Positions 1 through 45,092 of a stretch of 45,092 nt of DNA are shown here, piece after piece (position 1 is the stretch's first letter; each line of letters starts with the position of its first letter). Origin of the DNA: Lachnospiraceae bacterium (GTDB lineage Bacteria > Bacillota > Clostridia > Lachnospirales > Lachnospiraceae). Position numbers and translations under genes: made by a program. The stretch lies in assembly GCA_017436305.1 (NCBI GenBank), contig JAFSDJ010000015.1, forward strand, positions 1 to 45,092. The letters run 5' to 3'. Below the pieces are notes generated by a model. It had not been told where the DNA came from. It did no database searches and was given only the letters and a program-made list of their open reading frames with translations.

Positions 1-3
1 TAC

Positions 4-87
4 TGCCGGCGACCGGAATCGAACCGGTACGATGTTGCCACCACAGGATTTTAAGTCCTGCGCGTCTGCCAGTTCCGCCACGCCGGC
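4..87 (-). tRNA. tRNA-Leu (anticodon TAA)
   Basis: The minus strand folds as a class II tRNA. A 7-bp acceptor stem starts GCCGGCG, the anticodon stem CAGGA/TCCTG encloses the loop CTTAAAA (anticodon TAA, Leu), there is a long variable arm, and the T loop is TTCGATT. The 3' CCA is not encoded: the sequence after the discriminator A is GTA. The Cca enzyme encoded in this window would have to add it. Only 4 bp separate it from the upstream tRNA-Tyr, so the two are probably co-transcribed. Confidence 0.95.
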
Positions 88-91
88 GTAA

Positions 92-173
92 TGGATGGAG
101 AAGGATTCGAACCTTCGAAGGCGGTGCCAACAGATTTACAGTCTGCCCCCTTTGGCCACTCGGGAATCCATCC
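92..173 (-). tRNA. tRNA-Tyr (anticodon GTA)
   Basis: This is a class II tRNA on the minus strand. The acceptor stem GGATGGA pairs with TCCATCC, the anticodon stem CAGA/TCTG encloses the loop CTGTAAA (anticodon GTA, Tyr), and a long variable arm precedes the T loop TTCGAAT. CCA is not encoded. It is followed by tRNA-Leu in the same orientation. Confidence 0.95.
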
Positions 174-179
174 ATGTTT

Positions 180-204
180 GCTGACCTATGATTTAAAGGT
201 CAGC
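180..204 (-). terminator. hairpin between GH13 gene and tRNA-Tyr
   Basis: A perfect 8-bp inverted repeat (GCTGACCT / AGGTCAGC, 9-nt loop) lies 29 bp beyond the GH13 stop codon. It has no U-tract, so it is either a weak terminator or an RNA-processing site ahead of the tRNA pair. Confidence 0.35.
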
Positions 205-232
205 CCTAACAATTTGAAATTATATCACAAGC

Positions 233-2380
233 TTATATAAAATGCAAGAATTTTTTCTGTTTTTCTATATCAGAATCAGGTTTTTTCTTTTTATGCTTTA
301 AAATAATGGCTGAAGTCTTTGGTAACGATATCATAATCTTACCGGAAACTACCGGATATTCAACAATATTGGTGTCAAATCCCTCTGCTGTGGTGAGCAT
401 TAAACGTTCCATCACGCATTCTCTTGGAACACCCATATCCCATACAGTAACTTCCTTCATAATGTCATGTTCGTTATTATTTACAATCACCAAAGTCTGC
501 TCTTCCCGATTAAAACGTCCAAATCCTAAAACATTATAGTCTGCTAACACAAATTTTAAAGAACCGGTTAAAAGCTCCTTATTTTCCTTGTGGATTTTAA
601 TAATCTTTTTATGGAAATCAATCAGCTCTTTGTCCTCATGGCCCCACGGGTAAGTTCTTCTGTTATCCGGATCTGTAAAGCCACAAACGCCTGCTTCGTC
701 ACCATAGTAAATAGTAGGTGCTCCCGGCCATGTCATCTGTACCACAACAGCCTCTCTTAAAACTGCTTTATTCACATTCTGGTTAGCTGCTTCCGGTCCC
801 AGAGTATTTACACGACCTACTACACGGTTGGTTCTCGTTAAAAATCTGGAGTGATCATGGTTAGAAAGCTCATTCATGGCAATCTGTAAGGAAGATGTAG
901 TAAATGCTGCTCCAAAGTGGTGCATAGAGCCCCAGAAGCTATCTGCGTTACCAAGCATATCTTCTCTGAAATCATCACTATGCTTCTGCATACCGGTTAA
1001 AAACCAGGTAAGAGGCTCCATAAAAGCATCATAGTTCATAACCGTATCCCATTCGCCATTTTCAATCCATTCCTTAGGATTTCCGTAGTGTTCTGCTAAT
1101 ACAATGGCATTTGGATTACCTTCTCTTACGGCATTTCTGAAATCTTTCCAGAATCTATGATTCATTTCAGGGCTGTGACCTAAATCTGCTGCCACATCTA
1201 AACGCCAACCATCCACATTGTAAGGAGGGGAAACCCATTTCTTAGCAACCTTTAATACATACTGGTACAAATCCTGTGAGCCTTCATAATTAAGCTTCGG
1301 TAATGTATCGTGTCCCCACCATCCATCGTAAGCATTGTTGTAAGGCCAATGGTCTTCATGGAAGTCAAAATAATTGCGGTACGGACTGTCTCCACTAACA
1401 TATGCGCCTTTTTCATAGCCTTCAAAATTCTCGTAAATGCGTTCTTTATCCATCCATTTATTGAAAGAACCACAATGGTTGAAAACGCCGTCTAAAATAA
1501 CCTTCATGCCACGTCTGTGAGCTTCCTCTACTACTTTTATGAAAAGCTCATTGCTGGCTTCTAAGTTTTTCTTATTTGCCACACGGTTAATATAACGGCT
1601 GGCAAAACGGTTTTCATGCTGGTCAGGACCTAATAACTCACCCTCATCCTCTACAATTTTACCGAAGTGAGGATCAATATGGTCATAATCCTGAATGTCA
1701 TATTTATGATTAGAAGGAGATACAAAAAGAGGGTTAAAATAAATAACATCAATGCCTAAATCCTGCAGATAGTCCATTTTATCCAAAACGCCCTGTAAAT
1801 CTCCGCCGTAAAACTCTCTAACACCCATAGTAGCCGGGTATTTATCCCAGTCGGTTACTCTTGTAACATGCTCACCAATATAGCTGTATTCATCTGTAAG
1901 TACGTCATTGGAAGGATCACCATTGTAAAAACGGTCCACGTAAATCTGGTACATTACCGCACCCTTTGCCCATTTGGGGATTTTAAGCCCCGGAATAAGG
2001 GTAAAATGGTAATAATCCTGAATATCTTTTGCTACTCCCCTTAAATCGTAATAGCAAACGAATTTACCTGTCTGTATCTCAAAATAATAACGTACCTTTT
2101 CGTCATCCAGTTGAACAACATGCTCATAGTAATCAAATTGTTCATCTGTATCACATTTCATCATCAGGTATTTTTCTTTATTAATAACAAGAAAAACTCT
2201 GTCTATATTATTTTTACCTGCACGAAAACGAATAGTTACGGTTCCATAAGCATTTGGTTCCGGAGGATTTACATATTCTTCCGTCATATCCGAAAAGAGA
2301 GCCTTTTTATCAAGTGCCGGTCTCATATTTGCAATGTATTTCTGATTTTGTTCCGCCTTTAAGAAACGACCAAAGTCCAT
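233..2380 (-). CDS. intracellular GH13 alpha-glucan hydrolase (neopullulanase/cyclomaltodextrinase type)
   Basis: This 715-residue protein probably hydrolyses alpha-1,4 (possibly alpha-1,6) bonds of maltodextrins or cyclodextrins in the cytoplasm, as no signal peptide is visible. Residues 1-130 resemble the CBM34-like N-domain of neopullulanases, and a (beta/alpha)8 barrel follows. The GH13 regions are clear: region I DGVFNH (297-302), the nucleophile D395 in GWRLDVA, the acid/base E430 in VLAEH, and the transition-state D509 in NHDH. The ribosome binding site TCAGGAGGT lies just upstream of the ATG. It has its own promoter and a leader inverted repeat (GTTCAC / GTGAAC, 2408-2426). The exact specificity (maltogenic amylase, neopullulanase or cyclomaltodextrinase) cannot be decided from sequence alone. 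Confidence 0.9.
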   Translation of the reverse strand: MDFGRFLKAEQNQKYIANMRPALDKKALFSDMTEEYVNPPEPNAYGTVTIRFRAGKNNIDRVFLVINKEKYLMMKCDTDEQFDYYEHVVQLDDEKVRYYFEIQTGKFVCYYDLRGVAKDIQDYYHFTLIPGLKIPKWAKGAVMYQIYVDRFYNGDPSNDVLTDEYSYIGEHVTRVTDWDKYPATMGVREFYGGDLQGVLDKMDYLQDLGIDVIYFNPLFVSPSNHKYDIQDYDHIDPHFGKIVEDEGELLGPDQHENRFASRYINRVANKKNLEASNELFIKVVEEAHRRGMKVILDGVFNHCGSFNKWMDKERIYENFEGYEKGAYVSGDSPYRNYFDFHEDHWPYNNAYDGWWGHDTLPKLNYEGSQDLYQYVLKVAKKWVSPPYNVDGWRLDVAADLGHSPEMNHRFWKDFRNAVREGNPNAIVLAEHYGNPKEWIENGEWDTVMNYDAFMEPLTWFLTGMQKHSDDFREDMLGNADSFWGSMHHFGAAFTTSSLQIAMNELSNHDHSRFLTRTNRVVGRVNTLGPEAANQNVNKAVLREAVVVQMTWPGAPTIYYGDEAGVCGFTDPDNRRTYPWGHEDKELIDFHKKIIKIHKENKELLTGSLKFVLADYNVLGFGRFNREEQTLVIVNNNEHDIMKEVTVWDMGVPRECVMERLMLTTAEGFDTNIVEYPVVSGKIMISLPKTSAIILKHKKKKPDSDIEKQKKFLHFI

Positions 2381-2451
2381 TTTCTACCTCCTGATAACAC
2401 GTAACGGTTCACTCTTACCGTGTGAACAGCAACGCTGACACTACTTTTTAT

Positions 2452-2480
2452 ATAATATAATATATGCAAATCTTAATCAA
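2452..2480 (-). promoter_or_regulatory. sigma-A-like promoter of the GH13 gene
   Basis: On the minus strand, -35 TTGATT (2475-2480) and -10 TATTAT (2452-2457) are 17 bp apart. The predicted leader contains the inverted repeat GTTCAC/GTGAAC at 2408-2426, which could be an operator for a LacI-type regulator or a leader hairpin. Confidence 0.55.
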
Positions 2481-2493
2481 TAGTTTTTTGCGC

Positions 2494-2676
2494 AACAGTT
2501 CAGCCATGCAGAAATGATTGTGTAAATTGCACGTGACTGCTTGCAGGCTAAGTGTAATTTACACAATTATTTCTATAGGGCGGACGCCCGACATGAATAA
2601 AGTGCCCGGCCACAAAGAATATTTTTAGTCACTTTGTATATTCTGGCACTTTATGAATGCGCATGGCTGAACTGTT
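2494..2676. repeat. cloverleaf-like palindromic repeat element, copy A
   Basis: A 183-bp intergenic element is bounded by perfect 16-bp terminal inverted repeats (AACAGTTCAGCCATGC at 2494-2509 and its complement at 2661-2676). Inside are three further hairpins. The first has 23-nt arms with two mismatches (2510-2532 and 2552-2574). The second is a small GGGC/GCCC stem (2578-2589). The third is ATAAAGTGCC/GGCACTTTAT (2597-2606 and 2645-2654) with AGAATAT/ATATTCT nested in it. It encodes no protein. A shorter relative with similar ends lies at 4780-4895. This looks like a MITE or REP-type element, but the family is unknown to me. Confidence 0.75.
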
Positions 2677-2726
2677 ACTATTTTGCGAATGGCTCTAAAT
2701 AGTTAATTTTCACCAAATCCGGGCAG

Positions 2727-2753
2727 TAAAAAAGACAGCTTTCGTCGGCTGCC
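2727..2753 (-). terminator. terminator downstream of ftsH
   Basis: The minus strand forms GGCAGC-CGACGAAA-GCTGTC followed by six T. It is the likely end of the long hpt-ftsH transcript. A T-run on the other side also allows plus-strand function. Between here and the ftsH stop there is a further inverted repeat (GGGGGGTT / AACCCCC, about 2814-2847) of unknown role. Confidence 0.65.
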
Positions 2754-2918
2754 TTTTTCGAGAAGGTATTTCTTTCTTATGGGGTATAGCAAAAAACTAT
2801 ATAATAATGTATTGGGGGGTTACAAGTGTATTATAGCAAACCCCCATATACCCGTCTAGTCTTACACTGCACAAATATAACAAAAAGTTTGGTATTTTTT
2901 TGTTAAATTTTCACAAAA

Positions 2919-4748
2919 CTAAATGATTGAAGATGATTTTTCCTTAAAGAGAGCCTCAAATTCTTCTCTTGTAATTCTCTCTTTTTCCAGTAATAAATCT
3001 GCACAGGAATGAAGAATTTTTTCATTCTCCATAATAATATCCTTTGCTTTTTTGTAGCAGTCATCAATAATATTTTTTACTTCTTTATCGATTTCTCCGG
3101 CTACTGCTTCGCTGTGATTTCTTGTGTGAGCAAGGTCTCTTCCGATAAAAACCTCGTCTCCTTCTTCATCATAGTTAATCACACCAATATTTTCAGACAT
3201 ACCAAAACGGGTAACCATTTTTCTTGCTACGTTGGTAGCCTTTTTAATATCGCTGGAAGCACCTGTTGTAATATCATCAAATATAATTTCTTCTGCAATA
3301 CGGCCTCCTAAGGAAACCATAATGTCCTGAAGCATTTTTCCTTTTGTTAAAAACATTTCGTCTTTCTCCGGTAATGGCATAGTATAACCTGCCGCGCCAA
3401 CACCCGTTGGTATAATAGAAACGGTATAAACAGGTCCCACATCCGGAAGCACATGGAATAATATAGCATGGCCGGCTTCGTGGTAAGCGGTAATTTTCTT
3501 TTCCTTATCGGAAATAATCCGGCTCTTTTTCTCCGTACCAATTCCCATTTTAATAAATGCTTTTTCAATATCTTTCTGCTGTAAAAATGCTTTATTATCT
3601 TTTGCTGCTATAATAGCTGCTTCATTTAAAAGATTTTCCAAATCAGCACCGGTAAATCCGGCAGTTGTCTGGGCAACCTGCTTTAAATCCACATCATCAG
3701 ACAAAGGCTTATTTTTGGCATGAACCTTTAAAATATCTTCTCTACCGCCCACATCAGGAGCATTTACTGCAATCTTTCTGTCAAAACGTCCCGGACGTAA
3801 AATAGCAGGATCCAAAATATCTACACGGTTTGTGGCTGCCATGACAATAATGCCTTCGTTTACAGCAAAACCGTCCATTTCAACAAGAAGTTGGTTTAAG
3901 GTCTGTTCTCTTTCATCATGACCGCCGCCCATTCCGGTTCCTCTTCTTCTGGCTACTGCGTCAATTTCATCAATAAATACAATACATGGATGATTTTTCT
4001 TTGCTTCTTCAAATAAATCTCTTACTCTGGAAGCACCTACACCAACAAACATTTCCACGAAATCAGAACCTGAAATAGAGAAAAATGGTACATTTGCCTC
4101 TCCAGCGACAGCTTTGGCAAGCAATGTTTTACCGGTACCGGGAGCACCTTCTAATAAAACACCTTTTGGTATTCTTGCTCCCACCTTCACAAATTTTTCA
4201 GGGTTCTTTAAAAATTCTACAATTTCTTCTAAATCTTCTTTTTCTTCTTTTAATCCGGCTACGTCTTTTAAGCGTATTTTACTGTCACCCATGGACATTT
4301 TTGCACGGCTTCTTCCAAAATTCATCATTTTAGAAGAGTTCCCACCGCCACTTTGCTGACTATTGATTAACACAAAGAAAAATACAAATACTATCAAAAT
4401 AATCAGCGCCGGAAGCACGTAGGCCACAAACCAGCTCTCCTTCGGTACATCCTGCATAGTAGTGGGGATATCCTTTTCCCGTAGCATATCCTCAATTTCT
4501 CCTACGTCAGAAACATACATAGTGTGAACAGAGTTATCCTTTAATGCAATTTTCACAACACCGGTGGGCGTTTCTTTATTAGGCTGGATCAAGGCTTCTA
4601 CAATATTTCCTGCCTCATATTCCGCTTCAAATTCATCCCAGCGATAGCCTTGCTGCTTGTTATTTAATGTGGCAATCCATACGGTGGCCATAAGCAACAG
4701 CAAAATAATAATCAGTGTTGAACCAACACCTCTTCCTGTTTTTTTCAA
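2919..4748 (-). CDS. ftsH: ATP-dependent zinc metalloprotease FtsH
   Basis: This 609-residue membrane-anchored AAA+ protease degrades misfolded membrane proteins and regulators. Two membrane helices (about 9-28 and 108-129) flank a small extracytoplasmic domain. The AAA module follows, with Walker A GAPGTGKT (201-208), Walker B IVFIDEID (256-263) and the second region of homology (RPGRFDR, 318-324). The M41 zinc site is HEAGH (423-427). Length and layout are normal for the family. It closes the tilS-hpt-ftsH tail of the block, the same order as in Bacillus. A repeat element lies between it and hpt. Confidence 0.98.
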
Positions 4749-4779
4749 ATTTTTACTCCTCCGTTTTATTATTTATCGT

Positions 4780-4895
4780 AACAGTTCAGCCACAGCCTGC
4801 ATTATGAGCTGAGCGCCCGTATATAAGCAAAAATAGCTGTAAAAGAACAAAAGCTGTGCAGATTAAACTTTGCCAATGGAATGGTCTGAACTATT
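4780..4895. repeat. short relative of the cloverleaf repeat, copy B
   Basis: The left end AACAGTTCAGCCA is identical to the first 13 bases of the element at 2494. The right end (GGTCTGAACTATT) is an imperfect inverted copy. The interior is shorter and shows little similarity to copy A. It lies between hpt and ftsH, with its right end reaching the hpt stop codon, so it would be present in the operon mRNA. Confidence 0.55.
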
Positions 4896-4896
4896 A

Positions 4897-5427
4897 CTAT
4901 TCCTCTTCCAGCTCAACCTCAGCAATGTATGGGAGATTTCTATATTTTTGAGCATAATCAAGACCATATCCCACTACAAATTTGTCAGGAATCCGGTATC
5001 CTACATAATCCACAAATACATCTACTTCTCTTCGATCCGGTTTATCTAAAAGTGTACAGAGTTTTACCGATGCAGCACCTCTCTCTTTTAACATAGGTCC
5101 AAGGTAGCTTAAAGTTCTGCCGGAATCAATAATGTCCTCTACTAAAATAACATGCTTTCCTTCTATAGAATCGTCTAAATCCTTTTTGATTTTAATTGTC
5201 CCACTGGATACGGTTCCATTACCATAGCTGGATACAGACATGAAATCCACTGTAACCGGCACTGTAATTCTCTTTCCTAACTCACACATAAAGAAACTTG
5301 CTCCACGAAGAACGCCTATTAAATGAATTTCTTTCCCTTCATAATCTTTGTTAATCTGTTCAGCAATTTCCCTGATTCTCTTATCTACTTCTTCCTCTGA
5401 AAGCATTACACTAAGTTTCTCTGCCAT
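4897..5427 (-). CDS. hpt: hypoxanthine phosphoribosyltransferase
   Basis: This purine salvage enzyme of 176 residues makes IMP (and usually GMP) from hypoxanthine/guanine and PRPP. The PRPP-binding motif VEDIIDSGRTL and the base-binding region DKFVVGYGLDY near the C-terminus are typical. I place the start at the ATG of MAEKLSV, because AGGAGG lies 8 nt upstream. An in-frame ATG two codons earlier is only 2 nt from that site. The gene overlaps the end of tilS by 17 bp, indicating translational coupling. The tilS-hpt-ftsH order matches Bacillus. Confidence 0.96.
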   Translation of the reverse strand: MAEKLSVMLSEEEVDKRIREIAEQINKDYEGKEIHLIGVLRGASFFMCELGKRITVPVTVDFMSVSSYGNGTVSSGTIKIKKDLDDSIEGKHVILVEDIIDSGRTLSYLGPMLKERGAASVKLCTLLDKPDRREVDVFVDYVGYRIPDKFVVGYGLDYAQKYRNLPYIAEVELEEE

Positions 5428-6904
5428 GAGCATTTCCTCCTCTAATTGTAAGTTGTAAAACCTTTTTGGTATGTTCTGTAATTTTATAATAATGACTAAT
5501 ACGATATCCTATAATCCAAAGAATGTGATTGCCCTGACTAACTAAATAAACAGAGTCTCTTTTTTCCTTTGGTATCTTCTCATGAATAAAATAGGTTTTC
5601 ACTTTTTTTGTATCAGTCTCGTTTAAATAAAAATAGTCTCCCGTTTCACGGAAACGTATCCGCAAATATTTTTCTATTTTATCACAATCGAACCATTTCG
5701 TATATGGTTTATCCGGAACTTCTCCTTTTTTTTCCAGATAGTCAGCCTTTGCAAACTCCTCATAGGACATTACTTTAGCTGAAAGAATCCTGCCATCCTT
5801 TAAAGGTATTTGTAGTTCTTCACCCGGCTTAGGTAAGCTGAAGCTAACGGAAAATGTCTGACTTTCCTCACTGTTATTTGTTTTTTCTTCTTCAAGAGAA
5901 AAAGGTTTTAGAAAAATTTCTTCATAACCTCTCTCTGCTAATATTTGATAGGGCAGGGAAATCTTTTTTCCTACCGGCATTTCGCAAAGCTTTAATACGC
6001 TGTCTACATGTATTTTTTCTAAATCCTTGTTAGCATTTGCTAACTGTTCTAACGCCTTTTTAATAACACTGCTTCTAATATAAGGATGCTCTTTTTTAAG
6101 TTCTTTTACAGAAATACTGTATTTTCTCCGGTTTTGATTGTGCACGCACTCATTAACAATCCCTTTAAACGCCTGTTCTGTCATCAGGTTTAAATAATCT
6201 TCTGCCTCTCCTAAAAGCTCTGCTGTGTCCGCCATATGCTCTACGGTTTTCTCACAAAGCTCTTTTTCCATAAAGGGAATTAGCTGATTCCTGATTTTAT
6301 TTCTGCTAAAAAGGTTATCCTTATTGGTTTCGTCCGTTACATAGGATAGCTTTTGTCCGTTGAGAAAATTTTCGATTTCTTTTCTTGTTACGCATAAAAG
6401 AGGACGAATAATCCTTACAGATTCATTCTGCCACTGTCTCACCGGCTTTATACCTCTAAGTCCGCTAATTCCACAGCCTCTGGATAAATGAAACAGCATG
6501 GTTTCACTCTGGTCGTTTTTATGATGTGCCAATGCAATGGCATCGGCGCCAATTTTTTTTGCTGTTTTTAGAAAAACCTCATAACGGGCATTTCTTCCTG
6601 CTTCTTCTAAGGACAACTTTTCCTTTTTTGCAATCTCCTCAACAGGAGCCCAAACAAGGTAGCATATATGTCCAAGACTCTCTGCAAACTCTACAGCAAA
6701 CCGGCTGTCAGAATCAGCACTTTCACCTCGCAGCATATGGTTTACATGTACCGCCGAAACCCTAAAATCCATTTCCTTTCCAAGCTGATGCAACAAAAAG
6801 AAAAGACAAACCGAATCTGCCCCTCCTGATAAACCAACCAGAATATGCCCACCTGATTTTACCATATAATATTTTTCCATAAATTGTTTCACTTTTGCAA
6901 TCAT
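5411..6904 (-). CDS. tilS: tRNA(Ile)-lysidine synthase
   Basis: TilS converts C34 of the CAT-anticodon tRNA-Ile to lysidine so that it reads AUA. The N-type ATP pyrophosphatase P-loop SGGADS is visible near residue 26. The C-terminal region (from about 380) fits the TilS substrate-binding domains. I chose the ATG beginning MIAKVKQF, the usual family N-terminus, giving 497 residues. An upstream in-frame TTG at 6943 would add 13 residues, but neither start has a good ribosome binding site. It follows spoIIE by about 50 bp and overlaps hpt. Confidence 0.93.
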   Translation of the reverse strand: MIAKVKQFMEKYYMVKSGGHILVGLSGGADSVCLFFLLHQLGKEMDFRVSAVHVNHMLRGESADSDSRFAVEFAESLGHICYLVWAPVEEIAKKEKLSLEEAGRNARYEVFLKTAKKIGADAIALAHHKNDQSETMLFHLSRGCGISGLRGIKPVRQWQNESVRIIRPLLCVTRKEIENFLNGQKLSYVTDETNKDNLFSRNKIRNQLIPFMEKELCEKTVEHMADTAELLGEAEDYLNLMTEQAFKGIVNECVHNQNRRKYSISVKELKKEHPYIRSSVIKKALEQLANANKDLEKIHVDSVLKLCEMPVGKKISLPYQILAERGYEEIFLKPFSLEEEKTNNSEESQTFSVSFSLPKPGEELQIPLKDGRILSAKVMSYEEFAKADYLEKKGEVPDKPYTKWFDCDKIEKYLRIRFRETGDYFYLNETDTKKVKTYFIHEKIPKEKRDSVYLVSQGNHILWIIGYRISHYYKITEHTKKVLQLTIRGGNAHGRET

Positions 6905-6955
6905 AAATTGACTATAGACTTTTTTTTCAAAAAGTGCAAGCAAATACCATGTTTT

Positions 6956-8134
6956 TTACGATTTTTCCATGATACCAAGCACTATTACTGTCATATCGTC
7001 CATAATTTTTCCCTTGCTTTTTTTAATAGCTTGTCCCAAAATCCGATTTGCCATTTCCTTTGGATTTTCATAATGCATCATGCCAATTCTGTCCTCTAAA
7101 TAGCTGTCGGTTTCTTCTTCATAGAAACAATCCATGACCCCATCCGAAAGCATGATTACATAGTCTCCCTCTTTTAATTGAAGTGTTTGTTTTGACTGCT
7201 TTGCATCTGTAAAAAGCCCAAGAGGTAATGTGCTTTCAGAAAGTCTTTTTACATATTTTCCCCGCTTAATAAAAGAAGGGACTGCTCCTGCCTTTAGAAA
7301 AACGCTATTGCCTGAATATAGGTTGATTTCACACAAATCCAAAGTGGCTGTTCGTGTATTTTCTGTCTGTATCAGCAACAAATCATTTAACATTTCCGAT
7401 GCCGCTTCTATAGAAAACCCGGATTCCAGCAGTTTTTCCAATAGCTCAATTAGCTGCTGGCTGTCTTTGCAGGCGCTGACTCCTGAGCCCATTCCATCAG
7501 AAATAGCGCACACAAAATTGCCCCCATTATACTCCTTTGCCGTATAATTATCCCCTGAAAAAGCTTCTCCCTCCTTAGTAGCCTTTGCCATCCCCGTTAG
7601 CACAGAGTAACTGACTTCTTCTTTAAAAACAAGTGTTACCGGTTCATCTCCCACGTAAAGGACACAGTCCTTTTCCAGCTCCATTTTATTATGGCAAAGC
7701 TTGGACAAAAATTCTCCAATCTGGGATGCCAGGTAAGTATCATGATACATGGCTCGTAATGTAATGCCAATTTCCATATAGCCGTTTTTGTTTTCCACTA
7801 CATAAATGTCCTGCACTTGGAGACCATTTTCCCCTAATATTTTATAAATCTGCTTTTGATGCTTTTCCATATGATAGGAAGTAAAGTATGCCTCTTTTGC
7901 CAATTCTTCCAAAAGTTTTGAAATTTCTTTTAGCTGTTTTGACACCACTAATCTGTTTTCTGTAATTTTTTCATGTATTAGTGTTTCCTGTCTGGAAGTA
8001 TTAAAATCCTCATTTAAAATAAAGGAATAGCTGTTTGCCAGATTTTCTAAAGATTCTGCATAGTTGATTAACCGTCTTTTTCCATACTCCGGCAAAACAA
8101 AGCGGCATACATCCTGTTTGTCATGGACTTTCAT
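6956..8134 (-). CDS. spoIIE: SpoIIE-type PP2C phosphatase lacking the membrane domain
   Basis: SpoIIE dephosphorylates the anti-sigma-factor antagonist SpoIIAA and so activates sigma-F in the forespore. The PP2C domain fills the C-terminal half: SGDNY, ISDGMGSG, MLSDGVMD and the terminal DDMT carry the metal-binding aspartates, so the enzyme looks active. The N-terminal 170 residues resemble the cytoplasmic regulatory region. The usual block of about ten membrane helices is absent: the protein is 392 residues, whereas Bacillus SpoIIE is about 830. The ATG at 8134 follows AGAGGGAAAGACC. An ATG eight codons earlier lacks a ribosome binding site. The position between divIC and tilS is the normal spoIIE locus. 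Confidence 0.9.
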   Translation of the reverse strand: MKVHDKQDVCRFVLPEYGKRRLINYAESLENLANSYSFILNEDFNTSRQETLIHEKITENRLVVSKQLKEISKLLEELAKEAYFTSYHMEKHQKQIYKILGENGLQVQDIYVVENKNGYMEIGITLRAMYHDTYLASQIGEFLSKLCHNKMELEKDCVLYVGDEPVTLVFKEEVSYSVLTGMAKATKEGEAFSGDNYTAKEYNGGNFVCAISDGMGSGVSACKDSQQLIELLEKLLESGFSIEAASEMLNDLLLIQTENTRTATLDLCEINLYSGNSVFLKAGAVPSFIKRGKYVKRLSESTLPLGLFTDAKQSKQTLQLKEGDYVIMLSDGVMDCFYEEETDSYLEDRIGMMHYENPKEMANRILGQAIKKSKGKIMDDMTVIVLGIMEKS

Positions 8135-8168
8135 TGGTCTTTCCCTCTTTCTTAACATGATATCAATA

Positions 8169-8201
8169 AGTATACCTATATTTTCCTGAAAAATCTGTCA
8201 A
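8169..8201 (-). promoter_or_regulatory. Spo0A-type promoter of spoIIE with 21-bp spacer
   Basis: On the minus strand a perfect -35 TTGACA (8196-8201) is separated by 21 bp from -10 TATACT (8169-8174). Bacillus Spo0A-dependent sigma-A promoters of spoIIG and spoIIE have such long spacers (established knowledge). Two 0A-box-like heptamers occur: TGTCAAA overlapping the -35 (8196-8202, plus strand) and CGTCAAA at 8226-8232 (minus strand), about 30 bp apart. Confidence 0.65.
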
Positions 8202-8288
8202 AATGGGGGGCTTCTTTTCTTGTTTTTTGACGAGTCTGATATTTCCTTTATAGATTAAAGATTGTGGTCTTCTCACAATCACTATAAA

Positions 8289-8322
8289 TAAAAAAGCACT
8301 GATGTCCTTTTTCCATCAATGC
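8289..8322 (-). terminator. terminator between divIC and spoIIE
   Basis: The minus strand forms a 9-bp stem GCATTGATG/CATCAGTGC (one G-T pair) with a 9-nt loop, followed by TTTTTTATTT. It starts 3 bp past the divIC stop and isolates spoIIE on its own promoter. Confidence 0.85.
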
Positions 8323-8324
8323 CT

Positions 8325-8639
8325 TTACTCCTGTGTTTTGAAAATAATTTCGCCTTCGTAAACAAGTCCCAGCTTCTCTTTTGCTACTTCTTCTACATAT
8401 GCTTTTGTCTGGGTGTATTTTTTGAATTCCTCAATCTCTTTTGTTCTTTCGTTTTCTGCATCTATTTCTGCCTGAAGCTGTTCCTGTCTTTCTAAATATT
8501 CCGCCTGCTTCTGTTGTAGCTCTATACTGTTAATGGAAACTACCAGAAGCATCATAAGGACAACTACGGTAACTAAAAACATGCCCATCTTATTCTGTTG
8601 CCTTTTTCCGCGAAAGGCGATTCTTCGATTTGCTCTCAT
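8325..8639 (-). CDS. divIC: DivIC/FtsB-like septum initiation protein
   Basis: This 104-residue bitopic division protein has a basic cytoplasmic N-terminus (RRIAFRGKRQQNK), one membrane helix (about 19-37) and a coiled coil rich in Q and E (about 40-70). A short conserved tail (VEEVAKEKLGLVYEGEI) is typical of the DivIC/FtsB family that scaffolds FtsL and the septal synthase. The start is uncertain. I use the ATG of MRANRR, with AAGG 3 nt upstream. A GTG ten codons earlier (8669) is possible but has a poor ribosome binding site. Either start lies inside the end of yabQ. Confidence 0.85.
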   Translation of the reverse strand: MRANRRIAFRGKRQQNKMGMFLVTVVVLMMLLVVSINSIELQQKQAEYLERQEQLQAEIDAENERTKEIEEFKKYTQTKAYVEEVAKEKLGLVYEGEIIFKTQE

Positions 8640-9141
8640 TTTCCTTACAATCACTTCCTCTTTTTCCACTCTTGGAGTGTTTACATAAGAGTATCTTAAC
8701 CTTTTTTATTATGCCCGTCAACCGCTTTTTCATATAGTTTCTTAATTTTTTTAATATGCTAAGACCCTTGGAAATAAGCCATTTTACAGGGGTTAGCAGA
8801 AAGTTCGCCAGCTTCCATACTAGATGTAGTATTCGATTAATTGCCGTTGACATAATTTCTACAATATATTGACCTAGCAGCTTTTTGTATACAATCATTC
8901 CTACTGCACTTCCGGCTATGGCAAACCAACGAACTGTTCCATTGTTCATTTTGTAAAGCATGGAAAAAAGAAACAGGGAAGCAAAAATCCAAAAAATAAT
9001 ATCTTCAATTCCTATAAAAAATCCATCGTGAGGAATTACATTTCTGATAATCTTTATAATGTCATATACAGCAGTAATGATAATTCCTGATAAAATGGCA
9101 TGTAAGAGAAAATAGGATTCATTTATAATTTCGGGACTCAT
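8590..9141 (-). CDS. yabQ: spore cortex protein YabQ
   Basis: YabQ is a membrane protein needed for spore cortex formation and is normally made under sigma-E in the mother cell. The N-terminal 100 residues hold several hydrophobic helices with the family-like segment LLHAILSGIIITAVYDIIKIIR. The tail is strongly basic (Lys/Arg/Ser). I start at the ATG of MSPEIINE, which begins one base after the yabP stop. This fits translational coupling; an earlier in-frame start would overlap yabP. Confidence 0.88.
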   Translation of the reverse strand: MSPEIINESYFLLHAILSGIIITAVYDIIKIIRNVIPHDGFFIGIEDIIFWIFASLFLFSMLYKMNNGTVRWFAIAGSAVGMIVYKKLLGQYIVEIMSTAINRILHLVWKLANFLLTPVKWLISKGLSILKKLRNYMKKRLTGIIKKVKILLCKHSKSGKRGSDCKENESKSKNRLSRKKATE

Positions 9142-9142
9142 T

Positions 9143-9433
9143 TTACTTAAACAATTTTCCAAGGAGAGATTCTCCTTTGCTTGCATAGTTTGAAACCTCT
9201 GAATAGGTCAGACTGTCAATTTTCCCTTCAATATCCACTTCACCTTTTTCCAGAGTAAGCCTGTTTACATGCAGATCATTCCCTTTAATCATAAGCATCC
9301 CCTGATCCGTTTCCAATAAAATTTCCGACAAATCAAAAGACAACACATCTGCCACGCCACTTACCATACATGTCCTTCTATTTGTAAGCATAAGCTTGTG
9401 TGCCCGCTGCTTTACGTTATTTAAATCCTCCAT
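9143..9433 (-). CDS. yabP: sporulation protein YabP
   Basis: This 96-residue YabP/YqfC-family protein is needed for sporulation in Bacillus. The beta-rich pattern LTNRRTCMVSGVADVLSFD and the later LLIKGNDLHVNRL-like segment (here MLMIKGNDLHVNRL) are the family core. AGGAGGG lies 8 nt before the ATG. That ribosome binding site is half of an 11-bp inverted repeat (see 9438-9481), and a sporulation-type promoter is predicted just upstream. Confidence 0.93.
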   Translation of the reverse strand: MEDLNNVKQRAHKLMLTNRRTCMVSGVADVLSFDLSEILLETDQGMLMIKGNDLHVNRLTLEKGEVDIEGKIDSLTYSEVSNYASKGESLLGKLFK

Positions 9434-9437
9434 AAAA

Positions 9438-9481
9438 ATATCCCTCCTAATCTTTTTTAAGTATATTCTAAGGAGGGATAT
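9438..9481 (-). promoter_or_regulatory. inverted repeat able to sequester the yabP ribosome binding site
   Basis: Perfect 11-bp arms ATATCCCTCCT (9438-9448 on plus) and AGGAGGGATAT (9471-9481) are 22 bp apart. In the minus-strand RNA the downstream arm is the yabP Shine-Dalgarno sequence and the upstream arm is its complement, so a read-through transcript could hide the site. Confidence 0.6.
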
Positions 9482-9507
9482 AATATGCTTTTATTTTTTT
9501 AAGTTAT
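9480..9507 (-). promoter_or_regulatory. putative sigma-E/sigma-K-like promoter of yabP
   Basis: The minus strand has CATATTATA (-10 like CATANNNTA, at 9479-9487) and ATAAC (9503-9507) 15 bp upstream, resembling mother-cell sigma factor promoters. Transcription would begin near 9473. The match is partial. Confidence 0.4.
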
Positions 9508-9550
9508 AAATCGTCATAATTCGAGACAGAATATTCGATATCAGCACTTT

Positions 9551-9790
9551 TTATAAATAACGGAACATTTCCTTGGCTTCGTCCTTCTTCACTGTTTCTT
9601 GTACCGCAAGCACTTCCACGGACACATCCTTATTACCAAAATTAATAGTAATTTTATCGCCAACCTTCACATCCACACTAGCCTTGGCAACCTTCCCATT
9701 AATCATAACACGCCCCGCATCACAGGCTTCATTAGCCACCGTTCTTCTCTTAATCAGACGTGATACTTTTAAATACTTATCTAACCTCAT
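9551..9790 (-). CDS. rqcP: S4-domain RNA-binding protein RqcP
   Basis: This 79-residue protein consists almost entirely of one S4 domain: MRLDKYLKVSRLIKRRT, ANEACDAGRVMING, and a VKVGDKI loop. RqcP (YabO, Hsp15-like) works with RqcH to add alanine tails to stalled nascent chains on the 50S subunit. AGAGG lies 6 nt before the ATG. It sits between hup and yabP as in Bacillus. Confidence 0.93.
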   Translation of the reverse strand: MRLDKYLKVSRLIKRRTVANEACDAGRVMINGKVAKASVDVKVGDKITINFGNKDVSVEVLAVQETVKKDEAKEMFRYL

Positions 9791-9857
9791 GCTATTCCTC
9801 TTTTCTATGTCAATTTTTCAAATAATCTTTCATAATTCTTTTGGGTAGATGTAACCT

Positions 9858-9888
9858 ACAAAAAAGGAACCTGCAAAACAGGTTCCTT
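9858..9888 (-). terminator. terminator after hup
   Basis: A perfect 10-bp stem (AAGGAACCTG / CAGGTTCCTT, 5-nt loop) is followed on the minus strand by TTTTTTG. It probably trims most hup transcription from the downstream genes. Confidence 0.9.
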
Positions 9889-9902
9889 AAAAGCAACGAT
9901 TC

Positions 9903-10181
9903 TTATTTACCGTTTACTAAATCTTTTAAAGCTTTACCAGCTTTAAATTTAGGAGCTTTAGAAGCTGCAATCTTCATAACTTCACCACTCTGAGGATTTC
10001 TTCCTTCTCTGGCAGCTCTTTCAGCTACTTCAAAAGTACCGAAACCAACTAACTGGATTTTTTCACCTTTTTTTAATTCTTCTGATACTACATCAGTGAA
10101 AGCTTTTAAAGCTTTTTCTGCATCTTTCTTTGAAATTTCTGCCTGTTCAGCCATAGCTGCAACTAATTCTGTTTTGTTCAT
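9903..10181 (-). CDS. hup: HU-family DNA-binding protein
   Basis: HU is a small basic nucleoid protein that bends DNA as a dimer. At 92 residues it has normal length, with the family signature GFGTFEVAERAAREGRNPQSGE in its second half (broadly conserved around G47-E68) and a lysine-rich C-terminus. AGGAGGAG precedes the ATG. It has its own strong promoter and terminator, so it is probably expressed at a higher level than its neighbours. Confidence 0.98.
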   Translation of the reverse strand: MNKTELVAAMAEQAEISKKDAEKALKAFTDVVSEELKKGEKIQLVGFGTFEVAERAAREGRNPQSGEVMKIAASKAPKFKAGKALKDLVNGK

Positions 10182-10253
10182 TTTTGAACTCCTCCTCTTA
10201 TACGAGTATATTTTATATTTTGCTTCGTTTCGGTTAAAAAACGCCTATACATA

Positions 10254-10282
10254 TTTATAGTCTGTTTTCGGGACTTTGTCAA
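10254..10282 (-). promoter_or_regulatory. sigma-A promoter of hup
   Basis: A perfect -35 TTGACA (10277-10282) and -10 TATAAA (10254-10259) with a 17-bp spacer on the minus strand. It leaves a leader of about 65 nt. Confidence 0.8.
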
Positions 10283-10326
10283 GAAAAAAAGGGTTTTTCT
10301 GCCTATTTTACCAAATTATTTACTAA

Positions 10327-11073
10327 TTATTCATATTTTTCTATGAATTCTTCTGTTTTATCCATAAGAGCCTGTTCTCCATTGATAGAAAATAGTCTGG
10401 AGAGATTGGATATATTCCACAGAATTTCACCCACCCACTTAGAAACTTCCTGTCTGTTTTCTTCTGTCAGAGTATCACTTTTTGTGGTATTTTCATCTTC
10501 CTGTAAGCTAAGCTGCTTCTCAAGCTCCCCTATTTGTTCCTTTAGAGAAGCAAATGTTTCTTTTATATCCGCTTGTTTTTCATAAAGCTTATCTGTTTTC
10601 TTTATGGCTTTCTGGGCTCTGGTAAGGGCTGGAAGCTCAGGAGGGATATCCCTTAAAGGGGTTTTTACCCACTCTTTTCCCTTTTTTTCTTCTTTTTTGA
10701 TTTCTTCCCAGTTTTTAAGCACCTGAGTGGGATTATCTGCCTGAACATTACCAAATACGTGAGGGTGTCTGCGTATCATTTTTTCGCTAATCTCTCTAAT
10801 CACATCATCTAATGCGAAAAGGCCCTCTTCTTTTGCAATCTGGCTGTGCATAACTACCTGCAACAGCACATCTCCCAGCTCTTCTCTTAAGTTTTCAGGA
10901 TTACCTGTTTTATCCAGTATACGGATGGCCGCCAGAACTTCAGCGGCCTCCTCCATCATACAGGGTTTTAGGGATTCATGGGTCTGAACCTTGTCCCACG
11001 GGCAACCATTTTCACTTCGAAGTGTGGCTACAATCCCTATAAAATCATCCATTGTATATTTTTTTTCTTCCAT
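10327..11073 (-). CDS. mazG: nucleoside triphosphate pyrophosphohydrolase MazG
   Basis: MazG cleaves (d)NTPs to monophosphates and pyrophosphate, clearing damaged nucleotides. The all-alpha MazG fold is shown by GCPWDKVQTHESLKPCMMEE near residue 23. The metal-binding EExxE-type helix follows, with ELGDVLLQVVMHSQIA after it. RRHPHVFG is also typical. The C-terminal part (about 165-248) is less conserved and Gln/Glu rich. It starts 9 bp after pgcA with only a weak ribosome binding site, so coupling is likely. Confidence 0.95.
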   Translation of the reverse strand: MEEKKYTMDDFIGIVATLRSENGCPWDKVQTHESLKPCMMEEAAEVLAAIRILDKTGNPENLREELGDVLLQVVMHSQIAKEEGLFALDDVIREISEKMIRRHPHVFGNVQADNPTQVLKNWEEIKKEEKKGKEWVKTPLRDIPPELPALTRAQKAIKKTDKLYEKQADIKETFASLKEQIGELEKQLSLQEDENTTKSDTLTEENRQEVSKWVGEILWNISNLSRLFSINGEQALMDKTEEFIEKYE

Positions 11074-11082
11074 ATAAATTAA

Positions 11083-12819
11083 TTAGCCTAACATTCCGTT
11101 AATCATTGCTAACACTTCTTCACCAAGTTTTGCGGATTTTTCGTTAGCATCTTCTAAGGAATTTCCTTTTACTCCATAGTAGAATTTTACTTTTGGTTCT
11201 GTACCGGAAGGTCTTACGCATAACCATGCATCATCTGTTAAATCATAGTACAGTACGTTAGAGCTTGGAAGTCCTGTTTCTGTTTCTTCACCTGTTTTAA
11301 TATCTTTGATTTTACCTGATTTGTAATCTCTTGCTGATACTACAGTATAGTCTCCAAATTTTTCAGGAGTATTCTCTCTAAGTGTATTTAAAATATCCTG
11401 AATTTTCTGTAATCCTTCAATACCCTTTAAAGTAATGGACTTAATGTCATCTTTGTAGTAACCATATTTTTCATACATTGCAATCATAGCATCCCATAAG
11501 GTCATGTTCTGTGTCTTATAGTAAGCTGCTGCTTCGCAAAGTGCCATAGTAGCAACAATAGCATCTTTATCTCTTGCATGAGTACCGATTAAGCAACCGT
11601 AGCTTTCTTCAAATCCGAATAAATATTCTCCTTTACCGGACTGTTCAAAGCCTAAAATCTGCTGACCAATGTATTTAAATCCTGTTAATACTTCGATTAA
11701 TTTCACACCATATGCTTTTGCAATAGCATCTGCCATATTGGTTGTAACGATAGTTTTAATGAGTGCGCCATCTTCAGGAAGACCTTTTGTTGCCTGTCTC
11801 TGACCGATTTCATAATCTGCAAGTAAACAGCCTGACATATTACCTGTTAAAGTAATGTATTCACCTGTTTTGGAGTCTTTTACATATACACCAAGACGGT
11901 CTGCATCCGGGTCAGTTGCAAGTACTAAATCAGCATCTACTTCTTTGGCAAGTTTTAAACCTAATTCAAATGCTTCTGCTGCTTCCGGGTTTGGATAAGA
12001 AACAGTTGGGAATTCGCCATCAGGTAATTCCTGCTCTTTTACCACATATACATTTTCAAAGCCTAATTCCTTCATAACACGTCTTGCAGGAATGTTTCCT
12101 GTTCCGTGAAGTGGGGAATAAACAATTTTAATGTCTTTTTGTGCTTCTTTAATAGCATCCCAGTGAATAACCTGGCTCTTTAATTCTTCAATATATGGAT
12201 CATCAATGTCAGCACCGATTACTACATAAGTGCCTGCTGCCTTTGCAGCTTCTTTATCCATTGTTTTTACTGTGTTAAAATCGGTTACTTTTGCAACTTC
12301 TGCCATAATACCGGAATCGTGAGGTGGTGTAATCTGTGCACCATCTTCCCAGTAAACCTTGTAGCCATTGTATTCAGGTGGATTGTGGCTTGCAGTAATG
12401 TTAATGCCTGCAATACATCCTAACTTACGAACAGCATATGAAAGCTCCGGAGTAGGTCTTAAAGATTCAAATACATATGCTTTTACTCCGTTAGCTGCAA
12501 GACAAAGTGCTGCTTCATCTGCAAATTCAGGGCTCATACGTCTGGAATCGTAAGCAATTGCTACTCCTCTGTCCTTGCCACCCTGTGCCATAATGTAGTT
12601 AGCAAGTCCCTGTGTTGTTTTGCGGACTGTATAAATGTTCATACGGTTTGTACCTGCGCCAATAACACCACGAAGTCCTGCTGTACCGAACTCGAGTTCA
12701 CGATAGAAACGGTCCTCAATCTCTTTTTCATTTCCTGCAAGAGCCTTTAACTCTTCCTTGGTTTTGTCGTCGAAGTATGGATTGGATAACCACTCTTCAT
12801 AAACTGCTTTGTAACTCAT
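11083..12819 (-). CDS. pgcA: alpha-phosphoglucomutase (phosphohexomutase family)
   Basis: This enzyme interconverts glucose-1-P and glucose-6-P, linking glycolysis with cell-envelope sugars and glycogen. The 578-residue length fits the PgcA-type clade. The phosphoserine loop is TASHNPPEYNGYKVYW, the metal loop DPDADRLGV, and the phosphate-binding end RPSGTEPKVKFY. AGGAGG lies 9 nt before the ATG. It is followed closely by mazG. Confidence 0.95.
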   Translation of the reverse strand: MSYKAVYEEWLSNPYFDDKTKEELKALAGNEKEIEDRFYRELEFGTAGLRGVIGAGTNRMNIYTVRKTTQGLANYIMAQGGKDRGVAIAYDSRRMSPEFADEAALCLAANGVKAYVFESLRPTPELSYAVRKLGCIAGINITASHNPPEYNGYKVYWEDGAQITPPHDSGIMAEVAKVTDFNTVKTMDKEAAKAAGTYVVIGADIDDPYIEELKSQVIHWDAIKEAQKDIKIVYSPLHGTGNIPARRVMKELGFENVYVVKEQELPDGEFPTVSYPNPEAAEAFELGLKLAKEVDADLVLATDPDADRLGVYVKDSKTGEYITLTGNMSGCLLADYEIGQRQATKGLPEDGALIKTIVTTNMADAIAKAYGVKLIEVLTGFKYIGQQILGFEQSGKGEYLFGFEESYGCLIGTHARDKDAIVATMALCEAAAYYKTQNMTLWDAMIAMYEKYGYYKDDIKSITLKGIEGLQKIQDILNTLRENTPEKFGDYTVVSARDYKSGKIKDIKTGEETETGLPSSNVLYYDLTDDAWLCVRPSGTEPKVKFYYGVKGNSLEDANEKSAKLGEEVLAMINGMLG

Positions 12820-12887
12820 AAATTTTTTCCTCCTTATATAACTATTGAATTAGCACTAGCTAACCAATATGGTTTCTTATGGTTGTC

Positions 12888-14225
12888 CTACTGGCCTGAT
12901 GGTTCTAAAGCCGAGAAGGAATACGTAACGTCTTTTTCTTCGTTGTCTATTTGTAAAGAATAGCTTCTTGTCTGGTAACCACTTTTTCTAAGTGTAATAG
13001 TATGAGTACCACTTTCCTTTGTAAAACTTAACGGCACTACACCTACATAGACCCCATCTAAGTATAATTCAGCTCCTTCCGGTGCGTCAACATAAACTGA
13101 ATATTTTGAATGAGATGCTGACACTGCTGAATTAGAAGATACACTGCCGGTACCCGTGGTTGTATTAGTGTTTCCGTTAGTGCTGTCGCTATCATCGGTA
13201 GAATCACCCTCATCATCCTCTGAATCGGTACTTTCTCCCGTTTCCATGGTAATCTCCAAATTAGCCAGTTCTTGTCCTACTTTAATATACTTAGTTAGCG
13301 TAGCATAACCCTCTGCCTTTAATACAATCCGGTGAATACCATATTCTAACTCTACAGGCTGGCTGTAATCTGTTTCTTTTCCATCAATGGAGAGAACTGC
13401 GCCTTCCGGAGTAATCAGGAATAGAATCTTTCCTGTTTTTACCTCATCGCCCTTTAAATCTCCTACATCAATGACGGTTTCTTTATTTCTCTTAACCTCT
13501 ACCTGCTTTTCGCCACCATAACCCTTATTTGTAATAAGAACAGTATAACTTCCTTCCGGTACCGGTAACAGCATGCCTTCCGTTACAGGCTTAATAATAT
13601 CCTGTCCCACTTCGATAAATCCGCCAATAAAATATTCATCATTTACAAGACGGATATATCCGTGTCCCTTATCAATTACAATGCTGTGAACCGTATGGTC
13701 TACTGCATGAACTCTAAGGGTATCTGCTTCTGTTATATCCATTAACTGAATTTCTTCTTTATCTGATAAAATTGCCAGACTGCCAGAAAGCTCATACTGC
13801 TCACCGTTATAAAACATGGTGGAAGCTGCTTTGTTAATAGTAAAATCAGTAACTTCCTCCGTAATCGTACATTTTTTATCTATCAGTACTTTTCTGGCAA
13901 GCTTTTTATTTTTTAAGAAGGTTACTTCTACTAAATCTCCTTCCATAAGCTGGCCCACTACAATTTCCTCATCATAGCGGTTTTTCATACTGGTAGTACC
14001 ATCATAGGATAATGTATAGTTTCTACCGGATGAAATATTTTTAAAAGTGATTTTTCGGTCTCTTTCATTAATTTTTACAATCACTGCATAATCTAAAGAA
14101 TCTGCTTTTTCTAACTCATAGATTTCTTTTGTATCTTCTGTCGGGAAAACAGTTTCTTTTGTATCCGAACAACCCACAAGAAAAAGCAACATGCTTATTA
14201 GAAAAAACATCCTGGCCTTTTTCAT
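12888..14225 (-). CDS. PEGA-domain lipoprotein
   Basis: This 445-residue lipoprotein starts at MKKARMFF, because AGGAGG lies 5 nt before that ATG. A signal peptide ends in the lipobox LVGC (Cys19). Beta-rich repeats follow, and two PEGA-type modules are visible: one around LEYGIHRIVLKAEGYATLTKYI and a C-terminal one with GAELYLDGVYVGVVPLSF and SGTHTITLRKSGYQ. An acidic Ser/Thr/Asp/Asn-rich linker of about 45 residues separates them. PEGA modules are usually extracytoplasmic and thought to bind surface ligands or cell wall; the specific role is unknown. It follows the CotS-like gene by 40 bp. Confidence 0.85.
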   Translation of the reverse strand: MKKARMFFLISMLLFLVGCSDTKETVFPTEDTKEIYELEKADSLDYAVIVKINERDRKITFKNISSGRNYTLSYDGTTSMKNRYDEEIVVGQLMEGDLVEVTFLKNKKLARKVLIDKKCTITEEVTDFTINKAASTMFYNGEQYELSGSLAILSDKEEIQLMDITEADTLRVHAVDHTVHSIVIDKGHGYIRLVNDEYFIGGFIEVGQDIIKPVTEGMLLPVPEGSYTVLITNKGYGGEKQVEVKRNKETVIDVGDLKGDEVKTGKILFLITPEGAVLSIDGKETDYSQPVELEYGIHRIVLKAEGYATLTKYIKVGQELANLEITMETGESTDSEDDEGDSTDDSDSTNGNTNTTTGTGSVSSNSAVSASHSKYSVYVDAPEGAELYLDGVYVGVVPLSFTKESGTHTITLRKSGYQTRSYSLQIDNEEKDVTYSFSALEPSGQ

Positions 14226-14265
14226 AAGTGCCTCCTTTTTAGAAGTCATCAGAAATAGTATAACA

Positions 14266-15258
14266 TTATTGATACGTCTTTTCAAACAAATCTAAAAATT
14301 CTCTTCTGGCTTCCTCCCCGGCAAGCAACGCCTCCAGTTTCTCTTTCTGCCTTTTGCTTGGCAGGGATTTTCGCTGATTTAAGTAGCCGTTGGCGATTTT
14401 CCAGAATTTTTCCGGGTAAATCAACCTTGCGTAAATATATCTGACTTCCTCTTTAGTAAAAGGAAGCACCTGTTCATAAGCATTTAACATATCCAGTCCC
14501 AGTCCCCCGGACCAGTTATTTTTTTCTAAAATTTTTCTTAAAAACAGGGCTAAATCCTTTACCTGAATATCCTGTTTGAATTTTTCAAAGTTAATAATAA
14601 AAACATTATTTTCTTCTATTAAAATATTGTGATGGGAACAATCACCGTGGCAAAACATGCCTTCTTTTTTTATTCTTTCACAAAGGGCTTCTGCGGTTTG
14701 TTCGTTTAAATAACCGGCTGCCTTTTCTGCCTGTTTTTCAAAATGGGAAAAACATTCTAAAAACAAAATTTCAAAGTCGCTTTTTCTGGAAGTTTTTCGT
14801 ATGAAATTCCGCACCCTCTTTAATTCCGCATCTCTTTTTTGAAATTCTGTTGCAAAGGCTTCTTTTGAAATAGAAAGAGGATATTCTAAAAGATGGCCTC
14901 TCATTGCCTTGTGTAGCTTTGCCAGGGACGTAGCAGCTTTTTTACACTCTTCCCAATCTGATACAGTACATTCTCCTGCAGAATAATAATCCTTTACAAT
15001 ATAGGCTTTTCCGTCATAATCAATGGAAAGAATGGAGTCTTCCTTATTACGCACAAAACAATCTATATTTAAAAAGCCGGCAGCTTTTGTCCGATTCATT
15101 AAAGCTTCCTGCAAATCTACCTTTTCTTTTGGGCCGGTGTACTCCGCAAACAGCTTAAGTCCTCTATCTGTTTCGGCAATCATTGCCCCTCTTCCTTTTT
15201 TTGTTTTATTTACTGTGAAATCATAATTTTCCAATAAGGATATGGCTCTGTCATTCAC
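14266..15258 (-). CDS. CotS-like kinase-fold protein (spore coat family)
   Basis: This 330-residue protein has the aminoglycoside-phosphotransferase/CotS fold. HGDCSHHNIL matches the catalytic HxDxxxxN loop. The following metal-binding position, normally DF or DFD, reads NFEKFKQD, so catalysis may be lost or altered. Related CotS/YutH/YsxE proteins are spore coat components in Bacillus. The start is a GTG with GGGGG 7 nt upstream. An ATG one base off lies in another frame. It sits between cca and a PEGA lipoprotein. A true small-molecule kinase is the alternative. Confidence 0.75.
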   Translation of the reverse strand: MNDRAISLLENYDFTVNKTKKGRGAMIAETDRGLKLFAEYTGPKEKVDLQEALMNRTKAAGFLNIDCFVRNKEDSILSIDYDGKAYIVKDYYSAGECTVSDWEECKKAATSLAKLHKAMRGHLLEYPLSISKEAFATEFQKRDAELKRVRNFIRKTSRKSDFEILFLECFSHFEKQAEKAAGYLNEQTAEALCERIKKEGMFCHGDCSHHNILIEENNVFIINFEKFKQDIQVKDLALFLRKILEKNNWSGGLGLDMLNAYEQVLPFTKEEVRYIYARLIYPEKFWKIANGYLNQRKSLPSKRQKEKLEALLAGEEARREFLDLFEKTYQ

Positions 15259-15319
15259 TTTTTTTCCCCCAATCCGTTAGTCAATACTAATCTTATGAGG
15301 TAAAATTAAAAAGTATGTT

Positions 15320-16672
15320 TCAGTTATTCCTGTTTTTTAAATAATTTAGCAAAAATTCTTTGTTGTTTTTTGTATTATCTTCTAAAACAAGCTCTAACAT
15401 TTCCTTTAATATGACACCAATTTCTTTTCCGGGAGCTATGCCTGCTTCCATTAAGTCTTTTCCGTTTACTGCAAGAGTTTTTAGGGAAATGCACTCTTTG
15501 TCTCTCATGATTTCCTCATAGAGCTTTTCCACGTTTTCCACTCTTTCTAACTTTTCCTGCCTCTCATAATGGCTTTGAGCCAGAATATCTGCTCTTTGCA
15601 CCTGTAAATAGTCTTTGAAAATATCTTCTCCTATTTTATAAATGGCACGGCGCACATATTTCTTTTCCGGTTCCATTTTGTAATCATGATATAAAACCAG
15701 CCTTGTTACTTTGTCAATGGTGTCGTTATCAAATTTCAGCCTTCGTAAAACAGTTTTTGCTATTTTGGCAGATTCTTCCGCATGTCCGTGAAAATGGTCA
15801 TATCCATCTTGTCCTACTGTGTGCTTTGCAGGCTTTCCCATATCGTGGAAAAGCATGGCAAGACGCAGTATTTTCCGGTTAGCCACTGCCTCCATAGAGT
15901 GGATAGTATGTTCACCAACACTATAACAGTGGTGGGGATGATTTTGTGGGGTTTCCATTGCAATATCAAACTCCGGCATAATAACCTTTGTAATTCCGGT
16001 TTCATATAAAAGTTTTATTTTCTCCGGATGGTTAGAGGTTGCTAACTTTATAAGCTCTACCTGTATGCGCTCTCCACTAATCTTTCTTAATGTAGGTGCC
16101 AGTTCTTTTATAGCTTTTTTGGTTTCTTCTTCTATTTGATAGCCTAGCTGGGCTGCAAAACGCACAGCGCGCATCATACGCAGGGCATCTTCTGTAAAAC
16201 GCTCTATGGGATTACCTACTGCCCGGATTATTCCTCTTTCCAAATCCTCCATGCCATGAAAAGCATCTACAATGCCTGATTCTTCATTATATGCCATGGC
16301 ATTAATGGTAAAATCCCGACGCTTTAAATCTTCTAACAGGTTGTCCGTAAATTCTACTTCCTTTGGATGGCGGCTGTCTTCGTACTCGCCATCGATGCGG
16401 TAGGTTGTTACTTCGTAGGTTTCCCAGGCTGATTCTTTATGTGTAGATCTCATTAATATAGTAACCGTTCCATGTTTTATGCCCGTATCAATTGTTCTTG
16501 GAAACAGCTCCTTTACCTGCTCCGGTAATGCAGAGGTAGTAATATCCCAGTCATCCGGTATTCTATTTAACAGGCTGTCCCTGACACACCCACCTACTGC
16601 GTAAGCGTCGTAGCCTGCTTCTTTTAATGTTGTAATAATTTTTTTTACAGATTCCGGTAAGGTAATATTCAT
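15320..16672 (-). CDS. cca: CCA tRNA nucleotidyltransferase
   Basis: This class II enzyme adds or repairs the 3' CCA of tRNAs. The nucleotidyltransferase head has GGCVRDSLL, the catalytic DxD in DDWDITTSA, and RRDFTINAMAYN. An HD domain (LFHDMGKP, then HFHGHAEES) follows at about 250-300, making it the CCA-HD type of 450 residues. The two tRNA genes at the start of this window lack encoded CCA, so the enzyme is needed for synthesis and not only repair. AAGGAG lies 8 nt before the ATG. It leads the minus-strand block. Confidence 0.96.
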   Translation of the reverse strand: MNITLPESVKKIITTLKEAGYDAYAVGGCVRDSLLNRIPDDWDITTSALPEQVKELFPRTIDTGIKHGTVTILMRSTHKESAWETYEVTTYRIDGEYEDSRHPKEVEFTDNLLEDLKRRDFTINAMAYNEESGIVDAFHGMEDLERGIIRAVGNPIERFTEDALRMMRAVRFAAQLGYQIEEETKKAIKELAPTLRKISGERIQVELIKLATSNHPEKIKLLYETGITKVIMPEFDIAMETPQNHPHHCYSVGEHTIHSMEAVANRKILRLAMLFHDMGKPAKHTVGQDGYDHFHGHAEESAKIAKTVLRRLKFDNDTIDKVTRLVLYHDYKMEPEKKYVRRAIYKIGEDIFKDYLQVQRADILAQSHYERQEKLERVENVEKLYEEIMRDKECISLKTLAVNGKDLMEAGIAPGKEIGVILKEMLELVLEDNTKNNKEFLLNYLKNRNN

Positions 16673-16714
16673 GAAAATGACTCCTTTTTATTGGGTTAAT
16701 AAATGCATATTGCT

Positions 16715-16743
16715 ATTATATAATTTTTTGAAAAAATAATCAA
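16715..16743 (-). promoter_or_regulatory. sigma-A promoter of cca
   Basis: -35 TTGATT (16738-16743) and -10 TATAAT (16715-16720), spacer 17 bp, on the minus strand. It is back to back with the plus-strand promoter of the chemoreceptor gene; their -35 boxes are only 12 bp apart. Confidence 0.75.
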
Positions 16744-16755
16744 AAATTTGGGGAA

Positions 16756-16784
16756 TTGCAAATTATGTCTCTTAACTATATAAT
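16756..16784 (+). promoter_or_regulatory. sigma-A promoter of the chemoreceptor-like gene
   Basis: -35 TTGCAA (16756-16761) and -10 TATAAT (16779-16784) with a 17-bp spacer, followed by a leader of about 38 nt and an AAGGAGG ribosome binding site. Confidence 0.75.
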
Positions 16785-16827
16785 GGTTATAGTATAGCAA
16801 ATTTACACGATAGAAGGAGGACTTTTT

Positions 16828-18315
16828 ATGGACACAGAAGCAAAAAAAGTCGAGAAAAAACCGGTTTCAGAGGAAATTATTTTCAGAAACATGATGATTA
16901 CCGTTTTTGCAGTGGCAACCATTTTTTTCTTGAAAAATATTATCGGTAAGACATGGCAGGGGGCTGTTATTATTGGAGTATGTCTTATTGTTTTCACTGT
17001 TGCTGTATTTCTCATGAAAAAATTTCACATCAATCAAAGGAAACAACAGTTAATAGTGTGTATAGGAATTGTATTTCTTGTATTTTGTATTTCTATTAAC
17101 AGTGGTGCTTTTTATAGCGATGACTTTCCGCTATATCTTGCTGTAATTGGTATTTCCGGACTTTATCTGGTTCCCAAATACACCATTATTCAAACTATAT
17201 TAATTGATATTATACTAATTATATCCTATATTTTACATCCGGAAAAAGCAGATCCCCTCTCCCAGTATATTATGTGCATTGTGGTCTTTACAATTTGCTC
17301 ATATACATTTTATATGGTAATCAAAAGAGGCCGCGCCTATATCGAACTTGGCCATGCAAGGGCCGAAGAAGCAGAGAATCTTTTAGCCGAATTGAAAAAA
17401 GCCGGACATGAGCTAAAGAAAAACTGTGATAATTCTTCAGAGCGAATCACAGAATTAGAAAATGCACATGAACATTTAGCCCGCAATGCTGCCTCTTTAA
17501 TGATTGGTTCAGAGGGTATCAGCTTAGGAACTGTAGAGGTTGCACAGACTTTTCAGGATGTACATACTAAAATGCAGGAAACGGAAAAACACATTGACTC
17601 CCTAAATGTGGAGGTAAAAAAAGTAGAAGATTCCCTTGCTGACAATAAGAAAAATATGGGGGCAATGACAGATGAAATGGAAAATCTGAAAAATATTATT
17701 CTTAATGCAAGTGAAGTATTTAGCTCCCTACAGAAAGAAATACTTGAAATATCACAAGTTACGGAAGAGTTGGCAAAAATTGCAAGTAGTACCAATATGT
17801 TAGCTTTAAATGCTTCTATTGAAGCAGCAAGAGCCGGTCAGATGGGTGCCGGATTTGCCGTTGTAGCTTCCAAGGTTAAAGAACTAGCCGAAGACAGTAA
17901 TAACTGTTCTTCCCAGGTGGTTGCTGTTGTAGACACTATGCAGAAGCGAATTGAGGAAACAACCAGTCAGTTAACAGACAGTACAGAAGCTATTAACCAG
18001 TCAATTGGTTCCCTAATGGGATTTTCTGACGACTTTGATAACCTGACAGCCCGTTTTGTTTCGTTATATCATAATATAGAAGAACAAAACAGTAATGTAC
18101 ATGAAATGGATTCCATAATTGAAAATTTAAAAGGTAAAATTTCTGAAATGGCTAATTCTTCTGAAACAAATCAGAATTCCGTTGCAGTTATTTCCGATAC
18201 CATCAATATTTATAAAGAAAATATGAATATGGTTATTAACGATAACAGAATTATTAACGAAATATCTACTTCCATGCTGGAATTATCCGGCGAACAGGAT
18301 GAGATGGCAAATTAA
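16828..18315 (+). CDS. methyl-accepting chemotaxis-like membrane protein
   Basis: This 495-residue protein has about six membrane helices (residues 22-175) with no large extracytoplasmic sensor and no recognisable HAMP domain. A cytoplasmic coiled coil and an MCP signalling domain follow. The signalling tip SSTNMLALNASIEAARAG, with GFAVVASKVKELAEDS, is a variant of the conserved CheA/CheW-binding hairpin. No che or flagellar gene is in the window, so its output is unknown. It is the only long plus-strand gene in the first 40 kb and has its own promoter and terminator. Confidence 0.85.
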   Translation: MDTEAKKVEKKPVSEEIIFRNMMITVFAVATIFFLKNIIGKTWQGAVIIGVCLIVFTVAVFLMKKFHINQRKQQLIVCIGIVFLVFCISINSGAFYSDDFPLYLAVIGISGLYLVPKYTIIQTILIDIILIISYILHPEKADPLSQYIMCIVVFTICSYTFYMVIKRGRAYIELGHARAEEAENLLAELKKAGHELKKNCDNSSERITELENAHEHLARNAASLMIGSEGISLGTVEVAQTFQDVHTKMQETEKHIDSLNVEVKKVEDSLADNKKNMGAMTDEMENLKNIILNASEVFSSLQKEILEISQVTEELAKIASSTNMLALNASIEAARAGQMGAGFAVVASKVKELAEDSNNCSSQVVAVVDTMQKRIEETTSQLTDSTEAINQSIGSLMGFSDDFDNLTARFVSLYHNIEEQNSNVHEMDSIIENLKGKISEMANSSETNQNSVAVISDTINIYKENMNMVINDNRIINEISTSMLELSGEQDEMAN

Positions 18316-18364
18316 CAGAAAAATAAATAATTCATAGACTTAGCAAAGAAATTTACTATAAAAG

Positions 18365-18405
18365 AAAACTCCAGAATTTTGATTCCGGAGTTTTACTTTT
18401 TTTAT
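18365..18405. terminator. bidirectional terminator between converging genes
   Basis: A stem AAAACTCC(A/G)GAA with its complement (18365-18372 and 18387-18394) has T-rich tracts on both sides. It ends the plus-strand chemoreceptor gene and the minus-strand ABC operon. Confidence 0.85.
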
Positions 18406-18414
18406 TAGATTTTT

Positions 18415-20277
18415 CTACGCACTTTGTTCAAATTGAGAATTATAAAGGTTGGCATAAAAGCCCTCTTTCGCCATTAACTCATCATGGTTACCCTGTTCGA
18501 TGATATCCCCATCCTTCATAACCAGAATTAAATCTGCATTGCGGATTGTAGATAATCGGTGAGCAATAATAAAACTTGTTCTGCCCTCCATTAAGTTATC
18601 CATGGCTTTCTGAATACGGACTTCGGTTCTTGTATCTACACTGCTGGTTGCTTCATCTAAAATAAGCACCTTATTGTCCGCCAAAATTGCTCTTGCGATT
18701 GTAAGAAGCTGCTTCTGCCCCTGGGAAACGTTGGTTGCTTCTTCATTTAATTCCATGTGATAGCCACCCGGTAAGGTCTGAATAAATCTGTGGGCATGGG
18801 CTGCTTTAGCTGCTTCAATTACTTCCTGGTCAGTAGCATCCAGTCTGCCGTAACGGATATTTTCCATAATTGAGCCTTTAAACAGCCATGTATCCTGTAA
18901 TACCATGCCGAAGGCATCTCTCAATTCTGTTCTATCAAAATCTTTTATGTTGTGACCGTCAATTAAAATGGCACCGTCTGTTACATCATAAAAACGCATT
19001 AACAGTTTTACCATCGTGGTTTTTCCAGCTCCGGTAGGTCCAACAATGGCAATTTTCTGTCCTTGTTTTATCTGGGCTGAAAAGTTTTTAATAATGATTT
19101 TTTCCGGATTGTAGCCAAATTTTACATGGTCAAAGGTTACATCTCCTGCTAACTGGGATGCACGAACCGGAGCATGATTTTTGGCGGTCTGTTCTTCTTC
19201 CTCTTCCTCTAAAAATTCAAAAATACGCTCTGCTGCTGCCGCTGTAGACTGAAGCTGGTTGGACACCTGGGCAATCTGGGTAATTGGCTGTGTAAACTGT
19301 CTTACATATTGAATGAAGGACTGAATATCACCTACTTCAATAACCCCTTTAATATTCAAATATCCACCCAGTACTGCCACTGCCACATAGCCAAGGTTTC
19401 CTACAAACCCCATAATTGGCTGGGACATACCGGAAAAAAACTGGGATTTCCACGCAGAATCATATAATTCTTCGTTTACTTTTTCAAATTCTTTTTCGAA
19501 GCTTTCCTCTGCCCCAAATAATTTTACTACCTGGTGTCCACCAAAGGTTTCTTCTATCTGACCATTTACATGACCTAAATATTCCTGCTGTTTTACAAAA
19601 TATTTTTGAGAGCGTTTAATGATAAAACCAATCAGGCCTCCTGAAACAGGTAAAATCAACAGTGCAATCAATGTCATAAGAGGGCTGATGGTTAACATCA
19701 TAACAAGCACACCCAGTAAGGTTGCCACACTACTGATTAACTGGGTAATGGACTGATTTAAAGTCATTCCAAGAGTATCCACATCGTTGGTAATTCTGGA
19801 AAGAATTTCGCCGTATGTTTTCTTGTCATAGTAATTCATTGGAAGCCTGTGAATTTTTTCAGATATTTCTTTTCTTAGACGAAAAGCTGTTTTCTGGGAA
19901 ATTCCAGCCATTACATAACCCTGAATAAAGTTACATAGCGCACTAAATCCATAAAGTGCTAAAAGTATAATTAAAATCTGTCCTATTTTTGTAAAATTAA
20001 TTCCGCTTCCGCCATTAATTTTATCTACAAGACCGTTAAAAATTTCTGTGGTAGCATTACCTAACACCTTTGGACCAATTACGTTAAAGGCAGTACTTGC
20101 TACTGTGAAAAGCATTACGATAATAATGGCAACATGATATTTACTCATGTACTTTATGAGCTTTTGCATAGTACCTTTAAAATCTTTTGCCTTTTCTGCC
20201 GGCATCATGCCGCCCGGACCTCCCGGGCCTTTTCTTGGAGGTCTTTTTATTGTCATATGCTTGTTTTGCTCACTCAT
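18415..20277 (-). CDS. ABC exporter half-transporter, catalytically canonical subunit
   Basis: This type IV ABC exporter (620 residues) has a Gly/Pro/Lys-rich N-terminal tail (about 1-35), six membrane helices (about 45-340) and one nucleotide-binding domain. Walker A is GPTGAGKT (413-420), Walker B ends LILDE with catalytic E542, and the signature is the variant VSQGQ (517-521). It pairs with the adjacent 760-residue subunit, whose stop codon abuts this start (TAAATG). The arrangement resembles BmrCD/YheIH multidrug exporters. The substrate is not known. Confidence 0.93.
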   Translation of the reverse strand: MSEQNKHMTIKRPPRKGPGGPGGMMPAEKAKDFKGTMQKLIKYMSKYHVAIIIVMLFTVASTAFNVIGPKVLGNATTEIFNGLVDKINGGSGINFTKIGQILIILLALYGFSALCNFIQGYVMAGISQKTAFRLRKEISEKIHRLPMNYYDKKTYGEILSRITNDVDTLGMTLNQSITQLISSVATLLGVLVMMLTISPLMTLIALLILPVSGGLIGFIIKRSQKYFVKQQEYLGHVNGQIEETFGGHQVVKLFGAEESFEKEFEKVNEELYDSAWKSQFFSGMSQPIMGFVGNLGYVAVAVLGGYLNIKGVIEVGDIQSFIQYVRQFTQPITQIAQVSNQLQSTAAAAERIFEFLEEEEEEQTAKNHAPVRASQLAGDVTFDHVKFGYNPEKIIIKNFSAQIKQGQKIAIVGPTGAGKTTMVKLLMRFYDVTDGAILIDGHNIKDFDRTELRDAFGMVLQDTWLFKGSIMENIRYGRLDATDQEVIEAAKAAHAHRFIQTLPGGYHMELNEEATNVSQGQKQLLTIARAILADNKVLILDEATSSVDTRTEVRIQKAMDNLMEGRTSFIIAHRLSTIRNADLILVMKDGDIIEQGNHDELMAKEGFYANLYNSQFEQSA

Positions 20278-22560
20278 TTATTTAACCTCCTTTTTTGATT
20301 TTTTTATTTCATTAGTCTTTACTCCTGCCTGTGCTACACTTACGTTCATTTCCGCTTCTGATAACTGGCTGGCAGCTATCTGTCGGTATACCTCGTTGGT
20401 TGCAAGGAGCTCTGAGTGTGTACCTTCTCCAACAATTTTACCATCATCCAGTACAATAATTTTATCTGCATGAAGAATGGTACTGATTCTTTGTGCTACG
20501 ATAATAACAGTAGCATCCTTTGTTTTTTCATTTAATGCTTTTCTAAGTATCTGGTCTGTTTTGTAATCCAGTGCTGAAAAGCTGTCGTCAAATACATAGA
20601 TTTTCGGCTGTTTTGCAATAGCTCTGGCAATGGAAAGTCTCTGTTTCTGGCCTCCTGATACGTTACCACCACCCTGGGCAATGTGTTCCTCATAGGTATT
20701 TGGTTTTGCCATAATAAATTCCTCTGCCTGGGCAATCTTAGCTGCCTCTTCTATCCGGTTAAAAGGAATCTCTTCACTGCCAAATCCAATGTTGCTTTTT
20801 ATGGTACCGGAGAAAAGCATTCCTTTTTGAGGTACATAACCAATCTGTTCTCTTAAATTAGCAATGTCTAACTCTCTTATATCTACTCCGTCAATTTTAA
20901 CTGCACCCTTTGTTACATCATATAATCTGGGTAACAGCTGTACTAAAGTAGATTTACCACAACCGGTACTTCCGATAATAGCAGTTGTTTCTCCCGGATT
21001 AGCTGTAAAATGAATATCCTCTAAAGCATCCTCCTTTGACCCCGGATAAGCAAATGTTACGTGTTCAAAAGATACCTTTCCCTCTATTTCTTTCTCTAGA
21101 ATTTTTGGATTTTCAAGGTTATTGATTTCTGTTTTTGTGTTTAATACTTCATCAATACGAACTGCTGATACCGCTGCTCTTGGAAGCATAACAGAAACCA
21201 TGGTAATCATTAAAAATGACATAACAATCTGCATTGTGTAAGTAATGAAAGCCATCATATCACCAACCTGCAGATTTCCCAAGTCAATTCCTTTGGCTCC
21301 TACCCAGATAATAAGCACTGTAATACCATTCATAATAAACATCATAGTAGGCATCATAAGTGCCATAGTACGATGAGTAAATAACTGGGTTTTCATTAAA
21401 TCAGTGCTGGCATCTTCAAAACGTTTTTCTTCATATTTTTCCCTTCCGAAGGCACGGATAACAGAAATACCGGTAAGTGTTTCTCTGGAAACTAAGTTTA
21501 ATCTGTCCACAAGCTTCTGCATAATCTTAAACTTAGGCATTGCCACAATCATAAGAATTGCTACAAGGGAAAGCACTGCCACAACAGCTACTGCTATAAT
21601 CCAGCTCATCTGGGTTTTGGTCTGTGTCACTTTAACAATACCGCCAATTCCCATAACCGGAGCATATAAAACAATTCTAAATATCATAATTAACACCATT
21701 TGAACCTGCTGAATATCATTGGTACATCTGGTAATTAAAGAAGAAGTGGAAAACTGATTCATTTCTCCATTAGAGAAAGAAATTACTTTCTTGTAAACTT
21801 TATTTCTTAAATCTCTGGATACACCTGCTGATAATCTGGATGATAAAAAGGCAACTGCAATGGCCATAATCATGCCTAAAACGGCAATTCCGAGCATTTC
21901 AAGACCTTTTTCTTTCAGATAATCCATCTGTATTTTATCAACATTCATTCCCATTGCTTCATACTCTGCCATAACAAAAGTAATGGCTGTTGATTCTCCA
22001 ATTAAGTCTGACATATCAGCCATTTTTTCTGAAATCTGATTGGAGATTTCCAGTACCACTTCTTTTGGCATCATGGAAAATGCAGTAAGAATATCAGTAT
22101 CTTCTGGAAGATTCATCTGAGTAATCAATTGCTCTTTCATAGCATCTGCTTCTTCTCCTTGGGAAGTAAACATAGCTAATACTGTTTCTTTTTCTACTAA
22201 AATTTTTTTAAATTCATTGTAGTCTTCCTCTGAAATGTATGTAATTCCATCATCTTTTGAACCCTTTTTCTCTACTTCGTTAGCCACTGCTAACTCGTAA
22301 ACATTTCCGTTTTTTACATAGCTGTTACGAAAGATTTTTTCTTCTTCTGCATCCATAAACATGGCTAACTGTTCAAAGGTTTCTTCTCTCATCCGGTCAG
22401 GTATTGGACTTTCAATACCCTTTGACTGAATACCTACGTCCACAATATCCGAAGTATACTCCGGCAGAGCCAGATCGCAGTTAGCCTGAACAAACAAAAG
22501 AAGCAAAATAACAATCATTACATGCCATGATTTTTTTGCAAACTTTAAAATTCTTATCAT
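20278..22560 (-). CDS. ABC exporter half-transporter with large extracytoplasmic insert and degenerate Walker B
   Basis: This 760-residue partner of the next gene starts at MIRILKFAKKSW, as GAGGAG lies 8 nt before that ATG. An insert of about 180 residues, mostly acidic and helical, separates membrane helix 1 (15-30) from helix 2 (about 222-240) and is probably extracytoplasmic. The nucleotide-binding domain has Walker A GSTGCGKS (530-537) and the canonical signature VSGGQ. Walker B reads VFDDS, so the catalytic Glu is Asp. The degenerate site would pair this Walker B with the partner's VSQGQ, leaving one canonical ATPase site, as in asymmetric heterodimeric exporters. Confidence 0.92.
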   Translation of the reverse strand: MIRILKFAKKSWHVMIVILLLLFVQANCDLALPEYTSDIVDVGIQSKGIESPIPDRMREETFEQLAMFMDAEEEKIFRNSYVKNGNVYELAVANEVEKKGSKDDGITYISEEDYNEFKKILVEKETVLAMFTSQGEEADAMKEQLITQMNLPEDTDILTAFSMMPKEVVLEISNQISEKMADMSDLIGESTAITFVMAEYEAMGMNVDKIQMDYLKEKGLEMLGIAVLGMIMAIAVAFLSSRLSAGVSRDLRNKVYKKVISFSNGEMNQFSTSSLITRCTNDIQQVQMVLIMIFRIVLYAPVMGIGGIVKVTQTKTQMSWIIAVAVVAVLSLVAILMIVAMPKFKIMQKLVDRLNLVSRETLTGISVIRAFGREKYEEKRFEDASTDLMKTQLFTHRTMALMMPTMMFIMNGITVLIIWVGAKGIDLGNLQVGDMMAFITYTMQIVMSFLMITMVSVMLPRAAVSAVRIDEVLNTKTEINNLENPKILEKEIEGKVSFEHVTFAYPGSKEDALEDIHFTANPGETTAIIGSTGCGKSTLVQLLPRLYDVTKGAVKIDGVDIRELDIANLREQIGYVPQKGMLFSGTIKSNIGFGSEEIPFNRIEEAAKIAQAEEFIMAKPNTYEEHIAQGGGNVSGGQKQRLSIARAIAKQPKIYVFDDSFSALDYKTDQILRKALNEKTKDATVIIVAQRISTILHADKIIVLDDGKIVGEGTHSELLATNEVYRQIAASQLSEAEMNVSVAQAGVKTNEIKKSKKEVK

Positions 22561-22644
22561 AATACAATCTCCTCGCTTTAACTGTTCGTTACTGTTCACC
22601 ACCTGACCAGTAACAATTGCTCTATTTAAATCGGCTAATTACTT

Positions 22645-22672
22645 ATTATATGCTTTCACTTTTTAATGACAA
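22645..22672 (-). promoter_or_regulatory. sigma-A-like promoter of the ABC operon
   Basis: -35 TTGTCA (22667-22672) and -10 TATAAT (22645-22650), spacer 16 bp, on the minus strand. The leader of about 80 nt contains repeated GTAAC/GAACAG motifs. Confidence 0.6.
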
Positions 22673-22725
22673 GGACATTTTCTGTTTTTTTAGAAATTTT
22701 TTACTTTTATAGAGACTAATAAAAG

Positions 22726-23388
22726 CTATAGACAGAATAGAACAACTAAAACAAGAAGTACGAAAAGAACAAAAAAAACAGTATATTTTATGTTCTCCTC
22801 TCTTGTATTCCTGGTTTTTCCTTTTGGAACAACAGGCTCTATTTCCATAGCCTGAATCTGCTGTACACATGTTTCCAGCTGTTTTTTTGATGGATTAATT
22901 TTTATATCGTCTTCTATTTCTTCCAGTATTTTTAAATAATTCTGATACTTTGTTATCTGTCTTGCACATTCTGTCTGTTCCATTGCTAATGTAAAAATTC
23001 TATGCTTTTCACAATATTCATTTCCCCAATTTGTCTCAGAATTTTCCAGCCATCTCATGAAAAGCTCCATAATTTTAATAAACAAAGGAATCATAATTGC
23101 CATGTAAACAATTCCATCCAACAGATAAATCAAAGAAAATACACTGGTAACAAAACTATGTCCAATGTTAATTAGAAAGGCAAATACCACTCCCACAATG
23201 AGCAATACTACAAATATGAGCATGTGCGTAATCAGACGTCCCTTGAATAATTCCTGCCTTTTTCTTAAATCTCTCAGTCGGGAAAAATTCTGATTTATGG
23301 TAAATGTCAGGTTTTCTCTTTTAAAACATATTTCATATTCTAATTCATTTAATAATTGTCGATCATCTTTTACTATATTATATTCCAT
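22726..23388 (-). CDS. uncharacterised membrane protein with coiled coil and C-terminal anchor
   Basis: I do not recognise this 220-residue protein. Residues 1-48 are charged and helical. Two membrane helices lie at about 52-75 and 88-108. A charged helical stretch with heptad-like spacing spans 115-195, and a C-terminal hydrophobic segment (about 202-220) would be a tail anchor. AGGA lies 8 nt before the ATG. It may be transcribed separately from the downstream ABC genes, because their promoter follows it. Confidence 0.7.
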   Translation of the reverse strand: MEYNIVKDDRQLLNELEYEICFKRENLTFTINQNFSRLRDLRKRQELFKGRLITHMLIFVVLLIVGVVFAFLINIGHSFVTSVFSLIYLLDGIVYMAIMIPLFIKIMELFMRWLENSETNWGNEYCEKHRIFTLAMEQTECARQITKYQNYLKILEEIEDDIKINPSKKQLETCVQQIQAMEIEPVVPKGKTRNTREENIKYTVFFVLFVLLVLVVLFCL

Positions 23389-23511
23389 GTCATTTTTCCT
23401 ACTATTATATGCTTAGAGTGTCAAAAGCCCTTCTACGACTTGCTGTATGGTCAAATTATACAATCTGACTATTTTAAAAGGTCTATTTGATCCCCCCATC
23501 TCCTATACATT

Positions 23512-23543
23512 GAAAAAAGGTCTAAGAAATTCTCTCAGACCTT
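23512..23543 (-). terminator. terminator of the rubrerythrin gene
   Basis: The stem AAGGTCT/AGACCTT (23517-23523 and 23537-23543) has further pairing in the loop and is followed on the minus strand by six T. Confidence 0.85.
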
Positions 23544-23556
23544 CTCTTTATTCTTT

Positions 23557-24093
23557 TTAGTAATTGGTTGCCTGCTGCTCGAAGTAAGCCTGTGGATGGT
23601 TACATACCGGACATACTTCCGGAGCCTGTTTTCCAAAGTGAAGATGTCCACAGTTAGTACATTTCCAAACAATGTCTCCATCTTTAGAGAATACTACGCC
23701 TTTTTCAATATTATCTAAAAGCTTCAAGTATCTTTCTTCATGCTCTTTTTCAATGGCTGCAACACCTTCAAATAAAGCTGCAATATCATCAAAGCCTTCT
23801 GCTTTTGCTTCTTCTGCAAAGGTTTTGTACATATCTGTCCACTCGTCATGCTCTCCGCTTGCTGCTGCCTTTAAGTTTTCTTCTGTTGTTCCAATTCCCT
23901 GTAGCAGCTTAAACCAGATTTTTGCATGCTCTTTTTCATTGTTCGCAGTTTCTTCAAAAATCTGAGCGATTTGTACATAACCGTCTTTTTTTGCTTTTGA
24001 TGCAAAATAAGAATATTTATTTCTTGCCTGAGATTCTCCAGCGAATGCTGCCCATAAATTTGCTTCTGTTTTTGATCCTTTTAATTCTGCCAT
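23557..24093 (-). CDS. rubrerythrin
   Basis: This anaerobic peroxidase (178 residues) reduces hydrogen peroxide using a diiron site fed by a rubredoxin-type centre. The four-helix ferritin-like domain has E-x2-H type ligands ([19 protein letters not shown]). The C-terminal rubredoxin-like domain has CTNCGH and CPVCNHPQ, both CxxC knuckles present. AAGGAG precedes the ATG. A short hairpin, GTTAGCATAGGCTAAC, lies in its leader at about 24126-24141. It is monocistronic, with its own terminator. Confidence 0.96.
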
Positions 24094-24169
24094 TTTTTAA
24101 TCTCCTTATCATTTTTATTTTGAAGTTAGCCTATGCTAACTTTTTTACTGTTCGCCACTTTACCAATAT

Positions 24170-24517
24170 CTATTTCTGATTACGAATTTTCTTTAACAGC
24201 TCATCATATTGTCTGTACATTTTCTGCACACCATTTTCCAACAAATAATAATGCATAATATATGGAATAAGCAGTACCAGTATTGCAAAAAACAAGCAAA
24301 TCAATCCCGGTGAGAAAGACACTATTAACATGAAAAAAGTTCCAAACCCCAGCAGTGCAAAAAGAATGGTAACCAGAAGATGAATGAGTCTTTCATGGCT
24401 GAAAAATTGTATCTGAATAAGGTGCTCATCCAAAATCTCCTCATAGGAAAGGCTTGTTTCATTCTTTTCTAAGGTCTTGTCTACGTATTCCATGTAGCTT
24501 AAAATCCGTTTTTTCAT
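24170..24517 (-). CDS. uncharacterised small membrane protein
   Basis: I do not recognise this 115-residue protein. It has a charged N-terminal helix, two adjacent hydrophobic segments (about 46-66 and 70-88) and a basic amphipathic tail. I start at MKKRILSY, where GGGA lies 7 nt upstream. An ATG six codons earlier has no ribosome binding site. Its topology (short loop, cytoplasmic ends) is similar to the 220-residue protein at 22726, but I see no clear sequence similarity. Confidence 0.6.
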   Translation of the reverse strand: MKKRILSYMEYVDKTLEKNETSLSYEEILDEHLIQIQFFSHERLIHLLVTILFALLGFGTFFMLIVSFSPGLICLFFAILVLLIPYIMHYYLLENGVQKMYRQYDELLKKIRNQK

Positions 24518-24615
24518 TTTATCATCCCGTTCCATGATTATGATAGCATTTGATTATCTGCCTGCTAATTGGCTTCGCAAAGCAGAATAATTCTTGAAAT
24601 TACACAGCCTGACAA

Positions 24616-25812
24616 TTATTTTACCAATCTTACAGTCTCTCTTGCAATAGCAAGTTCTTCATTGGTAGGAACTACCATAGCTGTTACCTTTGAATCCGGC
24701 TTAGAAATTATAACTTCCTCGCCTCTTATGCTATTTTTCTCTTTATCTACTTGGATTCCAAGATAACCAAAGTAGCTTAAAACTGCTTCTCTTACACTAA
24801 AGTTGTTCTCTCCTACACCAGCTGTAAAAGCAATCACATCTACGCCATTCATGGCAGCCACATAGGAGCCGATATATTTTGCAACCCGGTAAGAATAGGT
24901 TTCTAAGGTAGCCTTTGCTAACTCATTACCGTCCTCTGCTGCCTGTCCTAAGTCTCTGAAATCACTGGATAACCCACCGGAAAGGCCGTATACACCGGAT
25001 TTTTTATTGCAGATATCAATCATTTCTGCTGCTGTTTTACCTTCTTTTTCACATAAAAAGCTAATAATAGCCGGATCCATATCGCCGGAACGGGTTCCCA
25101 TAATTAGTCCTTCTAAAGGTGTAAGTCCCATAGAGGTATCAACAGACTGTCCTTTATTTACGGCAGTAATGGAAGCTCCATTTCCTAAATGGCATACGAT
25201 AATTTTTAAATCATCTCTGTTTTTTCCTAATATTTCTGCTGCTCTCTTTGATACGAAATCATGGCTTGTTCCATGGAAACCATATCTTCTTACCTTGTAA
25301 TTTTCATAGTATTCATATGGTAATCCATAAAGATAAGCTTTTTTCGGCATAGTCTGATGAAATGCTGTGTCAAACACTGCCACCATAGGAACCTTTGGCA
25401 TGATTTCTTTACATGAATTAATACCAATTAAGTTAGCAGGGTTGTGAAGTGGTGCCAGGTCGTTACATTCTTCAATAGCTTTAATCACTTCCTCATTAAT
25501 CACTACACTGCTTGCAAACCTTTCTCCACCGTGTACAATGCGGTGTCCTACTGCATCTATTTCCTCTAAGGTTTTTACAACTCCAACGTTTTCATCTGTT
25601 AATTTTGCAATAACGTATTTTACAGCATCTGTGTGGTTAGCCATGGCTACCTGCTCCGTCTGCTTTTCTCCGTCCTTTGGCTGGTGGGTGATGGCACTTC
25701 CATCAATACCGATTCTCTCACAAAGTCCCTTTGCCAGCACTTCCTCAGATTCACTGTTAATCAGCTGATATTTTAAAGAAGAGCTGCCACAGTTAATTAC
25801 TAAAATATTCAT
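24616..25812 (-). CDS. ackA: acetate kinase
   Basis: AckA transfers phosphate from acetyl-phosphate to ADP, the energy-conserving last step of acetate fermentation. The 398-residue protein has normal length. The N-terminal [25 protein letters not shown], the nucleotide-binding CHLGNGAS, and FTAGVGENN are family hallmarks. AGAGG lies upstream of the ATG. No phosphotransacetylase gene is adjacent in this window, so pta must lie elsewhere. Confidence 0.98.
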
Positions 25813-25900
25813 GGTATAAGACCTCTTTTCATTGCTTTTTTAATTTCTTTATTATAGCACTGTTAGAATGGTTTTTCCATAGTCAAATCACGTTCATACG

Positions 25901-25925
25901 CAACAAAACAACAAGTGTTTTGTTG
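25901..25925 (-). terminator. hairpin downstream of DUF4173 gene
   Basis: A perfect 10-bp inverted repeat (CAACAAAACA / TGTTTTGTTG, 5-nt loop) lies 24 bp after the DUF4173 stop. It has no U-tract, so terminator function is uncertain. Confidence 0.4.
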
Positions 25926-25948
25926 CTGACTGAGCAGTAACTGGCAGT

Positions 25949-27544
25949 TCATTCCGCGCCATTGACAAGTCCGTCTAAAATTTTTTTGGCTTTATATGCG
26001 GACAGGTTAAAGTTTCGGATACCCATGTCCTCTGTTTTCTGTTTTATTCTATCATAATAATATTCCATGCCATAATCGGCGTCATCTAAATCAGCTTCCG
26101 GTTTCAGAATGCCTGCTTCTGCTAAAACAGGTGCCGCATCCAGACTCAGATTATAAAATAGATAACTTTCATCCAGATACATCTTTGGATAATCATATTC
26201 TGCTGTTCCCATCTCCTTCACACTTTCGCCAACTGCCTTATTAATATTGTATTTGGCAATATAGTAGTCCGGCTTGGAGAAACTGAAAATCAGGTAGCAT
26301 AGGGTAACTACTACCATGCAATAGCGGAATAATAAAAACTCTTTCTTGTAAATGGATATTAAAAGTCCTGCCAACAATAATGCAAGTACTGCCAGAGTCC
26401 ATAATACTAAAACCCGTAAAAAGGTTAAATCATATGTTCTTACATATAAAATCATTCGCATGGCACTAGAGGCAATCATAATGTAAGTACATGCAGAAAA
26501 TATTGATAAAATAATTTTAAGCACTATATGGTCTTTAAATCTTTCCACACAGACAAGTACAATAAACAAGTTAATCATACATACAAAAAGCAGTTCAAAG
26601 AAACCTTCTCTTGCATATTCTGCATAATTGTAGCCTGCCGGAAGCTCCATATTTCCCATAAATAAATATACAATCTGAATTGCGCTAAACAGCACATATA
26701 TGGCTGCCATTAAAGAAGTTACTGTAATGGCAATAAGGGGCTCCCACGTCTTTTGACTGGGACATTCTTCTGTAAGCTGTTTTTTAGAAAGCCACACAAT
26801 CATACCAAAGGAGCCTAACATAGCAAACACTGTGGTAAAAGCAATACCAACAAAATGCTCTGGCACAACAATATTTTTAAATAAATCCTGAAAAATCTCA
26901 CGAAATACTGCATCGGCACTCATAAGGCAGGCACAAACTACCATAAGCAGTGGAATTGCTATTAAAATTCCCAGCCAGACATATTTCATTTTGCTGTCCT
27001 TGCCCTTTGCTGCTTCCTTTTTCCTATTATAGTAGGAGAAGCTCTTTGGCAAATAGTGAAGATTTCCAATGGAGCCAAAAAACAATGTGAAAATGGCAGA
27101 AAACTGCTTTCCAAAACGCCACTGTCTGTCTTCATAAAAATGGTGTAGTAAAAATCCAAATACCAAAAATGTCATTCCGGTACAATTAAAGAAAATAAGC
27201 ACTCCACTTGTGGTTAAAAAGTTAGACACACCTAACAGGCATGCTGTAACAATATAAAACCAGGCATCTTTTTTCAATGTAATTTCCAGCTTTTTCATAC
27301 AAGTAATAAAATATGCAAAAGTGCCTGCCATAAACAACGGCATGGTAATACCTGATTTGTTTTTATATAAGCAAAAGCAATAAAAAATTCCGTACACAAT
27401 ACTGAGTACACCAAAAAACTGAAAGTTAGTCAGAATCCTTTTTACTTTATCGTTTTCATTTGCCAATAAAATCTCTTTTTCTTCCTGCGGGATAACTGTC
27501 TCTGTCTGCGGTACAGATAGGTTAGGATAGTTATTTTCATTCAT
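25949..27544 (-). CDS. DUF4173/DUF4153 polytopic membrane protein
   Basis: This 531-residue membrane protein has about 12 hydrophobic helices, a charged N-terminal tail and a C-terminal soluble segment of about 100 residues. The segment YNYAEYAREGFFELLFVCMI is characteristic of the DUF4173 family as I know it. The function is unknown. It is the last gene of a three-gene operon with an XRE regulator and a DUF2975 membrane protein, suggesting control by that regulator. Confidence 0.8.
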   Translation of the reverse strand: MNENNYPNLSVPQTETVIPQEEKEILLANENDKVKRILTNFQFFGVLSIVYGIFYCFCLYKNKSGITMPLFMAGTFAYFITCMKKLEITLKKDAWFYIVTACLLGVSNFLTTSGVLIFFNCTGMTFLVFGFLLHHFYEDRQWRFGKQFSAIFTLFFGSIGNLHYLPKSFSYYNRKKEAAKGKDSKMKYVWLGILIAIPLLMVVCACLMSADAVFREIFQDLFKNIVVPEHFVGIAFTTVFAMLGSFGMIVWLSKKQLTEECPSQKTWEPLIAITVTSLMAAIYVLFSAIQIVYLFMGNMELPAGYNYAEYAREGFFELLFVCMINLFIVLVCVERFKDHIVLKIILSIFSACTYIMIASSAMRMILYVRTYDLTFLRVLVLWTLAVLALLLAGLLISIYKKEFLLFRYCMVVVTLCYLIFSFSKPDYYIAKYNINKAVGESVKEMGTAEYDYPKMYLDESYLFYNLSLDAAPVLAEAGILKPEADLDDADYGMEYYYDRIKQKTEDMGIRNFNLSAYKAKKILDGLVNGAE

Positions 27545-27557
27545 AATACATTCCTCT

Positions 27558-27782
27558 CTACTCCCCGCTATCCTCCTTATCCGGCACGTACTGAAGAATA
27601 TCTCCCGGCTGACAGTCTAAAGCTTTACAAATAGCATCAAGAGTTGTCAGTCTTACTGCCTTTGCCTTGTTATTTTTTAAAATAGACAAATTTGCCAGTG
27701 TAATGTCGATTTCTCCAGCTAACTCCGTTAAACCCACTTTTCGCTTTGCCATTTCTACGTCTAAGTTAATAATAATTGCCAT
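27558..27782 (-). CDS. small XRE-family regulator (YozG-like)
   Basis: This 74-residue protein is a single helix-turn-helix of the Cro/CI type. LTELAGEIDITLANLSILKN forms the HTH, and LDAICKALDCQPGDILQY is the typical end of the fold. Small regulators of this type commonly follow DUF2975 genes. It lies 12 bp after the DUF2975 gene and 13 bp before DUF4173. AT-rich palindromes upstream of the operon are candidate operators. Confidence 0.9.
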   Translation of the reverse strand: MAIIINLDVEMAKRKVGLTELAGEIDITLANLSILKNNKAKAVRLTTLDAICKALDCQPGDILQYVPDKEDSGE

Positions 27783-27794
27783 AACGCCGCCCTC

Positions 27795-28241
27795 CTATAT
27801 TGTAAAATCATTTTCCAGTTTATAGGTTACGGCTTTGTCAAATACTTCTGACAATACTTTACTAAAGAGTCCTGCAATTAAAAATACTAACACAACCACT
27901 AGTACTCCCGGCGTAATGTAAAGAAACAGGCGAATTACAGTAATGATTGCAATGCAAAAGCTGTAAGTTCCCATTTTACGAAGGCTTGTTACGTTTTCTG
28001 TAACAAAACAGTCGCCGTTTAGTACTGTTTTAAACATTTTTCTTAGTTCACCAATAATCAGTATTGCAAACACTCCTGACAAGAAAAATAAAATGATTAA
28101 CTGCACATAATATCTGCTGAAATAAGAGTTAATCTGTCCATACAATTTGAATGTAATGGGTAAGGAAAGACATACGGGTATTCCTAAAAAATACATAATG
28201 TCCAAAATCAATTTTGTAACTTTTGTTAATTTACTGTTCAT
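27795..28241 (-). CDS. DUF2975 membrane protein
   Basis: This 148-residue protein has four membrane helices, with the conserved segment VLNGDCFVTENVTSLRKMG between helices two and three, typical of DUF2975. The function is unknown. The ATG is preceded by AAAGGA, part of the 12-bp palindrome AAAGGATCCTTT. First gene of the operon. Confidence 0.85.
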   Translation of the reverse strand: MNSKLTKVTKLILDIMYFLGIPVCLSLPITFKLYGQINSYFSRYYVQLIILFFLSGVFAILIIGELRKMFKTVLNGDCFVTENVTSLRKMGTYSFCIAIITVIRLFLYITPGVLVVVLVFLIAGLFSKVLSEVFDKAVTYKLENDFTI

Positions 28242-28338
28242 AAAGGATCCTTTCTAATTGCTTAATTTGGAGCTTTGGCCTAAGCTCCTACACGTGTGTA
28301 AATGAAATTGGCATATGATTCCTTTTTTCATTTACCAC

Positions 28339-28367
28339 AATATACCACTCTCCAAATCGAAAGTCAA
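28339..28367 (-). promoter_or_regulatory. promoter of the DUF2975 operon with adjacent palindromes
   Basis: -35 TTGACT (28362-28367) and -10 TATATT (28339-28344), spacer 17 bp, on the minus strand. Directly upstream are palindromes ATAAATTTAT (28369-28378) and AATAAATATTTATT (28387-28400), enclosed by AAATCGA/TCGATTT arms (28354-28360 and 28406-28412). They are candidate binding sites for the operon's XRE protein. The leader also has a GGAGCTT/AAGCTCC hairpin (28270-28289). Confidence 0.65.
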
Positions 28368-28413
28368 TATAAATTTATCGTAAATCAATAAATATTTATT
28401 ATTTCTCGATTTT

Positions 28414-28466
28414 AGTTGAACGTATTGTGACCGTAAAGTTTAAATTGTAAAGTTGACCGTATTGTG
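28414..28466. repeat. 16-bp direct repeat pair
   Basis: AGTTGAACGTATTGTG (28414-28429) recurs as AGTTGACCGTATTGTG (28451-28466), one mismatch, 37 bp apart start to start, with related GACCGTA and GTAAAGTT fragments between. This is the 390-bp gene-free stretch between the DUF2975 operon and the P-II gene. Besides these repeats, the promoter and the terminator, I see nothing in it. Confidence 0.6.
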
Positions 28467-28489
28467 TCGCCAAAGTTGTTGCTAACGCA

Positions 28490-28519
28490 GAATAAGGGGA
28501 AACATTTCCTGTTTCCCCT
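28490..28519 (-). terminator. terminator downstream of the P-II gene
   Basis: A perfect 8-bp stem GGGGAAAC/GTTTCCCC with a 7-nt loop; the minus strand continues TTATTC, a weak U-tract. It lies about 115 bp after the P-II stop. Confidence 0.65.
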
Positions 28520-28632
28520 CCTGTTTTGGTAAAGCTTTTCCGTATTCTCTTTTGAATCACTCCTCTATACTTACTATAATTTAAGTATATTGGTTTTGCC
28601 TTCTTTTATGAAATTAATCTTATTTTTTCTGT

Positions 28633-28977
28633 TCATTCCAATGCCTCATCTCCTATTTCACCAGTACGAATTTTTACTGCATTTTCAATATTTTTAATAA
28701 AGATTTTTCCATCTCCGAAGCTTCCCGTATTCAACTCAGAAAGAACTTTTTTAATGATTCCATCCACGATTTCATCTTTAACAACGGTACGGACACTTAA
28801 CTTTGGTAACAGATTTACTCCAACGTTATCATCTCTCGTATAAACTTGTCTTACTCCCTTTTGTTTTCCATATCCAAATATATTAGAAATCATGACACCA
28901 TTTGCTCCTTCACTGTCGAGTATTCTCTTCAAATTCTCCAGCTTTTCCGGCTTTATAATTATTTCCAACTCTTTCAT
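28633..28977 (-). CDS. P-II family nitrogen regulatory protein
   Basis: P-II proteins sense 2-oxoglutarate and ATP/ADP and control nitrogen uptake or metabolism by protein contact. The 114-residue length, the KQKG motif before the T-loop, NLLPKLSVRTVV, and the C-terminal signature TGSFGDGKIFI with RTGEIGDEAL identify the family. The T-loop carries Y46 but has N near position 51, where enteric GlnB has the uridylylated Tyr, so that modification is unlikely. No amtB is adjacent. Upstream in the same direction is an amino-acid permease, suggesting the permease or its catabolic operon is the partner. Confidence 0.92.
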   Translation of the reverse strand: MKELEIIIKPEKLENLKRILDSEGANGVMISNIFGYGKQKGVRQVYTRDDNVGVNLLPKLSVRTVVKDEIVDGIIKKVLSELNTGSFGDGKIFIKNIENAVKIRTGEIGDEALE

Positions 28978-29033
28978 AGAATCACACTCCTCGTATAATA
29001 ATTTTATAGACCTCTCATACAGAGGCTATAGAC

Positions 29034-29084
29034 TTATTTTTTATGATGTAGGTATTGGATGAATTGTTGGACATCCTTTTCCAT
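29034..29084 (-). pseudogene. possible relic N-terminus of a tyrosine recombinase
   Basis: A 16-codon reading frame, MEKDVQQFIQYLHHKK then stop, resembles the first residues of XerC/XerD-like integrases (an E-x-x-x-x-F-I-x-Y-L pattern). The rest of an integrase is absent. It lies between the candidate RNA and the P-II gene. The match is short and may be chance. Confidence 0.3.
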
Positions 29085-29121
29085 ACCCAAATAGTTAATA
29101 AGTTACTTTATTGTTATTACC

Positions 29122-29277
29122 AAGAAAGCTTGCAACCCTAATGCTACGCTAAGACTTATTGCACAAATGCTGAAACCCGGTATTTAGCCACCAGCAGGGT
29201 ATTTCTTACTAGTGAATACTCATAACGCAAGGGTCAGGTTGGCGTAGTGTTCTAGGATAAACCATGATTACTTTCTT
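29122..29277 (-). ncRNA. candidate structured RNA with pseudoknots
   Basis: This 363-bp gene-free interval has several mutually compatible pairings. The closing stem is AAGAAAG (29122-29128) with CTTTCTT (29271-29277). CTACGC (29144-29149) pairs with GCGTAG (29242-29247). TGCTG (29168-29172) pairs with CAGCA (29192-29196), crossing ACCC (29175-29178) with GGGT (29197-29200) as an H-type pseudoknot. CAACC/GGTTG (29133-29137 and 29237-29241) gives a second crossing pair. Strand is inferred from flanking genes. I cannot name the family; the raiA motif is one candidate to test. Confidence 0.5.
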
Positions 29278-29340
29278 TTTATTTCTGCACTTGATTTCAA
29301 TCAAGACTTTTTATAAAAATGGTTCCTGCCATTTTAACAC

Positions 29341-30759
29341 TTAGAATTCCTTATCACCTTCTGGTGTCTTCATCCATACCTTCTCTTTTGGCCATTTTAT
29401 AAAGAGCATGTAGAACCACAGCAGTAAACCTACTCCCATATAGCCTACAAATCCAATCCATGTTGCCTTTCCTATACCGATTGTACAGAACAACGCAATC
29501 ACTGCCATAATGATTAGTGATGCAACTTTTAACCATGCGGCACATTTATAAGGTCTTTCCCATTTCGGATGCCTTTTATCCGCAACCAGAGAAGAAATAG
29601 AAGTAATCACATAACAAAGTGCACAAGCAAATGCCATCAAGTCAAAAAATGCTGTAATAGACTGCATTGCAATAAATCCAATACTTACAACCAGAATTAA
29701 GATATTCGGCAAAGTAGGCTGGTTATATTTATTCGTATAAGAAAACGGCTTTGGTAAAAAGTTCTGCCGTCCCATTGCATAAATCATACGAACACCCGAA
29801 TACCAGAAACCCAATACAGACGTTCCTATCGGAAATACAACACCAACAATTCCCATTACCATTACGAATGGTGCAATTTTATCTCCAAAGCACTTTGTTA
29901 AAGCGCTAAAGGTAATAAACGGAGAGCAAGCACCATTATTTGTCAATTCTCCCCATGGCATAACTCCCGCCATACAGAAATAGAAAATGGTATAAATGGC
30001 GCCACAAGTAATAACAGAACCAAGAATGGCTTTTTTCTGATCCTTAATTGGGAAATCTCCCTCTTCTACCATAGCCGGTACTGTTTCAAATCCAAAATAC
30101 GGTGTAATCATAAAAGAACAACCTACAATCCATGCAATTCCAGTGGATGCAAAGCTACCACCATACTGCTTCATATTGCTACTGGTAAAGAAGCTTGTAA
30201 AATTAGAAAGACTCCAATGTCCACTAAATAGGAACATCAAAGAACAAACTAAAATACCTACAATACCTGCGAATAACATAAAAGACTGTACCTTACCTGC
30301 AACTACGTTTTTATACATACTCAAAATACACCATGCACACAATACAAGGGCACCCACGATTACAGCTGACGTACCGGTAAGATTTAAATTAAATTGGTAA
30401 TTCAGCCAATCAATAATTCCAAGCACACCTGCTGCCGGAACTGCAATCCATGCACACATAATCAGCCACGCCGACCAAAAGCCTGCATGCTTATTCAAAC
30501 CTACGGTGTTAAACACCAGACAGGAACCCGTGCTCGGCAACATAGTAGAATATTCTGCATACACAAACGCAGTGGGTAGTACCGCTATCGTCATTAAGGC
30601 AAATGCTAAAAAAGTTGCCGGACCTGTGTATGACATAAAAATGCCATCCCAGTAACACATAAATGTAAAAATTGCACCGGTTGCCATTGCATACACATAC
30701 ACCAGTTTCATGGATTTTGACAATACACTTGTTTTTTCTCTCATTACAATATTATCCAT
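29341..30759 (-). CDS. APC-superfamily amino-acid permease
   Basis: This 472-residue secondary transporter has about 12 membrane helices. The APC-type elements are the broken first helix (VYVYAMATGAIFTFMCYWDG), the GFETVPAMVEEGDFP segment after helix 6, and YAMGRQNFLPKPFS between helices 8 and 9. AAGGAGG precedes the ATG. It is the last protein-coding gene of the kinase/PLP-enzyme/SDR operon, and so probably imports that pathway's substrate, an amino acid or amine. Confidence 0.9.
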   Translation of the reverse strand: MDNIVMREKTSVLSKSMKLVYVYAMATGAIFTFMCYWDGIFMSYTGPATFLAFALMTIAVLPTAFVYAEYSTMLPSTGSCLVFNTVGLNKHAGFWSAWLIMCAWIAVPAAGVLGIIDWLNYQFNLNLTGTSAVIVGALVLCAWCILSMYKNVVAGKVQSFMLFAGIVGILVCSLMFLFSGHWSLSNFTSFFTSSNMKQYGGSFASTGIAWIVGCSFMITPYFGFETVPAMVEEGDFPIKDQKKAILGSVITCGAIYTIFYFCMAGVMPWGELTNNGACSPFITFSALTKCFGDKIAPFVMVMGIVGVVFPIGTSVLGFWYSGVRMIYAMGRQNFLPKPFSYTNKYNQPTLPNILILVVSIGFIAMQSITAFFDLMAFACALCYVITSISSLVADKRHPKWERPYKCAAWLKVASLIIMAVIALFCTIGIGKATWIGFVGYMGVGLLLWFYMLFIKWPKEKVWMKTPEGDKEF

Positions 30760-30837
30760 AATAGTTTCCTCCTTTTTTTCATAACGTTATATATTAAATA
30801 AAAATTCAATAGAATGAAATCCTATTGCATCATTCTT

Positions 30838-31833
30838 TTAGCCGAACAGTCTTAAATACCGTTCTGCCAATTCTATGGTTCCGTCCATCCAGCCCACACT
30901 CAGTTCCGCAACCGGTCCTGATTCCTGATGACTAGCAAGCCATGCTGTAAGCTGCAAACGTCGCATCATAATAAAAGTATCAATCTCTTCAAAATCCGTA
31001 TCTGTGAAAGGCAGCACCTTTCGATAACCATCCAGCCATGCATTAACAAACTTTGGGACAATTGGCTTTTCTTCAATAAAACTTAGAGCAGATGCTAAAT
31101 CATGTAAATGCCATCCAAAACCACAATCATCAAAATCAATTACTTTTATCTGTTCACCTTCTAGTAAAAGGTTTGCCAAACGCAAATCCGCATGAATTAG
31201 TCCATAGTTGTTTTCTGTTTTTCCATATCTTTCTAACCGTTTTTTTATGATTGCAGCTACTTTTTCTAACATAATCTGAGCTTCCGGTGTCATGTCTTTA
31301 AAATCCTGCCATCTGCCCCAAGCTGCATTTTCTCCAATAATAGTGTCATAATTCCACTCAATTCTTTTCAGTATATCTGTGCCATTCCATATTTCTGTCT
31401 GTCTATGAAGGTATGCTGTTGTCTCTCCAAGATAAGTAAATTGTTTCACCATGCGTGACTCATTATTTTCATCCGGAGCCTCTCCCGGTAAATATTCACA
31501 CATCACACAATAATAATCCTTTCCATCACTTCCCTTAACAACCTGTATATCTTCTCCATTCACTCCTTTAATTGGATTTGCCACTATTAGTGGTGTATAC
31601 TCATTAATTTGATTTAACCATCTCATTTCCGAATTCAATTCATCCAATGTATGGTAACCTGGTCTACTAATACGAAGCACTCCGTCTTTTTCACCAGTTT
31701 CTTTATTCTTTACCATATAGGTTGCATTTTCAGAAAGAACTATCAACTGAGATTCATCCTTATCCTGCCACCCATATTTTTCTAATGCATCTGTCGCAAG
31801 TTGATTAAATAATTCTGTATTTTCAAATGCCAT
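30838..31833 (-). CDS. APH-fold small-molecule kinase (hydroxylysine/amino-alcohol kinase-like)
   Basis: This 331-residue protein has the aminoglycoside-phosphotransferase fold. The catalytic loop is HADLRLANLLL (H214, D216, N221) and the metal site IDFDD (D233), both intact. Next to a class-III PLP enzyme, the pairing recalls hydroxylysine kinase with its phospho-lyase, and amino-alcohol kinases. I start at MAFENTEL because GGAGG lies 8 nt upstream. An upstream in-frame start would extend into the neighbouring gene without a ribosome binding site. Homoserine or choline kinase-like activities are alternatives. Confidence 0.8.
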   Translation of the reverse strand: MAFENTELFNQLATDALEKYGWQDKDESQLIVLSENATYMVKNKETGEKDGVLRISRPGYHTLDELNSEMRWLNQINEYTPLIVANPIKGVNGEDIQVVKGSDGKDYYCVMCEYLPGEAPDENNESRMVKQFTYLGETTAYLHRQTEIWNGTDILKRIEWNYDTIIGENAAWGRWQDFKDMTPEAQIMLEKVAAIIKKRLERYGKTENNYGLIHADLRLANLLLEGEQIKVIDFDDCGFGWHLHDLASALSFIEEKPIVPKFVNAWLDGYRKVLPFTDTDFEEIDTFIMMRRLQLTAWLASHQESGPVAELSVGWMDGTIELAERYLRLFG

Positions 31834-31857
31834 AACATCATCCTCCATTCTATAGAG

Positions 31858-31897
31858 CAAGGGGGTACAGCTACCCCTTTGTAGCCGTACCCCCTTG
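31858..31897. other. strong intercistronic hairpin
   Basis: Arms CAAGGGGGTAC and GTACCCCCTTG (11 bp, perfect), then a one-nt mismatch and GCTAC/GTAGC inside. It sits between the stop of the PLP-enzyme gene and the kinase ribosome binding site and has no U-tract. It more likely stabilises or processes the mRNA than ends it. Confidence 0.75.
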
Positions 31898-31915
31898 TAC
31901 CATATCTTTGTCACC

Positions 31916-33199
31916 TTAAGACTGTGCCAAGATATCTGCCTCTGCTTCTTTAATTCCTTTTGCCATTTTCTCAAGAAGTTCATTGCAATATTCCTTTGTT
32001 ACAAGAATACCCGGTTTAAACTGAAGAACACTTGGATCAAGCTGAGAATAGATTGCCCAGACACCATTCTCATATAAGTGCTGCATTACCGGAATAGCAC
32101 CTTCCTTTCCTGCAAACTCCAGTCCAAAAATAGTACCACATTGGCGAATTCCGGTAAAAGTCTCTGGATTCTCTTTTCTAATTTCATCCAGTCCTTTTCT
32201 CAAATAATCTGAAACAAAATCAACATTCTTTTTGGTTTCCGGTCTGTTCAAAATCTCAAATACCTTTAATGCACAGGCACATCCTAATTCAGAACCACCG
32301 AAGGTAGCCATATGAGCACTTCCATCCTGCGTCATCCAATAGGAAGCTTTTTCATTTAAGATGGCAGCTGAAATTGGATAGATACCACCAGAAAATCCTT
32401 TTGAAGTAACAATAATGTCTGGTGTCACACCGTATTTTGTGATTGCCCACATCTCACCACTTCGCAACAATCCTGTTTGCACCTCATCTGCAATATATAA
32501 GGTTCCATATTTTTCACATAACTTTTTAACCGCTGGCAAATACCCTTCTTTCGGCATTAAAAATCCATAAGTTGCCGGAATGGTTTCTAATATTGCAGCT
32601 GCAACATCTTCACCCTTTAATGCTTCTTCCATTGCTTCAATGTCATTGAAAGGGACTTTTACATACTCATCATTTCCCTTATCTGCCAGAAAGATTTTGG
32701 AATATCTATCATTTCCTGCAGCAACTGCAAGTCCGGTATGTCCATGATATGCATTCTGAATACATACTATTTTTTTTCTTTTGGTAGCAGAACGCGCACA
32801 CTTTAGCGCAAAATCCACAATTTCTCCACCACTAGATCCATAAATTACATGTTTCATTCCCTCTGGAGATGCTTTAATTACTGTTTCTGCCAAAGTCGCC
32901 TTTAGAGGTGAAGGAAAATGATGATTTCCTATATCGACATACTTAGTTGCCTCCACTAACGCATCTATCACCTCGGGATTCCTATGTCCTAAACTATATG
33001 TACCACCATTGATATGTACATCCATCAGCTTCTTTCCACCCATATCCCAGAAATAGTAACCTTCTCTTTTTCCAATCAACAGGTCAATTTTTAAATCCAG
33101 CCACTCTTTTGTTTTTCCGCTGTTCCAATGCTCTATTGATTTTTGGAACACCTCCTCTTTTGATAACTGAAATACTTCTTCACAGATTGATTTTGCCAT
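31916..33199 (-). CDS. class-III PLP-dependent aminotransferase or phospho-lyase
   Basis: This 427-residue fold-type I enzyme has ADEVQTGL (D238 contacts the PLP ring nitrogen) and TSKGFSGG with Schiff-base K267, plus the phosphate-binding GSSGGE (121-126). Class III includes ornithine/GABA transaminases and the amine-O-phosphate phospho-lyases. The adjacent APH-fold kinase favours a lyase acting on an O-phosphorylated amine, but sequence alone does not exclude a transaminase. The ATG of MAKSICEE has GAGGAG 9 nt upstream. An ATG three codons earlier would touch that site. Confidence 0.85.
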   Translation of the reverse strand: MAKSICEEVFQLSKEEVFQKSIEHWNSGKTKEWLDLKIDLLIGKREGYYFWDMGGKKLMDVHINGGTYSLGHRNPEVIDALVEATKYVDIGNHHFPSPLKATLAETVIKASPEGMKHVIYGSSGGEIVDFALKCARSATKRKKIVCIQNAYHGHTGLAVAAGNDRYSKIFLADKGNDEYVKVPFNDIEAMEEALKGEDVAAAILETIPATYGFLMPKEGYLPAVKKLCEKYGTLYIADEVQTGLLRSGEMWAITKYGVTPDIIVTSKGFSGGIYPISAAILNEKASYWMTQDGSAHMATFGGSELGCACALKVFEILNRPETKKNVDFVSDYLRKGLDEIRKENPETFTGIRQCGTIFGLEFAGKEGAIPVMQHLYENGVWAIYSQLDPSVLQFKPGILVTKEYCNELLEKMAKGIKEAEADILAQS

Positions 33200-33234
33200 A
33201 ATGTCCATCTCCTCTTCTTTTTTATATCACGAAA

Positions 33235-34293
33235 TCATTTATTTTTTTCGTATAGCTCTTCCAACATTTTCTGATATGACGTAGGGCAATACCCTGTTTT
33301 TTTCTTGAAAATCTTTGCAAAATATTCAGAATCCGAATATCCTACTGTGGATGCCACATCATATATCTTCATCCTGCTATCTCTTAAAAGAACTTTTGCT
33401 CTATCCACTTTCACTTCTGCCATGTAGTCAGTAAAGTTCATTCCTGTTGTTTTCTTAAAAATGTGGCTTACATAACTGGGATTTAAGTACACACCTTCTG
33501 CCACACTTTCTAAAGATAGTTTTTCATCTACATGCACTACCACATATTTGCCAATACGATAAACCAGCTTATCATCAATCATCTGGTATTTTACTACCAT
33601 CTTGCTTGCCTCTTGAAAACACCTTGCCCATTCCTTAATAATGTCTTCCTTTCTCATAAGCGAGAAACCAAATTTATAAGTAAAATCATTACGATAAAGA
33701 AACTTTTCAAGCCATGGTTTTCTATCAATTAAAATTTCATAGATGTGATTTTTTGCCTTATCTGCTATTACCTGACAGTTAATGGCATCTCTTTTCCAAT
33801 CCTCGTAAATCTGGTCTATCATATTCTGAATAATAATTTCTTCCTGACCACCTCCAAGGAATATGTTATCTATTAAAGCATCTATCTTCATTTGTAAATC
33901 ATTCACCACATAACCAAGTCCTATCATGTCATACACTCGCACTAGAGCTTCCTCCAGTTGCCTCGCATCCAATGGCTGTATCAAGTAGTCAAACGCAGCA
34001 TTTAAAAAAATTTTCCTTACTACTTCATACGACTTCTCATATCCAATCATGATAATTTTGATTCCCAGAAAAAGATTTGTAATTTGTTTTAATTTCTCTA
34101 TAGAAGAAACTTCATTTTGTTCCATAACCAGAAGAAAAATGTTTGGGCGCTTTGTATCTAAATAGGTATATATCTCATCTTCATCCTGAATCACTTCTAT
34201 CAATTCAAAATCATTCCGAATAGACCAAAAGGACATCGCTTTTATCTTTTCTGCCACATGTCCACTTTTATCATAAATGCCTACATATTGCAT
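33235..34293 (-). CDS. AraC-family regulator with degenerate receiver domain
   Basis: This 352-residue protein has an N-terminal CheY-like domain (1-125), a linker, and a C-terminal double HTH of the AraC family (about 255-350; SLESVAEGVYLNPSYVSHIFKK, then IYDVASTVGYSDSEYFAKIFKKKTG). In the receiver, the phospho-acceptor strand reads FLLVMEQNE where FLLDIxMP is expected, so the Asp is missing and the N-terminal acidic pair is reduced. It probably responds to a ligand or partner, since no histidine kinase is nearby. Its place inside the SDR operon suggests it controls that operon. Confidence 0.88.
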   Translation of the reverse strand: MQYVGIYDKSGHVAEKIKAMSFWSIRNDFELIEVIQDEDEIYTYLDTKRPNIFLLVMEQNEVSSIEKLKQITNLFLGIKIIMIGYEKSYEVVRKIFLNAAFDYLIQPLDARQLEEALVRVYDMIGLGYVVNDLQMKIDALIDNIFLGGGQEEIIIQNMIDQIYEDWKRDAINCQVIADKAKNHIYEILIDRKPWLEKFLYRNDFTYKFGFSLMRKEDIIKEWARCFQEASKMVVKYQMIDDKLVYRIGKYVVVHVDEKLSLESVAEGVYLNPSYVSHIFKKTTGMNFTDYMAEVKVDRAKVLLRDSRMKIYDVASTVGYSDSEYFAKIFKKKTGYCPTSYQKMLEELYEKNK

Positions 34294-34319
34294 CCCGTCA
34301 CCGCCCTATTTCAAATTCT

Positions 34320-35114
34320 TTACTGTCCCATCGATGTTGTTTCCGGAAGGGTACTTCCTCCATCAATTACAATCTGTGTTCCTGTAATGTAACTGGATTC
34401 TTCACATCCGAGAAATGCTGCCAGCTCTCCGATTTCCTCAGGGTCTGCAAGTCTTCCTAATGGAACTGCATCTGCTATGGCTTTTATTGCTCTTGATGGG
34501 TCTTCCGGGTCAGATTGCTTTGCCATGCCTTCTACCAGGGGTGTCATCACATACCCCGGACAAATCGCATTCACACGAATATTTTTATCTGCCACCTCTC
34601 TTGCCATTGCTTTTGTAAATCCAACCAATGCAGCTTTGGATGTAGCATATGCTACCTCTCCCGGATCTGCCACCATATCACCGGTAACAGAACTCATAAT
34701 AACAATTGCACCTCTCTTATGCTTCATCATACTTGGCAATACTGCCTTTGTGGTATTCCAGACGCCCTTAATATTTATATCAAAATGAAGGTCTCTGTTT
34801 TCAAAAGAATCGCTTTCCAGAAAATCCTCCAATACACATACCCCTGCATTATTCACAAGAACATCTACCGGTCCATAAGTCTCTTCCGCTGTCTGTATCA
34901 AATTCTGCACACTTGCAAAGTCGGATACATCTATCTGGACACCAATAGCCTCATACCCTTGCTGTTTTAACTGTTCTGCCAATTCCAACACCTTAGATCC
35001 CCTTGCAGCTAGTACACATTTAGCACCATACTTTGCATATACTTTAGCAATTCCTTCTCCAATTCCTTTAGAAGCTCCTGTAATGATTGCTACTTTTCCT
35101 TCTAACTTTCCCAT
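34320..35114 (-). CDS. ucpA: UcpA-like short-chain dehydrogenase
   Basis: This 264-residue NAD(P)-dependent SDR has the cofactor loop TGASKGIG (12-19), NNAG, the catalytic Ser in MSSVTGD and the YxxxK in YATSK. The segments MVADPGE, RVNAICPGYV and the tail TQIVIDGGSTLPET closely recall E. coli UcpA, whose physiological substrate is not settled. I start at MGKLEGK because AGGAG lies 8 nt upstream. It is the first gene of the operon, and in the proposed pathway it would reduce or oxidise the aldehyde or ketone released by the PLP enzyme. Confidence 0.88.
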   Translation of the reverse strand: MGKLEGKVAIITGASKGIGEGIAKVYAKYGAKCVLAARGSKVLELAEQLKQQGYEAIGVQIDVSDFASVQNLIQTAEETYGPVDVLVNNAGVCVLEDFLESDSFENRDLHFDINIKGVWNTTKAVLPSMMKHKRGAIVIMSSVTGDMVADPGEVAYATSKAALVGFTKAMAREVADKNIRVNAICPGYVMTPLVEGMAKQSDPEDPSRAIKAIADAVPLGRLADPEEIGELAAFLGCEESSYITGTQIVIDGGSTLPETTSMGQ

Positions 35115-35166
35115 ATGTTTCACTCCTTTTCTTTCCTGAATCATATTTGTAAAAGTTTTTGAAAAC

Positions 35167-35204
35167 AAAAAGAGACATGCACATTCAAAATGTTCACGCC
35201 TCTT
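35167..35204 (-). promoter_or_regulatory. attenuator-like hairpin in the ucpA leader
   Basis: The minus strand forms a 15-bp stem with one mismatch (AAGAG-GCGTG-A-ACATT with AATGT-G-CATGT-CTCTT, 3-nt loop), then TTTTTG and four more T. It lies directly after the predicted start of transcription and about 55 bp before the ucpA ATG, with no complete gene ahead of it to terminate. Confidence 0.65.
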
Positions 35205-35219
35205 TGCATCTCTGCAATT

Positions 35220-35247
35220 ATTATATCCTATTTTTTTCCAAAAACAA
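35220..35247 (-). promoter_or_regulatory. promoter of the ucpA operon
   Basis: -35 TTGTTT (35242-35247) and -10 TATAAT (35220-35225), spacer 16 bp, on the minus strand. The rest of the 325-bp gap (35115-35439) holds the attenuator hairpin, AT-rich DNA and the terminator of the hscC-like gene. Confidence 0.55.
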
Positions 35248-35388
35248 GGTTATTTCTTTAGGTTATACCCGATTATTTTTATTTTATACTGTATTTTCTT
35301 TAGATTATCAGTAATTCTACTTTTTTACTCCAAAGATACAAATCCGGAATTTACTCTTGCACATATTCTTTGATACTATAAACATAAG

Positions 35389-35422
35389 ATGAGCAGGAAA
35401 CCATTTTCGTTCTCCTGCTCAT
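35389..35422 (-). terminator. terminator after the hscC-like gene
   Basis: An inverted repeat ATGAGCAGGA / TCCTGCTCAT with a 14-nt loop lies 18 bp past the stop. The following minus-strand sequence CTTATGTTT is only partly T-rich. Confidence 0.6.
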
Positions 35423-35439
35423 TAGTTACCCTATGCTAA

Positions 35440-37131
35440 CTATAAATCTGACTCAATCTGGTCCAAAAATCTCCTAAACTTCTCTGCAGCTTCTTCAATT
35501 TTCACTTTATCCCTGCCGTCTAGCACCTTCTCAAATTCAGTAATGGCATGGTCAATGTGAACTCTGATATCACCGCAGGACTCTTCATACAAACGCTCAC
35601 CTCTGAATAAAAGCCGCTTGTTTACTTCTTCGTCTCTTGGCAGAATTTTAAGGTAGCTTAACTCCTCGAATCTCTTTTCAATCTGCTCTTTTGTAAGCGT
35701 ACAATCATCCTTCTGAATAATCAGCTTCTTTTCCTCACCTGTAGAAACAACCTTTACTACTACTTCCAAAATGGAATTTACATCATATGTATAAGTTACA
35801 ACTATGCTTTCTTCCCCTTCTTTTCCTTTCGGCACGGGCACGTTGATTTCACCTAAATACAGATTGTTTTTTGCATAACGGCTTTCTCCCTGTAAAACAG
35901 CTACCCGGATAGAAGTCTGGTCGTCGCTGGCAGTATATAAAGTTTCCTGTCTGCTAACGGGAATAACGGTATTTCTCTCGATAATAGGGCAGAAATGACC
36001 GCCCTCCTTTCTGTCCTTATCAAGGCTGATTACAACCTCAGTTCCAAGAGTGAACGGGCACACATCGGTTAAAACTACCTCTTTTATCATCTCGTTTCGT
36101 TCCTTCATGGCACCCTGCATAGCTGCACCGAGAGCAACAACTTCATCAGGATTTAAGGAAATATTGGGCAGTTTACCAAATAATTTTCCTACAAATTTAC
36201 GAATAATTGGAAGCTTAGTTGCGCCACCTACCAACACTACCTCATCAATCTGGGAAAGCTTTATTCCTGCATCCTTTAAGGTACGTTCAATAGGCTTCTG
36301 GATTTTTTCAAGCAGTGGCAGACATTCCACTCTGTATTTTTCTAAAGGCACGGAAAGCTCTACTGTTTCTCCATCAATGTTACACTGCATAAGGGAAGTA
36401 TTTCCATTGGAAAATCCCAGCTTGCAAAGCTCTGCCTGTTTTCTAATATGGGCCAGTGTTTTATCTGACAAACTGCTTTCATCCAATTCCTTTTCTTTTA
36501 TAAACATGTCATATAAAACTTTGGTAAAATCCTCGCCACCAAGGAAATTGTCCCCTGCAATGGCGCGAACCTCCATAATATTGTGATACAGCTCCAAAAT
36601 GGAAACGTCAAAGGTTCCACCGCCTAAGTCAAATACAAGAAAACGGGTGTTGGCTTCTCTTTGTCCGATTCCATAGGAAATAGCGGCAGCAGTAGGCTCA
36701 TTTACGATTCTTTCTACTTTTAAACCGGCCAACTCACCTGCTTTTTTGGTAGCGGTTCTCTGCTGGTCATTAAAATAAGCCGGAACACTAATAATCGCTT
36801 CCTCAACCGGCTGATTTAAATAAACCTCCGCATCCTCTTTTAAAGCACGAAGAATAAAGGACGCAATTTCCTCAGCCCGGTATTTTTTCCCATGCAAAAT
36901 AAATTCTTTGTTGGTTCCCATGCTTCTTTTAAATACATCAACTGTATCATTGCCGTATTTGATTTTTCTTTCTTTTGCAGTCTTTCCAATATAAATAGTC
37001 TGATTTTCATCCATGCTTACTACAGAAGGTGTCAAATGCTCCCCTAAGCGGTTAGGTATAATTTTGGCTTCTCCATTCTCATAATAAGCAATCAGACTGT
37101 TGGTTGTTCCCAGATCAATTCCTACTATCAT
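35440..37131 (-). CDS. hscC: HscC-type Hsp70 chaperone
   Basis: This 563-residue Hsp70 is about 50 residues shorter than a standard DnaK. The ATPase domain has GIDLGTTNSLIA, VPAYFND, FDLGGGTFDVS and VVLVGGATKLP. GDNFLGGEDF and LTDVCPFTLG resemble E. coli HscC. A truncated substrate-binding domain and a helical tail follow. I start at MIVGIDLG because AGGAGAG lies 5 nt upstream. It follows a TPR protein with a J-like N-terminus by about 60 bp. In E. coli, hscC also has a J-protein neighbour, so the two probably form a dedicated chaperone pair. Client proteins are unknown. Confidence 0.88.
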   Translation of the reverse strand: MIVGIDLGTTNSLIAYYENGEAKIIPNRLGEHLTPSVVSMDENQTIYIGKTAKERKIKYGNDTVDVFKRSMGTNKEFILHGKKYRAEEIASFILRALKEDAEVYLNQPVEEAIISVPAYFNDQQRTATKKAGELAGLKVERIVNEPTAAAISYGIGQREANTRFLVFDLGGGTFDVSILELYHNIMEVRAIAGDNFLGGEDFTKVLYDMFIKEKELDESSLSDKTLAHIRKQAELCKLGFSNGNTSLMQCNIDGETVELSVPLEKYRVECLPLLEKIQKPIERTLKDAGIKLSQIDEVVLVGGATKLPIIRKFVGKLFGKLPNISLNPDEVVALGAAMQGAMKERNEMIKEVVLTDVCPFTLGTEVVISLDKDRKEGGHFCPIIERNTVIPVSRQETLYTASDDQTSIRVAVLQGESRYAKNNLYLGEINVPVPKGKEGEESIVVTYTYDVNSILEVVVKVVSTGEEKKLIIQKDDCTLTKEQIEKRFEELSYLKILPRDEEVNKRLLFRGERLYEESCGDIRVHIDHAITEFEKVLDGRDKVKIEEAAEKFRRFLDQIESDL

Positions 37132-37190
37132 ATGCTCTCTCCTACATGCTTTGCTGTTCAAAACTTTTGCCACAATTCTATTGTTTTTTA

Positions 37191-40100
37191 CTACATCTTT
37201 GTTTTTTCTTTTACTCTGGTATAGGCAAACATATAATCCACATCATCCAGATTAGCTTCTAACATACTTCTATAACAAAGCTCTGCCTCTTCAAATCTGC
37301 CCATAATTTCTAATAAGAGACCTTTTACAAAAGCCGCTTCGTGACAGGAAATATCCTGACAATGACTGCAGGATTTACAAGCCAGTGCTTTTTCAGTATA
37401 ATCTAAGGCTTTCATATAGTCATCCTTTGCTAACTCTGCAATAGCTAAATAAGTATATTTTCTGGCCTCGCCATGAAGTACATCCATTTCTGCTGCTTCT
37501 TTTTTCAAATTCTCTATATATGGAATCAAATCTACATTGAAAATTGGTTTCTTCTTTCCTTCAGTTAGCATCATTTGACATCTTAAAAATACCAGATTTT
37601 TAGCATCGTTTGTTTCATTCTTACGTGCATGGCGTTCTAAGCTTTGATATTTCATTTTTGCCTGAAACATCTTCTTTTTCATTAAGAGTAAGTATACAGA
37701 CTGCTTTATAACATGAAATTCCGTGTCTGCCTGATCAGCACTTGCAGGACTATCTCCATACAACCTTTGAAGAGTTTTTTTCGCCTCCTCTAAGTTTCCT
37801 TCCAAAATGAGACAATCGGCCATATTTTCCCATGCAGTAATCCTGTTTTCGGGACCGGTTTTTGCAAATTCTGCATATTGTTTCATGGCATCTGCATAAT
37901 ATCCTCTTGCCATGTAAAGGTCTGCCAACCGCTTAATATCCTCCGGCTCCTTTACTATTTCTATACATTCCATTAAAACCTCTATGGCACGATCCCATCG
38001 TTTTACTCTTCTAAGTACCTGAACGTAAACACGATACTGCCAGGGCTGCATATTTTCTGTTCTCTTTTTAAAGGCTTCATCAAAATACTCCGCTGCTTTC
38101 TCATTATCTCCCTGCCATCTGTAAATATTTCCAATAAGGCAATAGGTGTTAATGTTAGCCGGATCTAACTCTATATTTTTCTCATAGTTAAGCCTTGCTT
38201 CCGTATATCGTTTCAGTTGCTCAAAGCACCATCCCTTACTTAAATAGCAGAATGCATCCGGCGCAATTTCAAGCTGCTTTGAGTAATACTCAATGGCTTT
38301 TTCGTACTCTGCCTGCTCCTCGTAAATTTCTCCAATTCGTCCATAGGCTTTCACATGGACATAATTTGGATTTTCCTCAATCACCTGTTTAAAGCAGGCA
38401 ACTGCCTGATCATATTCTTTTTTCTGCCAGCACATATGAGCCTTATAGATAATGGCTCTTATAAAGTGTGGATTTTTCTTAAGTGCTTTTTCAAGATAAA
38501 ATTCTGCTTCGTCATTTGACTTATTGCGTGCGTAAATTCTAGCTATTTCAAAGTACAATCTGTCTACAATATGGGCTTCAAAATCTTTTGTGGATTCCGC
38601 TTTAATGCTTAAATCCAGCAATGTTTTCAGCGCTTTCTCACCATCACCTTTTTCATTCTCAATCATGGCTTCCCACATTGTAATGCTGTCACTTTCAGCA
38701 CCATGCTCCTTTACAAAAGTAAGCACCTCCAAAGCCTCGTCGTAACGTTCCATCAAATAGAAGCAATCTGCTTTTTTGATGTAAAAGCTCAGATTGCTGG
38801 GGGAAACTCCAATACAGTAATCCCACTCTTCCTGTGAGTCTAAATAATAACCCAGCTCATAAAATGCTTCACCTCTAAAGGCATGACCTAGTGGAGAATG
38901 ACTGTCACATTCAAAAATTTTGTCACAGATTTCTATGACCTGATCATACATTCGCCTGTTAAAGTAGATTCTGGCCTTTTCCTCATAAACGTCTATAGTC
39001 TGATTACCTGTACCCAGTGCTTTGTCAAAAAATTTATCTGCTTCCTCATACTGTTTTAAACCTGCCAGAGTCTGAGCTGTGCAATGATATGCTGCACATA
39101 AGCGTTTCATTTCTTTTTTTCTCTTTTCGGTTCCGTCCGGCTCCAGCTTTTCTGTTATGGCCACCCACTGCAATAAGTAGGTGAGGGCTCTTTCATAATC
39201 TTCCTTGTACATATAATTACATCCAAGTAAATGTACATACTCTAAATGGTTTTCTTCATCAGGCTGAATGGACATAAGAAGCTCTAATGACTCCTCAAAT
39301 TTACTCTGCTGATAGTAAGTCCTTGCTAACTCTATGGCATTTTCCAGATTTTCCGGATTTTCTTCCCATCGTTGTTTATATAACTTTTCAATTTCTTCAA
39401 TACAATTTAAAATAGATTGTCCCAAATAATCATTTTTGTGAATATCATAAGCTTCATCATAGTACTTTTTAGCTTCTATAAAATCCTTTTGTCTGAAGCA
39501 GATATTACCCAAAGCTACCTTTACGCTATACAGATTTTCTGTGCCCTCAAGAATCTTCTCATAAAGCTCCTTCGCCTTATCAAATTCTTCTTTAGCGCAG
39601 TAAACCTCTGCCATGGAACGGCGTATTTCCTCATCTTCCGGCATTTTTTCCAATAAATTTTTTGCCAGATTTTCTGCCTCTTCTTTGCTCTCTGCCTCTT
39701 CTCTGGATAAAAGATATTTGATACGGAATACATCTATGTATGGATGATACAGCTTAAAGGCATCAATTTCCTCAAGTCTTTGACCAATCTCATCCATTTT
39801 TCCTTCTGCTAACAGATGGTATATTTCATAGCTTTTATAAAGGAATTCATCATAGTCGGTTCCGCCTTTGGATTCTATGTACTGTATATCAATATATTCT
39901 TTATTTTCAATATTCCCAACAATGCCTTGTTCCACATAATTTTCCGGAAAACTTTCGTATAATTCATCCTTATATTCTCTTAACAGAAATTTGTCGTCCA
40001 AAATCCTCCAGATTTTCTGTGGCAGATAATAATGGGACATAAAATAACAAAGCAGTTCGTCCCTTGCTTCTGTTTTCGTTTCCAAAGAAAAGCATACATC

Positions 40101-40412
40101 ATCTTCTAACAGCTCTTTCCATTTTTCTTCATTTCCACGAAGCTCAATATCCTGATAAAGTGTGTCTACTTTTTTCATCCATATGCCAACAGGTGTTTTT
40201 GGCTCTTCTTCCTGGTTAGCTTTTGCTGCTTCTTCTGGCGAAACATCCGGTTTATCTGCCTCTGCTACAGCCTCCTCGTATGCTCGTCTTAACTCCATAA
40301 ATCCCTGCTGGTTTTCTTCCGGGTTAACAAGGACTAACTTTTCACGATACGCATTTTTAATTAGCTCCTTGTCTTTTGTTTTCTCAATCCCCAATATTTC
40401 CCAAATATTCAT
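37191..40412 (-). CDS. giant TPR protein with degenerate J-like N-terminal domain
   Basis: This 1073-residue soluble protein starts at MNIWEILGIEK, with GGGAGG 6 nt upstream. Residues 1-52 match the J-domain pattern (WEILGI, IKNAYREKL, GFMELRRAYEEA), but the diagnostic HPD is NPE (30-32). About 200-980 are many TPR-type helical pairs (YEKAIEYYSKQLEIAPD, YTEARLNYEKNIELDP and others). A small Cys/His cluster (CKSCSHCQDISCHE) lies near the C-terminus and may bind metal. The downstream HscC-like Hsp70 gene makes it a candidate co-chaperone or client scaffold. Confidence 0.85.
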   Translation of the reverse strand: MNIWEILGIEKTKDKELIKNAYREKLVLVNPEENQQGFMELRRAYEEAVAEADKPDVSPEEAAKANQEEEPKTPVGIWMKKVDTLYQDIELRGNEEKWKELLEDDVCFSLETKTEARDELLCYFMSHYYLPQKIWRILDDKFLLREYKDELYESFPENYVEQGIVGNIENKEYIDIQYIESKGGTDYDEFLYKSYEIYHLLAEGKMDEIGQRLEEIDAFKLYHPYIDVFRIKYLLSREEAESKEEAENLAKNLLEKMPEDEEIRRSMAEVYCAKEEFDKAKELYEKILEGTENLYSVKVALGNICFRQKDFIEAKKYYDEAYDIHKNDYLGQSILNCIEEIEKLYKQRWEENPENLENAIELARTYYQQSKFEESLELLMSIQPDEENHLEYVHLLGCNYMYKEDYERALTYLLQWVAITEKLEPDGTEKRKKEMKRLCAAYHCTAQTLAGLKQYEEADKFFDKALGTGNQTIDVYEEKARIYFNRRMYDQVIEICDKIFECDSHSPLGHAFRGEAFYELGYYLDSQEEWDYCIGVSPSNLSFYIKKADCFYLMERYDEALEVLTFVKEHGAESDSITMWEAMIENEKGDGEKALKTLLDLSIKAESTKDFEAHIVDRLYFEIARIYARNKSNDEAEFYLEKALKKNPHFIRAIIYKAHMCWQKKEYDQAVACFKQVIEENPNYVHVKAYGRIGEIYEEQAEYEKAIEYYSKQLEIAPDAFCYLSKGWCFEQLKRYTEARLNYEKNIELDPANINTYCLIGNIYRWQGDNEKAAEYFDEAFKKRTENMQPWQYRVYVQVLRRVKRWDRAIEVLMECIEIVKEPEDIKRLADLYMARGYYADAMKQYAEFAKTGPENRITAWENMADCLILEGNLEEAKKTLQRLYGDSPASADQADTEFHVIKQSVYLLLMKKKMFQAKMKYQSLERHARKNETNDAKNLVFLRCQMMLTEGKKKPIFNVDLIPYIENLKKEAAEMDVLHGEARKYTYLAIAELAKDDYMKALDYTEKALACKSCSHCQDISCHEAAFVKGLLLEIMGRFEEAELCYRSMLEANLDDVDYMFAYTRVKEKTKM

Positions 40413-40485
40413 TATATGCCTCCCAATGCTTAACCTTGTGGTCAATCTATTGATATTTACTATTAGACAGACCTGTTATTTACCA

Positions 40486-40585
40486 TACTAAAATCCTTCT
40501 CTTACTCTGAAACAAAGTATAGTTATTTTAACATAAGATATGTAATTTGCAAACCTACACTAGTCAAAGGAGTTGGATTTTAGTA
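40486..40585. promoter_or_regulatory. mirrored promoter-proximal boxes in a divergent intergenic region
   Basis: GGATTTTAGTA occurs on the plus strand at 40575-40585 (continuing TATAAT-like toward the GNAT gene) and on the minus strand at 40486-40496 (continuing TATGGT toward the TPR/hscC operon). These 11-bp inverted boxes place the same motif before the -10 of both divergent units. Neither has a good -35, suggesting an activator or an extended -10. Confidence 0.5.
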
Positions 40586-40639
40586 TAATATTGCATATTA
40601 ATAAATTTTACACCATTTTAGCGAAAGTTGGGGCAATAC

Positions 40640-41083
40640 ATGGATTATATAAGAAAAATGATTCCTGATGATTTAAAAAGAGTAATGAAAATCTGGTATG
40701 ATGGCAATTTAGAGGCTCATGACTTTGTCCCAAAGGAATATTGGGATAGAAATTTTTCTTATGTTTCCAGAGCAGTTATGGCTATAGATACTTATGTCTA
40801 TGAGGTAGATGGCAGGGTTGTAGGCTTTATCGGAATGGACGAAGGGTATATTGAAGGACTTTTTGTTGAAAAAGAGTTTCGTGGTATTGGTATTGGCTCC
40901 CGCTTGTTAAATTATATAAAAGAAGACTTTGACTTCTTTTCTTTGCACGTATTTGAAAATAATTATGGAGCTTACCGCTTCTATGAAGAACAGGGGCTTA
41001 TAAAAAAAAGAGAAGAAGTGAATGAGGACTTAGGCGAAGTAGAATATTTAATGTATTATCGTAAAAAGAAAAATGAGATGTAA
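40640..41083 (+). CDS. GNAT-family N-acetyltransferase
   Basis: This 147-residue acetyltransferase has the acetyl-CoA loop EFRGIGIGSRLL and the C-terminal ENNYGAYRFYEEQG typical of the GNAT fold. The N-terminus IRKMIPDDLKRVMKIW is also family-like. The substrate is unknown. I start at the ATG of MDYIRKM; an in-frame TTG four codons earlier is less likely. It is followed by a HAD phosphatase after 10 bp, probably one transcript. Confidence 0.9.
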   Translation: MDYIRKMIPDDLKRVMKIWYDGNLEAHDFVPKEYWDRNFSYVSRAVMAIDTYVYEVDGRVVGFIGMDEGYIEGLFVEKEFRGIGIGSRLLNYIKEDFDFFSLHVFENNYGAYRFYEEQGLIKKREEVNEDLGEVEYLMYYRKKKNEM

Positions 41084-41093
41084 AGGGATGTAA

Positions 41094-41915
41094 ATGATGA
41101 ACAAATCAGATGAAAAAGTACTTGTACTGGATATAGATGGAACACTTACTAATTCAAAAAAAGAGATTACAGAAAATACGAAAAGAGGTATTATTGAAAC
41201 CTTGAAAAGAGGACACAAGGTAATCCTTGCCTCCGGACGTCCAACTCCCGGTATGAAGCGTTATGCGGATGAACTGGAGCTGGAAAAATACGGTGGATAT
41301 TTGCTTTCTTTTAACGGCGGAAGAATTATTAACTGTCGCACCGGAGAAATTGTATACCAGAAAACCCTACCAAACTCAGTAATTCCGGGACTTTACCGGT
41401 ATGCAAGAGCTAACGATGTTGGAATTGTTACTTATCTTGCCGACAATATTATTTTAGGTACCAGAATGGACCAATATATCGAAATCGAGTCACGCATTAA
41501 TGGTATGCCTGTAAAAAAAGTTGATAATTTTCCCGAATTTGTAGATTTTGATGTAAACAAGTGTCTTATGACTGCACCTCCAGAAATTGCTGAGAATTAT
41601 GAAAAAGAGCTTCAGGGAATGTATGGTGATATTTTGAGTATTTATCGCTCTGAACCTTTCTTTATCGAAATTATGCCTAAAAATGTAGATAAGGCTACTT
41701 CTTTGGATCGTATGTTAAATTCTGTAGGGCTAACTAGAGATAATGCTATTTGCTGTGGTGACGGATTTAATGATATGACAATGATTCAATATGCGGGCGT
41801 TGGGGTAGCAATGGCTAACGCACAGGATAAGGTAAAAGAAGCCGCTGACTTTATTACTAAATCCAATGATGAGGATGGGATTGTAACAGTAATCGATAAA
41901 TATATTTTGGATTAG
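41094..41915 (+). CDS. Cof-type HAD-IIB sugar-phosphate phosphatase
   Basis: This 273-residue HAD hydrolase has motif I DIDGTLTNS (nucleophile and acid Asp), motif II LASGRPTPG, a large C2-type cap, and motifs III-IV including GDGFNDMTMI and GVAMANA. Cof-type enzymes dephosphorylate sugar phosphates or cofactors; the specific substrate cannot be told. AAAGGG lies 6 nt before the first of two adjacent ATG codons. It ends at a strong terminator. Confidence 0.93.
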   Translation: MMNKSDEKVLVLDIDGTLTNSKKEITENTKRGIIETLKRGHKVILASGRPTPGMKRYADELELEKYGGYLLSFNGGRIINCRTGEIVYQKTLPNSVIPGLYRYARANDVGIVTYLADNIILGTRMDQYIEIESRINGMPVKKVDNFPEFVDFDVNKCLMTAPPEIAENYEKELQGMYGDILSIYRSEPFFIEIMPKNVDKATSLDRMLNSVGLTRDNAICCGDGFNDMTMIQYAGVGVAMANAQDKVKEAADFITKSNDEDGIVTVIDKYILD

Positions 41916-41955
41916 ATAAATATTTTTACTATTTTACATTTACTTTTTAACCAAT

Positions 41956-42013
41956 GCTTTATATAAAAATGGATTAAAATGTCTGTTTTTATATAAAGCT
42001 TTTTTGTTTTTTC
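41956..42013 (+). terminator. strong terminator after the HAD gene
   Basis: A perfect 14-bp stem GCTTTATATAAAAA / TTTTTATATAAAGC encloses a 16-nt loop and is followed by TTTTTTGTTTTTT. Confidence 0.9.
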
Positions 42014-42084
42014 TGTACAGAATTCATTAAAAATATAATTTTGCGTATACTTTTACTATACATTCTTATTGGAAAGGGATATTT

Positions 42085-42603
42085 ATGAAATTTAAAAAAA
42101 CAGGATTATGCTTTTTTCTCTGGGCTGTGTTTATCTGTTATATTGTTGCAACTATACTTCACTTTGCTTATGATTTTCTAGGTAAACCTGCTTTGCTTGC
42201 CGGATTCATGCCTGTAAATGAAAGTATCTGGGAACATTTGAAACTTGTATTTTATCCTCTCTGTATTGTATTTCTGCTTCCCTGGTGTGATAATATTGGG
42301 GCTGTTTCCCTAAAAAACCGAATTATTATAACAGCTTTGGCAGTTATAGTGGGAAAATTCATTGTTGCCATGGGACATTATGGATTAAAAGAAGGTTTTT
42401 CCATAGAAGGGATCGTTTCCCATTTAATCTTATTATTGGTTGCGTTTATTGTAAGTATTTATCATGGAATGTCTATTAAAACACATAGGTTTCCTTTGTG
42501 GGTTTTGGGAGTTAGCTGCCTCTATCTGCTTGCTGATATTACCTTGTTTTATATTTTCTCCTTTTATCCACCGGATCTTCCAATTTTCCAACCTCCGCTA
42601 TAA
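42085..42603 (+). CDS. small polytopic membrane protein (DUF6512-like)
   Basis: This 172-residue protein has five or six hydrophobic helices. The segment MPVNESIWEHLKLVFYP after helix 1 is characteristic of a Firmicutes integral membrane family, which I believe is DUF6512. The function is unknown. GGAAAGGG lies upstream of the ATG. It stands alone between two terminators. Confidence 0.75.
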   Translation: MKFKKTGLCFFLWAVFICYIVATILHFAYDFLGKPALLAGFMPVNESIWEHLKLVFYPLCIVFLLPWCDNIGAVSLKNRIIITALAVIVGKFIVAMGHYGLKEGFSIEGIVSHLILLLVAFIVSIYHGMSIKTHRFPLWVLGVSCLYLLADITLFYIFSFYPPDLPIFQPPL

Positions 42604-42650
42604 ATTGACCCCACTAAGGATATGAATACTTATTAACAGTATATTAAAAT

Positions 42651-42690
42651 AAGGCAGCAGAATCCATCGTTCTGCTGCCTTTGTATTTTT
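42651..42690 (+). terminator. terminator between converging genes
   Basis: A perfect 10-bp stem GGCAGCAGAA / TTCTGCTGCC is followed by TTTGTATTTTT on the plus strand. It may also stop minus-strand proS transcripts. Confidence 0.88.
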
Positions 42691-42756
42691 ATGATTAGGG
42701 TGTGAAAAGCCCTATTCAAAATTATAAATTATCAAATTCTGCAATGCATTTCCCAA

Positions 42757-44193
42757 TTAGTATGCTCTGCCCCAATAAACCATCTTAGTTGCCGGTTTGC
42801 CACAGCATACGCATTTGTCTGAAATGTTTTCCTGCTCAAAAGGCATACAACGGCTAGTAGCACCGGTCTGCTCTTTGATTAAATCTTCGCAAGCCTGGTC
42901 TCCACACCACATTGCTTTTATAAAGCCTGGTTTTTCTTCTACATTTTTTGCAAACTCTGCCATGGTAGCTGCAGTAGAAGTATGGGAATCTCTGTGAGTT
43001 CTTGCTCTTTCTAACATTTCTACCTGCATATTTGTAAGTACTTCAGAAATTTTTGCTTCTAACTCATCTAAGGATACTTCCATTTTTTCTCTTGTATCTC
43101 GGCGAACGATAACGCATTTATTTGCTGCAATATCCTTTGGACCAATTTCTACACGAACCGGAATACCTCTCATTTCCTGTTCAGAGAATTTCCATCCCGG
43201 ACTCTTGTCAGTGTCGTCTACTTTTACACGGAAGTTAGCAGAGAGTAACTGTTTCAATTCAGCTGCTTTGTCTAAAACGCCTTCCTTGTGCTGCATAATT
43301 GGAATAATCATAATCTGTGTAGGTGCAATTCTTGGTGGAAGTACTAAACCGGAATCATCACCGTGAACCATAATAATACCACCAATTAAACGGGTAGATA
43401 CACCCCATGAGGTCTGATGTACGTGCTGGAGCTTATTTTCTTTATCTGTATACTGGATGCCGAATGCTTTTGCAAAACCATCACCAAAGTTATGGCTTGT
43501 ACCGGACTGAAGTGCCTTTCCATCATGCATTAAAGCCTCGATTGTGTAGGTAGCTTCTGCACCTGCAAACTTTTCTTTGTCTGTTTTGCGTCCTTTGATA
43601 ACCGGAATTGCTAATACCTGCTCGCAGAAATCAGCATATACATTTAACATCTGAATTGTTCTTGCTTCTGCATCCTGGGCAGTTGCGTGAGCTGTATGAC
43701 CTTCCTGCCATAAAAATTCTCTGGAACGAAGGAATGGTCTTGTTTCTTTTTCCCAGCGTACAACGCTACACCATTGATTGTATACTTTTGGCAGATCTCT
43801 GTAGGATTGAATTTCATTTTTATAAAAATCACAGAAAAGTGTTTCAGAGGTAGGTCTTACACAAAGTCTCTCCTGTAGAGGATTTAAACCACCATGAGTA
43901 ACCCAGGCAACTTCCGGTGCGAAGCCTTCTACGTGATCTTTTTCCTTCTGTAATAAGCTTTCCGGAATAAACATAGGAAGGTATACATTTTCTACACCGT
44001 TTGCCTTAAACATTGCATCAAGCTGAGACTGAATCAGCTCCCAGATTGCATAACCTGCCGGTTTGAAAACCATACATCCTTTTACACTTGTGTAATCAAT
44101 CAGCTCTGCTTTTTTTACAACATCTGTGTACCATTGCGCAAAGTCTACTTCCATGGAAGTAATTGCTTCTACTAATTTTTTGTTGTCAGCCAT
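42757..44193 (-). CDS. proS: prolyl-tRNA synthetase, short (archaeal-type) form
   Basis: ProS charges tRNA-Pro. The 478-residue protein lacks the editing insert of the long bacterial form. It has class II motifs ([13 protein letters not shown]; motif 2 region [26 protein letters not shown]), an anticodon-binding domain, and a zinc-type C-terminal domain with C-x17-CVCC and the terminal WGRAY. AAAGGAG lies upstream of the ATG. It is preceded by a proline T-box leader, so expression rises when uncharged tRNA-Pro accumulates. Confidence 0.97.
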
Positions 44194-44262
44194 TTTGTTT
44201 TTCTCCTTTATGTTTTCTTTTTGTAAATCTTATTTATGAAACTCTATGCCCGCATGTAATAT

Positions 44263-44325
44263 TGCCGAGCTTTTGGCAACACAGGTTTGTCCGTGCGTAA
44301 CTACGCATCACTAGTACCAGGTGTT
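44263..44325 (-). other. hairpin cluster between T-box terminator and proS
   Basis: About 175 bp separate the T-box terminator from proS. In it lie TGCC/GGCA (44263-44278), the near-palindrome TGCGTAACTACGCA (44294-44307) and AACAC/GTGTT enclosing ACC/GGT pairs. No gene is visible. The role is unknown. Confidence 0.45.
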
Positions 44326-44368
44326 TTATAATATAGGAATTTCAAAAAAATGTCTATATCATAACAAA

Positions 44369-44665
44369 AGCCCTAAGCCGAAAAATCAGCTTAGGGCGAA
44401 TCTTATCCGTGTTACCACCTAAATTCAGTATAATACTGCACTCATCCAGTACAAGGCATGCCTTATACTGCTTTCCCTGTAACGGTGGAAATCCGTTGAA
44501 GCCTACTGTTACTATGCCGGTAAGTTATCATTGGTTAACCAAATTGCAACTAACTCACTGCCCAATGGCATATAGGTTCGGTTCAAAGCTCCGAGACTGG
44601 TTCTATATTTTTCCCATAAAGCCTTTCACCAAGTGGCTTCTCTCTGAAATGTTCTAAATATATAC
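44369..44665 (-). ncRNA. T-box leader of proS (proline specifier CCA)
   Basis: On the minus strand the conserved T-box sequence AGGTGGTAACACGG lies at 44408-44421. It is followed by the terminator stem GCCCTAAGC/GCTTAGGGC with TTTTG (44366-44397). Stem I begins AGAGAGAAGCC. The specifier bulge reads GAACCAGTC with CCA (Pro) at 44598-44600, followed by CGGAGC as usual for this class. This senses uncharged tRNA-Pro by transcription antitermination. Confidence 0.93.
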
Positions 44666-44714
44666 TATTTCTCTTCGTAGCTTTTACGTTATTGTTTGTT
44701 TTTTAACTTTTTTA

Positions 44715-44743
44715 AATTTAGCATAATTGGAGTAGCAAGTCAA
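44715..44743 (-). promoter_or_regulatory. sigma-A promoter of the proS T-box leader
   Basis: -35 TTGACT (44738-44743) and -10 TAAATT (44715-44720), spacer 17 bp, on the minus strand, about 45 nt before the T-box stem I. Confidence 0.7.
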
Positions 44744-44748
44744 TATGG

Positions 44749-44796
44749 AATTTGGCAACGGTGAGAAATGTATGAATTTCGCAACGGTAAGGAATG
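44749..44796. repeat. 22-bp tandem direct repeat
   Basis: AATTTGGCAACGGTGAGAAATG (44749-44770) and 44775-44796 differ at three positions, with a 26-bp period and the shared core GCAACGGT. Downstream are GTAACA repeats. The rest of the gap to 44979 contains a GATGC/GCATC hairpin near 44864 and nothing else I recognise. Confidence 0.6.
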
Positions 44797-44979
44797 GAAG
44801 TAACAGAAAGTAACAAAAGTCACTTGCAATCTATATTCCAATGTGCTACACTCCATCCATGCAGATGCAGTTCGCGCATCTACTTTCTAAGCCGCAAGGC
44901 ATCTCATTTCGGTACTTCAATTTCAGAAGAACAATCCGCAATGAAAGTTATAATTAAAAGCACACAGGAGGATAAGTGT

Positions 44980-45092
44980 ATGAACAGTGGATTGAAAAAG
45001 TATTTTCCCATGATTCGAGAAAGACAAGAGGTATTAAAAAGAATTCAGAAAAACAAAAAGCTGGAAGCATTGTTTGAAAGTTGGAATGAAGA
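44980..45092 (+). CDS. partial Rpn-family (PD-(D/E)XK) nuclease/transposase-like protein, N-terminus
   Basis: Only the first 37 codons are present before the window ends. The ATG has AGGAGG 8 nt upstream. The start MNSGLKKYFPMIRERQEVL followed by a charged helix and FESWNEE recalls the N-terminus of Rpn/PD-(D/E)XK transposase-like proteins that are abundant in Lachnospiraceae. The catalytic region lies outside the window, so the identification is provisional. Confidence 0.5.
   Translation, partial: MNSGLKKYFPMIRERQEVLKRIQKNKKLEALFESWNE

Follow-up and report, generated by a model that had tools for sequence, protein, structure and literature searches.

A putative shell-free operon for nitrogen from a short amino alcohol in a Lachnospiraceae bacterium

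The gene set considered here, in which a kinase and a class-III PLP enzyme are joined by a dehydrogenase, a permease and a regulator, has already been described for the RMM/Aut loci, as far as the available text of two papers goes (PMC4207490, PMC6620236), so that the "new catabolic locus" of the initial annotation is not new in this respect. In its available part, the second of these sources presents the Aut cluster of Proteobacteria as devoid of a kinase gene and proposes an aminotransferase step for the Aut loci. For class-III lyases, the accessible portion of a 2021 paper names, as documented before PbfA, only the ethanolamine-phosphate phospho-lyase and one close relative (PMC8154272).

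Gene content of the locus

The window, that is, the whole stretch of 45,092 nucleotides that was analyzed, comes from a Lachnospiraceae bacterium that probably inhabits the gut. Positions 29341-35114 hold five intact genes, all on the minus strand and separated by 26 (SDR/AraC), 26 (AraC/PLP enzyme), 82 (PLP enzyme/kinase) and 78 (kinase/permease) nt. The initial description of an intact APH-fold kinase next to a class-III PLP enzyme, with a permease, an SDR and an AraC regulator, was borne out for all five genes; the bounds that it gave to the locus contain these genes but leave out a P-II gene that is probably a member of the same unit.

34320..35114, minus strand: UcpA-type short-chain dehydrogenase/reductase (SDR), 264 aa (NF006080, adh_short_C2, motifs)
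33235..34293, minus strand: AraC-family regulator with a receiver-like N-terminal stretch, 352 aa (HTH_18)
31916..33208, minus strand: class-III PLP enzyme of the "Gln-type" clade, putative amino-alcohol-phosphate phospho-lyase, 430 aa (Aminotran_3, tree)
30838..31833, minus strand: APH-fold small-molecule kinase, putative amino-alcohol O-kinase, 331 aa (APH, 6ef6_A, tree)
29341..30759, minus strand: APC-family permease, 472 aa (AA_permease_2)
28633..28977, minus strand: P-II family signalling protein, 114 aa (P-II, 79 bits, Pfam)

The Pfam families found at the locus are AA_permease_2, APH, Aminotran_3, HTH_18 and adh_short_C2. The SDR gene is read from the ATG at 35114 (the listed ORF extends 18 codons upstream to a TTG) and the kinase gene from the ATG at 31833, which is preceded by GGAGG; the start of the kinase in the ORF list, 31983, falls within the PLP gene. 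In the AraC protein, HTH_18 scores 67.8 bits and Response_reg 22.1 bits, the latter under the cut-off of 30.2 (Pfam). An Rfam scan of 28500-36000, which includes the longer spacer between the permease and P-II genes, gave no match with E up to 0.1.

The UcpA label assigned to the SDR holds (NF006080, 449.6 bits against a cut-off of 356), and the protein contains the motifs TGASKGIG and YATSK. Among solved structures, it matches 6qhe at 201 bits and 6ci9 at 136 bits; 6ci9, together with 6ci8, we take to be the RMM aminopropanol dehydrogenase. Because the window SDR is of the UcpA type and closer to 6qhe than to 6ci9, it is not an orthologue of the known aminopropanol dehydrogenase. Reduction of aminoacetone seems at least as likely a role for this SDR as action on the aldehyde product. 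The permease matches AA_permease_2 at 120 bits and the ethanolamine-permease model at 72.6 bits, below its cut-off of 381.75. The kinase (APH, 81.6 bits, Pfam; motifs HADLRLAN and IDFDD) has its best solved match in 6ef6_A (210 bits), which is presumably the M. smegmatis (S)-1-amino-2-propanol kinase, and the kinase of the Rhodococcus RHA1 RMM locus scores 243.5 bits on the same structure. The paper on the M. smegmatis kinase appears in the reference list of PMC8007038, the part of that source used here.

In the window's own genome, which is 84.36% complete, searches for EutB, ADH_N and a CoA-acylating aldehyde dehydrogenase found none, the sole Aldedh frame being 422 aa long and ProA-sized; Fe-ADH gave a single match. 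Microcompartment shell proteins (PF00936) likewise gave no match at this completeness, so a microcompartment encoded elsewhere in the genome was set aside.

Recurrence of the gene set and the likely substrate

The search for related loci used two short peptide patterns of the PLP enzyme and no other gene, which means that relatives without these patterns were missed. All 28 loci obtained in this way carry a kinase homologue on the strand of the PLP gene, at most 150 nt away in 26 of them and at 1.6 kb (L032) and 2.7 kb (L033) in the other two; because the kinase recurs on the same strand in every locus found through its partner, the five-gene grouping is not due to chance. An SDR homologue (180 bits or more) is present in 18/28 loci (7.7 kb from the PLP gene in L029 and on the opposite strand in L026), a permease homologue in 13, an AraC homologue in 12 and a P-II homologue in 11. 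Among these 11, the P-II gene comes after the permease gene in seven, after the kinase gene, with no permease found, in three, and upstream of the AraC gene in L027; the gap between permease and P-II genes in L010 is about 49 nt. Within the phylum, the kinase search (E up to 1e-40) detected one of 398 genomes, the window's own, and the PLP model search (E up to 1e-80) seven of 398, that is, the window's own and six of one distant genus.

In some loci, the cassette shares a cluster with eut genes: the order in L023, a MAG, is ethanolamine permease (614.7 bits), an unassigned ORF, EutB, PLP enzyme, kinase, permease, SDR, EutC, and that in L022 is EutB, PLP enzyme, kinase, EutC, the two being close relatives that count as one independent case. 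A Moraxella plasmid carries genes for AldDH, two PLP enzymes, an APC permease, an SDR that matches 6ci9/6ci8 at 282 bits, a kinase and an AraC protein. The plasmid locus of P. aurescens TC1 comprises kinase, PLP enzyme, permease, SDR and AldDH genes. Its PLP enzyme is identical to 5g4i, titled "phospholyase", which we assume to be an enzyme active on phosphoethanolamine, and its SDR is not of the 6ci8/6ci9 type because the best match is 2cfc (112 bits) and 6ci8/6ci9 are absent among the 60 matches listed. In Chimaeribacter, a gene annotated as ethanolamine permease is flanked by kinase and PLP genes.

The initial proposal, in which a kinase and a class-III PLP enzyme form a route for a hydroxylated amine and the permease, SDR and AraC regulator belong to the same unit, is supported at the sequence level. 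We lean, with modest confidence, toward a shell-free operon that takes nitrogen from a short amino alcohol; 1-amino-2-propanol, together with its ketone aminoacetone, is the most likely substrate, ahead of both ethanolamine and hydroxylysine. The same kinase and phospho-lyase chemistry could serve ethanolamine, with the SDR turning acetaldehyde into ethanol, which we consider unlikely but well short of negligible: L023 has the cassette flanked by eutB and eutC and preceded by an ethanolamine permease gene, 5g4i carries the title of phospholyase, and a linked reductase would be useful in a genome where, at 84.36% completeness, neither ADH_N nor EutB was found and Fe-ADH matched once. However, a genome with eutBC would not need a second ethanolamine route that has a permease of its own, the kinase groups with that of an aminopropanol locus, and the permease scores under the ethanolamine-permease cut-off.

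A PLP clade without the transaminase arginine and its kinase partners

The PLP enzyme (Aminotran_3, 248 bits, Pfam; PLP lysine K270 in place) has a putrescine aminotransferase as its best solved match (179 bits). In the careful tree (52 rows, one long-branched Moraxella row being left out; the quick tree has 53), it belongs to a clade of its own, with support of 100/100. The window enzyme has lost the co-substrate Arg of transaminases: all 36 rows of its clade have Gln in this column (Q396 in the window enzyme, corresponding to R398 of E. coli GabT and R377 of ArgD), which holds Arg in 9/9 transaminase-type rows and Lys in 7/7 rows of the 5g4i clade. In 28 background class-III rows (30 were read; the window's own and the wrong-frame L083 were left out), the column has Arg in 19, Tyr, Gly and Lys in one each, a gap in six and Gln in none.

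As to the phylogeny that the initial annotation considered decisive, the enzyme does not cluster with transaminases, but its nearest neighbour differs between the two trees. The careful tree joins the 5g4i (Lys-type) clade to the Gln-type clade with support of 39/11, which neither establishes nor rejects a sister relationship. In the quick tree, these two clades are apart and E. coli PatA lies, with weak support (77), beside the Gln-type clade. Because the careful tree joins them, independent origin of the two clades is not claimed. The RHA1 PLP enzyme falls in the Lys-type clade and the window enzyme in the Gln-type clade, both at 100/100; membership of the window enzyme in the Lys-type phospho-lyase clade was set aside given this separation, and identity with PbfA given the NF049939 score of 172 bits versus a cut-off of 525.

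The residues H96 and H97 of the PLP enzyme are invariant in 28 rows, and H97 varies in L038, L051, L053, L055 and L057. Gln also occupies the Q396 column in a distant PLP group (L055 and L057), which consists of one other Bacillota genus with six genomes and two rows in the trees; no APH kinase was found among four ORFs scanned around L061 of this group, which offered no hint as to function.

The PLP enzyme might be a transaminase like the proposed AutA, converting aminopropanol to lactaldehyde, with the kinase acting elsewhere in the route. Its closest solved structures are transaminases, PatA lies, weakly, beside the clade in the quick tree, and such a step is the one proposed for the Aut loci (PMC6620236, available text); the absence of the co-substrate Arg in 36/36 rows and the presence of a kinase in 28/28 loci make this reading improbable. 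An ordinary 2-oxoglutarate transaminase was set aside in view of the Gln in place of this Arg and the separate clade; a pyruvate-type compound might still serve as the amine acceptor.

In the kinase tree, which has no outgroup, the window kinase groups with those of RHA1, Moraxella, Acinetobacter, Chimaeribacter, Agrobacterium and Pseudorhodobacter, and a 100/100 split sets these apart from the kinases of TC1, S. fredii and MPC6. Beside the RHA1 set, the window's kinases make up a separate group (91/86). Monophyly of the kinases with Gln-type partners was rejected (p-AU 3.2e-5). These kinases are not one clade, so that each of the two PLP clades is found next to each of the two kinase groups, a partner change that depends on a single locus, MPC6. 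We tentatively suggest that the Gln-type clade is an unrecognised class-III PLP phospho-lyase lineage that has been swapped with the known lineage, on one occasion or more, next to amino-alcohol kinases, and that certain bacteria, Lachnospiraceae among them, use it in a shell-free, P-II-coupled route to nitrogen from 1-amino-2-propanol or aminoacetone that needs no B12.

Hydroxylysine or another hydroxylated amino acid, which the kinase would convert to an O-phosphate and the PLP enzyme to a semialdehyde, is a doubtful substrate. A hydroxylysine kinase and PLP enzyme route has precedent in animals, and in the sister group L029-L037, which includes Faecalicatena contorta (L029) and Ruminiclostridium sufflavum (L031) and where the substrate may be an amino acid, some loci have ABC genes of the amino-acid type and ArgD-like transaminases in their vicinity. 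However, PRK06149 (NCBIfam; a fused kinase-aminotransferase protein) gives the window kinase 33.7 bits, versus 210 for 6ef6, a comparison across different scoring methods with PRK06149 as its sole reference on the hydroxylysine side, and the eut context and the lack of an ArgD-like gene in the window unit also speak against hydroxylysine, which the initial annotation listed among its substrates and which is not favored here. A drug-modifying APH grouped incidentally with the other genes is highly improbable and was set aside, the APH fold and the 78 bits on the amicoumacin kinase standing against 210 bits on 6ef6 and a PLP partner in 28/28 loci.

The proposed route and the known systems

In the aminopropanol route that we infer, reactions, substrate and P-II link included, the amine would be taken up by the APC permease, the UcpA-type SDR would interconvert aminoacetone and aminopropanol, and the APH-fold kinase would use ATP to phosphorylate the hydroxyl. 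The PLP enzyme would bind the O-phospho-amine and eliminate phosphate, and hydrolysis of the resulting enamine would release ammonia and leave an aldehyde, which would be propionaldehyde or, in the case of ethanolamine, acetaldehyde. The operon would be under AraC control, and the P-II protein probably makes the operon, or the permease, respond to nitrogen status. If this is correct, a group of genes that in many cases belong to Lachnospiraceae should lose the "aminotransferase" label, nitrogen from amino alcohols would be obtainable without B12, and the aminopropanol route might need neither a microcompartment nor, perhaps, the oxidation of an aldehyde. With its P-II gene next to the permease gene, the locus would also allow nitrogen control of an APC transporter to be tested.

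No account of a shell-free locus with a PLP enzyme of this lineage came up in the literature searched, which leaves most subscription papers outside and thus does not prove absence. The Eut system likewise converts an amino alcohol to an aldehyde and ammonia, and shares a gene cluster with the cassette in L022 and L023, but it uses coenzyme B12, whereas the window route would use ATP and PLP, and EutB was not found in the window's own genome (84.36% complete). PbfA, the (R)-1-hydroxy-2-aminoethylphosphonate ammonia-lyase, is a class-III PLP lyase according to the available part of PMC8154272; the window enzyme is far below the PbfA cut-off, and no phosphonate gene was found in the window unit. 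The phospho-lyases 5g4i of P. aurescens TC1 and 6tor (ethanolamine-phosphate) are class-III PLP enzymes like that of the window, and TC1 likewise has a kinase neighbour. The 5g4i clade also lacks the transaminase Arg but has Lys in its place, in contrast to the Gln of the separate window clade, and a T-RYL motif where the window enzyme has DIGNHHF. The RMM/Aaum/Aut locus of Rhodococcus and Mycobacterium resembles the window in that it pairs a class-III PLP enzyme with a kinase from the same group and adds an SDR, one regulator and a permease of the amino-acid type. It differs in that neither shell proteins nor a CoA-acylating aldehyde dehydrogenase were found in the 84.36% complete window genome, the window PLP enzyme comes from another clade, the window SDR is of the UcpA type rather than the 6ci8/6ci9 type, the regulator is AraC rather than GntR, and the window has a linked P-II gene. 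We therefore regard the locus as a shell-free variant of the known RMM/Aut gene set with a PLP enzyme of another lineage.

A five-gene unit and its recurrence

The minus strand of the window carries, at 29341–35114, five genes in the order SDR, AraC, PLP enzyme, kinase and permease, with gaps of 26, 26, 82 and 78 nt, in gene order. The initial annotation had proposed these as a catabolic locus, and ORFs, Pfam matches and motifs agree that all five are intact and lie on one strand. The start of the kinase was reset to 31833, where GGAGG precedes the ATG; the listed ORF opens within the PLP gene.

Genes of the unit and its downstream neighbor
SDR, minus strand: Pfam adh_short_C2; motifs TGASKGIG and YATSK
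AraC gene, minus strand: Pfam HTH_18
PLP enzyme, minus strand: Pfam Aminotran_3; PLP lysine K270 found
Kinase, start 31833, minus strand: Pfam APH; motifs HADLRLAN and IDFDD
Permease, minus strand: Pfam AA_permease_2
28633–28977: P-II gene, downstream of the unit

The host (2.6 Mb genome, 84.36% complete, of which the window is a single contig) is presumably a gut bacterium, because close relatives of its PLP enzyme occur in Lachnospiraceae MAGs, including one (L011) obtained from water-deer rectum. Elsewhere in the window, at 35440–40445, a divergent Hsp70 gene, which scores 443 bits on Pfam HSP70 and falls under the NCBIfam DnaK cut-offs, adjoins a 1084-aa repeat-rich frame with a start that is J-domain-like by eye.

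Scanning a collection of 84,980 species with two peptide patterns, from the window PLP enzyme and one relative, yielded 28 related loci (L-numbers). All 28 loci found through the PLP enzyme also carry a kinase homologue on that gene's strand, at a distance of at most 150 nt in 26 of them and of 1.6 kb and 2.7 kb in L032 and L033, respectively. Applying bit-score thresholds to the 28 loci, several of which sit on contigs that end early, gives 18 with an SDR, 13 with a permease, 12 with an AraC gene and 11 with a P-II gene (L010–L013, L015, L016, L018–L021 and L027). The SDR follows the permease rather than heading the operon in L018–L021, L023, L024 and L028, and lies 7.7 kb from the PLP gene in L029. 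Gene order thus varies yet the parts are retained, which argues for one pathway, and the SDR, AraC gene, PLP enzyme, kinase and permease very likely form one functional unit. The unit is rare: the kinase was detected in one of 398 genomes sampled from the phylum, the window's own, and a close PLP homologue (50% identity) in one of 60 relatives (genome G013).

Several loci show rearranged genes: a 605-aa frame in L037 (11248–13065) seemingly fuses kinase and SDR, an SDR-like start lies at the end of the kinase frame in L009, the G013 locus, and L024 (5232–11992) has two tandem kinase-permease-SDR copies after a single PLP gene. The P-II gene is located behind the APC permease in 7 loci, behind the kinase in 3 and upstream in L027. 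In the window, 363 nt (28978–29340) separate the permease from the P-II gene, versus about 49 nt in L010. The additional sequence gave no match to any Rfam family (E up to 0.1) or, by blastn, to L010–L013.

The kinase and the PLP enzyme

Among solved structures, the window kinase best matches 6ef6 (210 bits), which we take to be the kinase that acts on (S)-1-amino-2-propanol in the RMM microcompartment of M. smegmatis, followed by amicoumacin kinase (78 bits); as a control, the pRHL2 kinase of Rhodococcus jostii RHA1, which adjoins shell genes, also has 6ef6 as its top match (243.5 bits). In the kinase tree (n = 39, no outgroup), a 100/100 split places the window with RHA1, Moraxella, Acinetobacter, Chimaeribacter, Agrobacterium and Pseudorhodobacter on one side and P. 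aurescens TC1, S. fredii and Pseudomonas MPC6 on the other, with the window kinase group (n = 30) set apart within its own side (91/86).

The PLP enzyme of the TC1 plasmid is identical to 5g4i, an entry titled phospholyase, and has as its second-best match 6tor, an ethanolamine-phosphate phospho-lyase. Together with those of RHA1, Moraxella, Acinetobacter, Agrobacterium, Chimaeribacter and S. fredii, it forms one clade (n = 7, 100/100), and the window enzyme falls in a separate one (n = 36, 100/100). A sister grouping of the window clade with the 5g4i clade has 39/11 support; a quick tree instead placed E. coli PatA next to the window clade, at weak support.

In the alignment column of GabT R398/ArgD R377, the former presumably being the residue that binds the substrate carboxylate, the window clade has Gln (36 of 36 rows; hence Gln-type), the 5g4i clade Lys (7 of 7; Lys-type), the transaminase-type rows Arg (9 of 9: three E. 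coli enzymes and six ArgD-like or unassigned) and one additional Moraxella row His. Among background class-III proteins taken from relatives, 28 were usable, and none of these has Gln here. As judged from this alignment, Gln at the Arg column speaks against a 2-oxoglutarate transaminase; transfer to another amine acceptor is a possible alternative.

In the 8 plasmid loci whose partner was scored, with MPC6 as the sole case for one of the groups, each PLP clade is found beside each kinase group, as expected if both clades catalyse the same reaction. A single clade of kinases with Gln-type partners was rejected (p-AU 3.2e-5), and the partner label requires two changes on the tree; the exception is MPC6, with a Gln-type PLP enzyme and a kinase grouping with TC1 and S. 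fredii. On Phyllobacterium and Mesorhizobium plasmids, the kinase is absent from the annotated neighbors of the Gln-type enzyme, which adjoins an alkaline-phosphatase-family gene (in Phyllobacterium, Pfam phosphodiesterase) and an ABC importer, as if the amine came in already phosphorylated.

Gln-type PLP enzyme with alkaline-phosphatase-family gene and ABC importer
L038, 7703–10260
L051, 6703–9239

One Burkholderia plasmid record places the Gln-type enzyme close to two ORFs, one of the APH family and one for an aldehyde dehydrogenase. We consider it quite probable that the window kinase would act on a small amino alcohol, with a phospho-lyase step following.

Substrate and fate of the aldehyde

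Locus L023, from a MAG titled Flavobacteriaceae and apparently of termite-gut origin, reads ethanolamine permease (TIGR00908, 614.7 bits), unassigned ORF, EutB, PLP enzyme, kinase, permease, SDR, EutC; the closely related L022, counted with it as one, reads amino-acid-type permease, EutB, PLP enzyme, kinase, EutC. On the Chimaeribacter plasmid, a gene annotated as ethanolamine permease is flanked by a same-group kinase and a PLP gene, and the Moraxella locus combines a permease, an SDR, a kinase, two PLP genes, an AraC gene and an aldehyde dehydrogenase. These contexts therefore indicate a short amino alcohol. Hydroxylysine, one of the substrates initially suggested, is not the favoured one for the window. 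The cassette of PLP enzyme and kinase (plus permease and SDR in L023) separates eutB from eutC (L023 1599–11503; L022 7121–13104).

The Moraxella SDR matches 6ci9/6ci8 (282 bits), presumably the aminopropanol dehydrogenase of RMM. For the SDR of TC1, the matches listed do not include this type and are led by 2cfc (112 bits). An SDR next to the kinase would fit aminoacetone/aminopropanol better than ethanolamine, an argument by analogy because the window SDR is UcpA-type. The balance tips slightly toward aminopropanol/aminoacetone as the main substrate. In the sister group L029–L037, where several loci have Fe-ADH, ArgD-like, amidohydrolase, amino-acid ABC or cytidylate-kinase-like neighbors, the substrate is probably different and may be an amino acid.

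The window's own genome (84.36% complete) has a single Aldedh frame (422 aa), which is probably ProA, and one Fe-ADH; no ADH_N gene, shell protein or EutB was found in it, and assembly gaps could conceal such genes. All 10 relatives' genomes have an Aldedh match, 5 of them in an 860–900-aa frame, and that of L018 only in a 426-aa, ProA-sized frame. Because of this survey, the gain from the route is likely to be nitrogen rather than carbon, which the P-II gene fits.

Relation to known systems

The part of PMC6620236 dealing with the 1-amino-2-propanol (aminoacetone) loci, there named Aut, proposes an aminotransferase route, describes the cluster in Proteobacteria as missing the kinase gene and treats the microcompartment form alone, and class-III lyases are counted as very few in the relevant part of PMC8154272. 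The window unit is therefore a shell-free variant of a known system, with an unassigned PLP lineage.
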